From: Thioalkalivibrio denitrificans
GTDB taxonomy: Bacteria > Pseudomonadota > Gammaproteobacteria > Ectothiorhodospirales > Ectothiorhodospiraceae
Reading direction: 5' to 3'
Length of the DNA: 51,608 bases
Assembly: GCF_002000365.1 (NCBI RefSeq)
Contig: NZ_MVBK01000033.1
Coordinates: 1-51,608, forward strand
Position numbers and translations under genes: made by a program. Below, piece by piece: positions 1 through 51,608 of this stretch. A model generated the notes under the pieces. That model was not told where the DNA came from. It ran no database searches and saw only the letters and a list, made by a program, of their open reading frames with translations. Each line of letters begins with the position of its first letter. Positions within the stretch are counted from its first letter, which is position 1.

Positions 1-81
1 GCAGCTCAGCCCGGATGAACAACGTATTGAGAGATCACAGCTAGCCTGTAGATACTCCGTTCCCGGTCAAGCCTTGTTGAG

Positions 82-143
82 GTCGGGCTTCAGCCCGACA
101 GGCGGTGCCTGACCTGGCGGCAGCTGTCGCCCTGAAGGGCGAC
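82..143. repeat. Two short perfect hairpins downstream of mrcB
   Basis: Two perfect 8-bp stems with 2-nt loops lie 27 bp apart: gtcgggct/agcccgac (82-99) and gtcgccct/agggcgac (126-143). They sit just past the mrcB stop on the minus strand. A related stem (ggtcgggct/agcccgatcc) is found at 34647-34668 inside another repeat, so this is probably a dispersed palindrome. It could also act as a transcription terminator, but no T-run follows. Confidence 0.6.
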
Positions 144-164
144 CTACCCCGGCGGTGCATCGCT

Positions 165-2522
165 CTACTCGAACAGTTCCCGGAACCAGCGCAACGGGCC
201 GCGCACGGCGGACGGGACATCATCCGCGCAGGGGGAAATCCCGGCCGGCGCGGAACCCGCCATGAAGGGCATCCACAGGGCACCCTCACAACCCTCCACC
301 GCCCGCAGCCCGTTGGCCGGATCGATGAGCAGCCACTCCATCCCCTCGGGCCGGATCGGGTCCAGCCCGCGCCGGGAAATCCCCCGCATCAGGTCTGCCC
401 ACACGGGCAACGCACCGCTGGCCCCGGAGAGCCCCATGGGGATGTTGTCATCCCGCCCCACCCAGACCACGGACAGGACGTCGCCCGCATAGCCCGCAAA
501 CCACGCATCGCGGTTGTCGTCGGTGGTGCCGGTCTTGCCGGCCACCGGCAGGTCCGCCGGGAGCAGGCCGTTCAGCGCCGCACCGGTGCCGCGTCGCGTG
601 ACCTCGTGCAGGGCTGCAGTCACCAGGTACACGGCCGCGGGATCCGCCGCCTGGCGCAGATCCATGGGATAGCGATTCAGCAATCGCCCCTCGGCGTCCA
701 TCACCTCACGGATTGCCCGCGGCGGCGTTTCGAAACCGCCTGCAGCCAGGGACTGGTACATATGGGTCATTTCGAAGGGGGAGAACTCCACCGCGCCAAG
801 CAACAGCGAGGGGTATGGCTGCAGCGAGCGCTTCACACCCAGGCGCTGCAGTTGCTCGATGACCGGCGCGAGTCCCAGGGACAGGCCCAGGCGGGCGGTG
901 GCCACGTTGTAGGAATGTACCAACGCCTCCAGCGCGGGCACCAGCCCGTGGTGCTCGCGATCGTAATTGCGCGGTGTCCATTCGTCCCCGTTGTCCAGGC
1001 GCACGGTGAGTGGGCCGTCATCCAGGAGCGTCGCCAGGGTGTATTCCGACGGCCGGGACAGGGCCGCGAGGTACACGGCGGGCTTGAGGAGGGAACCCAC
1101 CGGACGGCGCGCATTGATGGCGCGGTTGAAACCCGCATGGCGGGGATTGCGGTCCCCCACCACGGCCAGCACCTCGCCGCTGTCCACCGCACTCACCACC
1201 ACGCCGGCCTGCAGCGTTCCCACCTCCAGGCCGCGCGTGCCCTCGATCCGGTTCAGGCGATCGGCCACCGCCCCTTCGCTGGCCAGCTGGATGCCCGGGT
1301 CCAGGGTGCTGAAGATGAGCAGGCCCTCGCTTTGCAGGTCCTGCTCCCGGTAATCCCGGCGCAGCTGGGCACGCACCAGATCCAGGAACGCCGGAAACGG
1401 CGTCACCCCCGAGGGTGGACGCACACTGACGCCCAGGGGACGTGTCCTGGCCCGGGCGGCCGCCTGTGGATTCAGGGCGCCCTGTCCTTCCAGGATCTCC
1501 AGGACCAGGTTACGGCGTGCCGTGGCCCGTTCAGCTCGCCGCCGGGGATCGTAGTAGGACGGACCGCGCACCATGGCCACCAGGAGGGCCAGCTGCTCCG
1601 GGTGCAGTTCGTCCAGGCGTCGCTGGAAATAGAACTGGCTGGCCAGCCCGAAACCGTGGATCGCCCGGTCCCCGTCCTGGCCCAGGTAGACCTCGTTGAG
1701 ATAGGCCTCCAGGATCTCCGACTTTTCGTAGCGCCACTCCAGCAGCACCGCCATGATGGCCTCGTTGACCTTGCGCCTGAGCGTGCGGTCGTGGGTCAGG
1801 AAATAGTTCTTCACCAGCTGCTGCGTGATGGTGCTGCCCCCCTGCACGGTGCGTCCTGCGCGCAGGTTGGCCAGGGCCGCGCGGGCGATGGCGGAGAAAT
1901 CCAGGCCGCGGTGCTCGTAGAACTTGCGGTCCTCCACCGCGATCAGGGCCTCCACCAGCAGTTCCGGTACCTCGTCGAGACGCACCAGCACACGGTCCTC
2001 ACCGTGGCGCGGATAGATGTTGGCGATGAGCGCGGGCTCCAGGCGTGCCAGCGAAGCGGATTGGCCGGTCTCCAGCTCGGTAATGGCCCGGACGCGCCCG
2101 TCGCGCAGTTCCACGCTCAGCCGCCTGGGCGGTTCCGCTCCGTCCGCGAACGGGAAGCCCCGAGTGCTGATGAGAAAGCGGCCGCCTTGTTCCCGGAACT
2201 CGCCGCCGCGGATCGCGTCGCCGCGCCGATAGTGGATCAGTTCCAGTTCGCGGGTGAGTTGCGCGGGCTCCAGGGCGCGTCCGGGATAGAGTTCCAGCGG
2301 GCGGGCGAACACGCGAGCCGGGACGGCCCAGCGCTTGCCCTCGAACTGGCTGCGGATCTCGTAATCCAGGTAGACGGTGTAACCGCCAAGACCCAGGATA
2401 CCCAGCAGCAGTCCAAGGAGCGCCCCGCGCCAGATACGCCGCGGCTGCCTTACCTTGCGGCGTCGGCGGGCTGCGGACTTGCGGCGTACGGGAGTCTTGC
2501 GGGCGGGTTTGCGGCGTGCCAT
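165..2522 (-). CDS. mrcB: Penicillin-binding protein 1B (bifunctional glycosyltransferase/transpeptidase)
   Basis: This class A PBP of 785 residues polymerises lipid II and cross-links peptidoglycan at the inner membrane, facing the periplasm. A very basic cytoplasmic tail (residues 1-32) precedes one membrane helix (about 33-52). A UB2H-like segment (about 70-150) follows. The glycosyltransferase domain carries EDRKFYEH with the catalytic Glu near 197, and QGGSTITQQ. The transpeptidase domain carries SLLK (Ser477), SYN (537-539) and KTGT (663-666), all intact. The UB2H region and the length favour PBP1B over PBP1A. It is monocistronic here; the lipoprotein activator LpoB is not in the window. 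Confidence 0.95.
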   Translation of the reverse strand: MARRKPARKTPVRRKSAARRRRKVRQPRRIWRGALLGLLLGILGLGGYTVYLDYEIRSQFEGKRWAVPARVFARPLELYPGRALEPAQLTRELELIHYRRGDAIRGGEFREQGGRFLISTRGFPFADGAEPPRRLSVELRDGRVRAITELETGQSASLARLEPALIANIYPRHGEDRVLVRLDEVPELLVEALIAVEDRKFYEHRGLDFSAIARAALANLRAGRTVQGGSTITQQLVKNYFLTHDRTLRRKVNEAIMAVLLEWRYEKSEILEAYLNEVYLGQDGDRAIHGFGLASQFYFQRRLDELHPEQLALLVAMVRGPSYYDPRRRAERATARRNLVLEILEGQGALNPQAAARARTRPLGVSVRPPSGVTPFPAFLDLVRAQLRRDYREQDLQSEGLLIFSTLDPGIQLASEGAVADRLNRIEGTRGLEVGTLQAGVVVSAVDSGEVLAVVGDRNPRHAGFNRAINARRPVGSLLKPAVYLAALSRPSEYTLATLLDDGPLTVRLDNGDEWTPRNYDREHHGLVPALEALVHSYNVATARLGLSLGLAPVIEQLQRLGVKRSLQPYPSLLLGAVEFSPFEMTHMYQSLAAGGFETPPRAIREVMDAEGRLLNRYPMDLRQAADPAAVYLVTAALHEVTRRGTGAALNGLLPADLPVAGKTGTTDDNRDAWFAGYAGDVLSVVWVGRDDNIPMGLSGASGALPVWADLMRGISRRGLDPIRPEGMEWLLIDPANGLRAVEGCEGALWMPFMAGSAPAGISPCADDVPSAVRGPLRWFRELFE

Positions 2523-2624
2523 GGCGCGGGCATTCTACATGGTTTGCAGGCCAATGATCCGTGCGCCCGGTCCCGGGACGTTCCGGTGAGCCCTGCTGTA
2601 CCATGTTAGCGTCAATTCAAAGTC

Positions 2625-2740
2625 AAAAGCCGGAACGCAAAGGGCGCGAAGGGGTACGCAAAGGACGCAAGGGAAGTCATAGTTGAAAAAACCTTAGCGC
2701 CCTTCGCGCAACCCTTCGCGTTCCTTCGCGGTTGGCTTTT
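2625..2740. repeat. Long palindrome, 'CGCGAAGG' family, copy 1
   Basis: Imperfect inverted arms (2625-2672 and 2692-2740) are separated by about 20 bp. Each arm is a row of about 9-11-bp units related to AACGCGAAGG or ACGCAAAGG, capped by AAAAGC/GCTTTT. Related copies lie at 6848-7134, 22283-22396 and 23882-23994. This copy occupies most of the 288-bp gap between the divergent mrcB and 2811 genes, so their promoters must lie inside or beside it. Confidence 0.8.
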
Positions 2741-2810
2741 TGGCTTTTCAGCTTCATTCACCGATTCCACGGATTCCCGTTCCATCCAAACAGGCATTGT
2801 CCGCAGAAAC

Positions 2811-4406
2811 ATGACTGATCAGGAAGACCAACAGCGCCGGCTCATCGAGGCCCTGAAACAGCCGGAGGCCTATCCCCATCCGGCGGATTCGGTGGAGTGC
2901 ATCGAGACGCACATCTCGTGGGTGTTCCTGGCGGGCGCGTACGCCTACAAGCTGAAGAAACCGCTGAACCTGGGGTTTCTCGATTTTTCCACCCTGGAGC
3001 GGCGGCGGTTCTTCTGCGAGGAGGAACTGCGCATCAATCGCCGGCTGGCCCCGGACCTGTACCAGGCCGTGGTCGGTTTCAGCGGTGAGCCGGAGGCACC
3101 GGACTTCGACGGGGCCGGCGAGCCATTCGAGTACGCGGTGCGCATGGCGCGTTTCGATCACACCCGTGAGATGGACAAACTGCTGGAACGCGGTGAACTG
3201 CCCCTGGCCTGGATGGACGAACTGGCCGAGTGCGTGGCGGATTTCCACGACCGCATTCCCCGTGCGCAACCGGACAGCAAGCTCGGGGCACCGGCGGCGG
3301 TCTGCGCCCCCATGAAGGACAACTTCGAGCAGCTGCGGCCGCGAATCCTGGTGCCGGAGAGACTCGAACAACTCCACCGACTCGGCCAGTGGACGCATGA
3401 TGCCTGCAATCGACTGGAGACCACACTGGACGAACGCCACCGGCAGGGGTTCGTGCGCGAATGTCACGGCGACATGCACCTGGGCAACATGGCGCACGTG
3501 GACGGCAGGGTGCTGGTGTTCGACGGCATCGAGTTCAGTGAGGCCCTGCGCTGGATCGACATCATCAGCGAAGTGGCCTTCGTCACCATGGACCTGCTGG
3601 ACCGGGACGCCACCCCCCATGCGCATCGCTTTCTCAATGCCTGGCTGGAACGCACCGGGGATTACGACGGCCTCAGGCTTCTGCGTTTCTACCAGGTCTA
3701 TCGCGCCATGGTGCGAGCCAAGGTCTCCGGTATCCGCATGACCCAAGAGGGTCTGAGCGATGGCGAGCGCCGCCGCTCCGAGGAGAATTGCCACGACTAC
3801 CTGGATCTCGCCGAGTCGCTCACGCGCCCCGGTTCGCCCGCCCTGTTCATCAACCACGGTCTGTCGGGTTCCGGCAAGACCACGCGCAGCCAGACCCTGG
3901 TCGAGGAACTGGGGCTGATCCGTGTCCGCTCCGACGTGGAGCGCAAGCGGCTCGCGGGGCTGGAAAGCGGGGATCGGGACCGAAGCGGAGTGGGCGCCGG
4001 CATCTACTCACGGGACATGGGCGAAAAAACCTACACGCATTTGCTCGACCTGGCCGGCAGACTCCTGGAGGCGGGCTTCGCGGTGGTGGTGGATGCCACT
4101 TTTCTGGAGCGCGGTCGGCGCGACCGCTTTGCCGGGCTTGCAGCGCGGCTCGGTGTGCCCTTCTGCATCCTGGATTACCGCGCCCCGGTGGAGGTGCTGC
4201 GAAAGCGCATCCGCGAGCGGGAATCCGAAGACAGAGATGCGTCCGACGCCGGCCTCGCCGTGCTGGAGCACCAGTTGCAGACCGCGGAGCCACCGGGTGC
4301 GGACGAGCCCGTGGTGGCCATCGATACGGAAAAGGACAGACTTCCGCTGGAGGACATCAAACGACGCATGGCGTCGCCGGATGCTATCATGGACCCTATT
4401 CCTTAA
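2811..4406 (+). CDS. Two-domain protein: APH-like kinase fold plus P-loop (AAA/zeta-like) kinase
   Basis: The protein is 531 residues long. Residues 1 to about 330 have the aminoglycoside-phosphotransferase/choline-kinase fold (COG2187 type), with a Brenner-type motif CHGDMHLGN and the metal-binding VFDGIEFSE. Residues about 345-520 form a P-loop kinase domain (COG0645 type) with Walker A GLSGSGKTT and a VVVDATF strand resembling Walker B. Proteins with this pairing are widespread in proteobacteria and are usually annotated as hypothetical. The substrate is unknown and I would not call it an antibiotic-resistance gene. The ATG at 2811 begins the conserved N-terminus; no strong ribosome binding site is visible. 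It stands alone between a palindromic repeat and a small hypothetical gene. Confidence 0.85.
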   Translation: MTDQEDQQRRLIEALKQPEAYPHPADSVECIETHISWVFLAGAYAYKLKKPLNLGFLDFSTLERRRFFCEEELRINRRLAPDLYQAVVGFSGEPEAPDFDGAGEPFEYAVRMARFDHTREMDKLLERGELPLAWMDELAECVADFHDRIPRAQPDSKLGAPAAVCAPMKDNFEQLRPRILVPERLEQLHRLGQWTHDACNRLETTLDERHRQGFVRECHGDMHLGNMAHVDGRVLVFDGIEFSEALRWIDIISEVAFVTMDLLDRDATPHAHRFLNAWLERTGDYDGLRLLRFYQVYRAMVRAKVSGIRMTQEGLSDGERRRSEENCHDYLDLAESLTRPGSPALFINHGLSGSGKTTRSQTLVEELGLIRVRSDVERKRLAGLESGDRDRSGVGAGIYSRDMGEKTYTHLLDLAGRLLEAGFAVVVDATFLERGRRDRFAGLAARLGVPFCILDYRAPVEVLRKRIRERESEDRDASDAGLAVLEHQLQTAEPPGADEPVVAIDTEKDRLPLEDIKRRMASPDAIMDPIP

Positions 4407-4466
4407 CCGGCGCGTCCCGCGATCCCTCGCCTGACGTCGACGCCCAGCCCATACGGACACACCGCT

Positions 4467-4775
4467 ATGACCGACCACGACCCCACCGAAGCCGAACTCA
4501 CCAAGGAACAGCGCATCCTGCGCATCATGCAGACGGTGCTGACCGACGTCGCCCGGGATACGAACACGCCCCCGGGGATGAAGCACCCGCTCACGGACAA
4601 GACCATCCACAACATTCGCGACTGCCTGTCGCTGATCGTCGAGCGCCAGCAGGAACTGGCGGAGGCGCTGGGCCAGGAAATGAACATGCGGCCGCGTTAC
4701 GTGGATGAGCCGAAGAAGGGCGATACCGTTGTGCACATCAACGTCGATACGCTGCGCAAAAATCCCAAATCCTGA
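4467..4775 (+). CDS. Small conserved hypothetical protein
   Basis: A 102-residue acidic, probably cytosolic protein with no signal peptide or membrane helix. The middle (about 55-75) is predicted helical, with a Gln/Glu-rich stretch around RQQELAEALGQE. I do not recognise a family with certainty. It starts 60 bp after the stop of the preceding kinase-like gene on the same strand and could be co-transcribed with it. No clear Shine-Dalgarno precedes the ATG. Codon use matches its neighbours, so it is likely real. Confidence 0.7.
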   Translation: MTDHDPTEAELTKEQRILRIMQTVLTDVARDTNTPPGMKHPLTDKTIHNIRDCLSLIVERQQELAEALGQEMNMRPRYVDEPKKGDTVVHINVDTLRKNPKS

Positions 4776-4840
4776 GTTGAATGGTCCCGGCATCGCCCCA
4801 CGGTGGACGTGTGGCGCGCGGCACAACATGGAGTGATCTC

Positions 4841-5665
4841 ATGGCAGATAGGCGCCTGATTCCCGCAATGACACTCGTTCTGGCGCTTCTCCTTGCGCCC
4901 ATCGCGCAGGCGGACATCGCGCTTCGCTACACCGACGAGGGCGGCGCGACGGGCAGCACGGTGATGATCAAGGGCAACATGGTGCGCATGGAGGAGCGGG
5001 AGGAGGACGGGTCCATGGTCTACAGCCTGTTCGACCGGGACGCCCGCACGTTGACCATGGTCATCGACGAAGAACGCAGTTACGCCCAGCTCACCGAGGA
5101 CGGGCTGCGTTCGCAGGCGGGCGAGGTGCAGAGAATGCAGCAGGAGTTCCTGCAGCAGATGCGCCAGCAGATGGAACACATGCCGCCCGATCAGCGCCGC
5201 ATGATGGAGCAGCAGATGCGGCAGATGGGCATTGACCCGGCGATGCTGTCCGGCGAGGACGTTCCGGTACCCGACATCGCCACCCTGGAGACCCGTCCCA
5301 CGGGTGAGACGGACACCATTGGCGGCGTGCGCTGCGAGCGCCTGGACGTGTACCTGGAGGGAACGCGCACCAACGAACTGTGTGTGGCAAGGCCGGGCGA
5401 CGTGGGCATGTCGGGCGGGGACTTTGCGACCATGCAGGTCCTGTTCGAATTCATGCACAGCCTCGCGGAGATCGCCATGTCCATGGGCGGTCCGTTTGCC
5501 GCCGACATGGGCACCGAGATGCTTCCCAAGGTGGACGGCGTGCCCGTCATGGTGCGCAACCTGGAGGACGGTACGGAGATCCAGCTGGAGTCCGTCTCGG
5601 GCGACACGCTGTCCGCTGACCTGTTCCGCATCCCGTCGGGCTATGAGCGCGTGGATCCGTTCTGA
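4841..5665 (+). CDS. Exported hypothetical protein with Met/Gln-rich helix
   Basis: A 274-residue secreted protein. The ATG at 4841 is chosen because a GGAG lies just upstream and because it begins a typical signal peptide (basic MADRR, hydrophobic core, cleavage near AQA-D). The mature part opens with a beta-rich section containing GNMVRMEE. A Met/Gln-rich amphipathic helix (about residues 90-130, repeated QQM and RQM) follows, then another beta-rich part with one Cys pair. The layout recalls DUF4412-type periplasmic proteins, but that is a weak guess. It overlaps the NlpC/P60 gene downstream by 23 bp, which suggests translational coupling. Confidence 0.75.
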   Translation: MADRRLIPAMTLVLALLLAPIAQADIALRYTDEGGATGSTVMIKGNMVRMEEREEDGSMVYSLFDRDARTLTMVIDEERSYAQLTEDGLRSQAGEVQRMQQEFLQQMRQQMEHMPPDQRRMMEQQMRQMGIDPAMLSGEDVPVPDIATLETRPTGETDTIGGVRCERLDVYLEGTRTNELCVARPGDVGMSGGDFATMQVLFEFMHSLAEIAMSMGGPFAADMGTEMLPKVDGVPVMVRNLEDGTEIQLESVSGDTLSADLFRIPSGYERVDPF

Positions 5666-6191
5666 TGCCCGTCAGGGCCGGACCCGCTCCGGCCTGGGCA
5701 ACAGCCTCCGTCTGCTCGCCGCGACGGCGGCACTGGCCCTGCTGAATGCGTGTGCGACGCCCTCGGGACCTCCTGCCGCCTCGGCGCTGCAGGATCGCGC
5801 GGTAACGGCATCCGATGCCTCCCGTAACCAGGTGGTGGCCGTCGCGCTGGCACAGGTGGGCACGCCTTACCGCTTCGGGGGCGACACGCCCCGGGGGTTC
5901 GATTGCAGCGGGCTGGCGCGTTACGCGCACGGCGCGGCGGAGATCCGCATACCGCGCCAGACCCACGTCCAGTCCGAGCACGCGCGCCGCGTGGACATCA
6001 GCCGGCTGAAGCCCGGCGACCTCCTGTTCTTTCGTATCGACGACGACAAGCCTTCGCACGTGAGCATCTACGTGGGCGAGAACCGCTTCGTTCATGCGCC
6101 CTCCTCGGGCGGTCATGTGCACGTGGAACGGCTGGATCACCCTTACTGGGCCCCGCGACTGCTCCATGCCGGGCATTTCTTCGCGGAATAG
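5643..6191 (+). CDS. NlpC/P60 family lipoprotein (probable peptidoglycan endopeptidase)
   Basis: A 182-residue predicted lipoprotein that likely cuts peptide stems of peptidoglycan. The start at 5643 yields a short basic N-terminus, a hydrophobic stretch and a lipobox LLNAC, so the mature protein would begin at that Cys. The NlpC/P60 domain covers about residues 60-180. The catalytic Cys is in FDCSGLARYA, the His is in SHVSIYVG, and a further conserved His lies in FVHAPSSGG. The start lies inside the preceding coding region (23-bp overlap, different frame). The family resembles E. coli Spr/MepS and NlpC in size and architecture. Confidence 0.88.
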   Translation: MSAWIRSDARQGRTRSGLGNSLRLLAATAALALLNACATPSGPPAASALQDRAVTASDASRNQVVAVALAQVGTPYRFGGDTPRGFDCSGLARYAHGAAEIRIPRQTHVQSEHARRVDISRLKPGDLLFFRIDDDKPSHVSIYVGENRFVHAPSSGGHVHVERLDHPYWAPRLLHAGHFFAE

Positions 6192-6327
6192 CGATCTGTT
6201 CAGTCCCCGTTCATGGCCGTCGGGATAGGTTATTCTTGGCGGTCGACATTCCAACCCACAGTCCCCGTTCCGCGAGCACGGAGTTCATGGAACGCCTGGT
6301 GAAACCCGGAAACACATGGAGACCACA

Positions 6328-6822
6328 ATGAAGCGCCTTATCGTCACCGTCCTCGTCCTGCTCGTCACGACCGCGTTCGTCCAGGCAACAGTGGCCAAAG
6401 AACCGGACCTGGAGACGGAGCACATGCGCGTGTACTCCATCGAAGGCGAGTTCGAGACCTACCGCGAGGCGCTGGAGATGGCCATCACCAACCGTGGCAT
6501 CGTGGTCAACAACGTGGCCCACATCGCCGCGATGCTCCAGCGCACGGCCGCCGATGTGGGCGGTGAGTCCATTTACAAGGAAGGTCAGGCCTACGAGTTC
6601 TGCAGCGCCATCATCTCCCGCCGCACCATGGAAGCTGACGTGCACAACATCGTCTTCTGCCCGTACATCGTGGTGGTATACGTCACCGAGGCCGAACCAG
6701 ATCGCGTGTACGTCTCCTACCGCCGCCCGCCCCTGGTGGGCGATGAGGCCTCGCAGAAATCCCTCCAGGCCGTCGAAGACCTCCTGGAAGAAATCACCCA
6801 GGAAACCCTGGACGCGTTCTAG
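6328..6822 (+). CDS. DUF302 family exported protein
   Basis: A 164-residue periplasmic protein. The ATG at 6328 follows GGAG at 6318-6321 with good spacing and starts a signal peptide (MKRLIVTVLVLLVTT..., cleavage near VAKE). The mature region matches the DUF302 layout, with a YREALEMAI helix, a FCPYIVVVY strand and a C-terminal helix rich in Glu. The biochemical role of DUF302 is not known. It has no obvious operon partner: 136 bp separate it from the NlpC/P60 gene and a large repeat follows. Confidence 0.8.
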   Translation: MKRLIVTVLVLLVTTAFVQATVAKEPDLETEHMRVYSIEGEFETYREALEMAITNRGIVVNNVAHIAAMLQRTAADVGGESIYKEGQAYEFCSAIISRRTMEADVHNIVFCPYIVVVYVTEAEPDRVYVSYRRPPLVGDEASQKSLQAVEDLLEEITQETLDAF

Positions 6823-6847
6823 TAATCGGGAGAAGTGGCGGGCTTCG

Positions 6848-7134
6848 AAAAGCGAACCGCGAAGGAACGCGAAGGCATGCGCGAAGGACGCAAAGTATTC
6901 TGGGGATGAGGCCATATGCAAACTCCCCATTGGACCCGGACATCGGGGCCATGGAAAGTCCGCCTTGATGACTCTCGCGAAGCCGCAAAGCACGCCAAGG
7001 AAATCATGGGTCTTAGAAACCCCTGGTCATGAAAGCATCAAGCTTTTCTTAGCGTACTTTGCGGCTTCGCGAGAGAACAATGTCTTTCTTCGCGTCCTTC
7101 GTGCATCCCTTCGCGTTCCTTCGCGGTTCGCTTT
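6848..7134. repeat. Composite nested palindrome, copy 1 (with inner conserved hairpin)
   Basis: This fills the 318-bp gap between two convergent genes. Outer arms of the CGCGAAGG family pair perfectly over 27 bp (6849-6875 with 7108-7134). Nested inside is a second hairpin with a perfect 19-bp stem (6972-6990 with 7057-7075, arm ctctcgcgaagccgcaaag). Its loop contains agaaacccct. The inner hairpin, its loop and a short 5-prime segment (catggaaagtccgcc) recur at 16779-17029 and 44037-44334. No coding potential is seen. Confidence 0.85.
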
Positions 7135-7140
7135 GTAAGG

Positions 7141-8997
7141 TTAGTTTTGGGACTCGTGGAGATAGAGGATCTGCGAGGCATGCACGAACGGTGACTCCAG
7201 AAGGTTGCGGGTGACGCGTCGTTCGGCGCGCTCGGCACGTTCGGCCAGTTCACGGTTTTCCGTGTGGCGGAGGATGCGCGCGGTGATTTCATGCATGGTC
7301 GCGCTGGTCGAGGGCAGCGGGGTGTCCTCCAGGTGCACCAGGCGGGGCGATCCGGGCAGCACCGGCACGCGGGTCGGGCGCCATCCATCCTCGTTGTGGA
7401 AGTATGTCCAGGCCGCGAGTGCCACTTCCGCGGCCTGTTCCCACACGTCGCGGTCATTCGTGTAGCTTGCCCAGTCGGCCAGACCCCGCGCCACGAAGGT
7501 ATAGTCCTCCAGTTCGCCCTCGCCCACCGGCACGCCCTCGGCATCCAGGGCCCGCGGCAATTCACCGTCACGCCACATGGCCGCCATAACCCGTTCATGC
7601 AGGGCTGCGCCGGCGCGTGCCGCCGTTTCATCGTGGGGTGCCGCCCTGGCCAGAGCGGACAGGGTCAGACCGTTCCAGGCCACCACGACCTTGTCGTCCA
7701 CCGGGAGCACGCGGGATGCCCGGGCTTCCAGCAAACGCGTGCGCGCCTCCTCCAGCAGCGCCTTCACCTGTGCTGTTTCGAGCCCCAGCATGTTCGCCAC
7801 ATCGCCAGGCTGACGTGCCTGAACGGGAAGGTAGCCATGCTCCAGGATGGGCGTGGTGTCGAAACCCCAGGCGGGCTCCACCACAGCCCAGGCCTCCTCG
7901 CCCACCCGTTCGCGGACTTCGTCTTTGTCCCACAGGTAATAGCCGCCCTCGACATCCTGGTCGTCCACGGCCGACAAACTGGACACGAAATCGCCCCGCC
8001 CTGTCGCCATGCGCTCAAGCATGAACTCAACCGTCTCGAGGCCAACGGCACGGTAGTCGTCCCGGTCGAGAGCCTCGGCCGCAAGGAGATAGAGTTCGGC
8101 CAGCAGGGCATTGTCATAGAGCATCTTCTCGAAGTGCGGCACCTGCCATTCCGGATCTTCCGTGTAGCGGTAGAAGCCGCCCCCGAGGTGATCCCGCAGG
8201 CCCCGGTGCATCATTTCGTCCAGCGTTACGGTGAGAAACTCCCGTACCCAGGGTTCATCACGGAGCCGCATCGATTCCACCAGCACGCGCAGTTGTGCCG
8301 CCTGGGGGAACTTGCTCTGGTTGCCGAAGCCGCCGCTCATCTTGTCCGCCATGCCCCGCTTGGCGTTGAGCATCCGGTCCAGCATCTCGTCCAGGCCCGC
8401 GTCCGGCACCGGCGCCTGACGCGTACGCTCCAGTTCGGCCAGTTCGCGGGCCGCCTCCCGGGTCACCACGCGCAGCTGGTCGCCTTCCTCCTGCCAGTGC
8501 CCATGAACCCGTTCCAGAAATCCGTCGAAGTCATCCGGTGTCATGTACACGGTGGCCACCAGCGGGTAGCCATCCGGCGTCAGGATGACGTTCAGGGGCC
8601 AGCCCCCGAAGCCGCGCGTCACGTGGATGAAGTTCATGAGGCGCCCGTCCAGCGCGGCATCCAGTTCGCGGTCCACCTTCACGGGCACGAAGTGCGTATT
8701 GATGCGGGCGGCGATCTCCTCGTTCTTGAAGCTCTCGCGTTGCATCACGTGACACCAGTGACAGGAGAAGTAACCCACAGACACCAGCAGCAGCCGGTTC
8801 GATTCACGTGCCAGCTCCAGCGTGGCGTCCTCCCATGCCTGCCAGAGCACCGGATCATCGTCGTGCAGCCTCAGGTAGGGCGAGGGGCTGTCACCCATGT
8901 TGTTGACCATGCCCAGGTCGTCAGCGACCAGCTTGGAGGGCGCCGCGAGGGCAAGCAGGAGAAAGGGCAGGAGAAGCCGAGACGTGGGAAGGCGCAT
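7141..8997 (-). CDS. Exported DUF255/YyaL-type thioredoxin-like protein
   Basis: A 618-residue member of the COG1331 family (human SPATA20, bacterial YyaL). An N-terminal thioredoxin-fold domain (about residues 30-160) carries the hallmark SCHWCHVM. An (alpha/alpha)6-barrel-like domain follows, with KFPQAAQL, LGGGFYRYTEDPEW and HFEKMLYDNALL. Most family members I know are cytosolic, but this one begins with a clear signal peptide (LLLPFLLLALAAP) and is probably periplasmic. Start 8997 is preferred for its AGGA six bases upstream; 9012 is an alternative. It lies 71 bp downstream of the NTF2/SDR pair on the same strand and may share its transcript. It ends at a large repeat. Confidence 0.85.
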   Translation of the reverse strand: MRLPTSRLLLPFLLLALAAPSKLVADDLGMVNNMGDSPSPYLRLHDDDPVLWQAWEDATLELARESNRLLLVSVGYFSCHWCHVMQRESFKNEEIAARINTHFVPVKVDRELDAALDGRLMNFIHVTRGFGGWPLNVILTPDGYPLVATVYMTPDDFDGFLERVHGHWQEEGDQLRVVTREAARELAELERTRQAPVPDAGLDEMLDRMLNAKRGMADKMSGGFGNQSKFPQAAQLRVLVESMRLRDEPWVREFLTVTLDEMMHRGLRDHLGGGFYRYTEDPEWQVPHFEKMLYDNALLAELYLLAAEALDRDDYRAVGLETVEFMLERMATGRGDFVSSLSAVDDQDVEGGYYLWDKDEVRERVGEEAWAVVEPAWGFDTTPILEHGYLPVQARQPGDVANMLGLETAQVKALLEEARTRLLEARASRVLPVDDKVVVAWNGLTLSALARAAPHDETAARAGAALHERVMAAMWRDGELPRALDAEGVPVGEGELEDYTFVARGLADWASYTNDRDVWEQAAEVALAAWTYFHNEDGWRPTRVPVLPGSPRLVHLEDTPLPSTSATMHEITARILRHTENRELAERAERAERRVTRNLLESPFVHASQILYLHESQN

Positions 8998-9068
8998 GTT
9001 GATTCCTGTCATGTCTTTCTTTCTTGGGCTCTCGTGCAGGGACGCGATGGACCGCCGATTTCTTCCGT

Positions 9069-9521
9069 TCAGGCCCTTCCCGACGCCGAAAGGCGCCTGC
9101 GCAGCAGGCGCAGTATCCCGCCGAGCACGGGGATACGCTCGTACACCTGGGCCGCCGCATCCCAGTAATCCACGTGCTCCACCACGCGGCCCCGTGCGTC
9201 GAATTGGACACGACTGACCCCCTCGATGTTCAGGGCCATGCGACGGCCCGCGGCGGCGCCGTCCGTGAATCGCCAGCGTATCAGCGCGATGTTTCCGGTA
9301 CGAGCCCGTTCCAGCACACGGAAGCGGGGTTCCGGACACACGCGGTACATGTGTTCGAACACCCCCCGGATATCGGGCACGCCACGCACATCGTTGAAGG
9401 GATCCCGAAACCGGGCATCCGGGGTGAAGTACGCGTCCAGTTCCCCGAGGCCCTCCGGGGTCAACGCCTCGAAGAAGCGAGCATAGTCCGCCAACCGACG
9501 GTCCAGGTCCGTGTCCGTCAT
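9069..9521 (-). CDS. SnoaL/NTF2-like family protein
   Basis: A 150-residue single-domain protein of the nuclear-transport-factor-2 fold. It shows the typical YFTPDARFRDPFNDVRG segment, IRWRF and EHVDYWD strands, and a basic C-terminal tail. The fold is used by isomerases, hydrolases and binding proteins, so a specific reaction cannot be named. The ATG overlaps the stop of the upstream SDR gene as ATGA, which shows translational coupling. In other proteobacteria, SDR and NTF2-like genes beside photolyase and LitR-type regulator genes belong to light or singlet-oxygen response clusters; that is the likely context here. Confidence 0.85.
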   Translation of the reverse strand: MTDTDLDRRLADYARFFEALTPEGLGELDAYFTPDARFRDPFNDVRGVPDIRGVFEHMYRVCPEPRFRVLERARTGNIALIRWRFTDGAAAGRRMALNIEGVSRVQFDARGRVVEHVDYWDAAAQVYERIPVLGGILRLLRRRLSASGRA

Positions 9522-10270
9522 GACGATGCCACCATGCGTCGCGTCAGGCGAAGGTAGAGGCCGTTCGGCAGGCAGCGCAGGAGCGACATGATCACGGCGA
9601 ATCGCCAGGGAAACCGGATCTCGAAGCGGCGGTGCCTCAGGCCGCGCACGACGGCGTCTGCCGCCTGTTCGCTGGTCATCAGAAACGGCATGGAGAACCG
9701 GTTCCTGTCGGTGAGGGCCGTCCTCACGAACCCCGGGTTGATGAGACGCAGGGCCACCCCGTCCGCCGCCAGCTCCGGCTGCAGCGATTCCGCAAGGCTG
9801 ATGAGCGCCGCCTTGGTCGCGCCGTAGGGCGCCGCACCGGGCAGACCGCGGTAGCCCGCGAGACTGGCGGTCACGAGAATCTGGCCCCTGCCCCGGGCCC
9901 GCATCGCGGGCATGATGGCCGCCAGGGCATGAACGACGCCCAGGTAGTTGACCTCCATGAGCTGTCGAAACAACGCCACGTCGAACTGGTCCAGCCGCAT
10001 GGGCTGATAGTCGCCCGCATTCAGGATGCAGAGATCCACAGGACCCAGTGAGGTCTCCAGCGCCCGGACCAGCTCCCGGAGGCCTTGCGCATCGGTCACG
10101 TCGCCCGGCCAGGCGAAGAGCCGTTCGGGATGATCCGCACAAAGGGCCTCCAGTCGCTCCGCCCGCCGGGCGGTCACCGCCACCCGCCAGCCCGACCCGG
10201 CCAGCCGGCGCGCGGTCGCTGCGCCGATGCCGCTGCTCGCGCCCACGATCCAGGCCAGGGGTGTGTGCAT
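9518..10270 (-). CDS. Short-chain dehydrogenase/reductase
   Basis: A 250-residue classical SDR oxidoreductase. It has the nucleotide-binding GASSGIG (near residue 10), the NAG motif (about 89-91), and a catalytic Ser-Tyr-Lys set in TASLAGYRGLPGAAPYGATK. The Arg residues after the first Rossmann strands (TARRAER) suggest NADP(H) preference, which is an inference. The substrate is unknown. It is divergent from the MerR gene, with only 83 bp between the two starts, and is coupled to the NTF2-like gene by ATGA. It is probably controlled by the regulator across the divide. Confidence 0.88.
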   Translation of the reverse strand: MHTPLAWIVGASSGIGAATARRLAGSGWRVAVTARRAERLEALCADHPERLFAWPGDVTDAQGLRELVRALETSLGPVDLCILNAGDYQPMRLDQFDVALFRQLMEVNYLGVVHALAAIMPAMRARGRGQILVTASLAGYRGLPGAAPYGATKAALISLAESLQPELAADGVALRLINPGFVRTALTDRNRFSMPFLMTSEQAADAVVRGLRHRRFEIRFPWRFAVIMSLLRCLPNGLYLRLTRRMVASS

Positions 10271-10330
10271 AGGTGTTCCTCATGGGAGACAGCGCCGGGC
10301 GCCGCCAGGATGCTTGGACTGGATAGTTTA

Positions 10331-10343
10331 TACAAATGTTGTA
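10331..10343. promoter_or_regulatory. Candidate operator between SDR and MerR genes
   Basis: The sequence tacaaatgttgta is a perfect 5-3-5 inverted repeat, set in a short AT-rich block (tatacaaatgttgtacaat) in an otherwise GC-rich divide of 83 bp. MerR-family proteins bind such palindromes within or next to promoters. A TACAAT (-10-like) follows at 10342-10347. I infer that the MerR regulator binds here and controls both directions. Confidence 0.45.
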
Positions 10344-10353
10344 CAATTCCGCT

Positions 10354-11292
10354 ATGGCCGTCCCCATCGAACCCATCGACGACCTCCCGACGGAAGAGGG
10401 GTTGTTCCCCATCCGGACTGTCTGCAGCCTCACGGGCGTGCATCCGGTGACCCTGCGCGCCTGGGAGCGCCGCTACGGGTTGATTCGCCCGAAACGCACC
10501 CCCAAGGGCCACCGGCTCTACAGCGGCGAGGACATTGAGCTCATCCGGCACATCCTGCGCCTGCTGGACCAAGGCGTCTCCATCGGACAGGTCGGGCAGC
10601 TTCTGGATGCGCGCAAGGCCCCGGCCCCGCCCGAACCCGAAGCGAGCGGGCCGGGAGACCCGGCCTGGAACGCGTATCGCATGCGCCTTCGGGAAGCCGT
10701 GGGGATACTTGATGAGTCGGCCGTGTCTCAGGTTTGGGAGGACGCCCTGTCGCTGTTTTCCCTGGATACGATGATCCTGCAGCTGGCACTGCCGGTGCGG
10801 GACAGTCTGCGCGAGCGTCCGGCCAGCGACCAGGCGGCGGCAGCCGAACTGTCCTTTCTCAGCCGCTGGCTCCGGCAGACGCTGAACACCAGGCTCAGGC
10901 AGATGAGTCCGTCCATCGTCGGCCCCACCGTCGTCGTCGTGCCCCTGGACGAATCGCCGGATGACTTGTGCCTGTTGCGGTTTGCCCTCGCCTGCCGGCG
11001 CGAGGGCATCGGTGCGCGGTTGCTCGGTCCCGGCGTGCCGCTGGGTGGCTTGGGCACACTTGCGGGCAAGGCAAACGCCCGCGCCGTGATCCTCTACAGC
11101 GAGCGCACACCCGGCCACGCAACCCGCCTTTCTCGATTCTGCCAGTCATGGGACAGGGCCCACGGTGTGCTTTGCACCCTCGGCGGTGGCCTCGAGTCCC
11201 TGCCTCCAGGTCTGGGCGTTAAGGACATCGTGAGTCTGGGCACGGATCCCGACAAGGCCGCCGTCGCGCTCCATGAACACCTCGCACGATGA
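10354..11292 (+). CDS. MerR-family regulator, LitR/CarH-like with degenerate cobalamin domain
   Basis: A 312-residue transcription factor. A MerR winged helix-turn-helix occupies about residues 18-85 (PIRTVCSLTGVHPVTLRAWE, then YGLIRP and GHRLYS). The C-terminal half has the helical plus Rossmann-like layout of the B12-binding domain of LitR/CarH light sensors. Where CarH-type proteins have a cobalamin-ligating His, this one reads PLDESPDDLCLLRFA, so vitamin B12 binding is doubtful. The next gene is a photolyase, joined by an ATGA overlap, which supports a light-response role. The ATG at 10354 gives a better N-terminus than an in-frame start at 10336, which falls inside the operator-like block. 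Confidence 0.82.
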   Translation: MAVPIEPIDDLPTEEGLFPIRTVCSLTGVHPVTLRAWERRYGLIRPKRTPKGHRLYSGEDIELIRHILRLLDQGVSIGQVGQLLDARKAPAPPEPEASGPGDPAWNAYRMRLREAVGILDESAVSQVWEDALSLFSLDTMILQLALPVRDSLRERPASDQAAAAELSFLSRWLRQTLNTRLRQMSPSIVGPTVVVVPLDESPDDLCLLRFALACRREGIGARLLGPGVPLGGLGTLAGKANARAVILYSERTPGHATRLSRFCQSWDRAHGVLCTLGGGLESLPPGLGVKDIVSLGTDPDKAAVALHEHLAR

Positions 11293-12719
11293 AAACTCTC
11301 CTCTGGTTCAGGCGCGACCTGCGCCTGACCGACAACCCGGCGCTGATTCGAGGTATCAGCGACGGCGACGTGATTCCCGTCTACATCCATGCACCGCAAG
11401 AGGAAGGCGACTGGGCACCGGGGGCGGCAAGCCGCTGGTGGCTGCATCACAGCCTGACGGCATTGAGGGCGGATCTGCGCAGCCGGGGTAGCGACCTGAT
11501 CATTCGCCAGGGCGCGAGCCTCGCAATGCTGCAGTCCCTGATCCGCGAGACGGGTGCCGGACAGGTGCTCTGGAACCGGCTCTACGACCCGGCCCTGATC
11601 CGGCGGGACCAGGGCATCAAGGAGACCCTGCGAGCCGCCAGCGTCAGGGCCGAGAGTTTCAATGCCGCCCTGCTCTTCGAGCCGCGGACCGTGGCCAAAC
11701 AGGACGGCGATCCCTACAAGGTCTTCACACCGTTCTGGAAGGCATGCCTCGCGCTGGGAGTCCCCGCTGACGTCAGATCGGCGCCGAAGCGGGTTCCGTC
11801 CCCGGCGGACCTCCCGGAGGGCGCCGATATCGACTCGATTGGACTGCTCCCTGATCTCGACTGGGATGCCGGATTTCCAGAACTCTGGACCCCCGGCGAG
11901 ACCGGCGCCCTGGCGCGGCTTGCGGACTTCATGGACGAGGCGGTGGGGGATTACGACCACCTGCGCAACCGTCCCGACTGCGACGGCAGTTCCCGCCTTT
12001 CCCCTCACCTGCACTTCGGTGAGATCGGTCCGCGTCAGGTGGCGGCCGCCTGCCAGGTGGCCGGGGACCGACGTGACAGTAAGGGCGTCGACAGTTTTCT
12101 GCGGGAGATCGGCTGGCGGGAGTTCGCGCACCATCTTCTGTATCACTTCCCCGAAACAACGGACGAGCCCCTGGATCCGCGTTTCAGGGAGGTGCCGTGG
12201 ACCGCGGTAGACAATAAGACACTCGCTGCGTGGCGGCGGGGCCGAACCGGGATCCCCCTGGTGGATGCAGCCATGCGCGCCCTCTGGGCCACAGGCTGGA
12301 TGCACAACCGGGCACGCATGGTCGTCGCCTCACTGCTCACAAAGAACATTGGCGCGCACTGGTTGACGGGCGCTCAGTGGTTCTGGGACACCCTTGTGGA
12401 CGCGGATCTAGCCAACAATACCCTCGGCTGGCAATGGACCGCCGGCTGCGGCGCCGACGCAGCACCCTACTTCCGGGTGTTCAACCCCGTGCTTCAGGGC
12501 GAGCGCTTCGATCCCAAGGGCGATTACGTGCGCAGGTGGGTACCGGAACTGGCCAGGCTCCCGGCCCGCTACATTCACAAACCCTGGGAGGCGCCGCAGG
12601 ACGTACTGGAGGCGTCAGGCGTGCGCCTGGGGGACAGTTACCCGAGACCCCTGGTGGACCTTGCCGAAAGCCGCCGCCACGCGCTGGAACGGTGGGAAAT
12701 GATCAAGTCGGCGGGATGA
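11289..12719 (+). CDS. phrB: Deoxyribodipyrimidine photolyase (class I CPD photolyase)
   Basis: A 476-residue flavoenzyme that repairs cyclobutane pyrimidine dimers using blue light. The N-terminal antenna domain begins WFRRDLRLTDNPAL. The C-terminal FAD-binding domain contains TGIPLVDAAMRALWATGWMH, NRARMVVASLL and WDTLVDADLANNTLGWQWTAG, with the Trp and Asn residues expected for FAD and electron transfer. Length and motifs are normal. The ATG overlaps the stop of the MerR regulator (ATGA), so the two form an operon. A CACAGAG-type palindrome follows the stop. Confidence 0.94.
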   Translation: MKTLLWFRRDLRLTDNPALIRGISDGDVIPVYIHAPQEEGDWAPGAASRWWLHHSLTALRADLRSRGSDLIIRQGASLAMLQSLIRETGAGQVLWNRLYDPALIRRDQGIKETLRAASVRAESFNAALLFEPRTVAKQDGDPYKVFTPFWKACLALGVPADVRSAPKRVPSPADLPEGADIDSIGLLPDLDWDAGFPELWTPGETGALARLADFMDEAVGDYDHLRNRPDCDGSSRLSPHLHFGEIGPRQVAAACQVAGDRRDSKGVDSFLREIGWREFAHHLLYHFPETTDEPLDPRFREVPWTAVDNKTLAAWRRGRTGIPLVDAAMRALWATGWMHNRARMVVASLLTKNIGAHWLTGAQWFWDTLVDADLANNTLGWQWTAGCGADAAPYFRVFNPVLQGERFDPKGDYVRRWVPELARLPARYIHKPWEAPQDVLEASGVRLGDSYPRPLVDLAESRRHALERWEMIKSAG

Positions 12720-12729
12720 AATCTTGATT

Positions 12730-12903
12730 GCCACAGAGGCCACAGAGGTCACAGAGAAAAAACGACTGGATCGTTGGGGTGAGGAACGAACCCCAACGGA
12801 CCATTACACGATGAGGGTCCTGTGCAATCAGGTCGGACTGCTTCACCACCGGTTTGCACGGGTAATGCTTTTCAAACTCTGTGACCTCTGTGCCCTCTGT
12901 GGC
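12730..12903. repeat. CACAGAG-type palindrome, copy 1
   Basis: Terminal arms of three 9-bp units (gccacagag, gccacagag, gtcacagag) at 12730-12756 pair with 12877-12903 with one mismatch. The central part holds a separate 9-bp hairpin (cgttggggt 12772-12780 with accccaacg 12790-12798). It fills the gap between the convergent photolyase and dusA genes. A second CACAGAG element lies at 34595-34713 with a different interior. Confidence 0.85.
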
Positions 12904-12911
12904 AAAAACAA

Positions 12912-13925
12912 TCACGCACTTGCACTGAGCGTCTCGCCGTCGCCCGGGACGGGCACGCGAGCGGCGGCGGCCCGGATCACTTCGATGCCTGCACCGGTCC
13001 GGTGGGCGTTTTCGCTGAGATGGCGCCGCCAGGCGCGGGCGCCGGGACAGCCCTGGAACAGGCCGAGAATGTGGCGCGTCATGGCCTGCAACGGGACGCC
13101 TTCGTCCAGGCGCTCGGAGACATAGGGCAGCAGGTCCGCCACCACCTGGTGGCGCGTCGGCACCGGATGGTCGTCACCGAAGACGCGCCGGTCCACCTGC
13201 ACCAGCATGTAGGGGTTGTGATAGGCCTCGCGCCCGAACATGACGCCGTCCAGGCGCCCGAGGTGTTCCGCTGCCGAGTCCAGATCCTGCAGGCCACCGT
13301 TGAGGATGATCTCCAGATCCGGGAAATCCGCCTTGAGCCGATGCACCACGTCGTAGCGCAGCGGTGGGATCTCGCGATTCTCCCTGGGGCTCAGGCCCTG
13401 AAGCCAGGCCTTGCGCGCATGGACGATGAACGTCCGGCAACCGGCGGCGCGGACCGTATCCACGAAGGACACCAGGTCCTCGTAGGCGTCGCGATCATCG
13501 ATGCCGATGCGTGTCTTGACGGTGACGGGCACGGCGCAGGCCGCGTTCATCGCCGCCACGCAGTCCGCCACCAGTTGCGGCTCGGCCATGAGACAGGCAC
13601 CGAAACGGCCGGACTGAACCCGGTCAGAGGGGCAGCCGACGTTCAGGTTCACCTGGTCATAACCCTGTGCCTCGGCGAGACGGGCACAGGCCGCAAGTTC
13701 CCCGGGCTCGCTGCCGCCCAATTGCAGGGCAACGGGATGCTCGTGCGGGTGATAAGCGAGCAGGCGCGAGGCATCGCCGTGCAACAGCGCACCCGTGGTC
13801 ACCATCTCGGTGTACAGTAGCGTGTGACGGGTGATCAGGCGCAGAAAGTACCGGCAGTGCCGGTCCGTCCAGTCCATCATCGGCGCGACCGAAACCCTGT
13901 TGGGGGATGGCAATTTCCTGGGCAT
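12912..13925 (-). CDS. dusA: tRNA-dihydrouridine synthase A
   Basis: A 337-residue FMN enzyme that reduces uridines in the tRNA D-loop. It has the TIM-barrel signatures VAPMMDWTDRHCRYFLR near the N-terminus, QLGGSEP, LNVGCPSDRVQSGRFGACLM with the active-site Cys, VKTRIGIDD, and VHARKAWLQGLSP, which is typical of DusA. ILNGGLQ marks the phosphate-binding strand. The ATG at 13925 is preferred over a TTG nine bases upstream. It is divergent from the MFS gene across a distinctly AT-rich spacer that must contain its promoter. Confidence 0.94.
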   Translation of the reverse strand: MPRKLPSPNRVSVAPMMDWTDRHCRYFLRLITRHTLLYTEMVTTGALLHGDASRLLAYHPHEHPVALQLGGSEPGELAACARLAEAQGYDQVNLNVGCPSDRVQSGRFGACLMAEPQLVADCVAAMNAACAVPVTVKTRIGIDDRDAYEDLVSFVDTVRAAGCRTFIVHARKAWLQGLSPRENREIPPLRYDVVHRLKADFPDLEIILNGGLQDLDSAAEHLGRLDGVMFGREAYHNPYMLVQVDRRVFGDDHPVPTRHQVVADLLPYVSERLDEGVPLQAMTRHILGLFQGCPGARAWRRHLSENAHRTGAGIEVIRAAAARVPVPGDGETLSASA

Positions 13926-13985
13926 AAATACCAATAATAATAATATGATAAGCGACTTATTTAATGTACATTATTACTTAAGTGC
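13926..13985. promoter_or_regulatory. AT-rich divergent promoter region with TAATGTACATTA palindrome
   Basis: About 60 bp upstream of dusA are strikingly AT-rich against the GC-rich background. They contain repeated aataat units and a perfect 12-bp palindrome TAATGTACATTA (13962-13973). This is where the dusA promoter, and perhaps that of the divergent MFS gene, should lie. The palindrome is a candidate operator, but no known regulator is implied by the sequence alone. Confidence 0.4.
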
Positions 13986-14075
13986 GTGGCGCACACCTTC
14001 GTGACGCCCCCAAGGGTATCAGAACGGCCCTGCCGGCCGGGCCCGTGACTGTCCGGCACGCAGCGTGATGGTGCA

Positions 14076-15248
14076 ATGACTCGGGCTGACTCACACACGG
14101 CCACAGTGCTTGCCCTGGGCAGCACCCAGACCCTGGCCTGGGGCACCACCTACTACCTGCCCGCGATCCTGGCCCTGCCCATGGCCCGTGAGTTCGACAT
14201 CCCGGCCAGCTGGGTGTTCGGCGCGTTTTCCGCGGCATTGGTTCTTGCGGCCTTGTTCGGACCGCTTGCGGGACGCCGTATCGACCGCTACGGCGGCCGC
14301 CATGTGCTGGCCGGATCCAACGTGATATTCGCTTTTGGCCTGCTGGTCCTGGGCCTTGCCCAGGACCCTGCTTGGATGGTCACCGGCTGGCTCGTCATCG
14401 GGCTGGGCATGTCCATGGGGCTCTACGAGGGCGCCTTTTCCACTTTGGCCGCCATCTATGGACAGAAGGCACGCGGGGCCATCGTCGGCGTCACCCTCAT
14501 GGCTGGCTTCGCGAGCACCGTCTTCTGGCCGATTACCGCCTGGATCGAGGCCGGGGCCGGGTGGCGGACGGCATGCCTCGTCTGGGCCGCCGCACACCTG
14601 TTCGTGGGGCTGCCGATCAACCGGTTTCTCCTGCCCCGCAAGGTCCAGCCCCCTGCGCCCCCGCGCGAACTGCATACCACGGGTTCCGTGGTGCTCGACC
14701 GCTCCCTGCTCCTGATCGCCTTCGTGTTCGCCATCGCCTGGTTCATCGGCACCGCCATGGCCGCCCACCTGCCGCGGCTGCTTCAGGATGCGGGCCTGAC
14801 GCCCGCCGCAGCCGTGGGCGTCGCCGCGCTGATAGGGCCCGCCCAGGTCGCGGCCCGGCTGTTCGACTACCTGGTGCTGCGCCGTTTTCACCCTCTGCTT
14901 GCCAGCAAGCTGGCCAGTCTTGCGCATCCCTTGGGCGCCGCGGCCATCATGGTGCTCGGTGCGCCGGCCTCCGTGTTTTTCACCCTGCTCCACGGCGCCG
15001 GTCACGGCATCCTCTCCATCGCCAAGGGGACCGTGCCGCTGGCCATCTTCGGCCCCCGGGACTACGGCCATCGCATGGGGCTCCTGAGCGCGCCGGCGCG
15101 ATTCGCCCAGGCCGGGGCGCCGTTCGTGTTCGCGCTGCTCATCGAGCGTTTCAACATGGGCGTGCTGGTGATCTCGTCCGCGCTCGGCCTGTGCGCGTTT
15201 GCGGCCCTGTGGATACTGGGCAGAACCGCGCAAACTCCGTCAAATTGA
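14076..15248 (+). CDS. MFS transporter
   Basis: A 390-residue major facilitator with about 12 predicted membrane helices in two halves. The loop between helices 2 and 3 carries the MFS signature in the form GPLAGRRIDRYGGRH. A cytoplasmic linker (LLPRKVQPPAPPRELH) separates the halves. There is no substrate-specific motif I can read. It is divergent from dusA and followed after 104 bp by glutamate dehydrogenase on the same strand. The stop lies within a short palindrome ccgtcaaattgacgg (15237-15251). Confidence 0.85.
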   Translation: MTRADSHTATVLALGSTQTLAWGTTYYLPAILALPMAREFDIPASWVFGAFSAALVLAALFGPLAGRRIDRYGGRHVLAGSNVIFAFGLLVLGLAQDPAWMVTGWLVIGLGMSMGLYEGAFSTLAAIYGQKARGAIVGVTLMAGFASTVFWPITAWIEAGAGWRTACLVWAAAHLFVGLPINRFLLPRKVQPPAPPRELHTTGSVVLDRSLLLIAFVFAIAWFIGTAMAAHLPRLLQDAGLTPAAAVGVAALIGPAQVAARLFDYLVLRRFHPLLASKLASLAHPLGAAAIMVLGAPASVFFTLLHGAGHGILSIAKGTVPLAIFGPRDYGHRMGLLSAPARFAQAGAPFVFALLIERFNMGVLVISSALGLCAFAALWILGRTAQTPSN

Positions 15249-15352
15249 CGGCTGCGATGTCAGACACCGGGGCGGTGCGGTCACGCACTGCCTGCACCGG
15301 CGATCTGCTAGGCTGTAGACACCCGAAGCCATACCACCCAGGAGGCAAGCAC

Positions 15353-16771
15353 ATGGCAGGAGATTCAGCGCCGTCCCCCAACTTCATGCAAAGCGTGGCC
15401 CTGATGGTGGACAAGGCGCTGGACGGCCTGGACCTACCTCCCGGTGTAGATCGGGCCCTGAAATCCTGCAACGCGATCCTGCAGGTCTCCTTCCCGCTGA
15501 AGATCCGGGGTGAGGTGCGCGTATTCACCGGCTGGCGCGCAGTGCACAGCACGCACCGCCTGCCCGCCAAGGGCGGTCTGCGCTACTCCCCCACCCTGGA
15601 CCAGGAGACCACCGAGGCGCTGGCCGCGCTCATGACCTACAAGTGCGCGCTGGTGGACGTGCCCTTTGGGGGTTCCAAGGGGGGGCTGTGCATCGATCCC
15701 GGCCAGTATGACCGGGACGAGATGGAGCGCATCACCCGCCGATTCGCCCAGGAGATGGCCCGCAAGGGCTTCCTCAGCCCCGCCACCAACGTCCCTGCCC
15801 CCGACGTGGGCACCGGCCAGCGGGAAATGGCCTGGATCATGGATGCCTACAAGAACCTCTACCCCGAGGATCTGAATTACGCCGCCTGTGTCACCGGCAA
15901 GCCATTGCACTTCGGGGGCATCCGCGGCCGGCTGGAGGCCACCGGGCGCGGCATCCAGTTTGCGCTGCGCGAGTTTTTCCGGCATCCGTCCGCCATCCGT
16001 GACGCCGGGCTGACGGGTTCCCTGGAAGGCAAGCGCGTGGTCATCCAGGGCCTTGGCAACGTGGGTTATCACCTGGGCAAGTTCCTCCAGGAGGAGGACG
16101 GCGCCCTGATCACGGGGATCATCGAGCAGGACGGTGCCCTCGTCAGCGAGGCGGGTCTGCCGGTGGAGGATGTCCGACAGTTCATGACCAAGACCGGCGG
16201 CGTGAAAGGATTCCCCGGCGTGGAGTTCGTGGAGCCCGGTTCCATCGTGCTTGAACACGACTGCGACATCCTCGTGCCTGCCGCGCTCGAAGGGGTCATC
16301 CACGGCAACAATGCGCCGCGTATCAAGGCGCGGGTCATCGCCGAGGGCGCCAACGGCCCCATCACCTTTGACGCGGATCAGATCCTGCGCGAGAAAGGCG
16401 TCTCTGTCCTGCCCGATGTCTACATGAATGCCGGGGGCGTGGTGGTGTCCTATTTCGAGTGGATCCGCAACCTGTCCCACATCCGCCTCGGCCGGCTGCA
16501 GCGCCGCTTTGACGAGATGCGCGGCCAGCACATGGTCTCCGCACTGGAGCTGATGACCGGCGAGCAGGTCCCCGACTGGATGCACACCGCCCTGGTCCGC
16601 GGCGCGCGCGAAACCGACCTGGTCCATTCCGGCCTGGACGACACCATGCGCACCGCCTTCCAGGAGATCCTCGAGGCCAGCAACGACGGCGAATACGACT
16701 ACCGCACCGCCGCCTACCGCATCGCCCTGCAAAAGATCGTACGCGGCAGTCTGGAACTGGCGGGAGTTTAG
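15353..16771 (+). CDS. gdhA: Glu/Leu/Phe/Val dehydrogenase (glutamate dehydrogenase)
   Basis: A 472-residue oxidative deaminase converting glutamate to 2-oxoglutarate and ammonia, or the reverse. The ATG at 15353 follows a strong GGAGG. The N-terminal substrate domain has PAKGGLRYSP, MTYKCALVDVPFGGSKGG with the conserved Lys residues, and NVPAPDVGT. The Rossmann domain has IQGLGNVGYH and the C-terminal part has AEGANGPIT and DVYMNAGGVVVSYFEW. The longer frame upstream is a shadow of the MFS gene. Whether NAD or NADP is used cannot be decided confidently. A composite repeat begins just past the stop. Confidence 0.92.
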   Translation: MAGDSAPSPNFMQSVALMVDKALDGLDLPPGVDRALKSCNAILQVSFPLKIRGEVRVFTGWRAVHSTHRLPAKGGLRYSPTLDQETTEALAALMTYKCALVDVPFGGSKGGLCIDPGQYDRDEMERITRRFAQEMARKGFLSPATNVPAPDVGTGQREMAWIMDAYKNLYPEDLNYAACVTGKPLHFGGIRGRLEATGRGIQFALREFFRHPSAIRDAGLTGSLEGKRVVIQGLGNVGYHLGKFLQEEDGALITGIIEQDGALVSEAGLPVEDVRQFMTKTGGVKGFPGVEFVEPGSIVLEHDCDILVPAALEGVIHGNNAPRIKARVIAEGANGPITFDADQILREKGVSVLPDVYMNAGGVVVSYFEWIRNLSHIRLGRLQRRFDEMRGQHMVSALELMTGEQVPDWMHTALVRGARETDLVHSGLDDTMRTAFQEILEASNDGEYDYRTAAYRIALQKIVRGSLELAGV

Positions 16772-16778
16772 GTCTTAT

Positions 16779-17029
16779 TAACCACGAAGCGCACGAAGGA
16801 CACGAAGCTTTTTCTGGAAAAAAATGGATTGGGGGCCATTGGTGACATGGGCACCTGCCTCGCATATCTGCGACATGGAGAGGCCGCCTATAGGACTCTC
16901 GCGAAGGCGCGAAGCCCGCCAAGAAGACCGCAGTCTCAGAAACCCCTTCTCATAAGAGCACCAAGCCTTTCTTGGCGGGCTTCGCGCCTTTGCGAGAGAA
17001 AATGTCTTTCTTCGTGTCCTTCGTGGTTA
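16779..17029. repeat. Composite nested palindrome, copy 2
   Basis: Outer arms are built of CACGAAG units (16779-16807 and 17010-17029). The right arm has two units and the left has three. The nested hairpin is long: 16896-16925 pairs with 16969-16998 over 30 bp with a single G-T wobble. The loop contains cagaaaccccttctca, shared with copy 3 and partly with copy 1. The segment catggagaggccgcc lies 5-prime of the stem, as in the other copies. It separates the convergent glutamate dehydrogenase and the small membrane protein gene. Confidence 0.87.
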
Positions 17030-17281
17030 CATGGACCTTGTGGTCTGCTGTTGACGCCAGCGCATGCGCCAGAGCTTGAGGGCAAGCAGCACGATGGGGG
17101 CGGCGTGCATGAGCAGATCGAAGATGTCCAGGGGGCGGGTGAGCGTGCCCTGGAAGAGCATGCGCAGCTTTTCCGTCAGGTGCGGCTCCGGATAGAACGG
17201 TGACAGACCCAGCAATACGGCAAGAATGATCAGCGGCGTGAGCGACGCCGTGTCGATGATGGCAAGCAGTCGTTTTTTCAT
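17027..17281 (-). CDS. Small two-helix membrane protein
   Basis: An 84-residue protein with two predicted membrane helices (about residues 9-25 and 48-65). Between them lies a conserved-looking stretch, EPHLTEKLRMLFQGTLTRP, and the C-terminus is basic (KLWRMRWRQQQ). Similar short proteins occur in other gammaproteobacteria, often next to transport genes, but I know of no assigned function. The start at 17281 is preferred over an upstream in-frame codon that would read into the REP hairpin. It lies just downstream of the sterol-desaturase/glycosyltransferase operon, separated from it by that hairpin. Confidence 0.7.
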   Translation of the reverse strand: MKKRLLAIIDTASLTPLIILAVLLGLSPFYPEPHLTEKLRMLFQGTLTRPLDIFDLLMHAAPIVLLALKLWRMRWRQQQTTRSM

Positions 17282-17300
17282 GGCGCGGCATTGTACCTGA

Positions 17301-17357
17301 GAAACCAAGGGGTCAGAGTTGTTGAAAGGTTTTCAACGACTCTGACCCCTTGGTTTC
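17301..17357. repeat. REP-like hairpin overlapping the end of the DUF2064 gene
   Basis: A 57-bp palindrome has a perfect 19-bp outer stem (gaaaccaaggggtcagagt with actctgaccccttggtttc), one T-G wobble, a 7-bp inner stem (gttgaaa/tttcaac) and a 3-nt loop. The ggggtcagagt core is the kind of sequence found in REP elements mobilised by RAYT transposases in proteobacteria (recalled, not searched). Its right arm encodes the last residues (RKPRGQSR) and the stop of the minus-strand gene ending at 17333. Confidence 0.8.
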
Positions 17358-17971
17358 CTTGGCGGATCGGCCAGGTCCGGGAAGCGCTCCAGATCCAGAT
17401 CCTCCGGGCGATCCAGGTCGGGGAGCACCTCCAGACAACGGACATCCAGCCCGAGATCCTCGGCCCGCTTGCATGTCTCGACGAACACCCGGTCCGTGCC
17501 CCAGGGCATGTCCCTGAACAGTTCGGCCTCGGCCCGTCCGGCGCCGATCAGCACGTAACCGCCGTCCTCGGCCGGTCCGAGCACCAGGTCGGCCCCGGCG
17601 TCCAGCCAGGTCATGGCCCGGCGCAGATGATCAGCTGTCAGTGCCGGGCAATCCGTACCCGCGAGCACGGCATGTGTGCCGGCGCCGCGGGCATCGTTCA
17701 GGGCGCCATGCATGCGTGCCCCCAGGTCCCCGCCCGCCTGCAGGCGAAGGCGCACGTTGTAGCGCCTGGCACACTCGGTGAAGAAATCATCGCTCATGTC
17801 CGGCGTGCACCAAAGCTCCACCTCCGCCGGCGCCGCACTCCGGGCGGTCTCCAGGGTCCGGTGGATCAGGCGTTCGTGCAGGAGCGCCGCGCCCGCCGGA
17901 CCGAGCGCGGGAATCAGGCGGGTCTTGGTCTCTCCCGGCCGGGGGGCCCGCGCAAACACCTGGATACGCAT
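17333..17971 (-). CDS. DUF2064 / TIGR04282-type nucleotidyl- or glycosyltransferase-like protein
   Basis: A 212-residue GT-A-fold protein of the family annotated as 'TIGR04282 arsenosugar biosynthesis glycosyltransferase'. It has the N-terminal FARAPRPGETKTRL loop, which binds nucleotide in related enzymes, AVLAGTDCPALT, and the family hallmark GPAEDGGYVLIG followed by PWGTDRVFVET. The ATG at 17971 overlaps the stop of the upstream GT2 gene (TGATG). The C-terminal eight residues and stop are encoded by a REP-like hairpin, so the original end has probably been replaced. Substrate is unproven: the arsenosugar name is by association only. Confidence 0.85.
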   Translation of the reverse strand: MRIQVFARAPRPGETKTRLIPALGPAGAALLHERLIHRTLETARSAAPAEVELWCTPDMSDDFFTECARRYNVRLRLQAGGDLGARMHGALNDARGAGTHAVLAGTDCPALTADHLRRAMTWLDAGADLVLGPAEDGGYVLIGAGRAEAELFRDMPWGTDRVFVETCKRAEDLGLDVRCLEVLPDLDRPEDLDLERFPDLADPPRKPRGQSR

Positions 17972-18846
17972 CAGCGGTACCAACGGGCCAGTGTTTCCGG
18001 GCTCGCACCCAGCGCATAGGCGCCGCGCAGCCACCACATGAGCACGATGGTGCGCAGGATGCCTCGCGTTTCCCAGCGTCGGCTGGACGTGATCAGGCGC
18101 CGCCTCAGGCAGGCCGGGCGCCCGGCGTGGCGCTTGAGGCGCCGGCTCATGTCGATGTCCTCCATGAGCGGGATCTCCGCAAATCCCTTCACGGCATGAA
18201 AGACCTCGGCATGCATGAACAACCCCTGGTCACCGGTGGCAATGCCGGTCAGGCGCGAGCGCAGGTTCATGAGGGTTTCAACCACGCGCAACAGCGGATG
18301 GGCGCCGGACAATCGGACGTCGAACCGGCCCCAGGCCCGTCTGGCCAGGGCGGCCTCCATGAGCCGGTCGGCATCGGCGGGAACGCCGGAATCGGCGTGC
18401 AGGAACCACAATGCCCGACCGCGCGCCAGCCGGGCACCCGCATTCATCTGTAGGGCACGCCCGCGTGCGTGCTCCAGTATCCGGTCCACGCGGCCCTCTG
18501 CCCGTTTCAGCGTGTCGTCGCTGCTGCCGCCGTCCACCAGGATCACTTCACAGCCCCTTGAACGCAGGGGTTCAAGGGCGTCCAGCAACGCATCTAGCCC
18601 GCATATCTCACCACCGTTCGTAGCGAGGGCGTCGAGATGCCGCTGTGACGGGGCGCGCGGACCGGAAGACGGCGCAGGCGTAGCCGACACTACGTCAAGC
18701 CGGCTGGAGGGAGCACGCCCCGTCACAGCGAGCAGATCGGCGGCCGCAGTAGAAGGGCGGTGAGATATGCGGGCCAGGTTATGCCCTTCATTCAGGACCG
18801 GAATGATGACGGACAGCCACGGCGGCTCCTCGATCGCTGCACTCAC
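17971..18846 (-). CDS. GT2 glycosyltransferase (TIGR04283-type) carrying a 60-residue in-frame element insertion
   Basis: A 291-residue family-2 glycosyltransferase. The core reads VIIPVLNEGHNL, then VILVDGGSSDDT, LHADSGVP (the DxD-like site), SGAHPLLRVVE and IPLMEDIDMSRRLKR, all typical of TIGR04283 proteins. Residues about 25-84 interrupt the first helix and do not belong to the family. They are encoded by a palindromic element (18597-18774) whose 178 bp plus a 2-bp flank keep the frame open. Removing them gives about 231 residues and joins NEGHNL to DALLDALEPLRSRG with normal family spacing. The start is GTG, overlapping the upstream stop as GTGA. Activity with the insert is uncertain. Confidence 0.88.
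   Translation of the reverse strand: MSAAIEEPPWLSVIIPVLNEGHNLARISHRPSTAAADLLAVTGRAPSSRLDVVSATPAPSSGPRAPSQRHLDALATNGGEICGLDALLDALEPLRSRGCEVILVDGGSSDDTLKRAEGRVDRILEHARGRALQMNAGARLARGRALWFLHADSGVPADADRLMEAALARRAWGRFDVRLSGAHPLLRVVETLMNLRSRLTGIATGDQGLFMHAEVFHAVKGFAEIPLMEDIDMSRRLKRHAGRPACLRRRLITSSRRWETRGILRTIVLMWWLRGAYALGASPETLARWYR
18597..18774. mobile_element. MITE-like palindromic element inserted in frame in a coding gene
   Basis: Perfect 16-bp terminal inverted repeats (gcccgcatatctcacc at 18597-18612, ggtgagatatgcgggc at 18759-18774) enclose a second perfect 15-bp inverted pair (cgctgtgacggggcg at 18641-18655, cgccccgtcacagcg at 18716-18730). The plus-strand flanks are TA (18595-18596) and CA (18775-18776), fitting a TA target duplication with one later synonymous change in a Leu codon. 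The 178 bp plus 2 bp is 180, a multiple of three, and there is no stop in the gene's frame. It encodes no transposase. A shorter relative is at 29492-29529. Confidence 0.87.
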
Positions 18847-19826
18847 ACGCCCTTCCCACCTGTCACCGGCAGACCCGCCCGGGTCCAGGCCTCCATGCCA
18901 CCCTGCACCACTCTCGCCTCGGACACACCGGCTGCCGCCAGGGCCCGCTGGGCTTTCGCCGAACGCCGGTCGGTGCGGCAGATCAGCGCCACCGGCCCGG
19001 CATGGGCCTCGGCGACGCGTTGCGGGTCGGCCAGCAGCTCGTCCAGGGGCAGTAAAACCGCGCGGTCCACGTGGCCCTCGGCGAACTCGGCGGGGCTGCG
19101 CACGTCCAGGAGGGTCACACGTTCCTGCGCCAATGCCTCGTGGAGTTCAGTGACCGTGAGATCCCGGCCCCTGCGAAGGCGCGTGACCAGGCGCGGCAGG
19201 AACAACGCCACGGCCAGCAGGGCCAGCGCGATCAGGATCGTGCGGATGAGGTTCTCGCCACCGGCAATCGCTTCGCGCCCCGCATACCCAAGGTAGGTAT
19301 AGGCGATGGCGCCCGGCGCCATGCACACGAAGGTGGCCAGCACGTAGGGAACGATGGGAATGCGGGTCAGGCCCAGGGCATAGTTCAGGAGATTGTAGGG
19401 AAACAGCGGCACCAGGCGCGTGAAGGCAACGAAACGCCAGCCCTCCTGTTCCACGCCCCGGATGAGCGTGGCGAGCCGCCCGCCCGCGCGCCGGCTCACC
19501 CAGTCCGAGGCCGCATAGCGGGACACGAGAAAGGCCAGGATGGCGCCCACCGTGGCCCCGGTGAGGCTGTAGAGGCTGCCCCACACCGGGCCGAACAGGG
19601 CACCGCCTGCCAGCGTCAGCACGGAACCCGGCAGAAAGAAAACCGCGGCCAGCGCATAGATGCCCATGAAGAGCCAGGGCGCCCCGGGCCCGAGCCCCCC
19701 GATCCAGACCTCCAGCGCGTCCACCGTGAGCCGGTCCCGGAAGGTCACGGCCACCGCGATCCCCGCGATGACCACCGCCACCAGCGCGATGCGAAGCCCG
19801 AAACGTCGCCTGTCCACGCGCGTCAC
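18843..19826 (-). CDS. TVP38/TMEM64 (DedA-like) membrane protein fused to a rhodanese domain
   Basis: A 327-residue inner-membrane protein. Residues about 1-225 form the SNARE-associated/VTT domain, with several membrane helices, the FFLPGSVLTLAGGALFGP motif and FTRLVPLFPYNLLNYALGL. Residues about 230-325 are a rhodanese-like domain with LLDVRSPAEFAEGHV and an active-site loop ICRTDRRSAKA. The loop has Cys at the expected place, so sulfur or persulfide transfer is possible. GTG at 19826 is the likely start because it overlaps the upstream stop as GTGA. VTT proteins are linked to lipid scrambling in recent work; the role of the fusion is unknown. Confidence 0.85.
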   Translation of the reverse strand: MTRVDRRRFGLRIALVAVVIAGIAVAVTFRDRLTVDALEVWIGGLGPGAPWLFMGIYALAAVFFLPGSVLTLAGGALFGPVWGSLYSLTGATVGAILAFLVSRYAASDWVSRRAGGRLATLIRGVEQEGWRFVAFTRLVPLFPYNLLNYALGLTRIPIVPYVLATFVCMAPGAIAYTYLGYAGREAIAGGENLIRTILIALALLAVALFLPRLVTRLRRGRDLTVTELHEALAQERVTLLDVRSPAEFAEGHVDRAVLLPLDELLADPQRVAEAHAGPVALICRTDRRSAKAQRALAAAGVSEARVVQGGMEAWTRAGLPVTGGKGV

Positions 19827-20665
19827 TCCCAGCGCCGCCGGTTGATGGCGTAGTCGGTGACCTTGCCCACAAACGGCATGAGCAGCATTCCCTTCAGGCC
19901 ATCGCACTGTCGGGGGTCACGGAAGGTGGAGATGCCGATGGTCATGCCGTCGTGCCCTTGCCGGGGCTGTGCACGGTAGGTTCCGAACAGTCGATCCCAC
20001 CAGGGCAGGTTGAAGCCAAAATTGGAGTTGGTCTCGTCATCCTCCACGGAATGATGTACCCGGTGCATGTCCGGTGTCACGACGATCAGCCGCAGCCAGC
20101 GGTCCAGCCCGATGGGCAGGCGAAGGTTGCTGTGGTTGAACATGGAGGTGGCATTGAGCGCGATCTCGAAGATGATCACGGCCAGCACCGGTGCACCCAG
20201 CACGGCGATCACGCCGAACTTGATGATCATGGACAGGATGATCTCCAGGGGGTGAAAACGAAGCCCCGTGGTGACGTCGAAATCCAGGTCCGCATGGTGC
20301 ACGCGATGCAGCCGCCACAGGGCCGGCACCGCGTGCACCATCACGTGCTGCAGCCAGATCATGAAGTCCAGCACGATCACCGAAACCAGCACCGCAACCC
20401 AGTAGGGAAACTCAAAGGTGTTGAATATCCCCCACCCCGCCGACTGGGCGAACAGCGCCATGCCCACGGCGGCGGCGGGGAACAGCAGACGCAGCAGGAC
20501 GGTGTTGATCACCACGATGCCCAGATTGCTTGTCCAGCGCTGAAGTCGCGACAGGGAGCGCCCCCGTCGAGGCCACCACGCCTCGGACAGCGCCAGCAGC
20601 AGAAGGATGCCGAGAAAGAACCCGAGCCGCAGCGTGGCCTCATGGTTCATGACCCATTCACTCAT
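19823..20665 (-). CDS. Sterol desaturase / fatty acid hydroxylase superfamily protein
   Basis: A 280-residue membrane di-iron oxygenase candidate. Histidine clusters are HVMVH, HRVHH (twice), HPLE and HSNLRLP, in the order known for this superfamily, between hydrophobic segments. NFGFNLPWWDRLFGTY near the C-terminus is a family signature. The substrate is unknown; bacterial members act on diverse lipids and the name does not imply sterols. It is the first gene of a tightly coupled operon (19823-17333) that continues with the TVP38-rhodanese fusion, the GT2 and the DUF2064 gene. A good sigma-70-like promoter precedes it (20708-20736). Confidence 0.88.
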   Translation of the reverse strand: MSEWVMNHEATLRLGFFLGILLLLALSEAWWPRRGRSLSRLQRWTSNLGIVVINTVLLRLLFPAAAVGMALFAQSAGWGIFNTFEFPYWVAVLVSVIVLDFMIWLQHVMVHAVPALWRLHRVHHADLDFDVTTGLRFHPLEIILSMIIKFGVIAVLGAPVLAVIIFEIALNATSMFNHSNLRLPIGLDRWLRLIVVTPDMHRVHHSVEDDETNSNFGFNLPWWDRLFGTYRAQPRQGHDGMTIGISTFRDPRQCDGLKGMLLMPFVGKVTDYAINRRRWE

Positions 20666-20707
20666 GATCCGGTGTCTCCCGTCACTGATCAGCCGATTCG
20701 TGAGCCG

Positions 20708-20736
20708 ATTGTAGTTTTAAACCAAGTCTTATTCAA
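20708..20736 (-). promoter_or_regulatory. Candidate sigma-70 promoter of the sterol-desaturase operon
   Basis: On the minus strand, TTGAAT (-35) and TACAAT (-10) are separated by 17 bp, in a locally AT-rich spacer, about 43 bp upstream of the ATG at 20665. The -10 matches consensus at five of six positions and the -35 at four. Confidence 0.55.
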
Positions 20737-20744
20737 GAGATCGT

Positions 20745-20772
20745 TTGACGATTTCATGTACACGCATAATCC
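20745..20772 (+). promoter_or_regulatory. Candidate promoter of the cardiolipin synthase gene
   Basis: TTGACG (20745-20750) and TAATCC (20767-20772) are separated by 16 bp on the plus strand, upstream of the heptad array and the phospholipase D-type gene. The -10 is weak, so this is a tentative call. Confidence 0.35.
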
Positions 20773-20799
20773 ACCCGGGATCGCGCCTGATTGCGTACC

Positions 20800-20834
20800 T
20801 TCCCAATTCACGATTCCCACTTCAAACTTCAAAC
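20800..20834. repeat. Heptanucleotide array 1 (5 units)
   Basis: Five consecutive 7-nt units: ttcccaa, ttcacga, ttcccac, ttcaaac, ttcaaac. The array ends directly before the likely GTG start (20836) of the cardiolipin synthase gene, taking the place where a ribosome binding site would be expected. Confidence 0.7.
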
Positions 20835-20835
20835 G

Positions 20836-22260
20836 GTGTTGCCGGAGACCCTACAGGCCATCATCGCCAGCGTAAGCGCCCTGCTCGTGCTGGCCTTCGC
20901 GCTGTTCAGTGCCGCCCATGCGGTGCTCAACAAGCGTGACACCCGTGCCGTCATCGCCTGGGTGGGGCTGATCATGCTGCTGCCACTGGGCGGCTCCATT
21001 CTCTACTGGTTGCTGGGCGTCAACCGCATCAAGCGCAAGGCCCGGGCACTTCGCGAATCCGCCGGCCGGGGCGTCCTGCCCCTCGTCGTTGAACCGGCCC
21101 GCGTGGGCGAACGCTGGCGCGCGCTGGCGTCCGTGGGTGATGCCCTGGGGCTTTTTCCGCTGTGTGCCGGCAACCGCCTCGCTCCGCTGGTCAACGGCGA
21201 CGAGGCCTATCCGCAGATGCTGGAGGCCATCGACGCCGCCGAACACAGCATCTCGCTCGCCACATACATCTTCGACCACGATGCCGCCGGCATCCACTTC
21301 AGGGACGCGCTGGCCCGGGCGCGGGCGCGCGGTGTGCAGGTACGGGTGCTCATCGACGGGGTGGGTGCGCGCTACAGCCGGCGCAGCATGGTGCGAGAGC
21401 TGCGGCGCGTCGGTGTCCCGACCCGGCTCTTCCTGCCCATGCACCTGCCCAGGAGCCTGGCCGCCTTCAACCTGCGCAATCACCGCAAGCTGCTTATCGT
21501 GGACGGCCGGCTCGGGTTCACGGGCGGCATGAACATACGCGCCGGCAACCTCCTGGCTGACCCCGGCCGCCATCCCATCCAGGATCTACAGTTTCGTGTG
21601 GAGGGGCCTGTGGTTGCGCAGATGCAGCGGGTCTTTGCCGGCGACTGGCATTTCTCCTCCGGTGAGTACTTGCAGGGCGATGCCTGGTTTCCGCATCTGG
21701 GGGTGGCCGGCGATGTCTTCGCCCGGGGCGTGCCGGACGGACCCGACGAGCATTTCGAGACGCTTCGCCTGATCATCCATGCCGCCATCGCCGAGGCCCG
21801 CCAGCGGGTCACGGTCATGACGCCCTATTTCCTGCCGGACGATGCGCTGATCGCGGCCCTCAACGGTGCCGCGTTGCGTGGCCTGCGCGTGGATATCCTG
21901 CTGCCCGAGCGCAACAACCTGCGCCTGGTGCAGTGGGCCTCACAGGCCCTCTACTGGCAACTCCTGGAACGGGGCTGCCGCATCTGGCTCACGCCACCGC
22001 CCTTCGACCACACGAAACTCATGCTGGTGGACGGCGAGTGGATCCTGCTGGGCACGGCCAACTGGGACCCGCGCAGCCTGCGCCTGAACTTCGAGTTCAA
22101 CGTGGAATGCCTGAATCCGGCGTTGGGGGGACACCTGGAACGGTGGGTCGAACAGCGCCGCGCCGCCGCCCGCGAGATCACCCTGGAAGAGGCCGACGCC
22201 CGTTCCCTGCCCGTTCAACTCCGCGACGGCGCGGCCCGCTTGCTGACGCCGTATCTTTGA
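20836..22260 (+). CDS. cls: Cardiolipin synthase (phospholipase D superfamily)
   Basis: A 474-residue membrane enzyme that condenses phosphatidylglycerol-type lipids into cardiolipin. Two N-terminal helices (about residues 8-28 and 38-58) form the PLDNc anchor, including NKRDTRAVIAWVGL. Two HKD motifs follow: HRKLLIVDGRLGFTGGMN (about 215) and HTKLMLVDGEWILLGTANWD (about 390). Both are intact with downstream Gly/Asn residues. The GTG at 20836 (or the adjacent TTG) is favoured because the longer TTG start at 20791 would translate the heptad repeat. No Shine-Dalgarno is seen, perhaps displaced by that repeat. Confidence 0.9.
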   Translation: MLPETLQAIIASVSALLVLAFALFSAAHAVLNKRDTRAVIAWVGLIMLLPLGGSILYWLLGVNRIKRKARALRESAGRGVLPLVVEPARVGERWRALASVGDALGLFPLCAGNRLAPLVNGDEAYPQMLEAIDAAEHSISLATYIFDHDAAGIHFRDALARARARGVQVRVLIDGVGARYSRRSMVRELRRVGVPTRLFLPMHLPRSLAAFNLRNHRKLLIVDGRLGFTGGMNIRAGNLLADPGRHPIQDLQFRVEGPVVAQMQRVFAGDWHFSSGEYLQGDAWFPHLGVAGDVFARGVPDGPDEHFETLRLIIHAAIAEARQRVTVMTPYFLPDDALIAALNGAALRGLRVDILLPERNNLRLVQWASQALYWQLLERGCRIWLTPPPFDHTKLMLVDGEWILLGTANWDPRSLRLNFEFNVECLNPALGGHLERWVEQRRAAAREITLEEADARSLPVQLRDGAARLLTPYL

Positions 22261-22282
22261 GCTTATTGCTTTTTGGGAGACC

Positions 22283-22396
22283 AAAAGCGAACCGCGAAGG
22301 ACGCGAGGGTATGCGCGAAGGGCGCAAAGGAAAACTCCTGTCGAAAACCCTTGCGGCCTTTGCGCATACCTTCGTGTTCCTTCGCGGTCCGCTTTT
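22283..22396. repeat. Long palindrome, 'CGCGAAGG' family, copy 3
   Basis: Arms 22283-22330 and 22349-22396, capped by AAAAGCG and CGCTTTT-like ends, consist of CGCGAAGG and related units including tatgcgcgaag. About 18 bp separate the arms. It lies between the convergent cardiolipin synthase and rarA genes and closely resembles the 23882-23994 copy. Confidence 0.83.
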
Positions 22397-22463
22397 CAGG
22401 CGCACGTGTCAGGACCCGCACCGCACTCGCCACCCCGCAGAATGGCGGGAAGCAAGGAGTCGC

Positions 22464-22498
22464 CACTTCCCACTTCCCAATTCACCCTTCTCACTTCA
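22464..22498. repeat. Heptanucleotide array 2 (5 units), overlapping the rarA stop
   Basis: Units cacttcc, cacttcc, caattca, cccttct, cacttca. The rarA stop codon (22491-22493, minus strand) lies inside the array, so the last codons of rarA are made of repeat sequence. Confidence 0.72.
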
Positions 22499-23825
22499 TA
22501 CGGGCCTGCCGGTTGCGCCGCCGGAAGTCCTCCAGCTTTTCGCGGATACGCGTCTCCAGCCCGCGATCCACCGGTTGGTAGTAATGCCGCTCCGGCATGT
22601 CATCGGGGAAATAGCGCTCGCCCGCCGCAAAACCGTCAGGCTCGTCGTGCGCGTAACGGTAGTCCTTGCCGTAGTCCAGTTCCTTCATGAGTTTCGTGGG
22701 CGCGTTGCGAAGGTGCAGGGGCACCTCCAGACTGCCCAGCTCGCGCACGTCGGCCATGGCCCGGCCGTAGGCGGTGTACACGGCGTTGCTCTTGGGTGCG
22801 CAGGCGAGATACACCACGGCCTGCGCCAGTGCCAGCTCACCTTCCGGCGAGCCCAGGCGCTCATAGACGTCCCATGCCTGCAGGGCGAGCGTGAGTCCCC
22901 GGGGGTCGGCGTTGCCGATGTCCTCGCTTGCCATGCGCACGATACGCCGCGACAGGTACACCAGGTCACAGCCGCCGTCGATCATGCGGCACAGCCAGTA
23001 AAGCGACGCGTCCGGATCGGATCCGCGCACCGCCTTGTGCAGGGCCGAGATCTGGTCGTAGAACATCTCACCGCCCTTGTCGAAGCGGCGCAGCCCCTGG
23101 CTGGTGACCTCGTCCAGCGTGGCCTCGGTGATCTGCGCCCCCTCGTCGCCTTCTTCCGCCAGATCGGCCGCGATCTCCAGAAGGTTCAGGGCCCGGCGGG
23201 CATCGCCGTCAGCGGCCTTCGCCAGGCGATCGCGCAGTTCGTCGGCCATGTGCAGATGGCGCCCGCCCAGGCCCCGCTCGGTGTCGCTCAGCGCGGCGTC
23301 GATGATGGCGCGGATATCCGCCTCGGTGAGCGCCTTCAGCACGTAGGTGCGTACACGCGAAAGCAGCGCGTTGTTCAGCTCGAAGGAGGGGTTCTCGGTG
23401 GTGGCGCCCACGAAGGCGATGGTGCCGTCCTCCACGTGGGGCAGAAAGGCATCCTGCTGCGCCTTGTTGAAGCGATGCACCTCGTCCACGAACAGCACGG
23501 TGGGTTGGCCGCGCATCTGACGGTGTTCTCGCGCCCTGTCCACCGCCGCGCGGATGTCCTTCACGCCTGAGAGCACGGCGGAAAGCGTCAGGAACTGCGC
23601 GCCGCAGTAATGGGCGATCATGCGCGCCAGGGTGGTCTTGCCAGTGCCCGGCGGACCCCAGAAGAGCATGGAGTGCAGCCGATCCTCCTCGATGGCCCGA
23701 CGCAACGGCTTGCCCGGCGCCAGCAGGTGCCCCTGCCCCGCGAACTCGTCCAGCGTCCGCGGCCGCATCCGGTCCGCCAGCGGACGACCCGTCTCCACGG
23801 CAACGGCATCAAAAAGATCGGTCAT
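22491..23825 (-). CDS. rarA: Replication-associated recombination protein A (RarA/MgsA)
   Basis: A 444-residue AAA+ ATPase acting at stalled replication forks. It has Walker [10 protein letters not shown] (57-65), Walker [11 protein letters not shown] (110-119), sensor 1 [10 protein letters not shown], and the Arg finger in [10 protein letters not shown]. The C-terminal tetramerisation domain has the family motifs [15 protein letters not shown] and SEDIGNADP. Length is normal. The gene follows ftsK and lolA on the same strand in the conserved gammaproteobacterial order ftsK-lolA-rarA, but a palindrome and a heptad array separate it from lolA. Its stop is embedded in a heptad array. Confidence 0.95.
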
Positions 23826-23881
23826 GGTTCAATCATAGCCGCCCCGGGCGCGGCGGGGTCGGAATCAACGGTCAGGCTTTT

Positions 23882-23994
23882 AAAGCCGACCGCGAAGGAA
23901 CGCGAAGGTATGCGCGAAGGACGCGAGGAAAAATCATTCGCAAGAAAACCTTGTGCCCTTGGCGCATACCTTTGCGTCCTTCGCGGTGGGCTTT
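23882..23994. repeat. Long palindrome, 'CGCGAAGG' family, copy 4
   Basis: Arms 23882-23928 and 23949-23994, capped by AAAGCC/GGGCTTT, made of units such as cgcgaaggaa and cgcgaaggta. It separates rarA from lolA, which would otherwise be close neighbours, and so interrupts a normally compact gene pair. Confidence 0.83.
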
Positions 23995-24004
23995 TTCATT
24001 TTTT

Positions 24005-24032
24005 CCCACTTCCCAATTCCCACTTCTCAATT
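24005..24032. repeat. Heptanucleotide array 3 (4 units), overlapping the lolA stop
   Basis: Units cccactt, cccaatt, cccactt, ctcaatt. The lolA stop codon (24027-24029, minus strand) is formed within the last unit. Confidence 0.7.
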
Positions 24033-24644
24033 CCGTATCACGTCCACCCCTTCCGGGGCCTCGAAGCGGAAGGTGCGGGAGGGAAATCCGGGGTTGAGGC
24101 GCATGTCGGAGAAGCGGATGCGGGTCTGCTGTCCGAACTGGTCGTACAGCACCATCATGCCGATACGCCGATCGTCCATGCCGATGAGGATGCGGGTGAA
24201 GTCGGCATCCCGGTCGTGGGGTTCGAGTTCCACCCAGTTCAGGCCGGCGCGTTCACCCACCACCTCGATGTGAAACGATTCGTGCAGCGGGCGTTCCTCC
24301 GAGAGCAGGGCGATGGGCGCGCCCGCCAGCACCTGTTCCATGGGCCGCGCCGTGGCCTGGGCGAGGTCCTCGTCATAGGTCCAGAGGAACTGGCCGTCCG
24401 CGACGATGAGCTGCCGGTACGGCGTCTCGTAGTCCCAGCGGAACCGGCCGGGGCGCTGCAGCTGCACCTGGCCCTCGGATTTCTGCAGTACCTCGTCCTG
24501 TTCGTTGATCACCAGCTGTTCGAATCGCGCCTCGAAACCGGTCACGTCGTTGAAGAAACGATCCAGCTGGGCGCGGGCGTCATCGGCCATGGCCGGTGCG
24601 ACCACGGACAGCGCCAACAGGAACGTCGTCAGGTATCGGAGCAT
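24027..24644 (-). CDS. lolA: Outer-membrane lipoprotein carrier protein LolA
   Basis: A 205-residue periplasmic chaperone that carries lipoproteins from LolCDE to LolB. The signal peptide is MLRYLTTFLLALSVVAPAMA, and the mature protein begins with a helix leading into FEARFEQLV. RPGRFRWDYETPYRQLIVADG is the family core, with the Arg that gates the hydrophobic cavity. The C-terminus FRFEAPEGVDVIRN fits the family end, so the heptad array at the stop has not removed an essential part. It is 33 bp downstream of ftsK on the same strand. Confidence 0.93.
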   Translation of the reverse strand: MLRYLTTFLLALSVVAPAMADDARAQLDRFFNDVTGFEARFEQLVINEQDEVLQKSEGQVQLQRPGRFRWDYETPYRQLIVADGQFLWTYDEDLAQATARPMEQVLAGAPIALLSEERPLHESFHIEVVGERAGLNWVELEPHDRDADFTRILIGMDDRRIGMMVLYDQFGQQTRIRFSDMRLNPGFPSRTFRFEAPEGVDVIRN

Positions 24645-24677
24645 GCGTGTTGTCTCGAATTGAAAGGATTGAACGTC

Positions 24678-26981
24678 TCAGTCGTCGCGTCCACCGGGCG
24701 CCAGCACCTCGCGGTTACCGTTGGACTGCAGCGCGCTGACCACGCCGGCGGCCTCCATGTCCTCGATCATGCGCGCGGCGCGGTTGTAGCCGATCTTGAG
24801 GCGCCGCTGCACATAGGAGATGGACGCCTTGCGGGATTCCAGCACGATGGCCACGGCCTGGTCGTAGAGCGGATCGCTCTCCGGGCCGCCTTCCACCGGT
24901 TCCAGCCCCGGGATCGCTGCGGCGCCCGACTCCGGTTCCTCTAGGACCTCGTCCAGGTATTCCGGTTCACCCTGGCTGCGCAGGTGGTCCACCACCTGGT
25001 GCACCTCGTGGTCGGCCACGAATGCCCCGTGCACACGCACGGGGTGGGCAGTGCCGGGGGGCAGATAGAGCATGTCGCCGTGGCCGAGCAGCTGTTCCGC
25101 ACCCATCTGGTCCAGGATGGTGCGCGAATCCACCCGGGAGGAGACCTGGAAAGCCACGCGGGTCGGGATGTTGGCCTTGATCAGGCCGGTGATGACGTCC
25201 ACGGAGGGCCGCTGTGTGGCCAGGATGAGGTGAATGCCGGCGGCGCGCGCCTTCTGGGCGAGACGGGCAATCAATTCCTCCACCTTCTTGCCCACCACCA
25301 TCATCATGTCGGCGAACTCGTCCACCACCACCACGACGAACGGCAACGGCCTGAGCTCCGGGGCCGGCGCCTCCTCGTCGAATTCCAGCTGCGGCTTGTG
25401 GAAGGGATCGCGCAGGGGTTCGCCCTTTTCCGCCGCCTCCTTCACCTTGCGGTTGTAGCCGGCGATGTTGCGCACGCCCAGGTGCGACATGAGGCGGTAA
25501 CGGCGTTCCATCTCCGCCACGCTCCAGCGAAGGGCGTTCGAGGCGTCCTTCATATCCGTCACCACCGGCGCGAGCAGATGTGGAATGCCCTCGTACACCG
25601 AGAGCTCCAGCATCTTGGGATCGATCAGGATCAGGCGTACCTGGTCCGGTCGCGCCTTGTAGAGCAGCGACAACAGCATGGCGTTGATGGCCACGGACTT
25701 GCCGGAGCCCGTGGTGCCCGCCACCAGCAGGTGCGGCATGCGCGCCAGGTCCGCGACAATGGGCACACCGCCGATGTCCTTGCCCAGCGCCAGCGTCAGG
25801 GGCGAGGCCGAGTTCTCGAACACCTGTGACTGAAGGATCTCCGAGAGCACCACCAGCTCGCGCTGCTCGTTGGGGATCTCCAGCCCCACCGTGGATTTGC
25901 CGGGAATCACCTCCACGATGCGCACACTGATCACCGACAGTGCGCGCGCCAGGTCCTTGGCCAGCCCGCTGATGCGGCTCACCTTCACACCCGCCGCCGG
26001 CTGCAGTTCGAAGCGCGTGATCACGGGCCCCGGGTGCACGGCCACCACCTCCACATCCACGCCGAAATCCTTGAGCTTGATCTCCACCTGGCGTGACATG
26101 GCCTCCAGGCTGGCCTCGGAATAACCACCCTCGTGGGGCGTTGCCTGATCCAGCAGCGCAAGGGGCGGCAGCGCGTCCGAGCGTGCCCCCTTGAACAGCG
26201 GAATCTGCTTCTCCCGCTGGACCCGTTCGCTGGGCGGCAGCTTGCTGACCACCGGTTCGATGCGTGGTTTCGGCCGGGCGCGTACCTTCTCGGTCTCCGC
26301 CCGGACAACGGTCTCCCGGGCCTCTCGCGCCTTGCGCCCTGCCCGGCGCTCCAGGGCCTCGACGACGCGCTCACGCACGGTGTTCATGAACACCAGGGTG
26401 TAATGACCGACGGTGTCCATGACGGCAAACCACGACAAGCCCGTGAAGAGCGTGACACCGGCCAGGAACAGGGCCAGCAGCAGCAGCGTGGTGCCTACCA
26501 TGCCGAAGCCCGAGATCAGCAGAACGCTCAGAACCTCTCCGAGAATGCCACCGGCATTGAGCGGCAGCACGCCGGGTCCGAAATGCATGGTGGCAAGGCC
26601 GCAGCCGGAGGCCAGGGTCAGCACGAACCCGGCCCAGCGAATGCCCAGCGTGCGCAGGTCCAGTTCCCCCGTGTCCGCTCGCCCCCGGTAAAGCAGCCAA
26701 CCGCTGTAGCCGACGATCACCGGCGCCAGATACGCCAGGTAACCAAACAGGTAGAAGAACACATCCGCAAACCAGGCCCCCACCCGGCCGCCCAGATTGG
26801 TCACCCGAAGCCCGCTGCCGGTGTGGGACCAGCCGGGATCCGCCGGGTTGAACGTGATCAGGGCGATGAGCAGGTACGCGGCTGCCGCGCCAAGCACCAG
26901 CAGTGCCCCTTCCCGCAGCCCACGCCCCACATGCGCCGAAAGCGGCCTGCCGCCGGTCTTCTTCTGAGTCGCCTGGGCCAA
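24678..26981 (-). CDS. ftsK: DNA translocase FtsK
   Basis: A 767-residue septal DNA pump that activates XerCD at dif. Four N-terminal membrane helices (about residues 25-190) anchor it at the septum. The linker is short (about 195-265). The motor has [20 protein letters not shown], Walker [14 protein letters not shown], Walker [16 protein letters not shown], and [19 protein letters not shown]. The winged-helix gamma domain (about 700-765) reads [19 protein letters not shown], which recognises KOPS. It is far shorter than E. coli FtsK because of the linker, a common variant. It is the head of the ftsK-lolA transcript. Confidence 0.95.
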
Positions 26982-27012
26982 GATTCAGTATCCGCGTGAG
27001 GAATAAATCGTA

Positions 27013-27041
27013 ATTCTATGAATTAAATTACAAATTTGGAA
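27013..27041 (-). promoter_or_regulatory. Candidate sigma-70 promoter of ftsK
   Basis: On the minus strand, TTCCAA (-35) and TAGAAT (-10) are separated by 17 bp in an AT-rich patch (27001-27045), about 32 bp upstream of the ftsK start codon. The -10 matches consensus at five of six positions; the -35 is weak. Confidence 0.5.
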
Positions 27042-27096
27042 GCATGAAATGACTGGTACGGAGCGATTGTCCCATGTTCACAAGTCCTGCCTGCCA

Positions 27097-27131
27097 CTTC
27101 ATCCTTCAACCTTCTTCCTTCATCCTTGATC
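27097..27131. repeat. Heptanucleotide array 4 (5 units), overlapping the ald stop
   Basis: Units cttcatc, cttcaac, cttcttc, cttcatc, cttgatc. The ald stop codon (27120-27122, minus strand) lies inside. The unit is the reverse complement of the gaaggat unit at 33851-33878. Confidence 0.72.
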
Positions 27132-28193
27132 TTCCAACTCCGCCTTCACCGCCGGATTCACGTACGCCCCCGCGCGCACGTTGACGCCTTCCATCAGCGC
27201 CGGATCCTCATCCCAGTCCGGCGAGGCCAGGCGCAGGACGTGCGGGATCAGGCTCGCCGACAGGGCCTGGGAGGCGGTGCGGGGTACGGCACCGGGCATG
27301 TTGGTCACACAGAAATGACTCACGCCTTCCTCCACGTAGACCGGATCTTCGTAGGTGGTGGGCCGCGTGGTCTCCATGCAGCCGCCCTGATCGACGGAGA
27401 TGTCGATGGCCACGCTGCCGGGCGCCATGCACCGGATCATTTCGCGGCTGACCAGGTGCGGTGCGCGTCGCCCCGGCAACAGCACCGCCCCGATCAGCAG
27501 GTCCGCCGAGGGCAGAGTCTCCCCGATGGCCTGCTGGTAGGCGTAGAGGGCGGTCACATTGTGGCCCACGGCCCGCATGGCGTTCATGCGCTCCCGGTCG
27601 ATGTCGAACACGGTCACCCGCGCCCCGAGGGCGACGGCCGTGTGCACCGCCGCGCCGCCTGCCACACCGGCCCCGAGCACCACCACATGCCCGCGGTGTG
27701 CCCCGGCCAGCCCGCCCAGCAACAGCCCTCTGCCGCCGTGGGGCTGGTGCAGGAGGTATGTACCCACCTGGAGCGCCAGGCGCCCCGCGATCTCACTCAT
27801 GGGGGCGAGCAGCGGAAGGATGCCACCCGCGCGCACCGTTTCGAAGGCCACCGCGGTCAGCCCGACCTCCTTCAGCCGTGCCCCCAGGTCCCGATTGGCC
27901 GCCAGGTGCAGGTAACAGAAAAGGCGATGGTGGGCCCGAAGATGCGCCAGGTCGGCCTCCTGGGGCTCCTTGACCTTGACGATCAGTTCCGCAGCCTCAT
28001 ACACGCTGGCCGCATCCGCCAGGACCTGTGCGCCGGCCGCCTGGTAGTCCGCATTCCGGTAGCCGCTGTTGTGGCCGGCGCCGGCCTGCACAAGCACCTC
28101 GTGGCCGTGGCGGATCAGTTCGGCACAGGCCGCGGGCACCAGCCCCACACGGCCTTCCAATGGCTTGATTTCAGTGGGTATTCCGACCTTCAT
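27120..28193 (-). CDS. ald: Alanine dehydrogenase
   Basis: A 357-residue NAD-dependent enzyme interconverting alanine and pyruvate plus ammonia. MKVGIPTEIKPLEGRVGLVP begins the catalytic domain, with the substrate-binding Arg and Lys residues further in (KVKEPQ). The NAD domain has VVLGAGVAGGAAVHTAVALGA. DISVDQGGCMETTRPTTYEDPVY is a clear Ald signature. The ATG at 28193 is preceded by AAGGA. The C-terminus appears about a dozen residues shorter than usual for the family, and the stop lies in a heptad array, which suggests trimming by the repeat. It is divergent from trxB. Confidence 0.93.
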   Translation of the reverse strand: MKVGIPTEIKPLEGRVGLVPAACAELIRHGHEVLVQAGAGHNSGYRNADYQAAGAQVLADAASVYEAAELIVKVKEPQEADLAHLRAHHRLFCYLHLAANRDLGARLKEVGLTAVAFETVRAGGILPLLAPMSEIAGRLALQVGTYLLHQPHGGRGLLLGGLAGAHRGHVVVLGAGVAGGAAVHTAVALGARVTVFDIDRERMNAMRAVGHNVTALYAYQQAIGETLPSADLLIGAVLLPGRRAPHLVSREMIRCMAPGSVAIDISVDQGGCMETTRPTTYEDPVYVEEGVSHFCVTNMPGAVPRTASQALSASLIPHVLRLASPDWDEDPALMEGVNVRAGAYVNPAVKAELEDQG

Positions 28194-28206
28194 AGGGCGT
28201 CCTTGA

Positions 28207-29328
<1,122 letters not shown>

Positions 29329-29461
29329 ATCCCATCCGGAGACCGGACATCAACGACAGGACGGTGACCTGAATCCGTGCCGCCGTGTTCGACGCGTTCC
29401 TGCGAGCGGAGGGAATTTGCGGCGGGGTCGCCGCTCCTGGAAGGTTCTGGTCATGAGCATT

Positions 29462-29489
29462 CGCACTTCCCGACTCACACCTCCCACTT
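29462..29489. repeat. Degenerate heptanucleotide array 5 (4 units)
   Basis: Units cgcactt, cccgact, cacacct, cccactt, related to the cccactt arrays at 22464 and 24005. It ends one base before the TA flank of the short palindromic element at 29492. The rest of the trxB-acyltransferase spacer (29329-29461) shows no gene. Confidence 0.5.
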
Positions 29490-29491
29490 TA

Positions 29492-29529
29492 GCCCGGATA
29501 TCTCACCGGGACCGGTGAGATATGCGGGT
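29492..29529. mobile_element. Core-only copy of the MITE-like element, flanked by TA
   Basis: The ends gcccggatatctcacc (29492-29507) and ggtgagatatgcgggt (29514-29529) match the 16-bp termini of the 18597-18774 element with one change each, separated by only gggacc. Both sides are flanked by TA (29490-29491 and 29530-29531), the expected duplication. The element contains an ATG at 29522 in frame with the next gene and a GGTGAG just before it, so it may offer an alternative start. Confidence 0.8.
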
Positions 29530-29539
29530 TAATCCTGGC

Positions 29540-30718
29540 ATGAACATCCGGATCGTCGAGCGACTTGACCAGGTGCCGGCACAGGCGTGGGACGCCCTGG
29601 GCGGCGATCGCAATCCCCTCGTCAGCCACGCCTTCCTGGCCGGGCTCGAACGCTATGATTGCCTGGGCCCGCGCTACGGCTGGCTGCCCCGGCACGTGCT
29701 GATCGAGGATGACGCGGGTGGGCTGCAGGCCGCCATGCCCATGTATGCCAAGACCAACGGCTACGGGGAATTCGTGTTCGACTGGGCCTGGCAATCCGCC
29801 TGGGAGCGTTCCGGACTGGCCTACTATCCCAAACTGGTGGTGTCCGTCCCCTATACGCCGGCCACGGGGCCGCGCCTGCTGGTGCGCTCCGGGGCCGACG
29901 GGCCGATGCTGCGTCAGGCGTTGATCCGCGCGGGTATCCGGTTCGCTCGCGACCATCGGGTCTCCGGTCTGCACTGGCTGTTCCCCGATGACGCGGACCT
30001 GGAGAGCCTGCGCGCAGAGGGGCTCTCCCTGCGTATGGGCTGCCAGTACCACTGGCGCAACGACGGCTACCGGGATTTCGACGATTTCCTTGACCGCTTC
30101 AGTTCAAAGAAGCGCAAGAACGTGCGCCGCGAACGACGCAGGGTCAGCGAACAGGGCATTGCCCTGCGCATCCTCCACGGAAACGAGGTGCCGGACGGCC
30201 TGTGGGAGACCTTTCATGGCTTCTACATGGACACCTTCGAGAAGAAGATGGGCATTCCCACGCTGAGCCTGGACTTCTTTCGCGAGACCGGCCGGGCACT
30301 GGGGCGCGGCGTGGTCATGGTGCTCGCGGAGCATGACGGCGCGCCCGTGGCTGCCGCCCTGTGCTACCGCGGCAGCGACAGCCTCTATGGACGCTACTGG
30401 GGATGCGCCCGTGACTACGACGGCCTGCATTTCGAGGCCTGCTACTATCAGGGCATCGAGTACTGCATTCGGGAGGGACTGGCCCGCTTCGAACCCGGTG
30501 CCCAGGGGGAACACAAGATCCCCCGCGGTTTCCTGCCCACGCCCACCTGGTCGGCCCACTGGCTGGCCCACGAGGAACTGGGTGCGGCCGTGGCCGACTT
30601 CTGCCACAGGGAACAACAGGTCATGGGGCGCCACTGTCGCCAGCTCATGGCGCATTCCCCGTTCCGCGACGGTCAGGGGCCCGCGGACGTGGGAGCCGTC
30701 GGATCATGGAGAGGCTGA
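29540..30718 (+). CDS. COG3146/DUF482-type GNAT-fold N-acyltransferase
   Basis: A 392-residue protein of the peptidogalycan-biosynthesis-annotated COG3146 family, with two GNAT-like halves related to FemABX. It has NPLVSHAFLAGLE near the N-terminus, SSKKRKNVRRERRR in the middle, and the characteristic YWGCARDYDGLHFEACYYQGIEYCI followed by FEPGAQGEHKIPRGF. The natural substrate is not established. ATG 29540 is preferred. The in-frame ATG at 29522 lies inside a palindromic element and would add six residues. It is followed closely by aat on the same strand, probably in one operon. Confidence 0.85.
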   Translation: MNIRIVERLDQVPAQAWDALGGDRNPLVSHAFLAGLERYDCLGPRYGWLPRHVLIEDDAGGLQAAMPMYAKTNGYGEFVFDWAWQSAWERSGLAYYPKLVVSVPYTPATGPRLLVRSGADGPMLRQALIRAGIRFARDHRVSGLHWLFPDDADLESLRAEGLSLRMGCQYHWRNDGYRDFDDFLDRFSSKKRKNVRRERRRVSEQGIALRILHGNEVPDGLWETFHGFYMDTFEKKMGIPTLSLDFFRETGRALGRGVVMVLAEHDGAPVAAALCYRGSDSLYGRYWGCARDYDGLHFEACYYQGIEYCIREGLARFEPGAQGEHKIPRGFLPTPTWSAHWLAHEELGAAVADFCHREQQVMGRHCRQLMAHSPFRDGQGPADVGAVGSWRG

Positions 30719-30726
30719 GCACGGTC

Positions 30727-31443
30727 ATGTATCCCCTCACCTGGCTTCATCCCGGGCAGGCGGACGAACCCTTCCCCCATCCGGACCGTGCGCTCACAGA
30801 GCCCAACGGGCTGCTCGCGGCGGGCGGCGATCTGAGCCTGCCCCGGCTCCTGCGTGCCTATCGCGAGGGCATCTTCCCCTGGTACGAGGCCGGCCAGCCG
30901 ATCCTGTGGTGGTCGCCCGATCCTCGCACCGTGCTGGTCCCTTCCGAGGTTCACGTCAGCCGCAGCCTGCGCAAGGTGCTGCGCAGCGGACGCTTTCGGA
31001 TCAGCTTTGACGAGGCCTTCGCCCAGGTGATCCGCGGATGCGCGGAACCGCGCCGCGGGGTGCATGGCACCTGGATCACCTACGGGATGCAGCAGGCGTT
31101 CAACCAGCTGTACGAGGCCGGTTACGCCCACTCGGTGGAGGTCTGGCAGGACGAGGCACTGGTGGGCGGGCTGTACGGTGTCTCCCTGGGCCGCATGTTC
31201 TACGGCGAGTCGATGTTCAGCCGGGTCAGTGATGGTTCCAAGGTGGCATTGGTGGTGCTTTGCAGACATCTGGAACACTGGGGATATCCGCTCGTGGACA
31301 GCCAGACACCCTCGGGCCATCTGACCCGCATGGGCGCCCGCTCCATGCCGCGGCGCGAGTTCCGTCAGTGGCTCGATCGCCTGTGCGCCCTGCCCCCCCA
31401 CAGCGACCGTTGGTCGGCTGATCCGGAACTTGTACGTCGCTGA
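30727..31443 (+). CDS. aat: Leucyl/phenylalanyl-tRNA-protein transferase
   Basis: A 238-residue enzyme of the N-degron pathway that attaches Leu or Phe to N-terminal Arg or Lys for ClpS/ClpAP degradation. The family motifs are all present: EPNGLLAAGGDLS, YREGIFPWYEAGQPILWWSPDPRTVL (in two blocks), GTWITYGM, HSVEVWQDEALVGGLYGV and FYGESMFSR. The ATG at 30727 gives a normal-length N-terminus; 30706 is an alternative that overlaps the upstream gene by 13 bp. clpA and infA, frequent neighbours in this class, are not here. Confidence 0.94.
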   Translation: MYPLTWLHPGQADEPFPHPDRALTEPNGLLAAGGDLSLPRLLRAYREGIFPWYEAGQPILWWSPDPRTVLVPSEVHVSRSLRKVLRSGRFRISFDEAFAQVIRGCAEPRRGVHGTWITYGMQQAFNQLYEAGYAHSVEVWQDEALVGGLYGVSLGRMFYGESMFSRVSDGSKVALVVLCRHLEHWGYPLVDSQTPSGHLTRMGARSMPRREFRQWLDRLCALPPHSDRWSADPELVRR

Positions 31444-31491
31444 GCCCGCGTTCAAATGGACGCCCTCCCGGGTGCCCGGTAATCTTGCGCC

Positions 31492-33873
31492 ATGATCGAC
31501 ACAGCGGAGAGGCCGATCCCCCCGTCCATTGAACGCTTTCGGGTACTTCGGCTACTCGGGACGGGCGCGCAAGGCGCGGTCTACCTGGCCCACGATCCGG
31601 TGCTGGACCGCCGCGTGGCCATCAAGACCTTCACGGACGAACCGCTCAGCGACGCGGCGGCGCAGGAAGCGCTCATGAACGAAGCGCGCATCGTCAGTCG
31701 CTTCAAGCATCCGCACATCGTTCCCATCTATGAGGCCGGGCATTATGAGCACGGCGTCTACCTGGTGTTCGAATACGTGGAGGGCGATACGCTCGCCCAA
31801 CTGCTGGAACGCGGACCGTTGCCCATCGAGCGGGCACTGGCGGTCATGCGTGATGTGCTGGACGCCGTGGCGGCCGCCCATGAACAGCACATCCTGCACC
31901 GGGACCTGAAACCCGCCAATGTACTGATCGGCAGTGACGGCCGGGCGCGCATCGCCGATTTCGGCATCGCCATGCCGGTGGAAGCGGTCAGCGAAGCCAA
32001 CCGCCTGTGGGGCACGCCCCGCTATCTGTCGCCGGAGCAGCTGGACGGCCGCCCGGTGACCGAACGCGCCGACGTGTTCGCCCTTGGTGTTCTGCTCTAC
32101 GAGATGCTCACCGGCCGAAAGGCGTTCGACGGCAGTACTACCCAAGAGGTCCTTGAACAGGTCACCGCGCGTGAACTGAAACCGCCATCACTGGTATGCG
32201 ACGGTGGGGACGAGCGCTTTGATGCCCTGATCCTGCGCGCCACGCGCAAGGCGCCGGACGAACGCTTCGCCAGCGCCGTGGAGTTCCGCGAGGCCTTCGC
32301 CGAGGCCGTCCATACCGGCGGCGACGGCAATGGCGGCGGTTCCCTGGACTTCGTCATGCGGCGCATCCGCAGGAAGCCGGACTTCCCCGGCATTTCGAGC
32401 CACATCCGGGAGATCACGCAATGCTCCGGTGACGCCTCCCGGCGTTCCGTGGGCGAACTCTCCAACGCGGTGCTGAAGGACTACGCCACCACCCAGAAGC
32501 TCCTGCGTCTTGCCAACTCCTCCTACTACGGCAATTTCGGAGGCAACATCCACACGGTGTCGCGCGCCATCGTGGTGCTGGGTTTCGAACAGGTGCGCAC
32601 CACCGCCCTCGGGCTGGTGCTGTTTGAAAACCTCAAGAGCGGCCGACACTCCAGCCGCCTCATGGAGGCCCTGCTCGGCAGCCTGTTCAGCGCCATGCTG
32701 GCGCGCAATCTTGCCAGGGATCTGCGCGAAGTGGACAGCGAGCAGGCCTTCGTGTGCACGCTGTTCCACGATCTGGGCCGGATGCTGGTGTTGTACTACT
32801 TTCCCGAGGAAGCGGACGAGATTCGCATCCTCACCGAGCAGGACGTGGCGCAGGACACCGCGGCGAAGCAGGTCCTGGGCGTTTCCTATGAACGGCTCGC
32901 ACGCACCGTGCTCGAGGACTGGAACTTCCCCAGGGAGATCGTGACGGCCGTGGAACGGGCGCCGGCGGGCACACTGCCGGCGGCGCCTGATCCTGCCCGC
33001 AAACTGCACCGCATCACCACCCTGGCCTCCGAGATGGCCCAAACGATCATGCAGGCCAATCCGGATCTGCAGGACGCCCGTCTGGCCGCCCTGCAGAAAC
33101 GCTACAAGCAGGCGCTTTCCATCGATTCCAGGCGCACCCGCAAGGTCATGCAGGACGCACGGGAGGATCTGGAACGGTTCCTGAGCGTGGTGAAGCTGCC
33201 AAAGGAGGGCCAGGCTCAACTGATCCGGCTTCAGGCGAATCTGGGTGTCGGCCAGGTGGATGACGACACCGTGGTGGGGATGATCGACGAAGCGGAGACG
33301 CCGACCGCGACGGAACAACCCGTGCAGAACCCGGAGCAGCAGGTGGCCACCCTCATGGAGGGTCTGACCGAGATGCTCGGTGCCATGGTGGGCGATTTCG
33401 AGCTCAATGCCCTCCTTCAGTCCGCCCTGGAGAACGTCTACCGCACGCTGAACCTGCGCCGGATCCTGCTGATGCTCTCCGACGCCGAGCGCACCACGCT
33501 GGTCGCGCACACTGCCTTCGGCCACGACGCCGAGACACTGGCGGGTCGCTTGCGACTGAACATCACGGGCGGACGCGACATCCTCTCTCTGGTCATGCAC
33601 CAGGGCAAGGACCTGGTGATCACCGACAGCCGCGACGCGAAGATCAGCAAGTATATCCCGAAGGATTTCAGCGACGTGCTCGACGCCCGGAGTTTCCTGT
33701 TGCTGCCCCTGCTGATCCGCGATCGCAGCATCGGCATGCTGTACCTGGAGTTGCGCGGCAGCCAGGTGCTGGACGACAAGGTGGTCAACGCCGTCAAGGC
33801 CCTGCGCAATCAGACGGCGCTGGCGATCCGGGAAGCACGGGGGAGTTTGGGAAGGATGAAGGATGAAGGATGA
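31492..33873 (+). CDS. Ser/Thr protein kinase-HDOD-GAF fusion protein
   Basis: A 793-residue cytosolic signalling protein with three parts. A Hanks-type kinase domain (about 16-275) has GTGAQG, VAIK (Lys45), HRDLKPAN (136-143), DFG (156-158) and SPEQ, so it looks catalytically competent. An HDOD domain (about 295-490) has LLRLANSSYYG, VSRAIVVLGFEQVR and LFHDLGRM. A GAF-like domain (about 615-785) ends the protein, with LRRILLMLSD and SFLLLPLLIRDRSIGMLYLE. There is no membrane helix. The last codons and stop consist of heptad repeat gaaggat. It is alone after aat; its target is unknown. Confidence 0.9.
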   Translation: MIDTAERPIPPSIERFRVLRLLGTGAQGAVYLAHDPVLDRRVAIKTFTDEPLSDAAAQEALMNEARIVSRFKHPHIVPIYEAGHYEHGVYLVFEYVEGDTLAQLLERGPLPIERALAVMRDVLDAVAAAHEQHILHRDLKPANVLIGSDGRARIADFGIAMPVEAVSEANRLWGTPRYLSPEQLDGRPVTERADVFALGVLLYEMLTGRKAFDGSTTQEVLEQVTARELKPPSLVCDGGDERFDALILRATRKAPDERFASAVEFREAFAEAVHTGGDGNGGGSLDFVMRRIRRKPDFPGISSHIREITQCSGDASRRSVGELSNAVLKDYATTQKLLRLANSSYYGNFGGNIHTVSRAIVVLGFEQVRTTALGLVLFENLKSGRHSSRLMEALLGSLFSAMLARNLARDLREVDSEQAFVCTLFHDLGRMLVLYYFPEEADEIRILTEQDVAQDTAAKQVLGVSYERLARTVLEDWNFPREIVTAVERAPAGTLPAAPDPARKLHRITTLASEMAQTIMQANPDLQDARLAALQKRYKQALSIDSRRTRKVMQDAREDLERFLSVVKLPKEGQAQLIRLQANLGVGQVDDDTVVGMIDEAETPTATEQPVQNPEQQVATLMEGLTEMLGAMVGDFELNALLQSALENVYRTLNLRRILLMLSDAERTTLVAHTAFGHDAETLAGRLRLNITGGRDILSLVMHQGKDLVITDSRDAKISKYIPKDFSDVLDARSFLLLPLLIRDRSIGMLYLELRGSQVLDDKVVNAVKALRNQTALAIREARGSLGRMKDEG

Positions 33874-33878
33874 ATAGG
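33851..33878. repeat. Heptanucleotide array 6 (4 units), containing the kinase stop
   Basis: Units gaaggat, gaaggat, gaaggat, gaatagg. They encode the final residues of the kinase-HDOD-GAF protein (GRMKDEG) and its TGA at 33871-33873. Confidence 0.72.
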
Positions 33879-33910
33879 AGCCGTCCGAATCAGGATTATG
33901 CTCGAAACGT

Positions 33911-34579
33911 TCAGAAGTCGGATGAACCTTTGCCCTTTTGAAACGCACACCCTCGCTTGAGTTCGCATTGCCCGCACAAGGGTTTTGGGCGGCACACGTG
34001 TTTGGCGTGGGTGACGATCAGGGCGTGGTACTCGTTGTAGAGGGTCGTGTCGGGACCCAGGGCGGTCTCGATGGCGGTTCTCAGGTCGTCATAGGGTGCC
34101 TGCGCGCGGGTATGTCCCAGACGGCCCAGCAGGCGGCGCGTGTAGGCGTCCACCACGAACACGGGGCGTTCGAAGGCGTACAGGATGATGTCGTCGGCGG
34201 TCTCGGGACCGATGCCGTGCACCGACAGCAGGGCCTCACGCAGGCGCCCCGTGGGCCAGTGCCGCAGCTTCTGCCATCCGCCCTTTGCCACGTACCATCG
34301 GCACAGGGACTTGAGTCGCGCGGCCTTCACGTTGAAGTAACCCGAAGGCCGGATCAGGCGCGCGAGCCGGGCATCGGACAGGTCCAGTATAGCGTGCGGA
34401 TCCAGCGCCCCTGCCCGCTCCAGCGCCTCGATGGCCCGCTCCACGTTCACCCACGCGGTGTTCTGCGTGAGCACCGCCCCCACCATCACCTCGAACCGAT
34501 CCCTCGCCGGCCACCAGTGCTGGGGACCGTGGGTCTTGTAGAGGCTGCGGAAGATCTCATGCAGACGCTGTTTGTTCAT
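33911..34579 (-). CDS. Endonuclease III-like DNA glycosylase lacking the usual lyase Lys
   Basis: A 222-residue HhH-GPD protein with a 4Fe-4S cluster. VMVGAVLTQNTAWVNVERAI is the N-terminal family motif. The helix-hairpin-helix reads VHGIGPETADDI: where endonuclease III has a catalytic Lys (GVGRKTA), this has Glu. The catalytic Asp is kept in VVDAYTRRLLGRLG. Cluster Cys residues are spaced C-x5-C-x2-C-x5-C (CRPKPLCGQCELKRGC), one residue shorter in the first gap than in E. coli Nth. A monofunctional base-excision glycosylase, perhaps for alkylated bases, is inferred. ATG 34579 is chosen because the upstream extension reads into a repeat. Confidence 0.85.
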   Translation of the reverse strand: MNKQRLHEIFRSLYKTHGPQHWWPARDRFEVMVGAVLTQNTAWVNVERAIEALERAGALDPHAILDLSDARLARLIRPSGYFNVKAARLKSLCRWYVAKGGWQKLRHWPTGRLREALLSVHGIGPETADDIILYAFERPVFVVDAYTRRLLGRLGHTRAQAPYDDLRTAIETALGPDTTLYNEYHALIVTHAKHVCRPKPLCGQCELKRGCAFQKGKGSSDF

Positions 34580-34594
34580 GCGAAAAGCAGATTG

Positions 34595-34713
34595 GCCACA
34601 GAGGTCACAGAGGTCACAGAGAAACCAAGGGCGCACTGGAATCGTAGGTCGGGCTTATCAGCCCGATCCACGTCGAGATCCCGCTTCTCTGTGACCTCTG
34701 TGACCTCTGTGGC
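34595..34713. repeat. CACAGAG-type palindrome, copy 2
   Basis: Perfect 27-bp inverted arms, 34595-34621 and 34687-34713, are each three 9-bp units (gccacagag, gtcacagag, gtcacagag). Nested inside is a GTCGGGCT-type hairpin (34647-34668) related to those at 82-143. It lies between rluB and the endonuclease gene, both on the minus strand. Confidence 0.87.
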
Positions 34714-34724
34714 AAGAGAAGTCC

Positions 34725-35531
34725 TTACTTCCTGGGACGACGGGCCGTGCGCGGCGGCTTGGGCGGGCGCCGGTCCTCACGGCGGACCTTGGGCGGAGTC
34801 CAGGAGAGACCGGCGGCGGCATACAGGGCGCCCATCTCGGCGGGTTCCAGGTCGCGCCAGCGTCCGGCGCGCAGGGCGCGTCCCAGCGCCACGGGGCCAT
34901 AGCGCACACGGGTGAGACGACTCACCGTAAGCCCCACGGCCTCCCACAGGCGGCGCACCTCACGGTTGCGCCCTTCCCGCAGTGTCACGTGGTACCAGTG
35001 GTTGGCGCCGGCTCCGCCGGCATCCCGCAGGGTCTCGAAACGCGCGGGCCCATCCTCCAGTTCCACGCCCGTGGTGAGCTGGCGCAGGGCTTCGGGCGGC
35101 ACCTCGCCGAGGATACGCACCGCATATTCGCGCTCCACCTCGGTGGAGGGATGCATGAGCTTCGCCGCCAGTTCGCCGTCGGTGGTGAACAGCAGCAGGC
35201 CCGAGGTGTTGTAATCGAGCCGCCCCACCGCAATCCAGCGTCCGTTGCGCAACCGCGGCAGATGGTCGAATACCGTGGGCCGTCCTTCCGGGTCCTTGCG
35301 GGTCGTGAGTTCGCCGTCGGGCTTGTGATAGGCGATGACACGGGGTTTGGGTTCCGCCTTCAGCGGCACCGCCTTCCCGCGGACGGCCACCTTGTCGTCC
35401 GGACCGGCCTGGTCGCCCAGGGTGGCGACCCGCCCGTTGACGGTCACCAGCCCCTGTTCGATCCAGCGTTCGATCTCGCGGCGGGACCCGTGGCCGAGGC
35501 GGGCGAGGAGTTTTTGCAATCTTTCAGCCAT
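34725..35531 (-). CDS. rluB: 23S rRNA pseudouridine synthase, RluB type
   Basis: A 268-residue enzyme likely making the pseudouridine in helix 89 of 23S rRNA. An S4 RNA-binding domain comes first (KLLARLGHGSRREIERWIEQG). The catalytic domain has GRLDYNTSGLLLFTTDGELA with the nucleophilic Asp, HPSTEVEREYAVRI and LREGRNREVRRLWEAVGL. The C-terminal tail is basic and Pro-rich (RRPPKPPRTARRPRK), as is common in RluB. The neighbouring scpB-scpA-trpS genes, conserved in gammaproteobacteria, support RluB over RluE or RluF. moaB lies divergently in between. Confidence 0.92.
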   Translation of the reverse strand: MAERLQKLLARLGHGSRREIERWIEQGLVTVNGRVATLGDQAGPDDKVAVRGKAVPLKAEPKPRVIAYHKPDGELTTRKDPEGRPTVFDHLPRLRNGRWIAVGRLDYNTSGLLLFTTDGELAAKLMHPSTEVEREYAVRILGEVPPEALRQLTTGVELEDGPARFETLRDAGGAGANHWYHVTLREGRNREVRRLWEAVGLTVSRLTRVRYGPVALGRALRAGRWRDLEPAEMGALYAAAGLSWTPPKVRREDRRPPKPPRTARRPRK

Positions 35532-35553
35532 GATTCGCCTCCCGGCAATCAGG

Positions 35554-35634
35554 ATTCAAAATTCAAAATTCAAGATTCAAAGGAAACCCGGTGTGTCCCC
35601 CTGAACTTTGAATCTTGAATTTTGAATCTTGAAT
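35554..35634. repeat. Heptanucleotide arrays 7, two inverted 28-bp arms
   Basis: Left arm 35554-35581 (attcaaa, attcaaa, attcaag, attcaaa) and right arm 35607-35634 (tttgaat, cttgaat, tttgaat, cttgaat) are inverted copies with one mismatch in 28. Each arm is four 7-nt units, and about 25 bp separate them. The element lies between the divergent rluB and moaB genes, where both promoters should be. Confidence 0.8.
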
Positions 35635-35679
35635 ACGAAATCATCCGCTACAATGCCTTCTCACAGTCCGGAGCCCTCC

Positions 35680-36201
35680 ATGTCCGAAACCCGCGCCTTC
35701 ATCCCGCTCAACATCGCAGTCCTGACCGTGTCCGACACCCGCACCGAGGCCGACGACACCTCCGGCGGCTACCTGGCGAAGGCCGTCGAGGAGACGGGGC
35801 ACCGGGTGGCGGAAAAAAGGATCGTGCCCGACGACATCTACCGGATCCGGGCCGAGGTCAGCCGCTGGATTGCCGATCCGGATGTCCACGCCGTGATCAC
35901 CACCGGCGGCACCGGCATCACCGGCCGCGACGGCACACCCGAGGCGGTGGCGCCGCTGCTGGACAAGGAGATCGAAGGTTTCGGGGAACTCTTCCGGGCC
36001 ATCTCCTTCCAGGAGATCCGCACCTCCAGCCTTCAGTCCCGGGCCGTGGCTGGCGTGGCCAATGCCACCTTCATCTTCTGCCTGCCGGGTTCGTCGGGCG
36101 CCTGCCGGACGGGCTGGGAATCGCTCATCCGCGAGCAGCTCGACAACCGCCACATGCCCTGCAACCTCGTCATGCTCATGCCGCGCCTCAACGAAAAATA
36201 A
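35680..36201 (+). CDS. moaB: Molybdopterin adenylyltransferase family protein MoaB
   Basis: A 173-residue MoaB/MogA-type protein that probably adenylylates molybdopterin during molybdenum cofactor synthesis. The ATG at 35680 follows GGAG with six-base spacing. It has IAVLTVSDTRT, the molybdopterin-binding VITTGGTGITGRDGTPEAV, and the C-terminal FCLPGSSGACRTGWESLI. All belong to MoaB, though E. coli MoaB itself seems inactive and the active gene there is mogA. No other molybdenum cofactor gene is in the window. Confidence 0.92.
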   Translation: MSETRAFIPLNIAVLTVSDTRTEADDTSGGYLAKAVEETGHRVAEKRIVPDDIYRIRAEVSRWIADPDVHAVITTGGTGITGRDGTPEAVAPLLDKEIEGFGELFRAISFQEIRTSSLQSRAVAGVANATFIFCLPGSSGACRTGWESLIREQLDNRHMPCNLVMLMPRLNEK

Positions 36202-36258
36202 AGCGCAGATCCAAGTGGCAAGTGACCAGAGACAAGACGCGATCGATACCTCTCATCA

Positions 36259-36293
36259 CTTGAATCTTGAATCTTGAATATTGAATCTTGAAC
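36259..36293. repeat. Heptanucleotide array 8 (5 units)
   Basis: Units cttgaat, cttgaat, cttgaat, attgaat, cttgaac, the same unit as array 7. It lies between the convergent moaB and scpB genes, nine bases from the scpB stop. Confidence 0.75.
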
Positions 36294-36301
36294 CTCGAGC
36301 C

Positions 36302-37003
36302 TCACTGCAGCGTGCGGCCGTCCGGCGTTCGCGGCAACTCCACCACGGTGTCTGACGCCTCGCCCTCGCCCGCTTCGTCGGTCTCCGCGGCGGGAAGCGA
36401 GTCTTCCTCAGCCGCCTCCGGCGCCGATGAGTCGCCCTCGTCCGGGCCATTGAAGTCCAGCTCGGGGTGCATCTTGTCCAGGTCGCGCAACTCGGCCAGG
36501 GTGGGCAGGTCGTCCAGGGACTGGAGATTGAAGTAGTCCAGGAACTGGCGCGTGGTGCCGAACAGGGCGGGTCGCCCGGGTACGTCCCGGTGGCCCACCA
36601 CGCGGATCCACTCCCGCTCCGATAGTGTGCGCACGATATGGGTGCTGACGGCCACCCCCCGGATCTCCTCGATCTCGGCCCGGGTGATGGGCTGACGGTA
36701 GGCGATCAGCGCCAGCGTCTCCAGCAGGGCGCGGGTGTAGCGCGGCGGCTTCTCCTCCCAGAGCCGGGACACCCAGGGCGCCACCGTCTCCCGCACCTGG
36801 AAGCGATAACCGCTGGCCACCTCCTTGAGTTCGTAGCCCCGCGATTCGCAGTCTTCACCCAGTGCCTTCAGGGCTGCCCGAATGGCGGCACGCTCGGGGT
36901 GTTGATCGCCGTCGAACAGCCGTTCCAGCTGATCGATGGACAGGGGTCGGTTGGCAGCCAGCAGGGCCCCTTCTATGATTCTCTTCAGCAGATCCGGATC
37001 CAT
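36302..37003 (-). CDS. scpB: Segregation and condensation protein B
   Basis: A 233-residue winged-helix kleisin partner that works with ScpA and SMC in chromosome organisation. It has MDPDLLKRIIEGALLAANRP at the N-terminus, the ALLETLALIAYRQPITRAEI core, and GVAVSTHIVRTLSEREWI plus RPALFGTTRQFLDYF, all hallmarks of ScpB. An acidic C-terminal tail (Glu/Asp/Ser-rich, about residues 185-225) follows. ATG 37003 is preferred over the TTG at 37021. It lies downstream of scpA on the same strand after a 120-bp AT-rich gap. SMC itself is at the far end of the window. Confidence 0.94.
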   Translation of the reverse strand: MDPDLLKRIIEGALLAANRPLSIDQLERLFDGDQHPERAAIRAALKALGEDCESRGYELKEVASGYRFQVRETVAPWVSRLWEEKPPRYTRALLETLALIAYRQPITRAEIEEIRGVAVSTHIVRTLSEREWIRVVGHRDVPGRPALFGTTRQFLDYFNLQSLDDLPTLAELRDLDKMHPELDFNGPDEGDSSAPEAAEEDSLPAAETDEAGEGEASDTVVELPRTPDGRTLQ

Positions 37004-37123
37004 AAAACCATTCTTGCCCAATAAGTTATGAGATATTTCTAAACTGTCAGACTATCTATAAAGCTTCCTTTTCTGCCCTCTCCAGAACTGTTCCACGCTA
37101 ACACCGGACGCGAACTTAATTCA

Positions 37124-37987
37124 TTAAAAGTCTGTTTCCAATATATTTTCGTAAAGCTCGTCATCTGGCGCCTTGCCCGCGAGGCTGACATAGATCGGCG
37201 CATAGGGCTCCTGCTGAACCAGGTCGATCAGGTGGCCCTTGAGCATTTCCAGAACGGCCAGAAAGGTGACCACCACGCCCCGACGTCCCTCCTCCGGGGT
37301 GAACAGTTTCTGGAACTCCACAAAGGGGGCTTCGTTCAGCGCCTCCAGCACCTGGGACATGCGTTCGCGCACCGACAGGGGTTCGCGCTGGATGTGATGG
37401 TGGCTGAACATCTCGGCACGGCGGAGGACTTCCCGGAAGGCCAGCAGCAGTTCCGTGAGCTCCACGTCCGGCAACTTCGGCTTGCGCTCCATGGGCGGCG
37501 GTTCGGCCGCCACGGGGAAGATATCCCGCTCTACCCGGGGCAGCGCGTCGATGTCCAGGGCAGCCTTCTTGAAGCGTTCATACTCCTGCAGGCGACGTAC
37601 CAGCTCGGCGCGGGGATCCTCCTCCTCGTCCGCGGATGCCGGGCGCGGCAGCAGCATCCGGGACTTGATCTCCGCCAGCATGGCCGCCATGACCAGGTAT
37701 TCCGCGGCCAGCTCCAGGCGCAGATCCTTCATGAGATCGATGTAGCCCATGTATTGCCGCGTGATCTCGGCAATGGGGATGTCGAGGATATCCAGGTTCT
37801 GCCGCTTGATCAGATACAGGAGCAGGTCCAGCGGACCCTCGAAGGCCTCCAGAAACACCTCCAGGGCATCCGGGGGGATGTAGAGGTCCTTCGGGGGCAT
37901 GCTCAGGGGCTCGCCGCGCACGATGGCAAACGGCATCTCCTCCTGGGCATGGGCGTTCGGGGGCGGTCCGTGAATCTCGGTGCTCAT
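37124..37987 (-). CDS. scpA: Segregation and condensation protein A (kleisin)
   Basis: A 287-residue kleisin that bridges the SMC heads. The core FEGPLDLLLYLIKRQNLDILDIPIAEIT is the family signature. It is followed by EYLVMAAMLAEIKSRMLLPRP, an acidic linker (DEEEDP), and a C-terminal winged-helix region with VVTFLAVLEMLKGHLIDLVQQEPYAPI. About 40 residues precede the usual start (DLYIPPDALEV), a common proteobacterial extension. The ATG overlaps the trpS stop as ATGA, so trpS-scpA are coupled. No repeat lies between scpA and scpB. Confidence 0.95.
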   Translation of the reverse strand: MSTEIHGPPPNAHAQEEMPFAIVRGEPLSMPPKDLYIPPDALEVFLEAFEGPLDLLLYLIKRQNLDILDIPIAEITRQYMGYIDLMKDLRLELAAEYLVMAAMLAEIKSRMLLPRPASADEEEDPRAELVRRLQEYERFKKAALDIDALPRVERDIFPVAAEPPPMERKPKLPDVELTELLLAFREVLRRAEMFSHHHIQREPLSVRERMSQVLEALNEAPFVEFQKLFTPEEGRRGVVVTFLAVLEMLKGHLIDLVQQEPYAPIYVSLAGKAPDDELYENILETDF

Positions 37988-39201
37988 CGGTAGGCCAGCC
38001 CCATGGCGCGGCGCACCTCATCCAGGGTGTCCCGGGCCATGTCGCGGGCCGCCTCGCAACCCTCGTTGACGATGGTGCGTACCGCGGTGGGATCGGCCTC
38101 GTATTCCCGGGCGCGCTCCTGGATCGGCCGCAGTTCGGCGCGGACAGCGTCGACGATCGGCTGCTTGCATTCCAGGCAGCCGATACCCGCGGTCCGGCAA
38201 CCCTCCTGAACCCACTGGCAGGTGCTGTCGTCCGAATAGACCTGGTGCAGTGGCCACACCGGGCATTTTTCCGGCTCCCCCGGATCGGTGCGGCGCACCC
38301 GCGCCGGGTCGGTGGGCATGGTGCGGATCTTCTTTTCCACCTCCGCCGGGTCCTCCCTCAGCGCGATGGTGTTGTTGTAGGACTTGGACATCTTCTGGCC
38401 GTCCAGGCCCGGCATCTTGGCGGTCCTGGTCAGGAGGGCCTGCGGCTCGGGCAGGATGATCTTGCCGGAACCTTCCAGGTAACCGAACAGCCGCTCCCGG
38501 TCGCCCAGGGAGATGTTCTGCTGGGTTTCCAGCATGGCGCGGGCCACGTCCAGGGCCTGATCGTCTCCCTGTTCCTGGTAGCGGCGGCGAAGGTCCCGGT
38601 AGAGACGGGCGTTCTTCTTGCCCATCTTGTCCACGGCGGCCTCGGCCTTCTCCTCGAAGCCGGGCTCCCGTCCATAGAGATGATTGAAGCGCCGGGCGAT
38701 CTCCCGGGTCATCTCGATGTGGGCCACCTGATCCTCGCCCACGGGCACCAGGCCTGCCTTGTAGATCAGCACGTCTGCGCCCTGCAACAAGGGATAACCC
38801 AGGAAGCCATAGGTGGCCAGGTCCATTTCGCGCAGCCGTTCCTGCTGGTCCTTGTAGCTGGGTACGCGCTCGAGCCAGCCCAGGGGCGTGATCATGGACA
38901 GGAGCAGGTGGAGTTCCGCGTGCTCGGGGACCCGCGACTGAATGAATAGCTTGGCCGCGCCGGGGCTGACACCCGCCGCGAGCCAGTCCACCACCATGTC
39001 CCACACGCTCTCCCCGAGCACCCGCGGATCCTCGTAATGGGTCGTCAGGGCATGCCAGTCCGCAACGAAGAACATGCACTCATAGGCATGCTGCAGTTCC
39101 ACCCAGTTCTTCAGGACGCCGTGATAGTGCCCCAGATGGAGGCGCCCCGTGGGCCGCATGCCGGACACAACGCGCTGGTTCTGCGCAGGAAGGGAACTCA
39201 A
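37984..39201 (-). CDS. trpS: Tryptophanyl-tRNA synthetase
   Basis: A 405-residue class I aminoacyl-tRNA synthetase. The HIGH-type motif is HLGHYHGVLKNW and the KMSKS loop is DGQKMSKSYNN. It is about 70 residues longer than E. coli TrpS. The extra part lies around residues 165-235 (KMGKKNARLYRDLRRRYQEQG) and in a Cys-containing C-terminal section (GCLECKQPIVDAVR). This long form is usual beside scpA in gammaproteobacteria. The tRNA-binding CPVWPLHQVY segment is intact. It is the first gene of the trpS-scpA-scpB cluster. Confidence 0.94.
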   Translation of the reverse strand: MSSLPAQNQRVVSGMRPTGRLHLGHYHGVLKNWVELQHAYECMFFVADWHALTTHYEDPRVLGESVWDMVVDWLAAGVSPGAAKLFIQSRVPEHAELHLLLSMITPLGWLERVPSYKDQQERLREMDLATYGFLGYPLLQGADVLIYKAGLVPVGEDQVAHIEMTREIARRFNHLYGREPGFEEKAEAAVDKMGKKNARLYRDLRRRYQEQGDDQALDVARAMLETQQNISLGDRERLFGYLEGSGKIILPEPQALLTRTAKMPGLDGQKMSKSYNNTIALREDPAEVEKKIRTMPTDPARVRRTDPGEPEKCPVWPLHQVYSDDSTCQWVQEGCRTAGIGCLECKQPIVDAVRAELRPIQERAREYEADPTAVRTIVNEGCEAARDMARDTLDEVRRAMGLAYR

Positions 39202-39284
39202 GGCTGCTCCTGTTGGCTGTGGGTCATGGGATCGGCGGGAGGCCGATGCTCAGGGGAAGGCGACATTATGGTGGCTCGGGCGGC

Positions 39285-40661
39285 TCAGTTGAACCCACCG
39301 GGTATGAACAGGCCCGTCAGCAGCAGCAACAGCCATTCGCTGCGATCCTCGCCGTTGATGAGCAGGCGGCCCTCCTCGATGCTCAGGTCCGTGCGATAGC
39401 CGTCCCCCTCTTCCCGGACATAGCCCTCTTCCGCCAGGCCCTTCAGGACACCGCGCCCCAGGGGCATTGCCAGCAGTCGGCGCGCCTCCGGATCCACGTT
39501 GGCACCGGCCTCGCCGCCCATGGTCTGCAGGCTGATGAGGCCGGCCAGTTCCTCGGCCAGTGCCCGGGTGGCCTGGATGCGCCCGCTCAGCCGCAGACGC
39601 TCCACCAGGTCCAACGTGTCCGGCTCCATGTCCCGTCCGTCAAACCCGGCGCCCAGGGCCAGTTCCACCGTGCCCCGAGACATCTGCGCACGCAGGGGAT
39701 CCAGGCGCAGTTCCGGTGAATGGGCCAACAGCCCGGGCAGATGCTCCAGCAGCACGGCCCCCGGTCCCCGGTCCGGGAATCCCTCTTCGGTTCGTGCCTG
39801 CAAGCGCTCCAGTTCCAGCAGCAGGGCCTCGTAACGGGCCGCGTGCAAGGGACCCAGCCGCAGGTGCATCTCGCCCTGCGTGGCTTCCCACCCTGCGGCC
39901 TGCATGGCGCCAAAACCGGACTGGAGGCTCAGATCCACAAAATCCCCCTGCCGGGTTTGCACGGAACGCACACGTACACGCTCCATGCGCACAGGTTCCG
40001 TGTCGCCGTCCGCCAGGTCCAGTGCATCCAGCCGGTACTCCAGCCAGCCATCGGCGACCCGGCTGGACGGATCCGAGAGGTCCAGTTCCAGCACCTGCCC
40101 TGTAACGACCAGCGTGCTCTCCGGATCCTCAAGCACCAGTTCGGGCACATTCAGCTGGCCGCGCAGCCGGTGGCCTTCAACGCGAAACTCGCCTTCCAGG
40201 CCTGCCGAACGCACCCGCAGGTCGGGGTCGTCCGGGAGCGTCATGACGAACGACGGGGAGTGCAACCCGATATCGGCGCTGTCCCCGCGTGCGCCAAGCC
40301 GGGTCGTGACCGTGAGGGGTGCAGCCTCACCGAAGGCCTCCGCCAAGAGGGCCTCCAGTTCCGGGGGGATGAGGGGTATGGATTCCACCACCACGGCGCC
40401 AAAGCCGTGACTGATCCGATGGCGCACGTCGAACTCCACCGCCTCGGCGCCCGTGCTCAGGCGCACCCGGCTGAGCGCCGTGGACTCCATCCACCCGCGG
40501 TCGAAGGATTCCAGCCGGTGCGCAAGCGTCATTTCGCCGGCACGACCGCCCTCGTACGCCGAAAGCTGGCGATCGGCCTGCCAACCCAGCCAAGCGGGCC
40601 ATGCCGGGACCGCGACCGCCACCAGGAGTATCAACACAAGCAGGAGTCGTCTTCCGTTCAT
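39285..40661 (-). CDS. DUF945 (YdgA-like) family protein
   Basis: A 458-residue envelope protein with one N-terminal hydrophobic helix (LLLVLILLVAVAVPAWPAWLGW), probably an uncleaved anchor with the body in the periplasm. The rest is beta-rich with weakly repeated strands (LRLDPLRAQMSRGTVELAL and similar), as in DUF945. The C-terminus ends in a short hydrophobic patch. The function of DUF945 is not established. ATG 40661 is chosen; the GTG at 40670 has AAGGGAG close by and is possible. It lies 30 bp downstream of the protease gene on the same strand. Confidence 0.82.
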   Translation of the reverse strand: MNGRRLLLVLILLVAVAVPAWPAWLGWQADRQLSAYEGGRAGEMTLAHRLESFDRGWMESTALSRVRLSTGAEAVEFDVRHRISHGFGAVVVESIPLIPPELEALLAEAFGEAAPLTVTTRLGARGDSADIGLHSPSFVMTLPDDPDLRVRSAGLEGEFRVEGHRLRGQLNVPELVLEDPESTLVVTGQVLELDLSDPSSRVADGWLEYRLDALDLADGDTEPVRMERVRVRSVQTRQGDFVDLSLQSGFGAMQAAGWEATQGEMHLRLGPLHAARYEALLLELERLQARTEEGFPDRGPGAVLLEHLPGLLAHSPELRLDPLRAQMSRGTVELALGAGFDGRDMEPDTLDLVERLRLSGRIQATRALAEELAGLISLQTMGGEAGANVDPEARRLLAMPLGRGVLKGLAEEGYVREEGDGYRTDLSIEEGRLLINGEDRSEWLLLLLTGLFIPGGFN

Positions 40662-40691
40662 GATGTCCACACACTCCCTTGGAACAGGACT

Positions 40692-41390
40692 TCAGCCTGC
40701 GAACAGCGGGGCCAGGAAGTTGCCTGGCAGACCGAACACCGTGCCGATCAGATCAATGAAGAAACCGAGAAACGGTCGCAGGATCGTCCACAGCAGTCCG
40801 GTGAACAGCAGGCCGAGAATGATGAACAGCCCGTAGGGTTCCAGCCGGTCATAGGTGTCGGACATGCGCGGCGGAAGCAGACCGGAGACGACCCGCCCGC
40901 CGTCCAGGGGCGGCACCGGCAGCAGGTTGAGCACCATGAGCAGCAGGTTGATGAACACGCCCGCCGCACCCATCAATACCAGCGGCACCGCCATCCAGCT
41001 GAATGTCTCGAGCATCCCGAGGCCCAGCTTGATCATCAGCGCCCAGAAGAAGGCCATGACCAGGTTGGACAGCGGGCCGGCCACCGCGACGATGGCCATG
41101 TCGCGCTGGGGATTTTTCAGGTTGCGGGTGTTGACCGGCACGGGCTTGGCCCAGCCGAACACGAACGGCGGCCCCGGTGTGACCATGGTGATCACCAGCA
41201 GCCCCAGGGGCACCAGCACCGTGCCCACCGGGTCGATGTGCTTCAGGGGATTGACCGTGAGCCGGCCCAGCATCTGAGCCGTGGTGTCACCCAGCAGGCG
41301 GGCCACCCAACCGTGGGCGACCTCGTGCAGGGTGATGGCGAAGAGAACGGGAATCGCCCAGATGGCGATGTTCTGAATGATGGTTTCCAT
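40692..41390 (-). CDS. Site-2 protease family (M50) membrane metalloprotease
   Basis: A 232-residue integral membrane protein of the short M50B type, without a PDZ domain. The zinc site is HEVAHG in the first membrane helix, with the third ligand in NLLPVPPLDGGRV. About six hydrophobic segments are present, and GWAKPVPVNTRNLKNPQRDM is a conserved family loop. Its substrate is unknown; such short forms are common housekeeping proteins. It lies between the DUF945 and YciO-type genes, all on the minus strand, and may share their transcript. Confidence 0.92.
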   Translation of the reverse strand: METIIQNIAIWAIPVLFAITLHEVAHGWVARLLGDTTAQMLGRLTVNPLKHIDPVGTVLVPLGLLVITMVTPGPPFVFGWAKPVPVNTRNLKNPQRDMAIVAVAGPLSNLVMAFFWALMIKLGLGMLETFSWMAVPLVLMGAAGVFINLLLMVLNLLPVPPLDGGRVVSGLLPPRMSDTYDRLEPYGLFIILGLLFTGLLWTILRPFLGFFIDLIGTVFGLPGNFLAPLFAG

Positions 41391-41463
41391 GCGGGGGACA
41401 TTATACCTGATACCTGCGGGCCCGGGCCTCGCGTAACGGCGTTCCGGAAGGCCCGAGGCCGCG

Positions 41464-42087
41464 TCACGCCTCCAGACCCGCGGTGTCCCCCTTCCCCCGC
41501 CTGATCACCTGCGGGTACCCGGCCTCCATGTCGATGACCGTGGTGGGCTGGACGCCGCAGGCACCGCCGTCGATGACGAGGTCCACGCGGCCGTGGAGGC
41601 GCTCGGCGATCTCGTAGGGGTCGGCCATGGGCAGGTCGTCCCCGGGCATCTGCAGCGTGGTGCTCATGAGCGGCTCCCCCAGATCCGCGAGCAGGGCCTG
41701 GGTGATGGCGTGGTCCGGGACGCGCAGGCCGATGGTCTTGCGCTTGGCATGCTGGAGGCGCCGGGGCACCTCGTGGGTGGCCCGCAGCAGGAACGCGTAG
41801 GGGCCCGGCGTGTAGGCCTTGAGCAGCCGGTAGGCGGTGTTGTCCACCCTGGCGTAGTTGGAGATCTCCGAAAGGTCGCGGCAGACCAGCGTCAGGTGGT
41901 GGGTGTCGTCCAGTTGGCGGATGCGCCGGATCCGCTCCATGGCCCCCTTGTCGCCGATGGCGCATCCAAGGGCGTAGCACGAATCGGTCGGATAGACGAT
42001 CACCCCACCGGCGCGCACGACATCCGCCACCTGGCGAATCAGGCGAGCCTGGGGATTTACCGGATGGATCTCGAGAACCTGGGTCAT
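41464..42087 (-). CDS. yciO: Sua5/YciO/YrdC family protein (YciO type)
   Basis: A 207-residue protein of the fold that makes threonylcarbamoyl-AMP for the t6A tRNA modification. VIVYPTDSCYALGC is the nucleotide-binding loop, followed by KRKTIGLRVPDH and LMSTTLQMPGDDLP. The TIGLRVPDH form marks the YciO branch, whose activity is weaker or different from TsaC/YrdC in E. coli. The C-terminus has the expected GGACGVQPTTVIDME. It starts next to a heptad array (42091-42196), and the first codon lies a few bases from the repeat. Confidence 0.92.
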   Translation of the reverse strand: MTQVLEIHPVNPQARLIRQVADVVRAGGVIVYPTDSCYALGCAIGDKGAMERIRRIRQLDDTHHLTLVCRDLSEISNYARVDNTAYRLLKAYTPGPYAFLLRATHEVPRRLQHAKRKTIGLRVPDHAITQALLADLGEPLMSTTLQMPGDDLPMADPYEIAERLHGRVDLVIDGGACGVQPTTVIDMEAGYPQVIRRGKGDTAGLEA

Positions 42088-42090
42088 TTT

Positions 42091-42196
42091 CAGATTTCAG
42101 ATTTCAGATTTCAGATTTCAGATTTCAGATTTCAGAAGCATAACAGCACGCGCCATCCGATATCTGACATCTGACATCTGACATCTGACATCTGTT
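42091..42196. repeat. Heptanucleotide arrays 9, two opposed arms
   Basis: Six exact cagattt units (42091-42132) and four atctgac units plus a fifth variant (42162-42196) are separated by about 29 bp. The two units are near inverse complements (aaatctg against acatctg), so the region can form a long imperfect hairpin. It sits in the divide between yciO and yciB, replacing normal promoter sequence. Confidence 0.82.
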
Positions 42197-42214
42197 CTGC
42201 GACACTATTCAGTG

Positions 42215-42853
42215 ATGAAACTCCTCTACGACCTGCTGCCGGTCATTCTCTTCTTCCTGGCGTACAAGTTTTACGGGGCGATCCCCGATCACTGGGTGCT
42301 GGGTGTGAGTGCGTGGCTGCCCGTGGCCCTGGATCCGGCCGACGCTGGTCACGCTATTTACCTGGCCACGGCGGTGGCGATGGTGGTGATGGTGCTGCAG
42401 CTGGCCGGCGGTTTCGCGATCAAGCGCAAGCTGGAAGCGATGCCGCTGTTCACGGGTCTGCTGATCGTGGTCCTGGGTGCGGCCACGCTGCTGCTCCACG
42501 ACCCGGTCTTCATACTCTGGAAACCCACTCTGGTAAACTGGTTGTTTGCTGCGGTGTTCCTGGCCCCACCGCTGCTGGGCAGGGCCACGTTGGTGGAGTC
42601 GCTCATGGGCCATGCCCTGAACGTGCCGAAACGAATATGGGCGATCACCAACCATGCCTGGGTGCTGTTCTTCGTGGTCTCGGGGCTCGTCAACCTGTTC
42701 GTTGCCTACACCTTCAGCGAGGCGTTCTGGGTCGACTTCAAACTCTTCGGCATGCTCGGCATGACCATCGTCTTCATCCTGGGCCAGGCGGCCTATCTGG
42801 CCATGCACCACACCGAACCGGATCAACATACCTCCAGCGGAGATTCGCCCTGA
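42215..42853 (+). CDS. yciB: Septation protein A / inner membrane protein YciB
   Basis: A 212-residue membrane protein with five or six helices that takes part in cell envelope synthesis and septation in E. coli and Shigella. The N-terminus [18 protein letters not shown], the central [20 protein letters not shown] and the C-terminal [12 protein letters not shown] are family hallmarks. ATG 42215 is preferred over the GTG one codon upstream. The stop overlaps the yciI start (TGATG), as in many gammaproteobacteria. Confidence 0.93.
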
Positions 42854-43152
42854 TGCTCTACGCCATCCTCGGACACGACACGCCGGACAGCCTCGAGAAA
42901 CGCAAGCAGGTCCGTCCGGCCCACCTGGCCCGACTGGAGTCGTTACGGGACGAAGGCCGACTCGTACTGGCGGGCCCGCTGCCGGCCATCGACAGCGAGG
43001 ATCCGGGCCCAGCCGGCTTCTCCGGCAGCCTGATCGTGGCCGAGTTCGACTCCCTGGACGACGCCAGGGCCTGGGCGGATGCCGATCCCTACGTGGATGC
43101 CGGTGTCTATGCCGAGGTCATGGTCAGGCCCTTCCGCAAGGTCCTGCCCTGA
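42853..43152 (+). CDS. yciI: YciI family protein
   Basis: A 99-residue ferredoxin-like-fold protein with [39 protein letters not shown] and [17 protein letters not shown], typical of YciI. The His and Asp residues of the putative active site are present. The biochemical role is unproven. It is coupled to yciB by TGATG and is followed after 37 bp by the PpiC gene, probably in one operon of three. Confidence 0.92.
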
Positions 43153-43189
43153 GCGTCTCCCCATTTTTCGATCGTAAGGAAACCATTGC

Positions 43190-44008
43190 ATGTTCACCAG
43201 CACGCGCCGCCGCGCTCTATTCGCCCTCCTTGTTGTCCTCGCCCTGCTCGGTGGTTGCGAGCGTGCCGAGGAACCACGCACACAGGTCAGCGATGCGGAT
43301 GCGGTCGCCGTCGTCAACGACGTGGTCATCACGCGGGAAGAGTTCGAGGAGTTTCTCGCCCTGCAGCGCATGTCCCGCCCGGCGGAAGACCTGCAGCGCG
43401 AACAGGTCCTTGACGAAATGATCAGTCTGGAACTCTTGCGCCAGGCCGCCGTGGAGCGCGGCCTGGACCGCGATCCGGAAATCCTTCGCCAGGTGGAACG
43501 CAGCAAGACCAACCTGATGGTCGGCGCACTGCTGGAGGACTGGCTGGGCCCGGAGTACACCGAGGAGCAGCTGCGCGCGGAATACGACCGCCAGGTGCGG
43601 GACATTGATCGTGAGGAGTTCAAGGCCCGTCACATCCTCCTGGACACGGAGGAGGATGCCGAAGCCGTGATCCGGGAACTCGAGGAGGGCGCGGATTTCG
43701 AGGCGATGGCCCGTGAGCATTCCACGGGACCGTCGGGCCCCATGGGCGGAGACCTGGGTTGGTTCACGGCCAATCAGATGGTGTCCGAGTTCTCCGATGC
43801 CGTCCGTGCCCTGGAACCCGGCACCTTCACCCGCGAGCCCGTACAGAGCGACTTCGGATGGCACGTGATCCTGCTGGAGGACACACGCACCGCCGAACCG
43901 CCACCCTTCGAGGCGGTCCGGAGCCGCCTGGAGGAGATTCTCGACAACCGCATCATCCAGGAAAACATCGAGGACCTGCGCCAGCGTGCCGACATCGAGA
44001 TCCGGTAG
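43190..44008 (+). CDS. PpiC-type (parvulin) peptidyl-prolyl isomerase lipoprotein
   Basis: A 272-residue predicted lipoprotein with lipobox LLGGC after a basic, hydrophobic signal. A SurA-N-like helical part (about 40-135) contains VNDVVITREEFEEFL. The parvulin domain (about 142-232) reads FKARHILLDTEEDAE, FEAMAREHSTGPSGPMGGDLGWF and SDFGWHVILLED, with the active-site His, Asp/Cys position and Phe as in PpiC/PrsA. It probably assists folding of envelope proteins. AAGGA precedes the ATG. A composite repeat begins 28 bp past its stop. Confidence 0.9.
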   Translation: MFTSTRRRALFALLVVLALLGGCERAEEPRTQVSDADAVAVVNDVVITREEFEEFLALQRMSRPAEDLQREQVLDEMISLELLRQAAVERGLDRDPEILRQVERSKTNLMVGALLEDWLGPEYTEEQLRAEYDRQVRDIDREEFKARHILLDTEEDAEAVIRELEEGADFEAMAREHSTGPSGPMGGDLGWFTANQMVSEFSDAVRALEPGTFTREPVQSDFGWHVILLEDTRTAEPPPFEAVRSRLEEILDNRIIQENIEDLRQRADIEIR

Positions 44009-44036
44009 GTGCCTTGGGTTGGCATCGGCTGGGTTT

Positions 44037-44334
44037 AACCACGAAGCTCACGAAGAGCACGAAGGAAAGGATATTTCTCTCGCAAAGGCCGCCAAGCTCG
44101 CCAAGAAAAGCGGATCATAGGGCGGGCCATACCCGCCATCCCCAACTGACCCGCATCTCCGCGGCATGGGGAGTCCGCAGTTATGACTCTCGCGAAGCCG
44201 CGAAGCGCGCCAAGAAAACCGCAAGCTTCAGAAACCCCTTCTCAAGAATCTCAAAGCCTTTCTTGGCGGGCTTCGCGCCTTTGCGAGAGAACATTTTTTT
44301 GTCTTTCTTCGTGTCCTTCGTGAGCTTCGTGGTT
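44037..44334. repeat. Composite nested palindrome, copy 3
   Basis: This fills the 346-bp gap between the convergent PpiC and DUF938 genes. Outer arms pair perfectly over 19 bp (aaccacgaagctcacgaag 44037-44055 with 44316-44334). The inner hairpin pairs 44187-44216 with 44260-44289 over 30 bp with three mismatches, and the loop contains cagaaaccccttctca. An additional left-arm-like copy lies at 44075-44106. A run of seven T (44294-44300) follows the inner stem, so this copy could terminate PpiC transcription. Confidence 0.87.
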
Positions 44335-44354
44335 ATCACGAACCCGGCACAGGC

Positions 44355-44960
44355 CTAACACTTGCGCCATACCAACGTGAAGTTGTTGACGGGCATGACC
44401 ACGTCGTCGATGCGTTCGAGTCCGGCGGCAGTGGCAAGTCGGTCCAGGTCGGCCTTGTCGCGGATGCCCATGCCGGGGTCGCGCATCTGCAGGCTCATGT
44501 GAAAGCGCGCGTTGCTCTCGCTGGTGAATTTGCCGTTTTCGTTGAACGGACCATACAGGCAGAAGCAACCGCCGCGCCGGAGTACCCGCCCTACCCCGGC
44601 GAACATGGCCTCCACCGCCGGCCAGTGCATGATATGGGCCGTGTTGGCCGAGAAGATGCCGTCGGCCTCGCTCAACGGCCACGATGACGCGCGCACGTCC
44701 AGCTCCAGCGGCTCGGCCACGTTGGGCAAGGCCGCCTCCGCCAGCCACAGGCGGATCCCCGGAAGATGCTCGGGCACATCCGAGGGTTGCCACCGCAGGT
44801 GTGGAAGCGCCGCCGCGAAGTAGACCGCATGCTGCCCGGTCCCGCTGCCGATCTCCAGTATCGTTCCGGGTTCGGTGAAATAGCGTTCGAGTACCCCGAG
44901 GATCGGATCCTTGTTCTGCTCGCAGGCCTCGGAAAAGGGTTTGGCGAAATGAGTGGGCAT
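44355..44960 (-). CDS. DUF938 family SAM-dependent methyltransferase-like protein
   Basis: A 201-residue Rossmann methyltransferase. The SAM site is ILEIGSGTGQHAVYFAAALP, followed by WQPSDVPEHLPGI and the post-motif ANTAHIMHWPAVEAMF. FCLYGPFNENGKFTSESNARFHMSL is the DUF938 hallmark. The substrate is unknown. It lies between two large repeats: its downstream side is the composite palindrome, and upstream is the CGCAGAG palindrome at 44999-45084, which must sit in or next to its promoter. Confidence 0.9.
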   Translation of the reverse strand: MPTHFAKPFSEACEQNKDPILGVLERYFTEPGTILEIGSGTGQHAVYFAAALPHLRWQPSDVPEHLPGIRLWLAEAALPNVAEPLELDVRASSWPLSEADGIFSANTAHIMHWPAVEAMFAGVGRVLRRGGCFCLYGPFNENGKFTSESNARFHMSLQMRDPGMGIRDKADLDRLATAAGLERIDDVVMPVNNFTLVWRKC

Positions 44961-44998
44961 GACGTGTTGTTGTGACTTGGATAAGGTTCTTGTGTTTC

Positions 44999-45084
44999 AA
45001 CGCGGAGATCGCAGAGACGCAGAGGACGCAAAGAGGTTGTAATCAAGATCTCTGCGTCCTCTGCGTCTCTGCGATCTCCGCGTT
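44999..45084. repeat. Palindrome of CGCAGAG-type units
   Basis: Arms 44999-45032 and 45051-45084 match inversely at 33 of 34 positions, with about 18 bp between them. Units include gatcgcagag, acgcagagg and acgcaaag, again about 9-10 bp. The element lies between motB and the DUF938 gene, both minus strand. Confidence 0.86.
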
Positions 45085-45111
45085 CTCAGCCCAGTCAAGC
45101 CGAAACACATC

Positions 45112-45924
45112 TCAGCGAGACGTCTGGTCAGTCTGGATCACCAGGGAAACGCGCCGGTTTTCGGCGCGGCCCTCGGCGGTGTCGTTGCCGGCCACCGGGC
45201 GGGTGTCGGCGAAGCCCACCGCCTGCAGGCGCTCCGGCTCGAGACCCTGAGCGATCAACTGGCGTACCACCCCGCTGGCCCGGGCGGCGGACAGCTCCCA
45301 GTTGGACGGAAACACGGGGGTATCGATGGGCACGTTGTCGGTATGGCCCTCCACCGTGATCTGCCCGTGCGCCGCCGAGAGGATGGGCATGAGTCGTTCC
45401 AGCAGCTCGCGGCCGTCGGCGCGCAACACCGCACTGCCACTGGGGAACAGGATACCTTCGCGAATGCGCAGTTCCACCTGCCCGATGGTGCTGAAGACCT
45501 CCACGCCGTCGAGGCCCCCTTCCCTGCCGAGCGCCTCCTCCAGCGCCGACACGGCGGCCTCTTCCCGGGCCAGGGGTTCGGCCATGGGCACCTCCCCCGG
45601 ATAGGTGGCCGGCGCCTCTTCCAGGATAGGCGGGACGATGGACTGGCGGTGCGGATAACCCAGTTCGATGCCGAAGCCGTCCACCCAGCGCCACGCCTGG
45701 TCCTCCTCCGGCCGCGTGTAGGCGAGCAACACCACGAACAGCACCAGCACCAGCGTGAGCATGTCCAGGTAGGTGAGGATCCAGGCATGCTCATCCTCCC
45801 GCCTGGCATCGTCGCCGGGCCCCTGGGGCGCTACCGTCCAGGGCGGCGGATAATGGGGTGCCGCGGCGAGCTCGGCCTCCAGGACATCGGCGTCGACGTT
45901 CCTTTGGTGACTATCCTGGTGCAC
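45112..45924 (-). CDS. MotB/OmpA-domain stator-like protein
   Basis: A 270-residue protein with a single membrane helix (about residues 45-70). The helix carries the conserved ion-channel Asp in WILTYLDMLTLVLVLF. A C-terminal OmpA/MotB peptidoglycan-binding domain follows, with LFPSGSAVLRADG, ITVEGHTDNVPI, NWELSAARASGVVRQL and NRRVSLVI. The GTG at 45924 is preferred: AGGAG lies seven bases upstream and the overlap with motA is then 14 bp. The ATG at 45951 is the alternative. The N-terminal cytosolic part is longer than usual. It pairs with the MotA homologue upstream. No flagellar gene is nearby. Confidence 0.88.
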   Translation of the reverse strand: MHQDSHQRNVDADVLEAELAAAPHYPPPWTVAPQGPGDDARREDEHAWILTYLDMLTLVLVLFVVLLAYTRPEEDQAWRWVDGFGIELGYPHRQSIVPPILEEAPATYPGEVPMAEPLAREEAAVSALEEALGREGGLDGVEVFSTIGQVELRIREGILFPSGSAVLRADGRELLERLMPILSAAHGQITVEGHTDNVPIDTPVFPSNWELSAARASGVVRQLIAQGLEPERLQAVGFADTRPVAGNDTAEGRAENRRVSLVIQTDQTSR

Positions 45925-46702
45925 CGGGCGTCTCCTGGCGGATCTCGTCATGGTGATGTTCCATGAACGATTTCAGCGTCTCCCGGATGTAGGCCGGGGA
46001 ACGGCCCTTGCGCATCAGGGTCACGCCTTCCAGCACCATGTTCATCAGGACCACGCGCTCCTCGGTACGCCGCTCCAGCTTGATGGCGATGGGCCGGAAC
46101 ACGAGGTTGGCCAGCACGATGCCGTAGAACGTGGTGATGAGCGCCACACCGAGGTTCACGGCGATCACCTGAAAGTCGCGGGTCTCGGTGGCGAACAGCA
46201 TGTTGATGAGCCCCACCAACGTCCCCAGCATGCCGAACGCAGGTGCATAGGTGGCCATGGATCGAAACACCTGGGCTTCAGCCAATTCCCTGGCCCGCAG
46301 GCGCGACAACCGCCATTGCAGCAGATCGCTGATGTCCTCCATGGGGGTATCGTCGATCACCAGCTGCACGCCGGTACGCAGGTAGGGATTGCGCACGGTG
46401 TCCAGCTTGCGCTGCACGGCCGCCAGGTTGCCGTTGAACCACAACCGCGCCATGTCGACGATTTCGTCCATGTCCTCGCGGAAGTAGTAGCGCTCGTTGC
46501 GCAGCACCACGATGAAGACGCGCCAGACGTGCAGCACCTCGTGCAGCGGATAGCTCATCAGGGTGGCCGCCAGCGTCCCGCCCAGCACGATGGCCAGGCC
46601 CGGCAGGTTCACGAACACCGACAGATCCTGGGACGTGACGGCCAGGACGATCACCAGCAGCAGAACGCCGCCGATCATGCCGAGTGCAGTGGAGGGATTC
46701 AT
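45911..46702 (-). CDS. MotA/PomA-type stator-like protein
   Basis: A 263-residue inner-membrane protein with four helices. The short periplasmic loop and the last two helices have the family motif FRSMATYAPAFGMLGTLVGLINM and LGVALITTFYGIVLANLVFRP. The cytosolic loop (about 65-140) has the charged residues that contact FliG in flagellar homologues. Together with the MotB-like partner it forms an ion-driven stator. Whether it drives flagella, gliding or an envelope process cannot be told here. The ATG is 46702; it overlaps the partner start. Confidence 0.9.
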   Translation of the reverse strand: MNPSTALGMIGGVLLLVIVLAVTSQDLSVFVNLPGLAIVLGGTLAATLMSYPLHEVLHVWRVFIVVLRNERYYFREDMDEIVDMARLWFNGNLAAVQRKLDTVRNPYLRTGVQLVIDDTPMEDISDLLQWRLSRLRARELAEAQVFRSMATYAPAFGMLGTLVGLINMLFATETRDFQVIAVNLGVALITTFYGIVLANLVFRPIAIKLERRTEERVVLMNMVLEGVTLMRKGRSPAYIRETLKSFMEHHHDEIRQETPGAPG

Positions 46703-46800
46703 GGTGATTCAGTCTACACGCGGCGGCGCGTGAGGCGTGAGGAGAAAGGCATGGGGCGTCGTGCAGATTCCCCCTCTCGTCGGGAGAACGCTTTGTGGAG

Positions 46801-49146
<2,346 letters not shown>

Positions 49147-49159
49147 GCTTCCCAACAAC

Positions 49160-49957
49160 TCACCGCCGCGCCGGCACGCGCGCCTTGAGGGACCACTCGC
49201 GGATGCTTTCGCGGATGTGTTCGATGCCCTGGGGCGTGAGGGCACTGCGCGAGGCGTCCAGCACCTGGCCGTCAAGGCGTTCCGCCAGGGATTGCGCGCA
49301 CTTGAGCATCGCCTCGAAGGATTCCATGGCATCGCGCGGACCGGGCAACTGCAGAAACAGCGCGACACCCACTGTCGAGAGTTCATCCATGGTGGCGGGA
49401 TCGAGCGTACCCGGGTTGAGCATGTTGGCCACACTGAACTGCGGCACGTGCCCGTTCGACGTGTTCACCAGCCGGTGGTAGATGTCCATCACGCCGAACT
49501 CGAGGCCCTCGGATTCCAGGGCTGCCTTGAGCTGCACGCCGAGGATGTGCCCCGAGGGACCCGCGGCCACGTGCAGGACGATCAACTTGTCGGGTGCGGG
49601 TTGCGGCGGTGCCTCGGTCCGCGGTGTCGGTGGGGCGGGTGCCTTCTCAGGAGCGCTGCTTCGAGGGCGGGGCGGCACCGGCTGCACAGGCCGGTCCCGG
49701 GCCTCTTCCACCACCCGGGCCTTGAGGCTCTCGATGTCGTTCAGGGCGTCGGGATCGTCTTCGGCTGCCGCTCGCAGCGGTGGAATGTCCCGCTCGCTGT
49801 CGGCTCGGATATGGATCTGCTCCAGCGCCTCGCGCTCCACGGCCTCGTCCACCAGATCCCTGGGCCGGCGCCCGGCGTTGCGCATGCGCCCCGCCACGTA
49901 GATGCCCACCAGCACCAGCAGTGCGAGAATCAGCAGTATCCAGCGCAAGGCGTCCAC
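49160..49957 (-). CDS. zipA: Cell division protein ZipA
   Basis: A 265-residue bitopic protein that tethers FtsZ to the inner membrane. An N-terminal membrane helix (about residues 4-22) is followed by a charged, Pro-rich linker (about 25-125, PPRPRSSAPEKAPAPP). The FtsZ-binding domain (about 130-260) contains LIVLHVAAGPSGHILG, FGVMDIYHRL, FSVANMLNPGTLD and VALFLQLPGP. ZipA is confined to gammaproteobacteria, which supports the taxonomic call. It starts 15 bp after smc, the classical smc-zipA-ligA order. Confidence 0.94.
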   Translation of the reverse strand: MDALRWILLILALLVLVGIYVAGRMRNAGRRPRDLVDEAVEREALEQIHIRADSERDIPPLRAAAEDDPDALNDIESLKARVVEEARDRPVQPVPPRPRSSAPEKAPAPPTPRTEAPPQPAPDKLIVLHVAAGPSGHILGVQLKAALESEGLEFGVMDIYHRLVNTSNGHVPQFSVANMLNPGTLDPATMDELSTVGVALFLQLPGPRDAMESFEAMLKCAQSLAERLDGQVLDASRSALTPQGIEHIRESIREWSLKARVPARR

Positions 49958-49972
49958 CTCCGTCGCTTCTCC

Positions 49973-51608
49973 TCAACCGGCGGCCATCTGGGCGGCTTCG
50001 TCCACGTCCACGGCCACGAGACGCGATACGCCCGCCTCGCGCATGGTGACGCCCACCAGCTGGTCGGCCAGTTCCATGGTGGTCTTGTTGTGGGTGATGA
50101 AGATGAACTGGACGCGCTCGGACATCTCCTTGACCAGGTTGCAGAAGCGCCCCACGTTGGCCTCGTCCAGGGGTGCGTCCACCTCGTCGAGCATGCAGAA
50201 CGGCGCCGGGTTCAGCTCGAAGATGGCGAATACCAGGGCCACGGCCGTGAGCGCCTTCTCACCGCCGGACATGAGATGAATGGTGGACAACCGCTTGCCC
50301 GGCGGACGTGCCATGACGGCCACGCCGGTGGACAGCAGATCGTCGCCTGTCATCTCCAGGTGTGCCTGGCCGCCGCCGAACAGGCGCGGGAACATTTCCC
50401 CGAGGCGCCCGTTGACCCGCTCGAAGGTATCCCGGAAGCGCTGGCGCGTTTCCTTGTCGATCTTCTGGATCGCGTTCTCCAGCGTTTCCAGCGCCTCCAT
50501 GAGGTCCGCGTGCTGGGCGTCCAGATACTCCTTGCGCTGGCTCTGTTCCCTGAACTCATCGATGGCCGCCAGGTTGATGGGCCCCAGGCGCTGGATGCGC
50601 TGTGCCAGTGACTCCACCTTCTCCTGCCACGCGGCCACCGTGGCGTCCTCCTCCAGGCCCTCCAGGAGCGCCTCCGCGGTAAACGGCGTCTCGGCCAGCT
50701 GCTCGCGAATGGTCTGGCGGCGCACGTTTATCTCCTGCCAGGCCATGCGCAGGCCGTCCAGGTTTGCCCGGATCTCCTCTGCCTGACGCTCCACGGCGAC
50801 ACGACGCTGATCGTGTTCGCGCATCTCCGACTCGATGCCCTGCACCCGTGCGCGGGCCTCGGCCAGTGCGCGTTCCACTTCCACGCGCCGGGCCAGCAGG
50901 TCCTCCAGTTCGGTGGACAATTCGCGGATCGGTGCATCGCCGTCCTGCATGGCGGCGTTGAGTCCGTCCAGGCGCTCGGTGAACTGCGCCGCCTGGGCCT
51001 CCATGCGGGCCAGGCTGTGGGCCGTTGACTCGCGGGTGCTGCGCAGGGTCTGCAGCCGCAGGTCGATCTCGTGCAGGGCATCCCGGCGAGCCTGGGCCTC
51101 GCGGCGGGCGGCATCCAGTTGCTCGCGCAGCCCGTCGCGCTCGGCTGTCAGGCCTTCCCGCTCGCGTGCCAGTGTCTCCATGCGGGCCACCGCCTCGTTG
51201 CGGGCGTTGGTAGCCGCCTGCAGGGCCTCGGCATCGCGCCCGTGCGCCGCCTCGATTTCCGAGATCTCCTCGTTGATGCGCGCAAAACGCGACTCCACCT
51301 GCTCCAGGCGCGTGCGCCGGTTGCTCAGCTGGGCATCCAGGTCCGCGGCCGCGCGATGAGCCCGGTTGACCAGGACCTGCAGTTCCTCGCGTCGCGCCTC
51401 CAGTTCGGCCACTGTGGCGCGATCCGCCTCCAGGGCCTTCTGCTGGGTCTCCTGCTCGCTGTTGAGCCGGGCCAGCTCGTCGTGCAGGGACTTGATCTCC
51501 TGCTCGCGTCCCAGAACGCCGGAATGCTCGTCCGGATCCCGGGCCACCCGTAGCCAGGCGCGGCCCAGCCACACGCCCTCGGGCGTAATGACCGATTCCC
51601 CGGGGCCG
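49973..51608 (-). CDS. smc: Chromosome segregation protein SMC, C-terminal part (5-prime end outside the window)
   Basis: About 545 codons of the C-terminal part are present, and the frame stays open to the window edge. The first residues ([17 protein letters not shown]) belong to the end of the hinge. A long coiled coil rich in Glu, Arg and Ala follows (about 330 residues). The head half ends it, with [10 protein letters not shown], the signature [20 protein letters not shown] and Walker [23 protein letters not shown] forms the condensin ring with ScpA and ScpB, both also in this window but not adjacent. The Walker A part lies beyond base 51608. Confidence 0.95.

Follow-up and report, generated by a model that had tools for sequence, protein, structure and literature searches.

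The window, by which we mean the whole 51,608-nucleotide stretch of Thioalkalivibrio denitrificans DNA analysed here, carries on its minus strand a gene for a TIGR04283 family glycosyltransferase (GT2) that is interrupted in frame by a palindromic element. Both the family and the in-frame interruption had been called by an earlier reading made from the letters alone (below, the sequence-only reading) and both are confirmed: the product scores 258 bits against the TIGR04283 profile (cut-off 182) and the minus-strand frame is open across the element. The gene adjoins a TIGR04282 partner, the two forming an arsenosugar pair. The features of the locus, together with a second palindrome in the window, are as follows:

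17971–18846, minus strand: TIGR04283 family GT2 gene, 291 amino acids, interrupted in frame at residues 25–84
18594–18597, no strand: left target-site duplication, CTAG
18597–18774, no strand: fold-back MITE, 178 bp (G...C, the limits given by the sequence-only reading); the core without the duplication is 18598–18773
18598–18612, plus strand: left terminal inverted repeat CCCGCATATCTCACC, an IS1380-type end
18617–18628, plus strand: subterminal motif TTCGTAGCGAGG, among the inner positions that vary least between lineages; it lies in an internal-loop region of the rod
18641–18658, plus strand: left arm of the inner stem, with covariation
18713–18730, minus strand: right arm of the inner stem, with covariation
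18744–18754, plus strand: subterminal motif CCGCAGTAGAA, on the facing side of the internal loop
18759–18773, minus strand: right terminal inverted repeat
18774–18777, no strand: right target-site duplication, CCAG (a single change from CTAG)
29489–29532, no strand: another palindrome of the same family, reduced to its two end repeats with almost no core (36-bp core at 29493–29528, TTAG and TTAA flanks)

The perfect 16-bp terminal inverted repeats at 18597–18774 (GCCCGCATATCTCACC) were reproduced, as was the inner inverted pair at 18641–18658 and 18713–18730 (18 nt, 94%, with a perfect 15-bp core). The flanks had previously been taken for a duplicated TA; they prove to be CTAG and CCAG, that is, a 4-bp duplication with one change, and the unit thus comprises a 176-bp core plus 4 bp, which bears out the earlier statement that 180 bp were gained with the GT2 frame left open. 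The element has no transposase, is shorter than 400 bp and is present in multiple copies, as befits a MITE.

An alignment with orthologues, proposed by the sequence-only reading as a way of finding the empty site, did find it. With the GT2 as query, 56 of 96 genomes gave a match at E 1e-10 (partial and element-only matches included), and 29 orthologue loci were fetched, one of which (L192) was left out on account of an internal stop. Residues 25–84 are missing from all 28 aligned orthologues, including those of four congeners, and the bordering residues are adjacent. The insertion is thus specific to the window's lineage among the genomes sampled. In gene direction the two junctions read CTG then G and CTA then G. 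The N-E next to the insert is a conserved part of the N-terminal motif of GT2, and some impairment of the window's enzyme is therefore conceivable. The host part of the gene has a dN/dS of 0.186 when compared with the orthologue of congener G001, and the value between two congeners without the insert is 0.168. An AlphaFold model of the interrupted enzyme has a mean pLDDT of 83, with 174 of 291 residues at 90 or above; residues 21–49 fall below 50 and ten-residue means are 30–66 over most of the insert, a low score being by itself no proof of disorder. The best PDB matches to the model in Foldseek are glycosyltransferases.

A search of the window's own genome (G000; 3.64 Mb in 167 contigs, 99.95% complete) with the 16-bp termini, a check that had also been suggested, gave 194 sites with two mismatches or fewer against none in the reversed control. 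BLAST with the whole element gave 82 matches, inverted self-matches counted, and 12 near full-length places at 92–100% identity, the window element among them. Among the end-repeat sites listed (the first 100 of the 194), 45 paired elements could be parsed in G000 loci; 14 of these contain N and 11 of the 31 N-free elements are exactly 178 bp long. Assembly gaps lie inside copies and several end repeats fall at contig ends, so the repeats seem to break the assembly. Each of five members of the genus has at least 21 end-repeat sites (at most one per genome in the reversed control) and, among 42 genomes from other genera of the same family, one has a single one-mismatch site; the distribution of the element is thus patchy. 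At least 113 stretches in named genomes carry TA plus the end repeat, and those listed belong to gammaproteobacterial records (Thioalkalivibrio, Ectothiorhodospiraceae and Halieaceae among them) and to MAGs labelled Gemmatimonadetes, Acidobacteriota, Holophagae and Myxococcales (a MAG label can be wrong for an individual contig). A profile of the insert peptide matched at least 22 of 369 genomes across the class and at least 20 of 272 genera; the 17 places opened from these matches were picked for long frames and give no rate.

Of 104 distinct paired elements shorter than 700 bp, 41 are exactly 178 bp: 11 in G000, 20 in one Ectothiorhodospiraceae MAG, three in congeners and seven in other lineages. 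Nine representatives at 90% identity or less show pairwise identities down to 47%, and six that differ further (below 85%) have a common rod-shaped fold, the 178-bp length and the hairpin recurring in MAGs assigned to several phyla. Across these six lineages 26 of 42 inner pairs have changed on both sides, against 10.7 in shuffles, none of 1000 of which reaches the observed figure; the fold was derived from the same six sequences as this count. Sliding the partner by 1–3 bases lowers the proportion of paired cells from 88% to 33–50%, and the most constant inner positions lie within internal loops. In a message the hairpin would amount to about -125 kcal/mol (RNA parameters). The 17 loci searched against Rfam gave no match at the gathering threshold, and two relaxed-threshold matches (E 0.002 and 1.9), both to miRNA precursor models, were set aside as likeness to a long hairpin. 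Palindromic families with the same ends and other cores also occur, of 256 bp (L109, L064, L017, L078), 208 bp (L076, L173), 242 bp (L077, L088) and, in some cases, longer; some are of equal length across several loci.

The ends point to the transposon family concerned. Two 1786-bp elements on an Arenicellales chromosome have these ends (15/15 and 14/15 bases shared with the window element) and encode an identical 475-amino acid transposase that matches PF13701 with 506 bits. Five plasmid relatives of this transposase were opened out of 3464 matching records, and three of the five have similar ends: an element annotated as IS1380 on Pseudomonas putida pKF715A (13/15 at each end, flanked by CTAG on both sides) and two unannotated elements, on the Rhizobium leguminosarum 23B plasmid (11 and 13/15, CTAG on both sides) and the Sinorhizobium fredii NGR234 plasmid (11 and 13/15, TTAG on both sides). 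In Acetobacter the element is flanked by TCGA on either side and its ends are more divergent; the ends of the R. leguminosarum Vaf10 element are different. Across 152 of the palindromic elements, some at related loci and hence not fully independent, the flanking tetramers are identical in 96 and unequal in 56. The outer bases agree between left and right (T with T at position 1, p 1e-6; A with A at position 4, p 3e-6), which argues for a 4-bp YTAR duplication; the 16 elements that have a T on the left and TA in both flanks nevertheless divide 8:8, which shows decay or imprecise repair to be common. Searches of G000, G001 (82% complete), G002 and G004 for a PF13701 transposase were negative, and two PF13701/IS1380 fragments in G003 were rejected as the mobiliser since their ends do not match. 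Judged by its ends and its 4-bp CTAG-type duplication, then, the window element is to be classed as an IS1380-type MITE and not as an IS630/Tc1-like one.

When inserted at CTA followed by G, the element adds 180 bp and is open in a single orientation and phase, the frame peptide being LARISHHPSTAAAD...LATNGGEICGL. Each of the 11 178-bp copies in G000 is open in exactly one of six frames, and of the 41 178-bp copies over the lineages (31 of them from two genomes) all but the Holophagae copy, hence 40, are open in that frame. Four of the five 256-bp copies in G000 have no open frame; the fifth has one, with 11 codons to the left. We rejected the open frame as proof of coding selection, the interiors being poor in stops in several frames; given the lack of selection on the frame, an open frame alone proves nothing. 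Nor did we use as evidence the rule that length plus 2 is a multiple of three, which holds for 25 of the 31 G000 elements free of N and for 41 of 70 at other loci, because the 178-bp class dominates it and it takes in the 256-bp elements too, most of which are closed.

Copies inside genes were sought via open frames only, so that disrupted genes are uncounted and no rate follows. Members of the family were found in frame in the following unrelated conserved genes, with homology on both sides of the insert unless stated otherwise:

G000: GT2
G000: DnaE2
G000: FolC (73-bp variant, 25 residues, at about residues 43–47 of Escherichia coli FolC)
G000: PepN (the short left side has 2.2 bits only but is colinear)
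Congener G003: KsgA, UvrA and NrdJ
Congener G002: CBU_0592 membrane protein (280-bp variant, 94 residues)
Congener G001: DnaE2 with two inserts, one of 208 bp (70 codons, duplication counted) and one of 259 bp (87 codons, likewise), L119:1-3054, minus strand
G060, outside the window's family: formate dehydrogenase alpha (ends eroded, frame intact)
G314, outside the window's family: MtfA, directly before HEFAH
G286, outside the window's family: DnaE2
Less sure, with one-sided homology or a position close to a terminus: AddB-like (G000); DUF255 and TolC-family (G003); GspJ-like (G004); APP1 (G314); LppC (G340); ABC_trans_aux lipoprotein (Acidobacteriota MAG)
Less sure: GlyQ–GlyS junction in G381, L344:1128-4199, plus strand

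Frames at L120:248-2647, L120:4179-4934, L127, L086 and L339, which have no family match, were not counted as genes, nor were those at L280, L283, L337, L338, L341–L343, L346, L347, L349, L351 and L352; L350 has a GDSL lipase match downstream of the copy only.

The folC gene is essential in E. coli. The interrupted FolC is the only one above the cut-off in G000, and its insert is absent from all four congeners. This folC (L249; C104:13754-13840 and 14992-15064) holds two copies: that of 73 bp in its interior and, at the 3' end, one of 87 bp, from which the terminal residues AGISHHRS derive. In G004, a single-contig genome, FolC lies in two neighbouring pieces in separate frames (C1:1349932-1351120), possibly a frameshift. 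The DnaE2 inserts, in different bacterial families, follow local PF07733 matches that end at profile position 169 (G000 and G001) and 173 (G286). In G381 the element sits between the end of GlyQ (profile position 291 of 293) and GlyS in one open frame; GlyQ and GlyS, the two subunits of glycyl-tRNA synthetase, may there be joined by a 60-residue linker of transposon origin, separate initiation of GlyS being possible also.

DnaE2 allows host and insert to be compared directly. The insert occupies the same site in G000 (178 bp) and G001 (208 bp), the 30-bp difference keeping the frame, and dN/dS is 0.156 for the host part (806 codons) and 1.01 for the aligned insert (60 codons, the alignment being poor in the middle). 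The DnaE2 insert thus appears to be about neutral and the host gene constrained; if the shared site reflects one ancestral insertion, the gene has been constrained with its insert since the two species split. Among 43 distinct copies from five congeneric genomes, 84 distinct interior substitutions comprise 21 synonymous and 63 non-synonymous changes and no stops, where 26.8, 56.6 and 0.6 are expected. There is no synonymous excess, and selection on the peptide within the genus is therefore unsupported. Sister copies standing in frame in conserved genes suggest that these proteins carry some 60 extra, mostly tolerated amino acids and that the insert is translated as part of its host proteins.

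Taken together, these results are best explained, with a probability that we put at about 0.84, by a non-autonomous, fold-back MITE of IS1380 type whose in-frame insertions are read through as tolerated spacers. An IS1380-family transposase acting in trans would recognise the CCCGCATATCTCACC ends and, to judge from ends and duplications, the 176-bp core would be inserted at a CTAG/YTAR tetramer with duplication of 4 bp, a net gain of 180 bp. Where the target is read as the leucine codon CTA followed by G, one orientation would give one open frame, the host gene would be read through and the product would be a host protein with a 60-residue loop rich in alanine, serine and proline. Such in-frame insertions would persist as nearly neutral spacers, other genic insertions presumably being lost. 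In the window it is the GT2 member of the arsenosugar pair that was hit, in a lineage not shared by the four sequenced congeners. The 178-nt hairpin and its fixed internal loops would be kept for the mobility or stability of the element and not for the peptide.

Several other explanations bear on parts of this scheme. The IS630/Tc1-mariner assignment favoured by the sequence-only reading, with duplication of TA, draws on TA being the most constant part of the flanks (present on both sides in 111 of 152 elements); the outer bases co-vary between left and right, however, so that the duplication is not one of TA alone, and matching ends with a PF13701 transposase belong to IS1380, and we find that assignment barely credible. 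A view of the interrupted GT2 as a dying gene whose in-frame state is accidental gains something from the insert's place beside a conserved motif. It is nonetheless unlikely, given that the host part's dN/dS of 0.19 is close to the 0.17 of the insert-free congener pair (the insertion being undated) and that the same family lies in frame in other conserved genes, the sole FolC above cut-off included. Removal of the insert before or during translation, by splicing, ribosomal hopping or an intein-like process, seems very unlikely: a hairpin as strong as this one could favour hopping, but the genic copies sit in the one open phase, which removal would make unnecessary (a weak point, the search being restricted to open frames).

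Might the 60-residue peptide itself be a selected, functional module spread by transposition? The common open frame in 40 of 41 178-bp copies (with 31 from two genomes) and the conserved peptide termini would suit that proposal. Conservation of the termini follows from the repeats, however, the interior is poor in stops in other frames too, and neither the substitution counts in the 43 copies (for synonymous changes and for stops alike) nor the dN/dS of about 1 in the shared DnaE2 insert favours it, and we consider it improbable. Rather doubtful, though worth entertaining, is the idea that the element acts in its own right as a structured RNA (or ssDNA), for example in transcripts, the genic copies then being incidental; this is compatible with the preferred reading of a read-through IS1380-type MITE. 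The 178-nt rod with fixed internal loops and the excess of pairs changed on both sides speak for such a function, whereas the lack of Rfam matches at the gathering threshold in the 17 loci speaks against it and a palindromic transposon could keep its pairing for mobility alone.

Beyond the reading of a MITE tolerated as a spacer lies a more speculative idea, offered tentatively and thought rather unlikely: that residence in genes has moulded the element's length and ends, the 180-bp gain, the CTA-then-G leucine target and the single stop-free phase making the element an insertable protein linker. It would recur in loops of core enzymes (DnaE2 in two families, about four profile positions apart), may in one genome have fused GlyQ with GlyS, and would give free-living bacteria a widely available means of acquiring new loops and fusions in their proteins.

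The window element works like the Rickettsia palindromic elements (RPEs), yet its ends and duplication make it an IS1380-type MITE. To our knowledge the mobiliser of RPEs is unknown. The proposal of an RPE-like coding MITE in a gammaproteobacterium accordingly survives in what concerns the many copies, the empty site and the in-frame copies elsewhere; its IS630/Tc1 (TA) part does not. RPEs are described as palindromes of 105–150 bp that lie in frame in unrelated conserved genes and have a conserved peptide and a long stem-loop (PMC10969869, PMC2229807), and their target duplication is tabled as '?' (PMC2229807). The likeness, drawn from such descriptions only, is that of an apparently translated palindrome, in frame in unrelated conserved genes, with a long stem-loop; the window element differs in its IS1380-type ends, CTAG duplication and 178-bp length, and its hosts range more widely, from Gammaproteobacteria to MAGs labelled Acidobacteriota. 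Intragenic REPs of the GTAG and CGTC types are likewise reported as in-frame palindromes in uvrA (in Thioalkalivibrio too), dnaE2 and recB; each unit measures 20–40 bp, the majority of those inside genes encode 20–30 residues and the GTAG families are linked to RAYT transposases (PMC3733652). The uvrA and dnaE2 gene types also host the element family described here, whose 178-bp unit is, however, bounded by YTAR duplications and IS1380-type ends and not by the GTAG ends of a 20–40 bp REP or REPIN as described there.

ERIC (RU-1), YPAL (RU-2) and the 107-bp Correia repeats are described as MITEs that carry an open frame and are fused to genes in phase, and the closed 155-bp Correia form as nearly always intergenic (PMC2229807); our 256-bp elements, four of five of which are closed, may be compared with that form. 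Those families occupy narrow host groups, and the passages of PMC2229807 on them make no link to IS1380. The insertion sequences of the IS1380 family have the same ends and 4-bp duplication as the window element; those opened here are about 1.65–1.8 kb long with a transposase, which the window element lacks. In-frame MITEs and palindromes as such are already known from RPEs, REPs, ERIC, YPAL, short Correia repeats and the QMITEs of Coxiella (PMC10969869, PMC2229807, PMC5896051), and a 2024 review among these sources calls a similar route in other prokaryotes conceivable. The papers found on IS1380 MITEs and CTAG and on in-frame MITEs and palindromes, judged by title, abstract start and passages (most subscription papers falling outside this scope), hold no description of the window element. 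The present system comes with a likely transposase family, target duplications, empty sites and an insert common to two species. It makes the tolerance of sudden 60-residue insertions, a possible acquisition of function by such inserts and the translation of a strong hairpin testable in ordinary laboratory hosts. Rickettsia, a reduced parasite, provides the best-known cases of selfish palindromes in frame; the family described here would be their free-living and more widely distributed counterpart.
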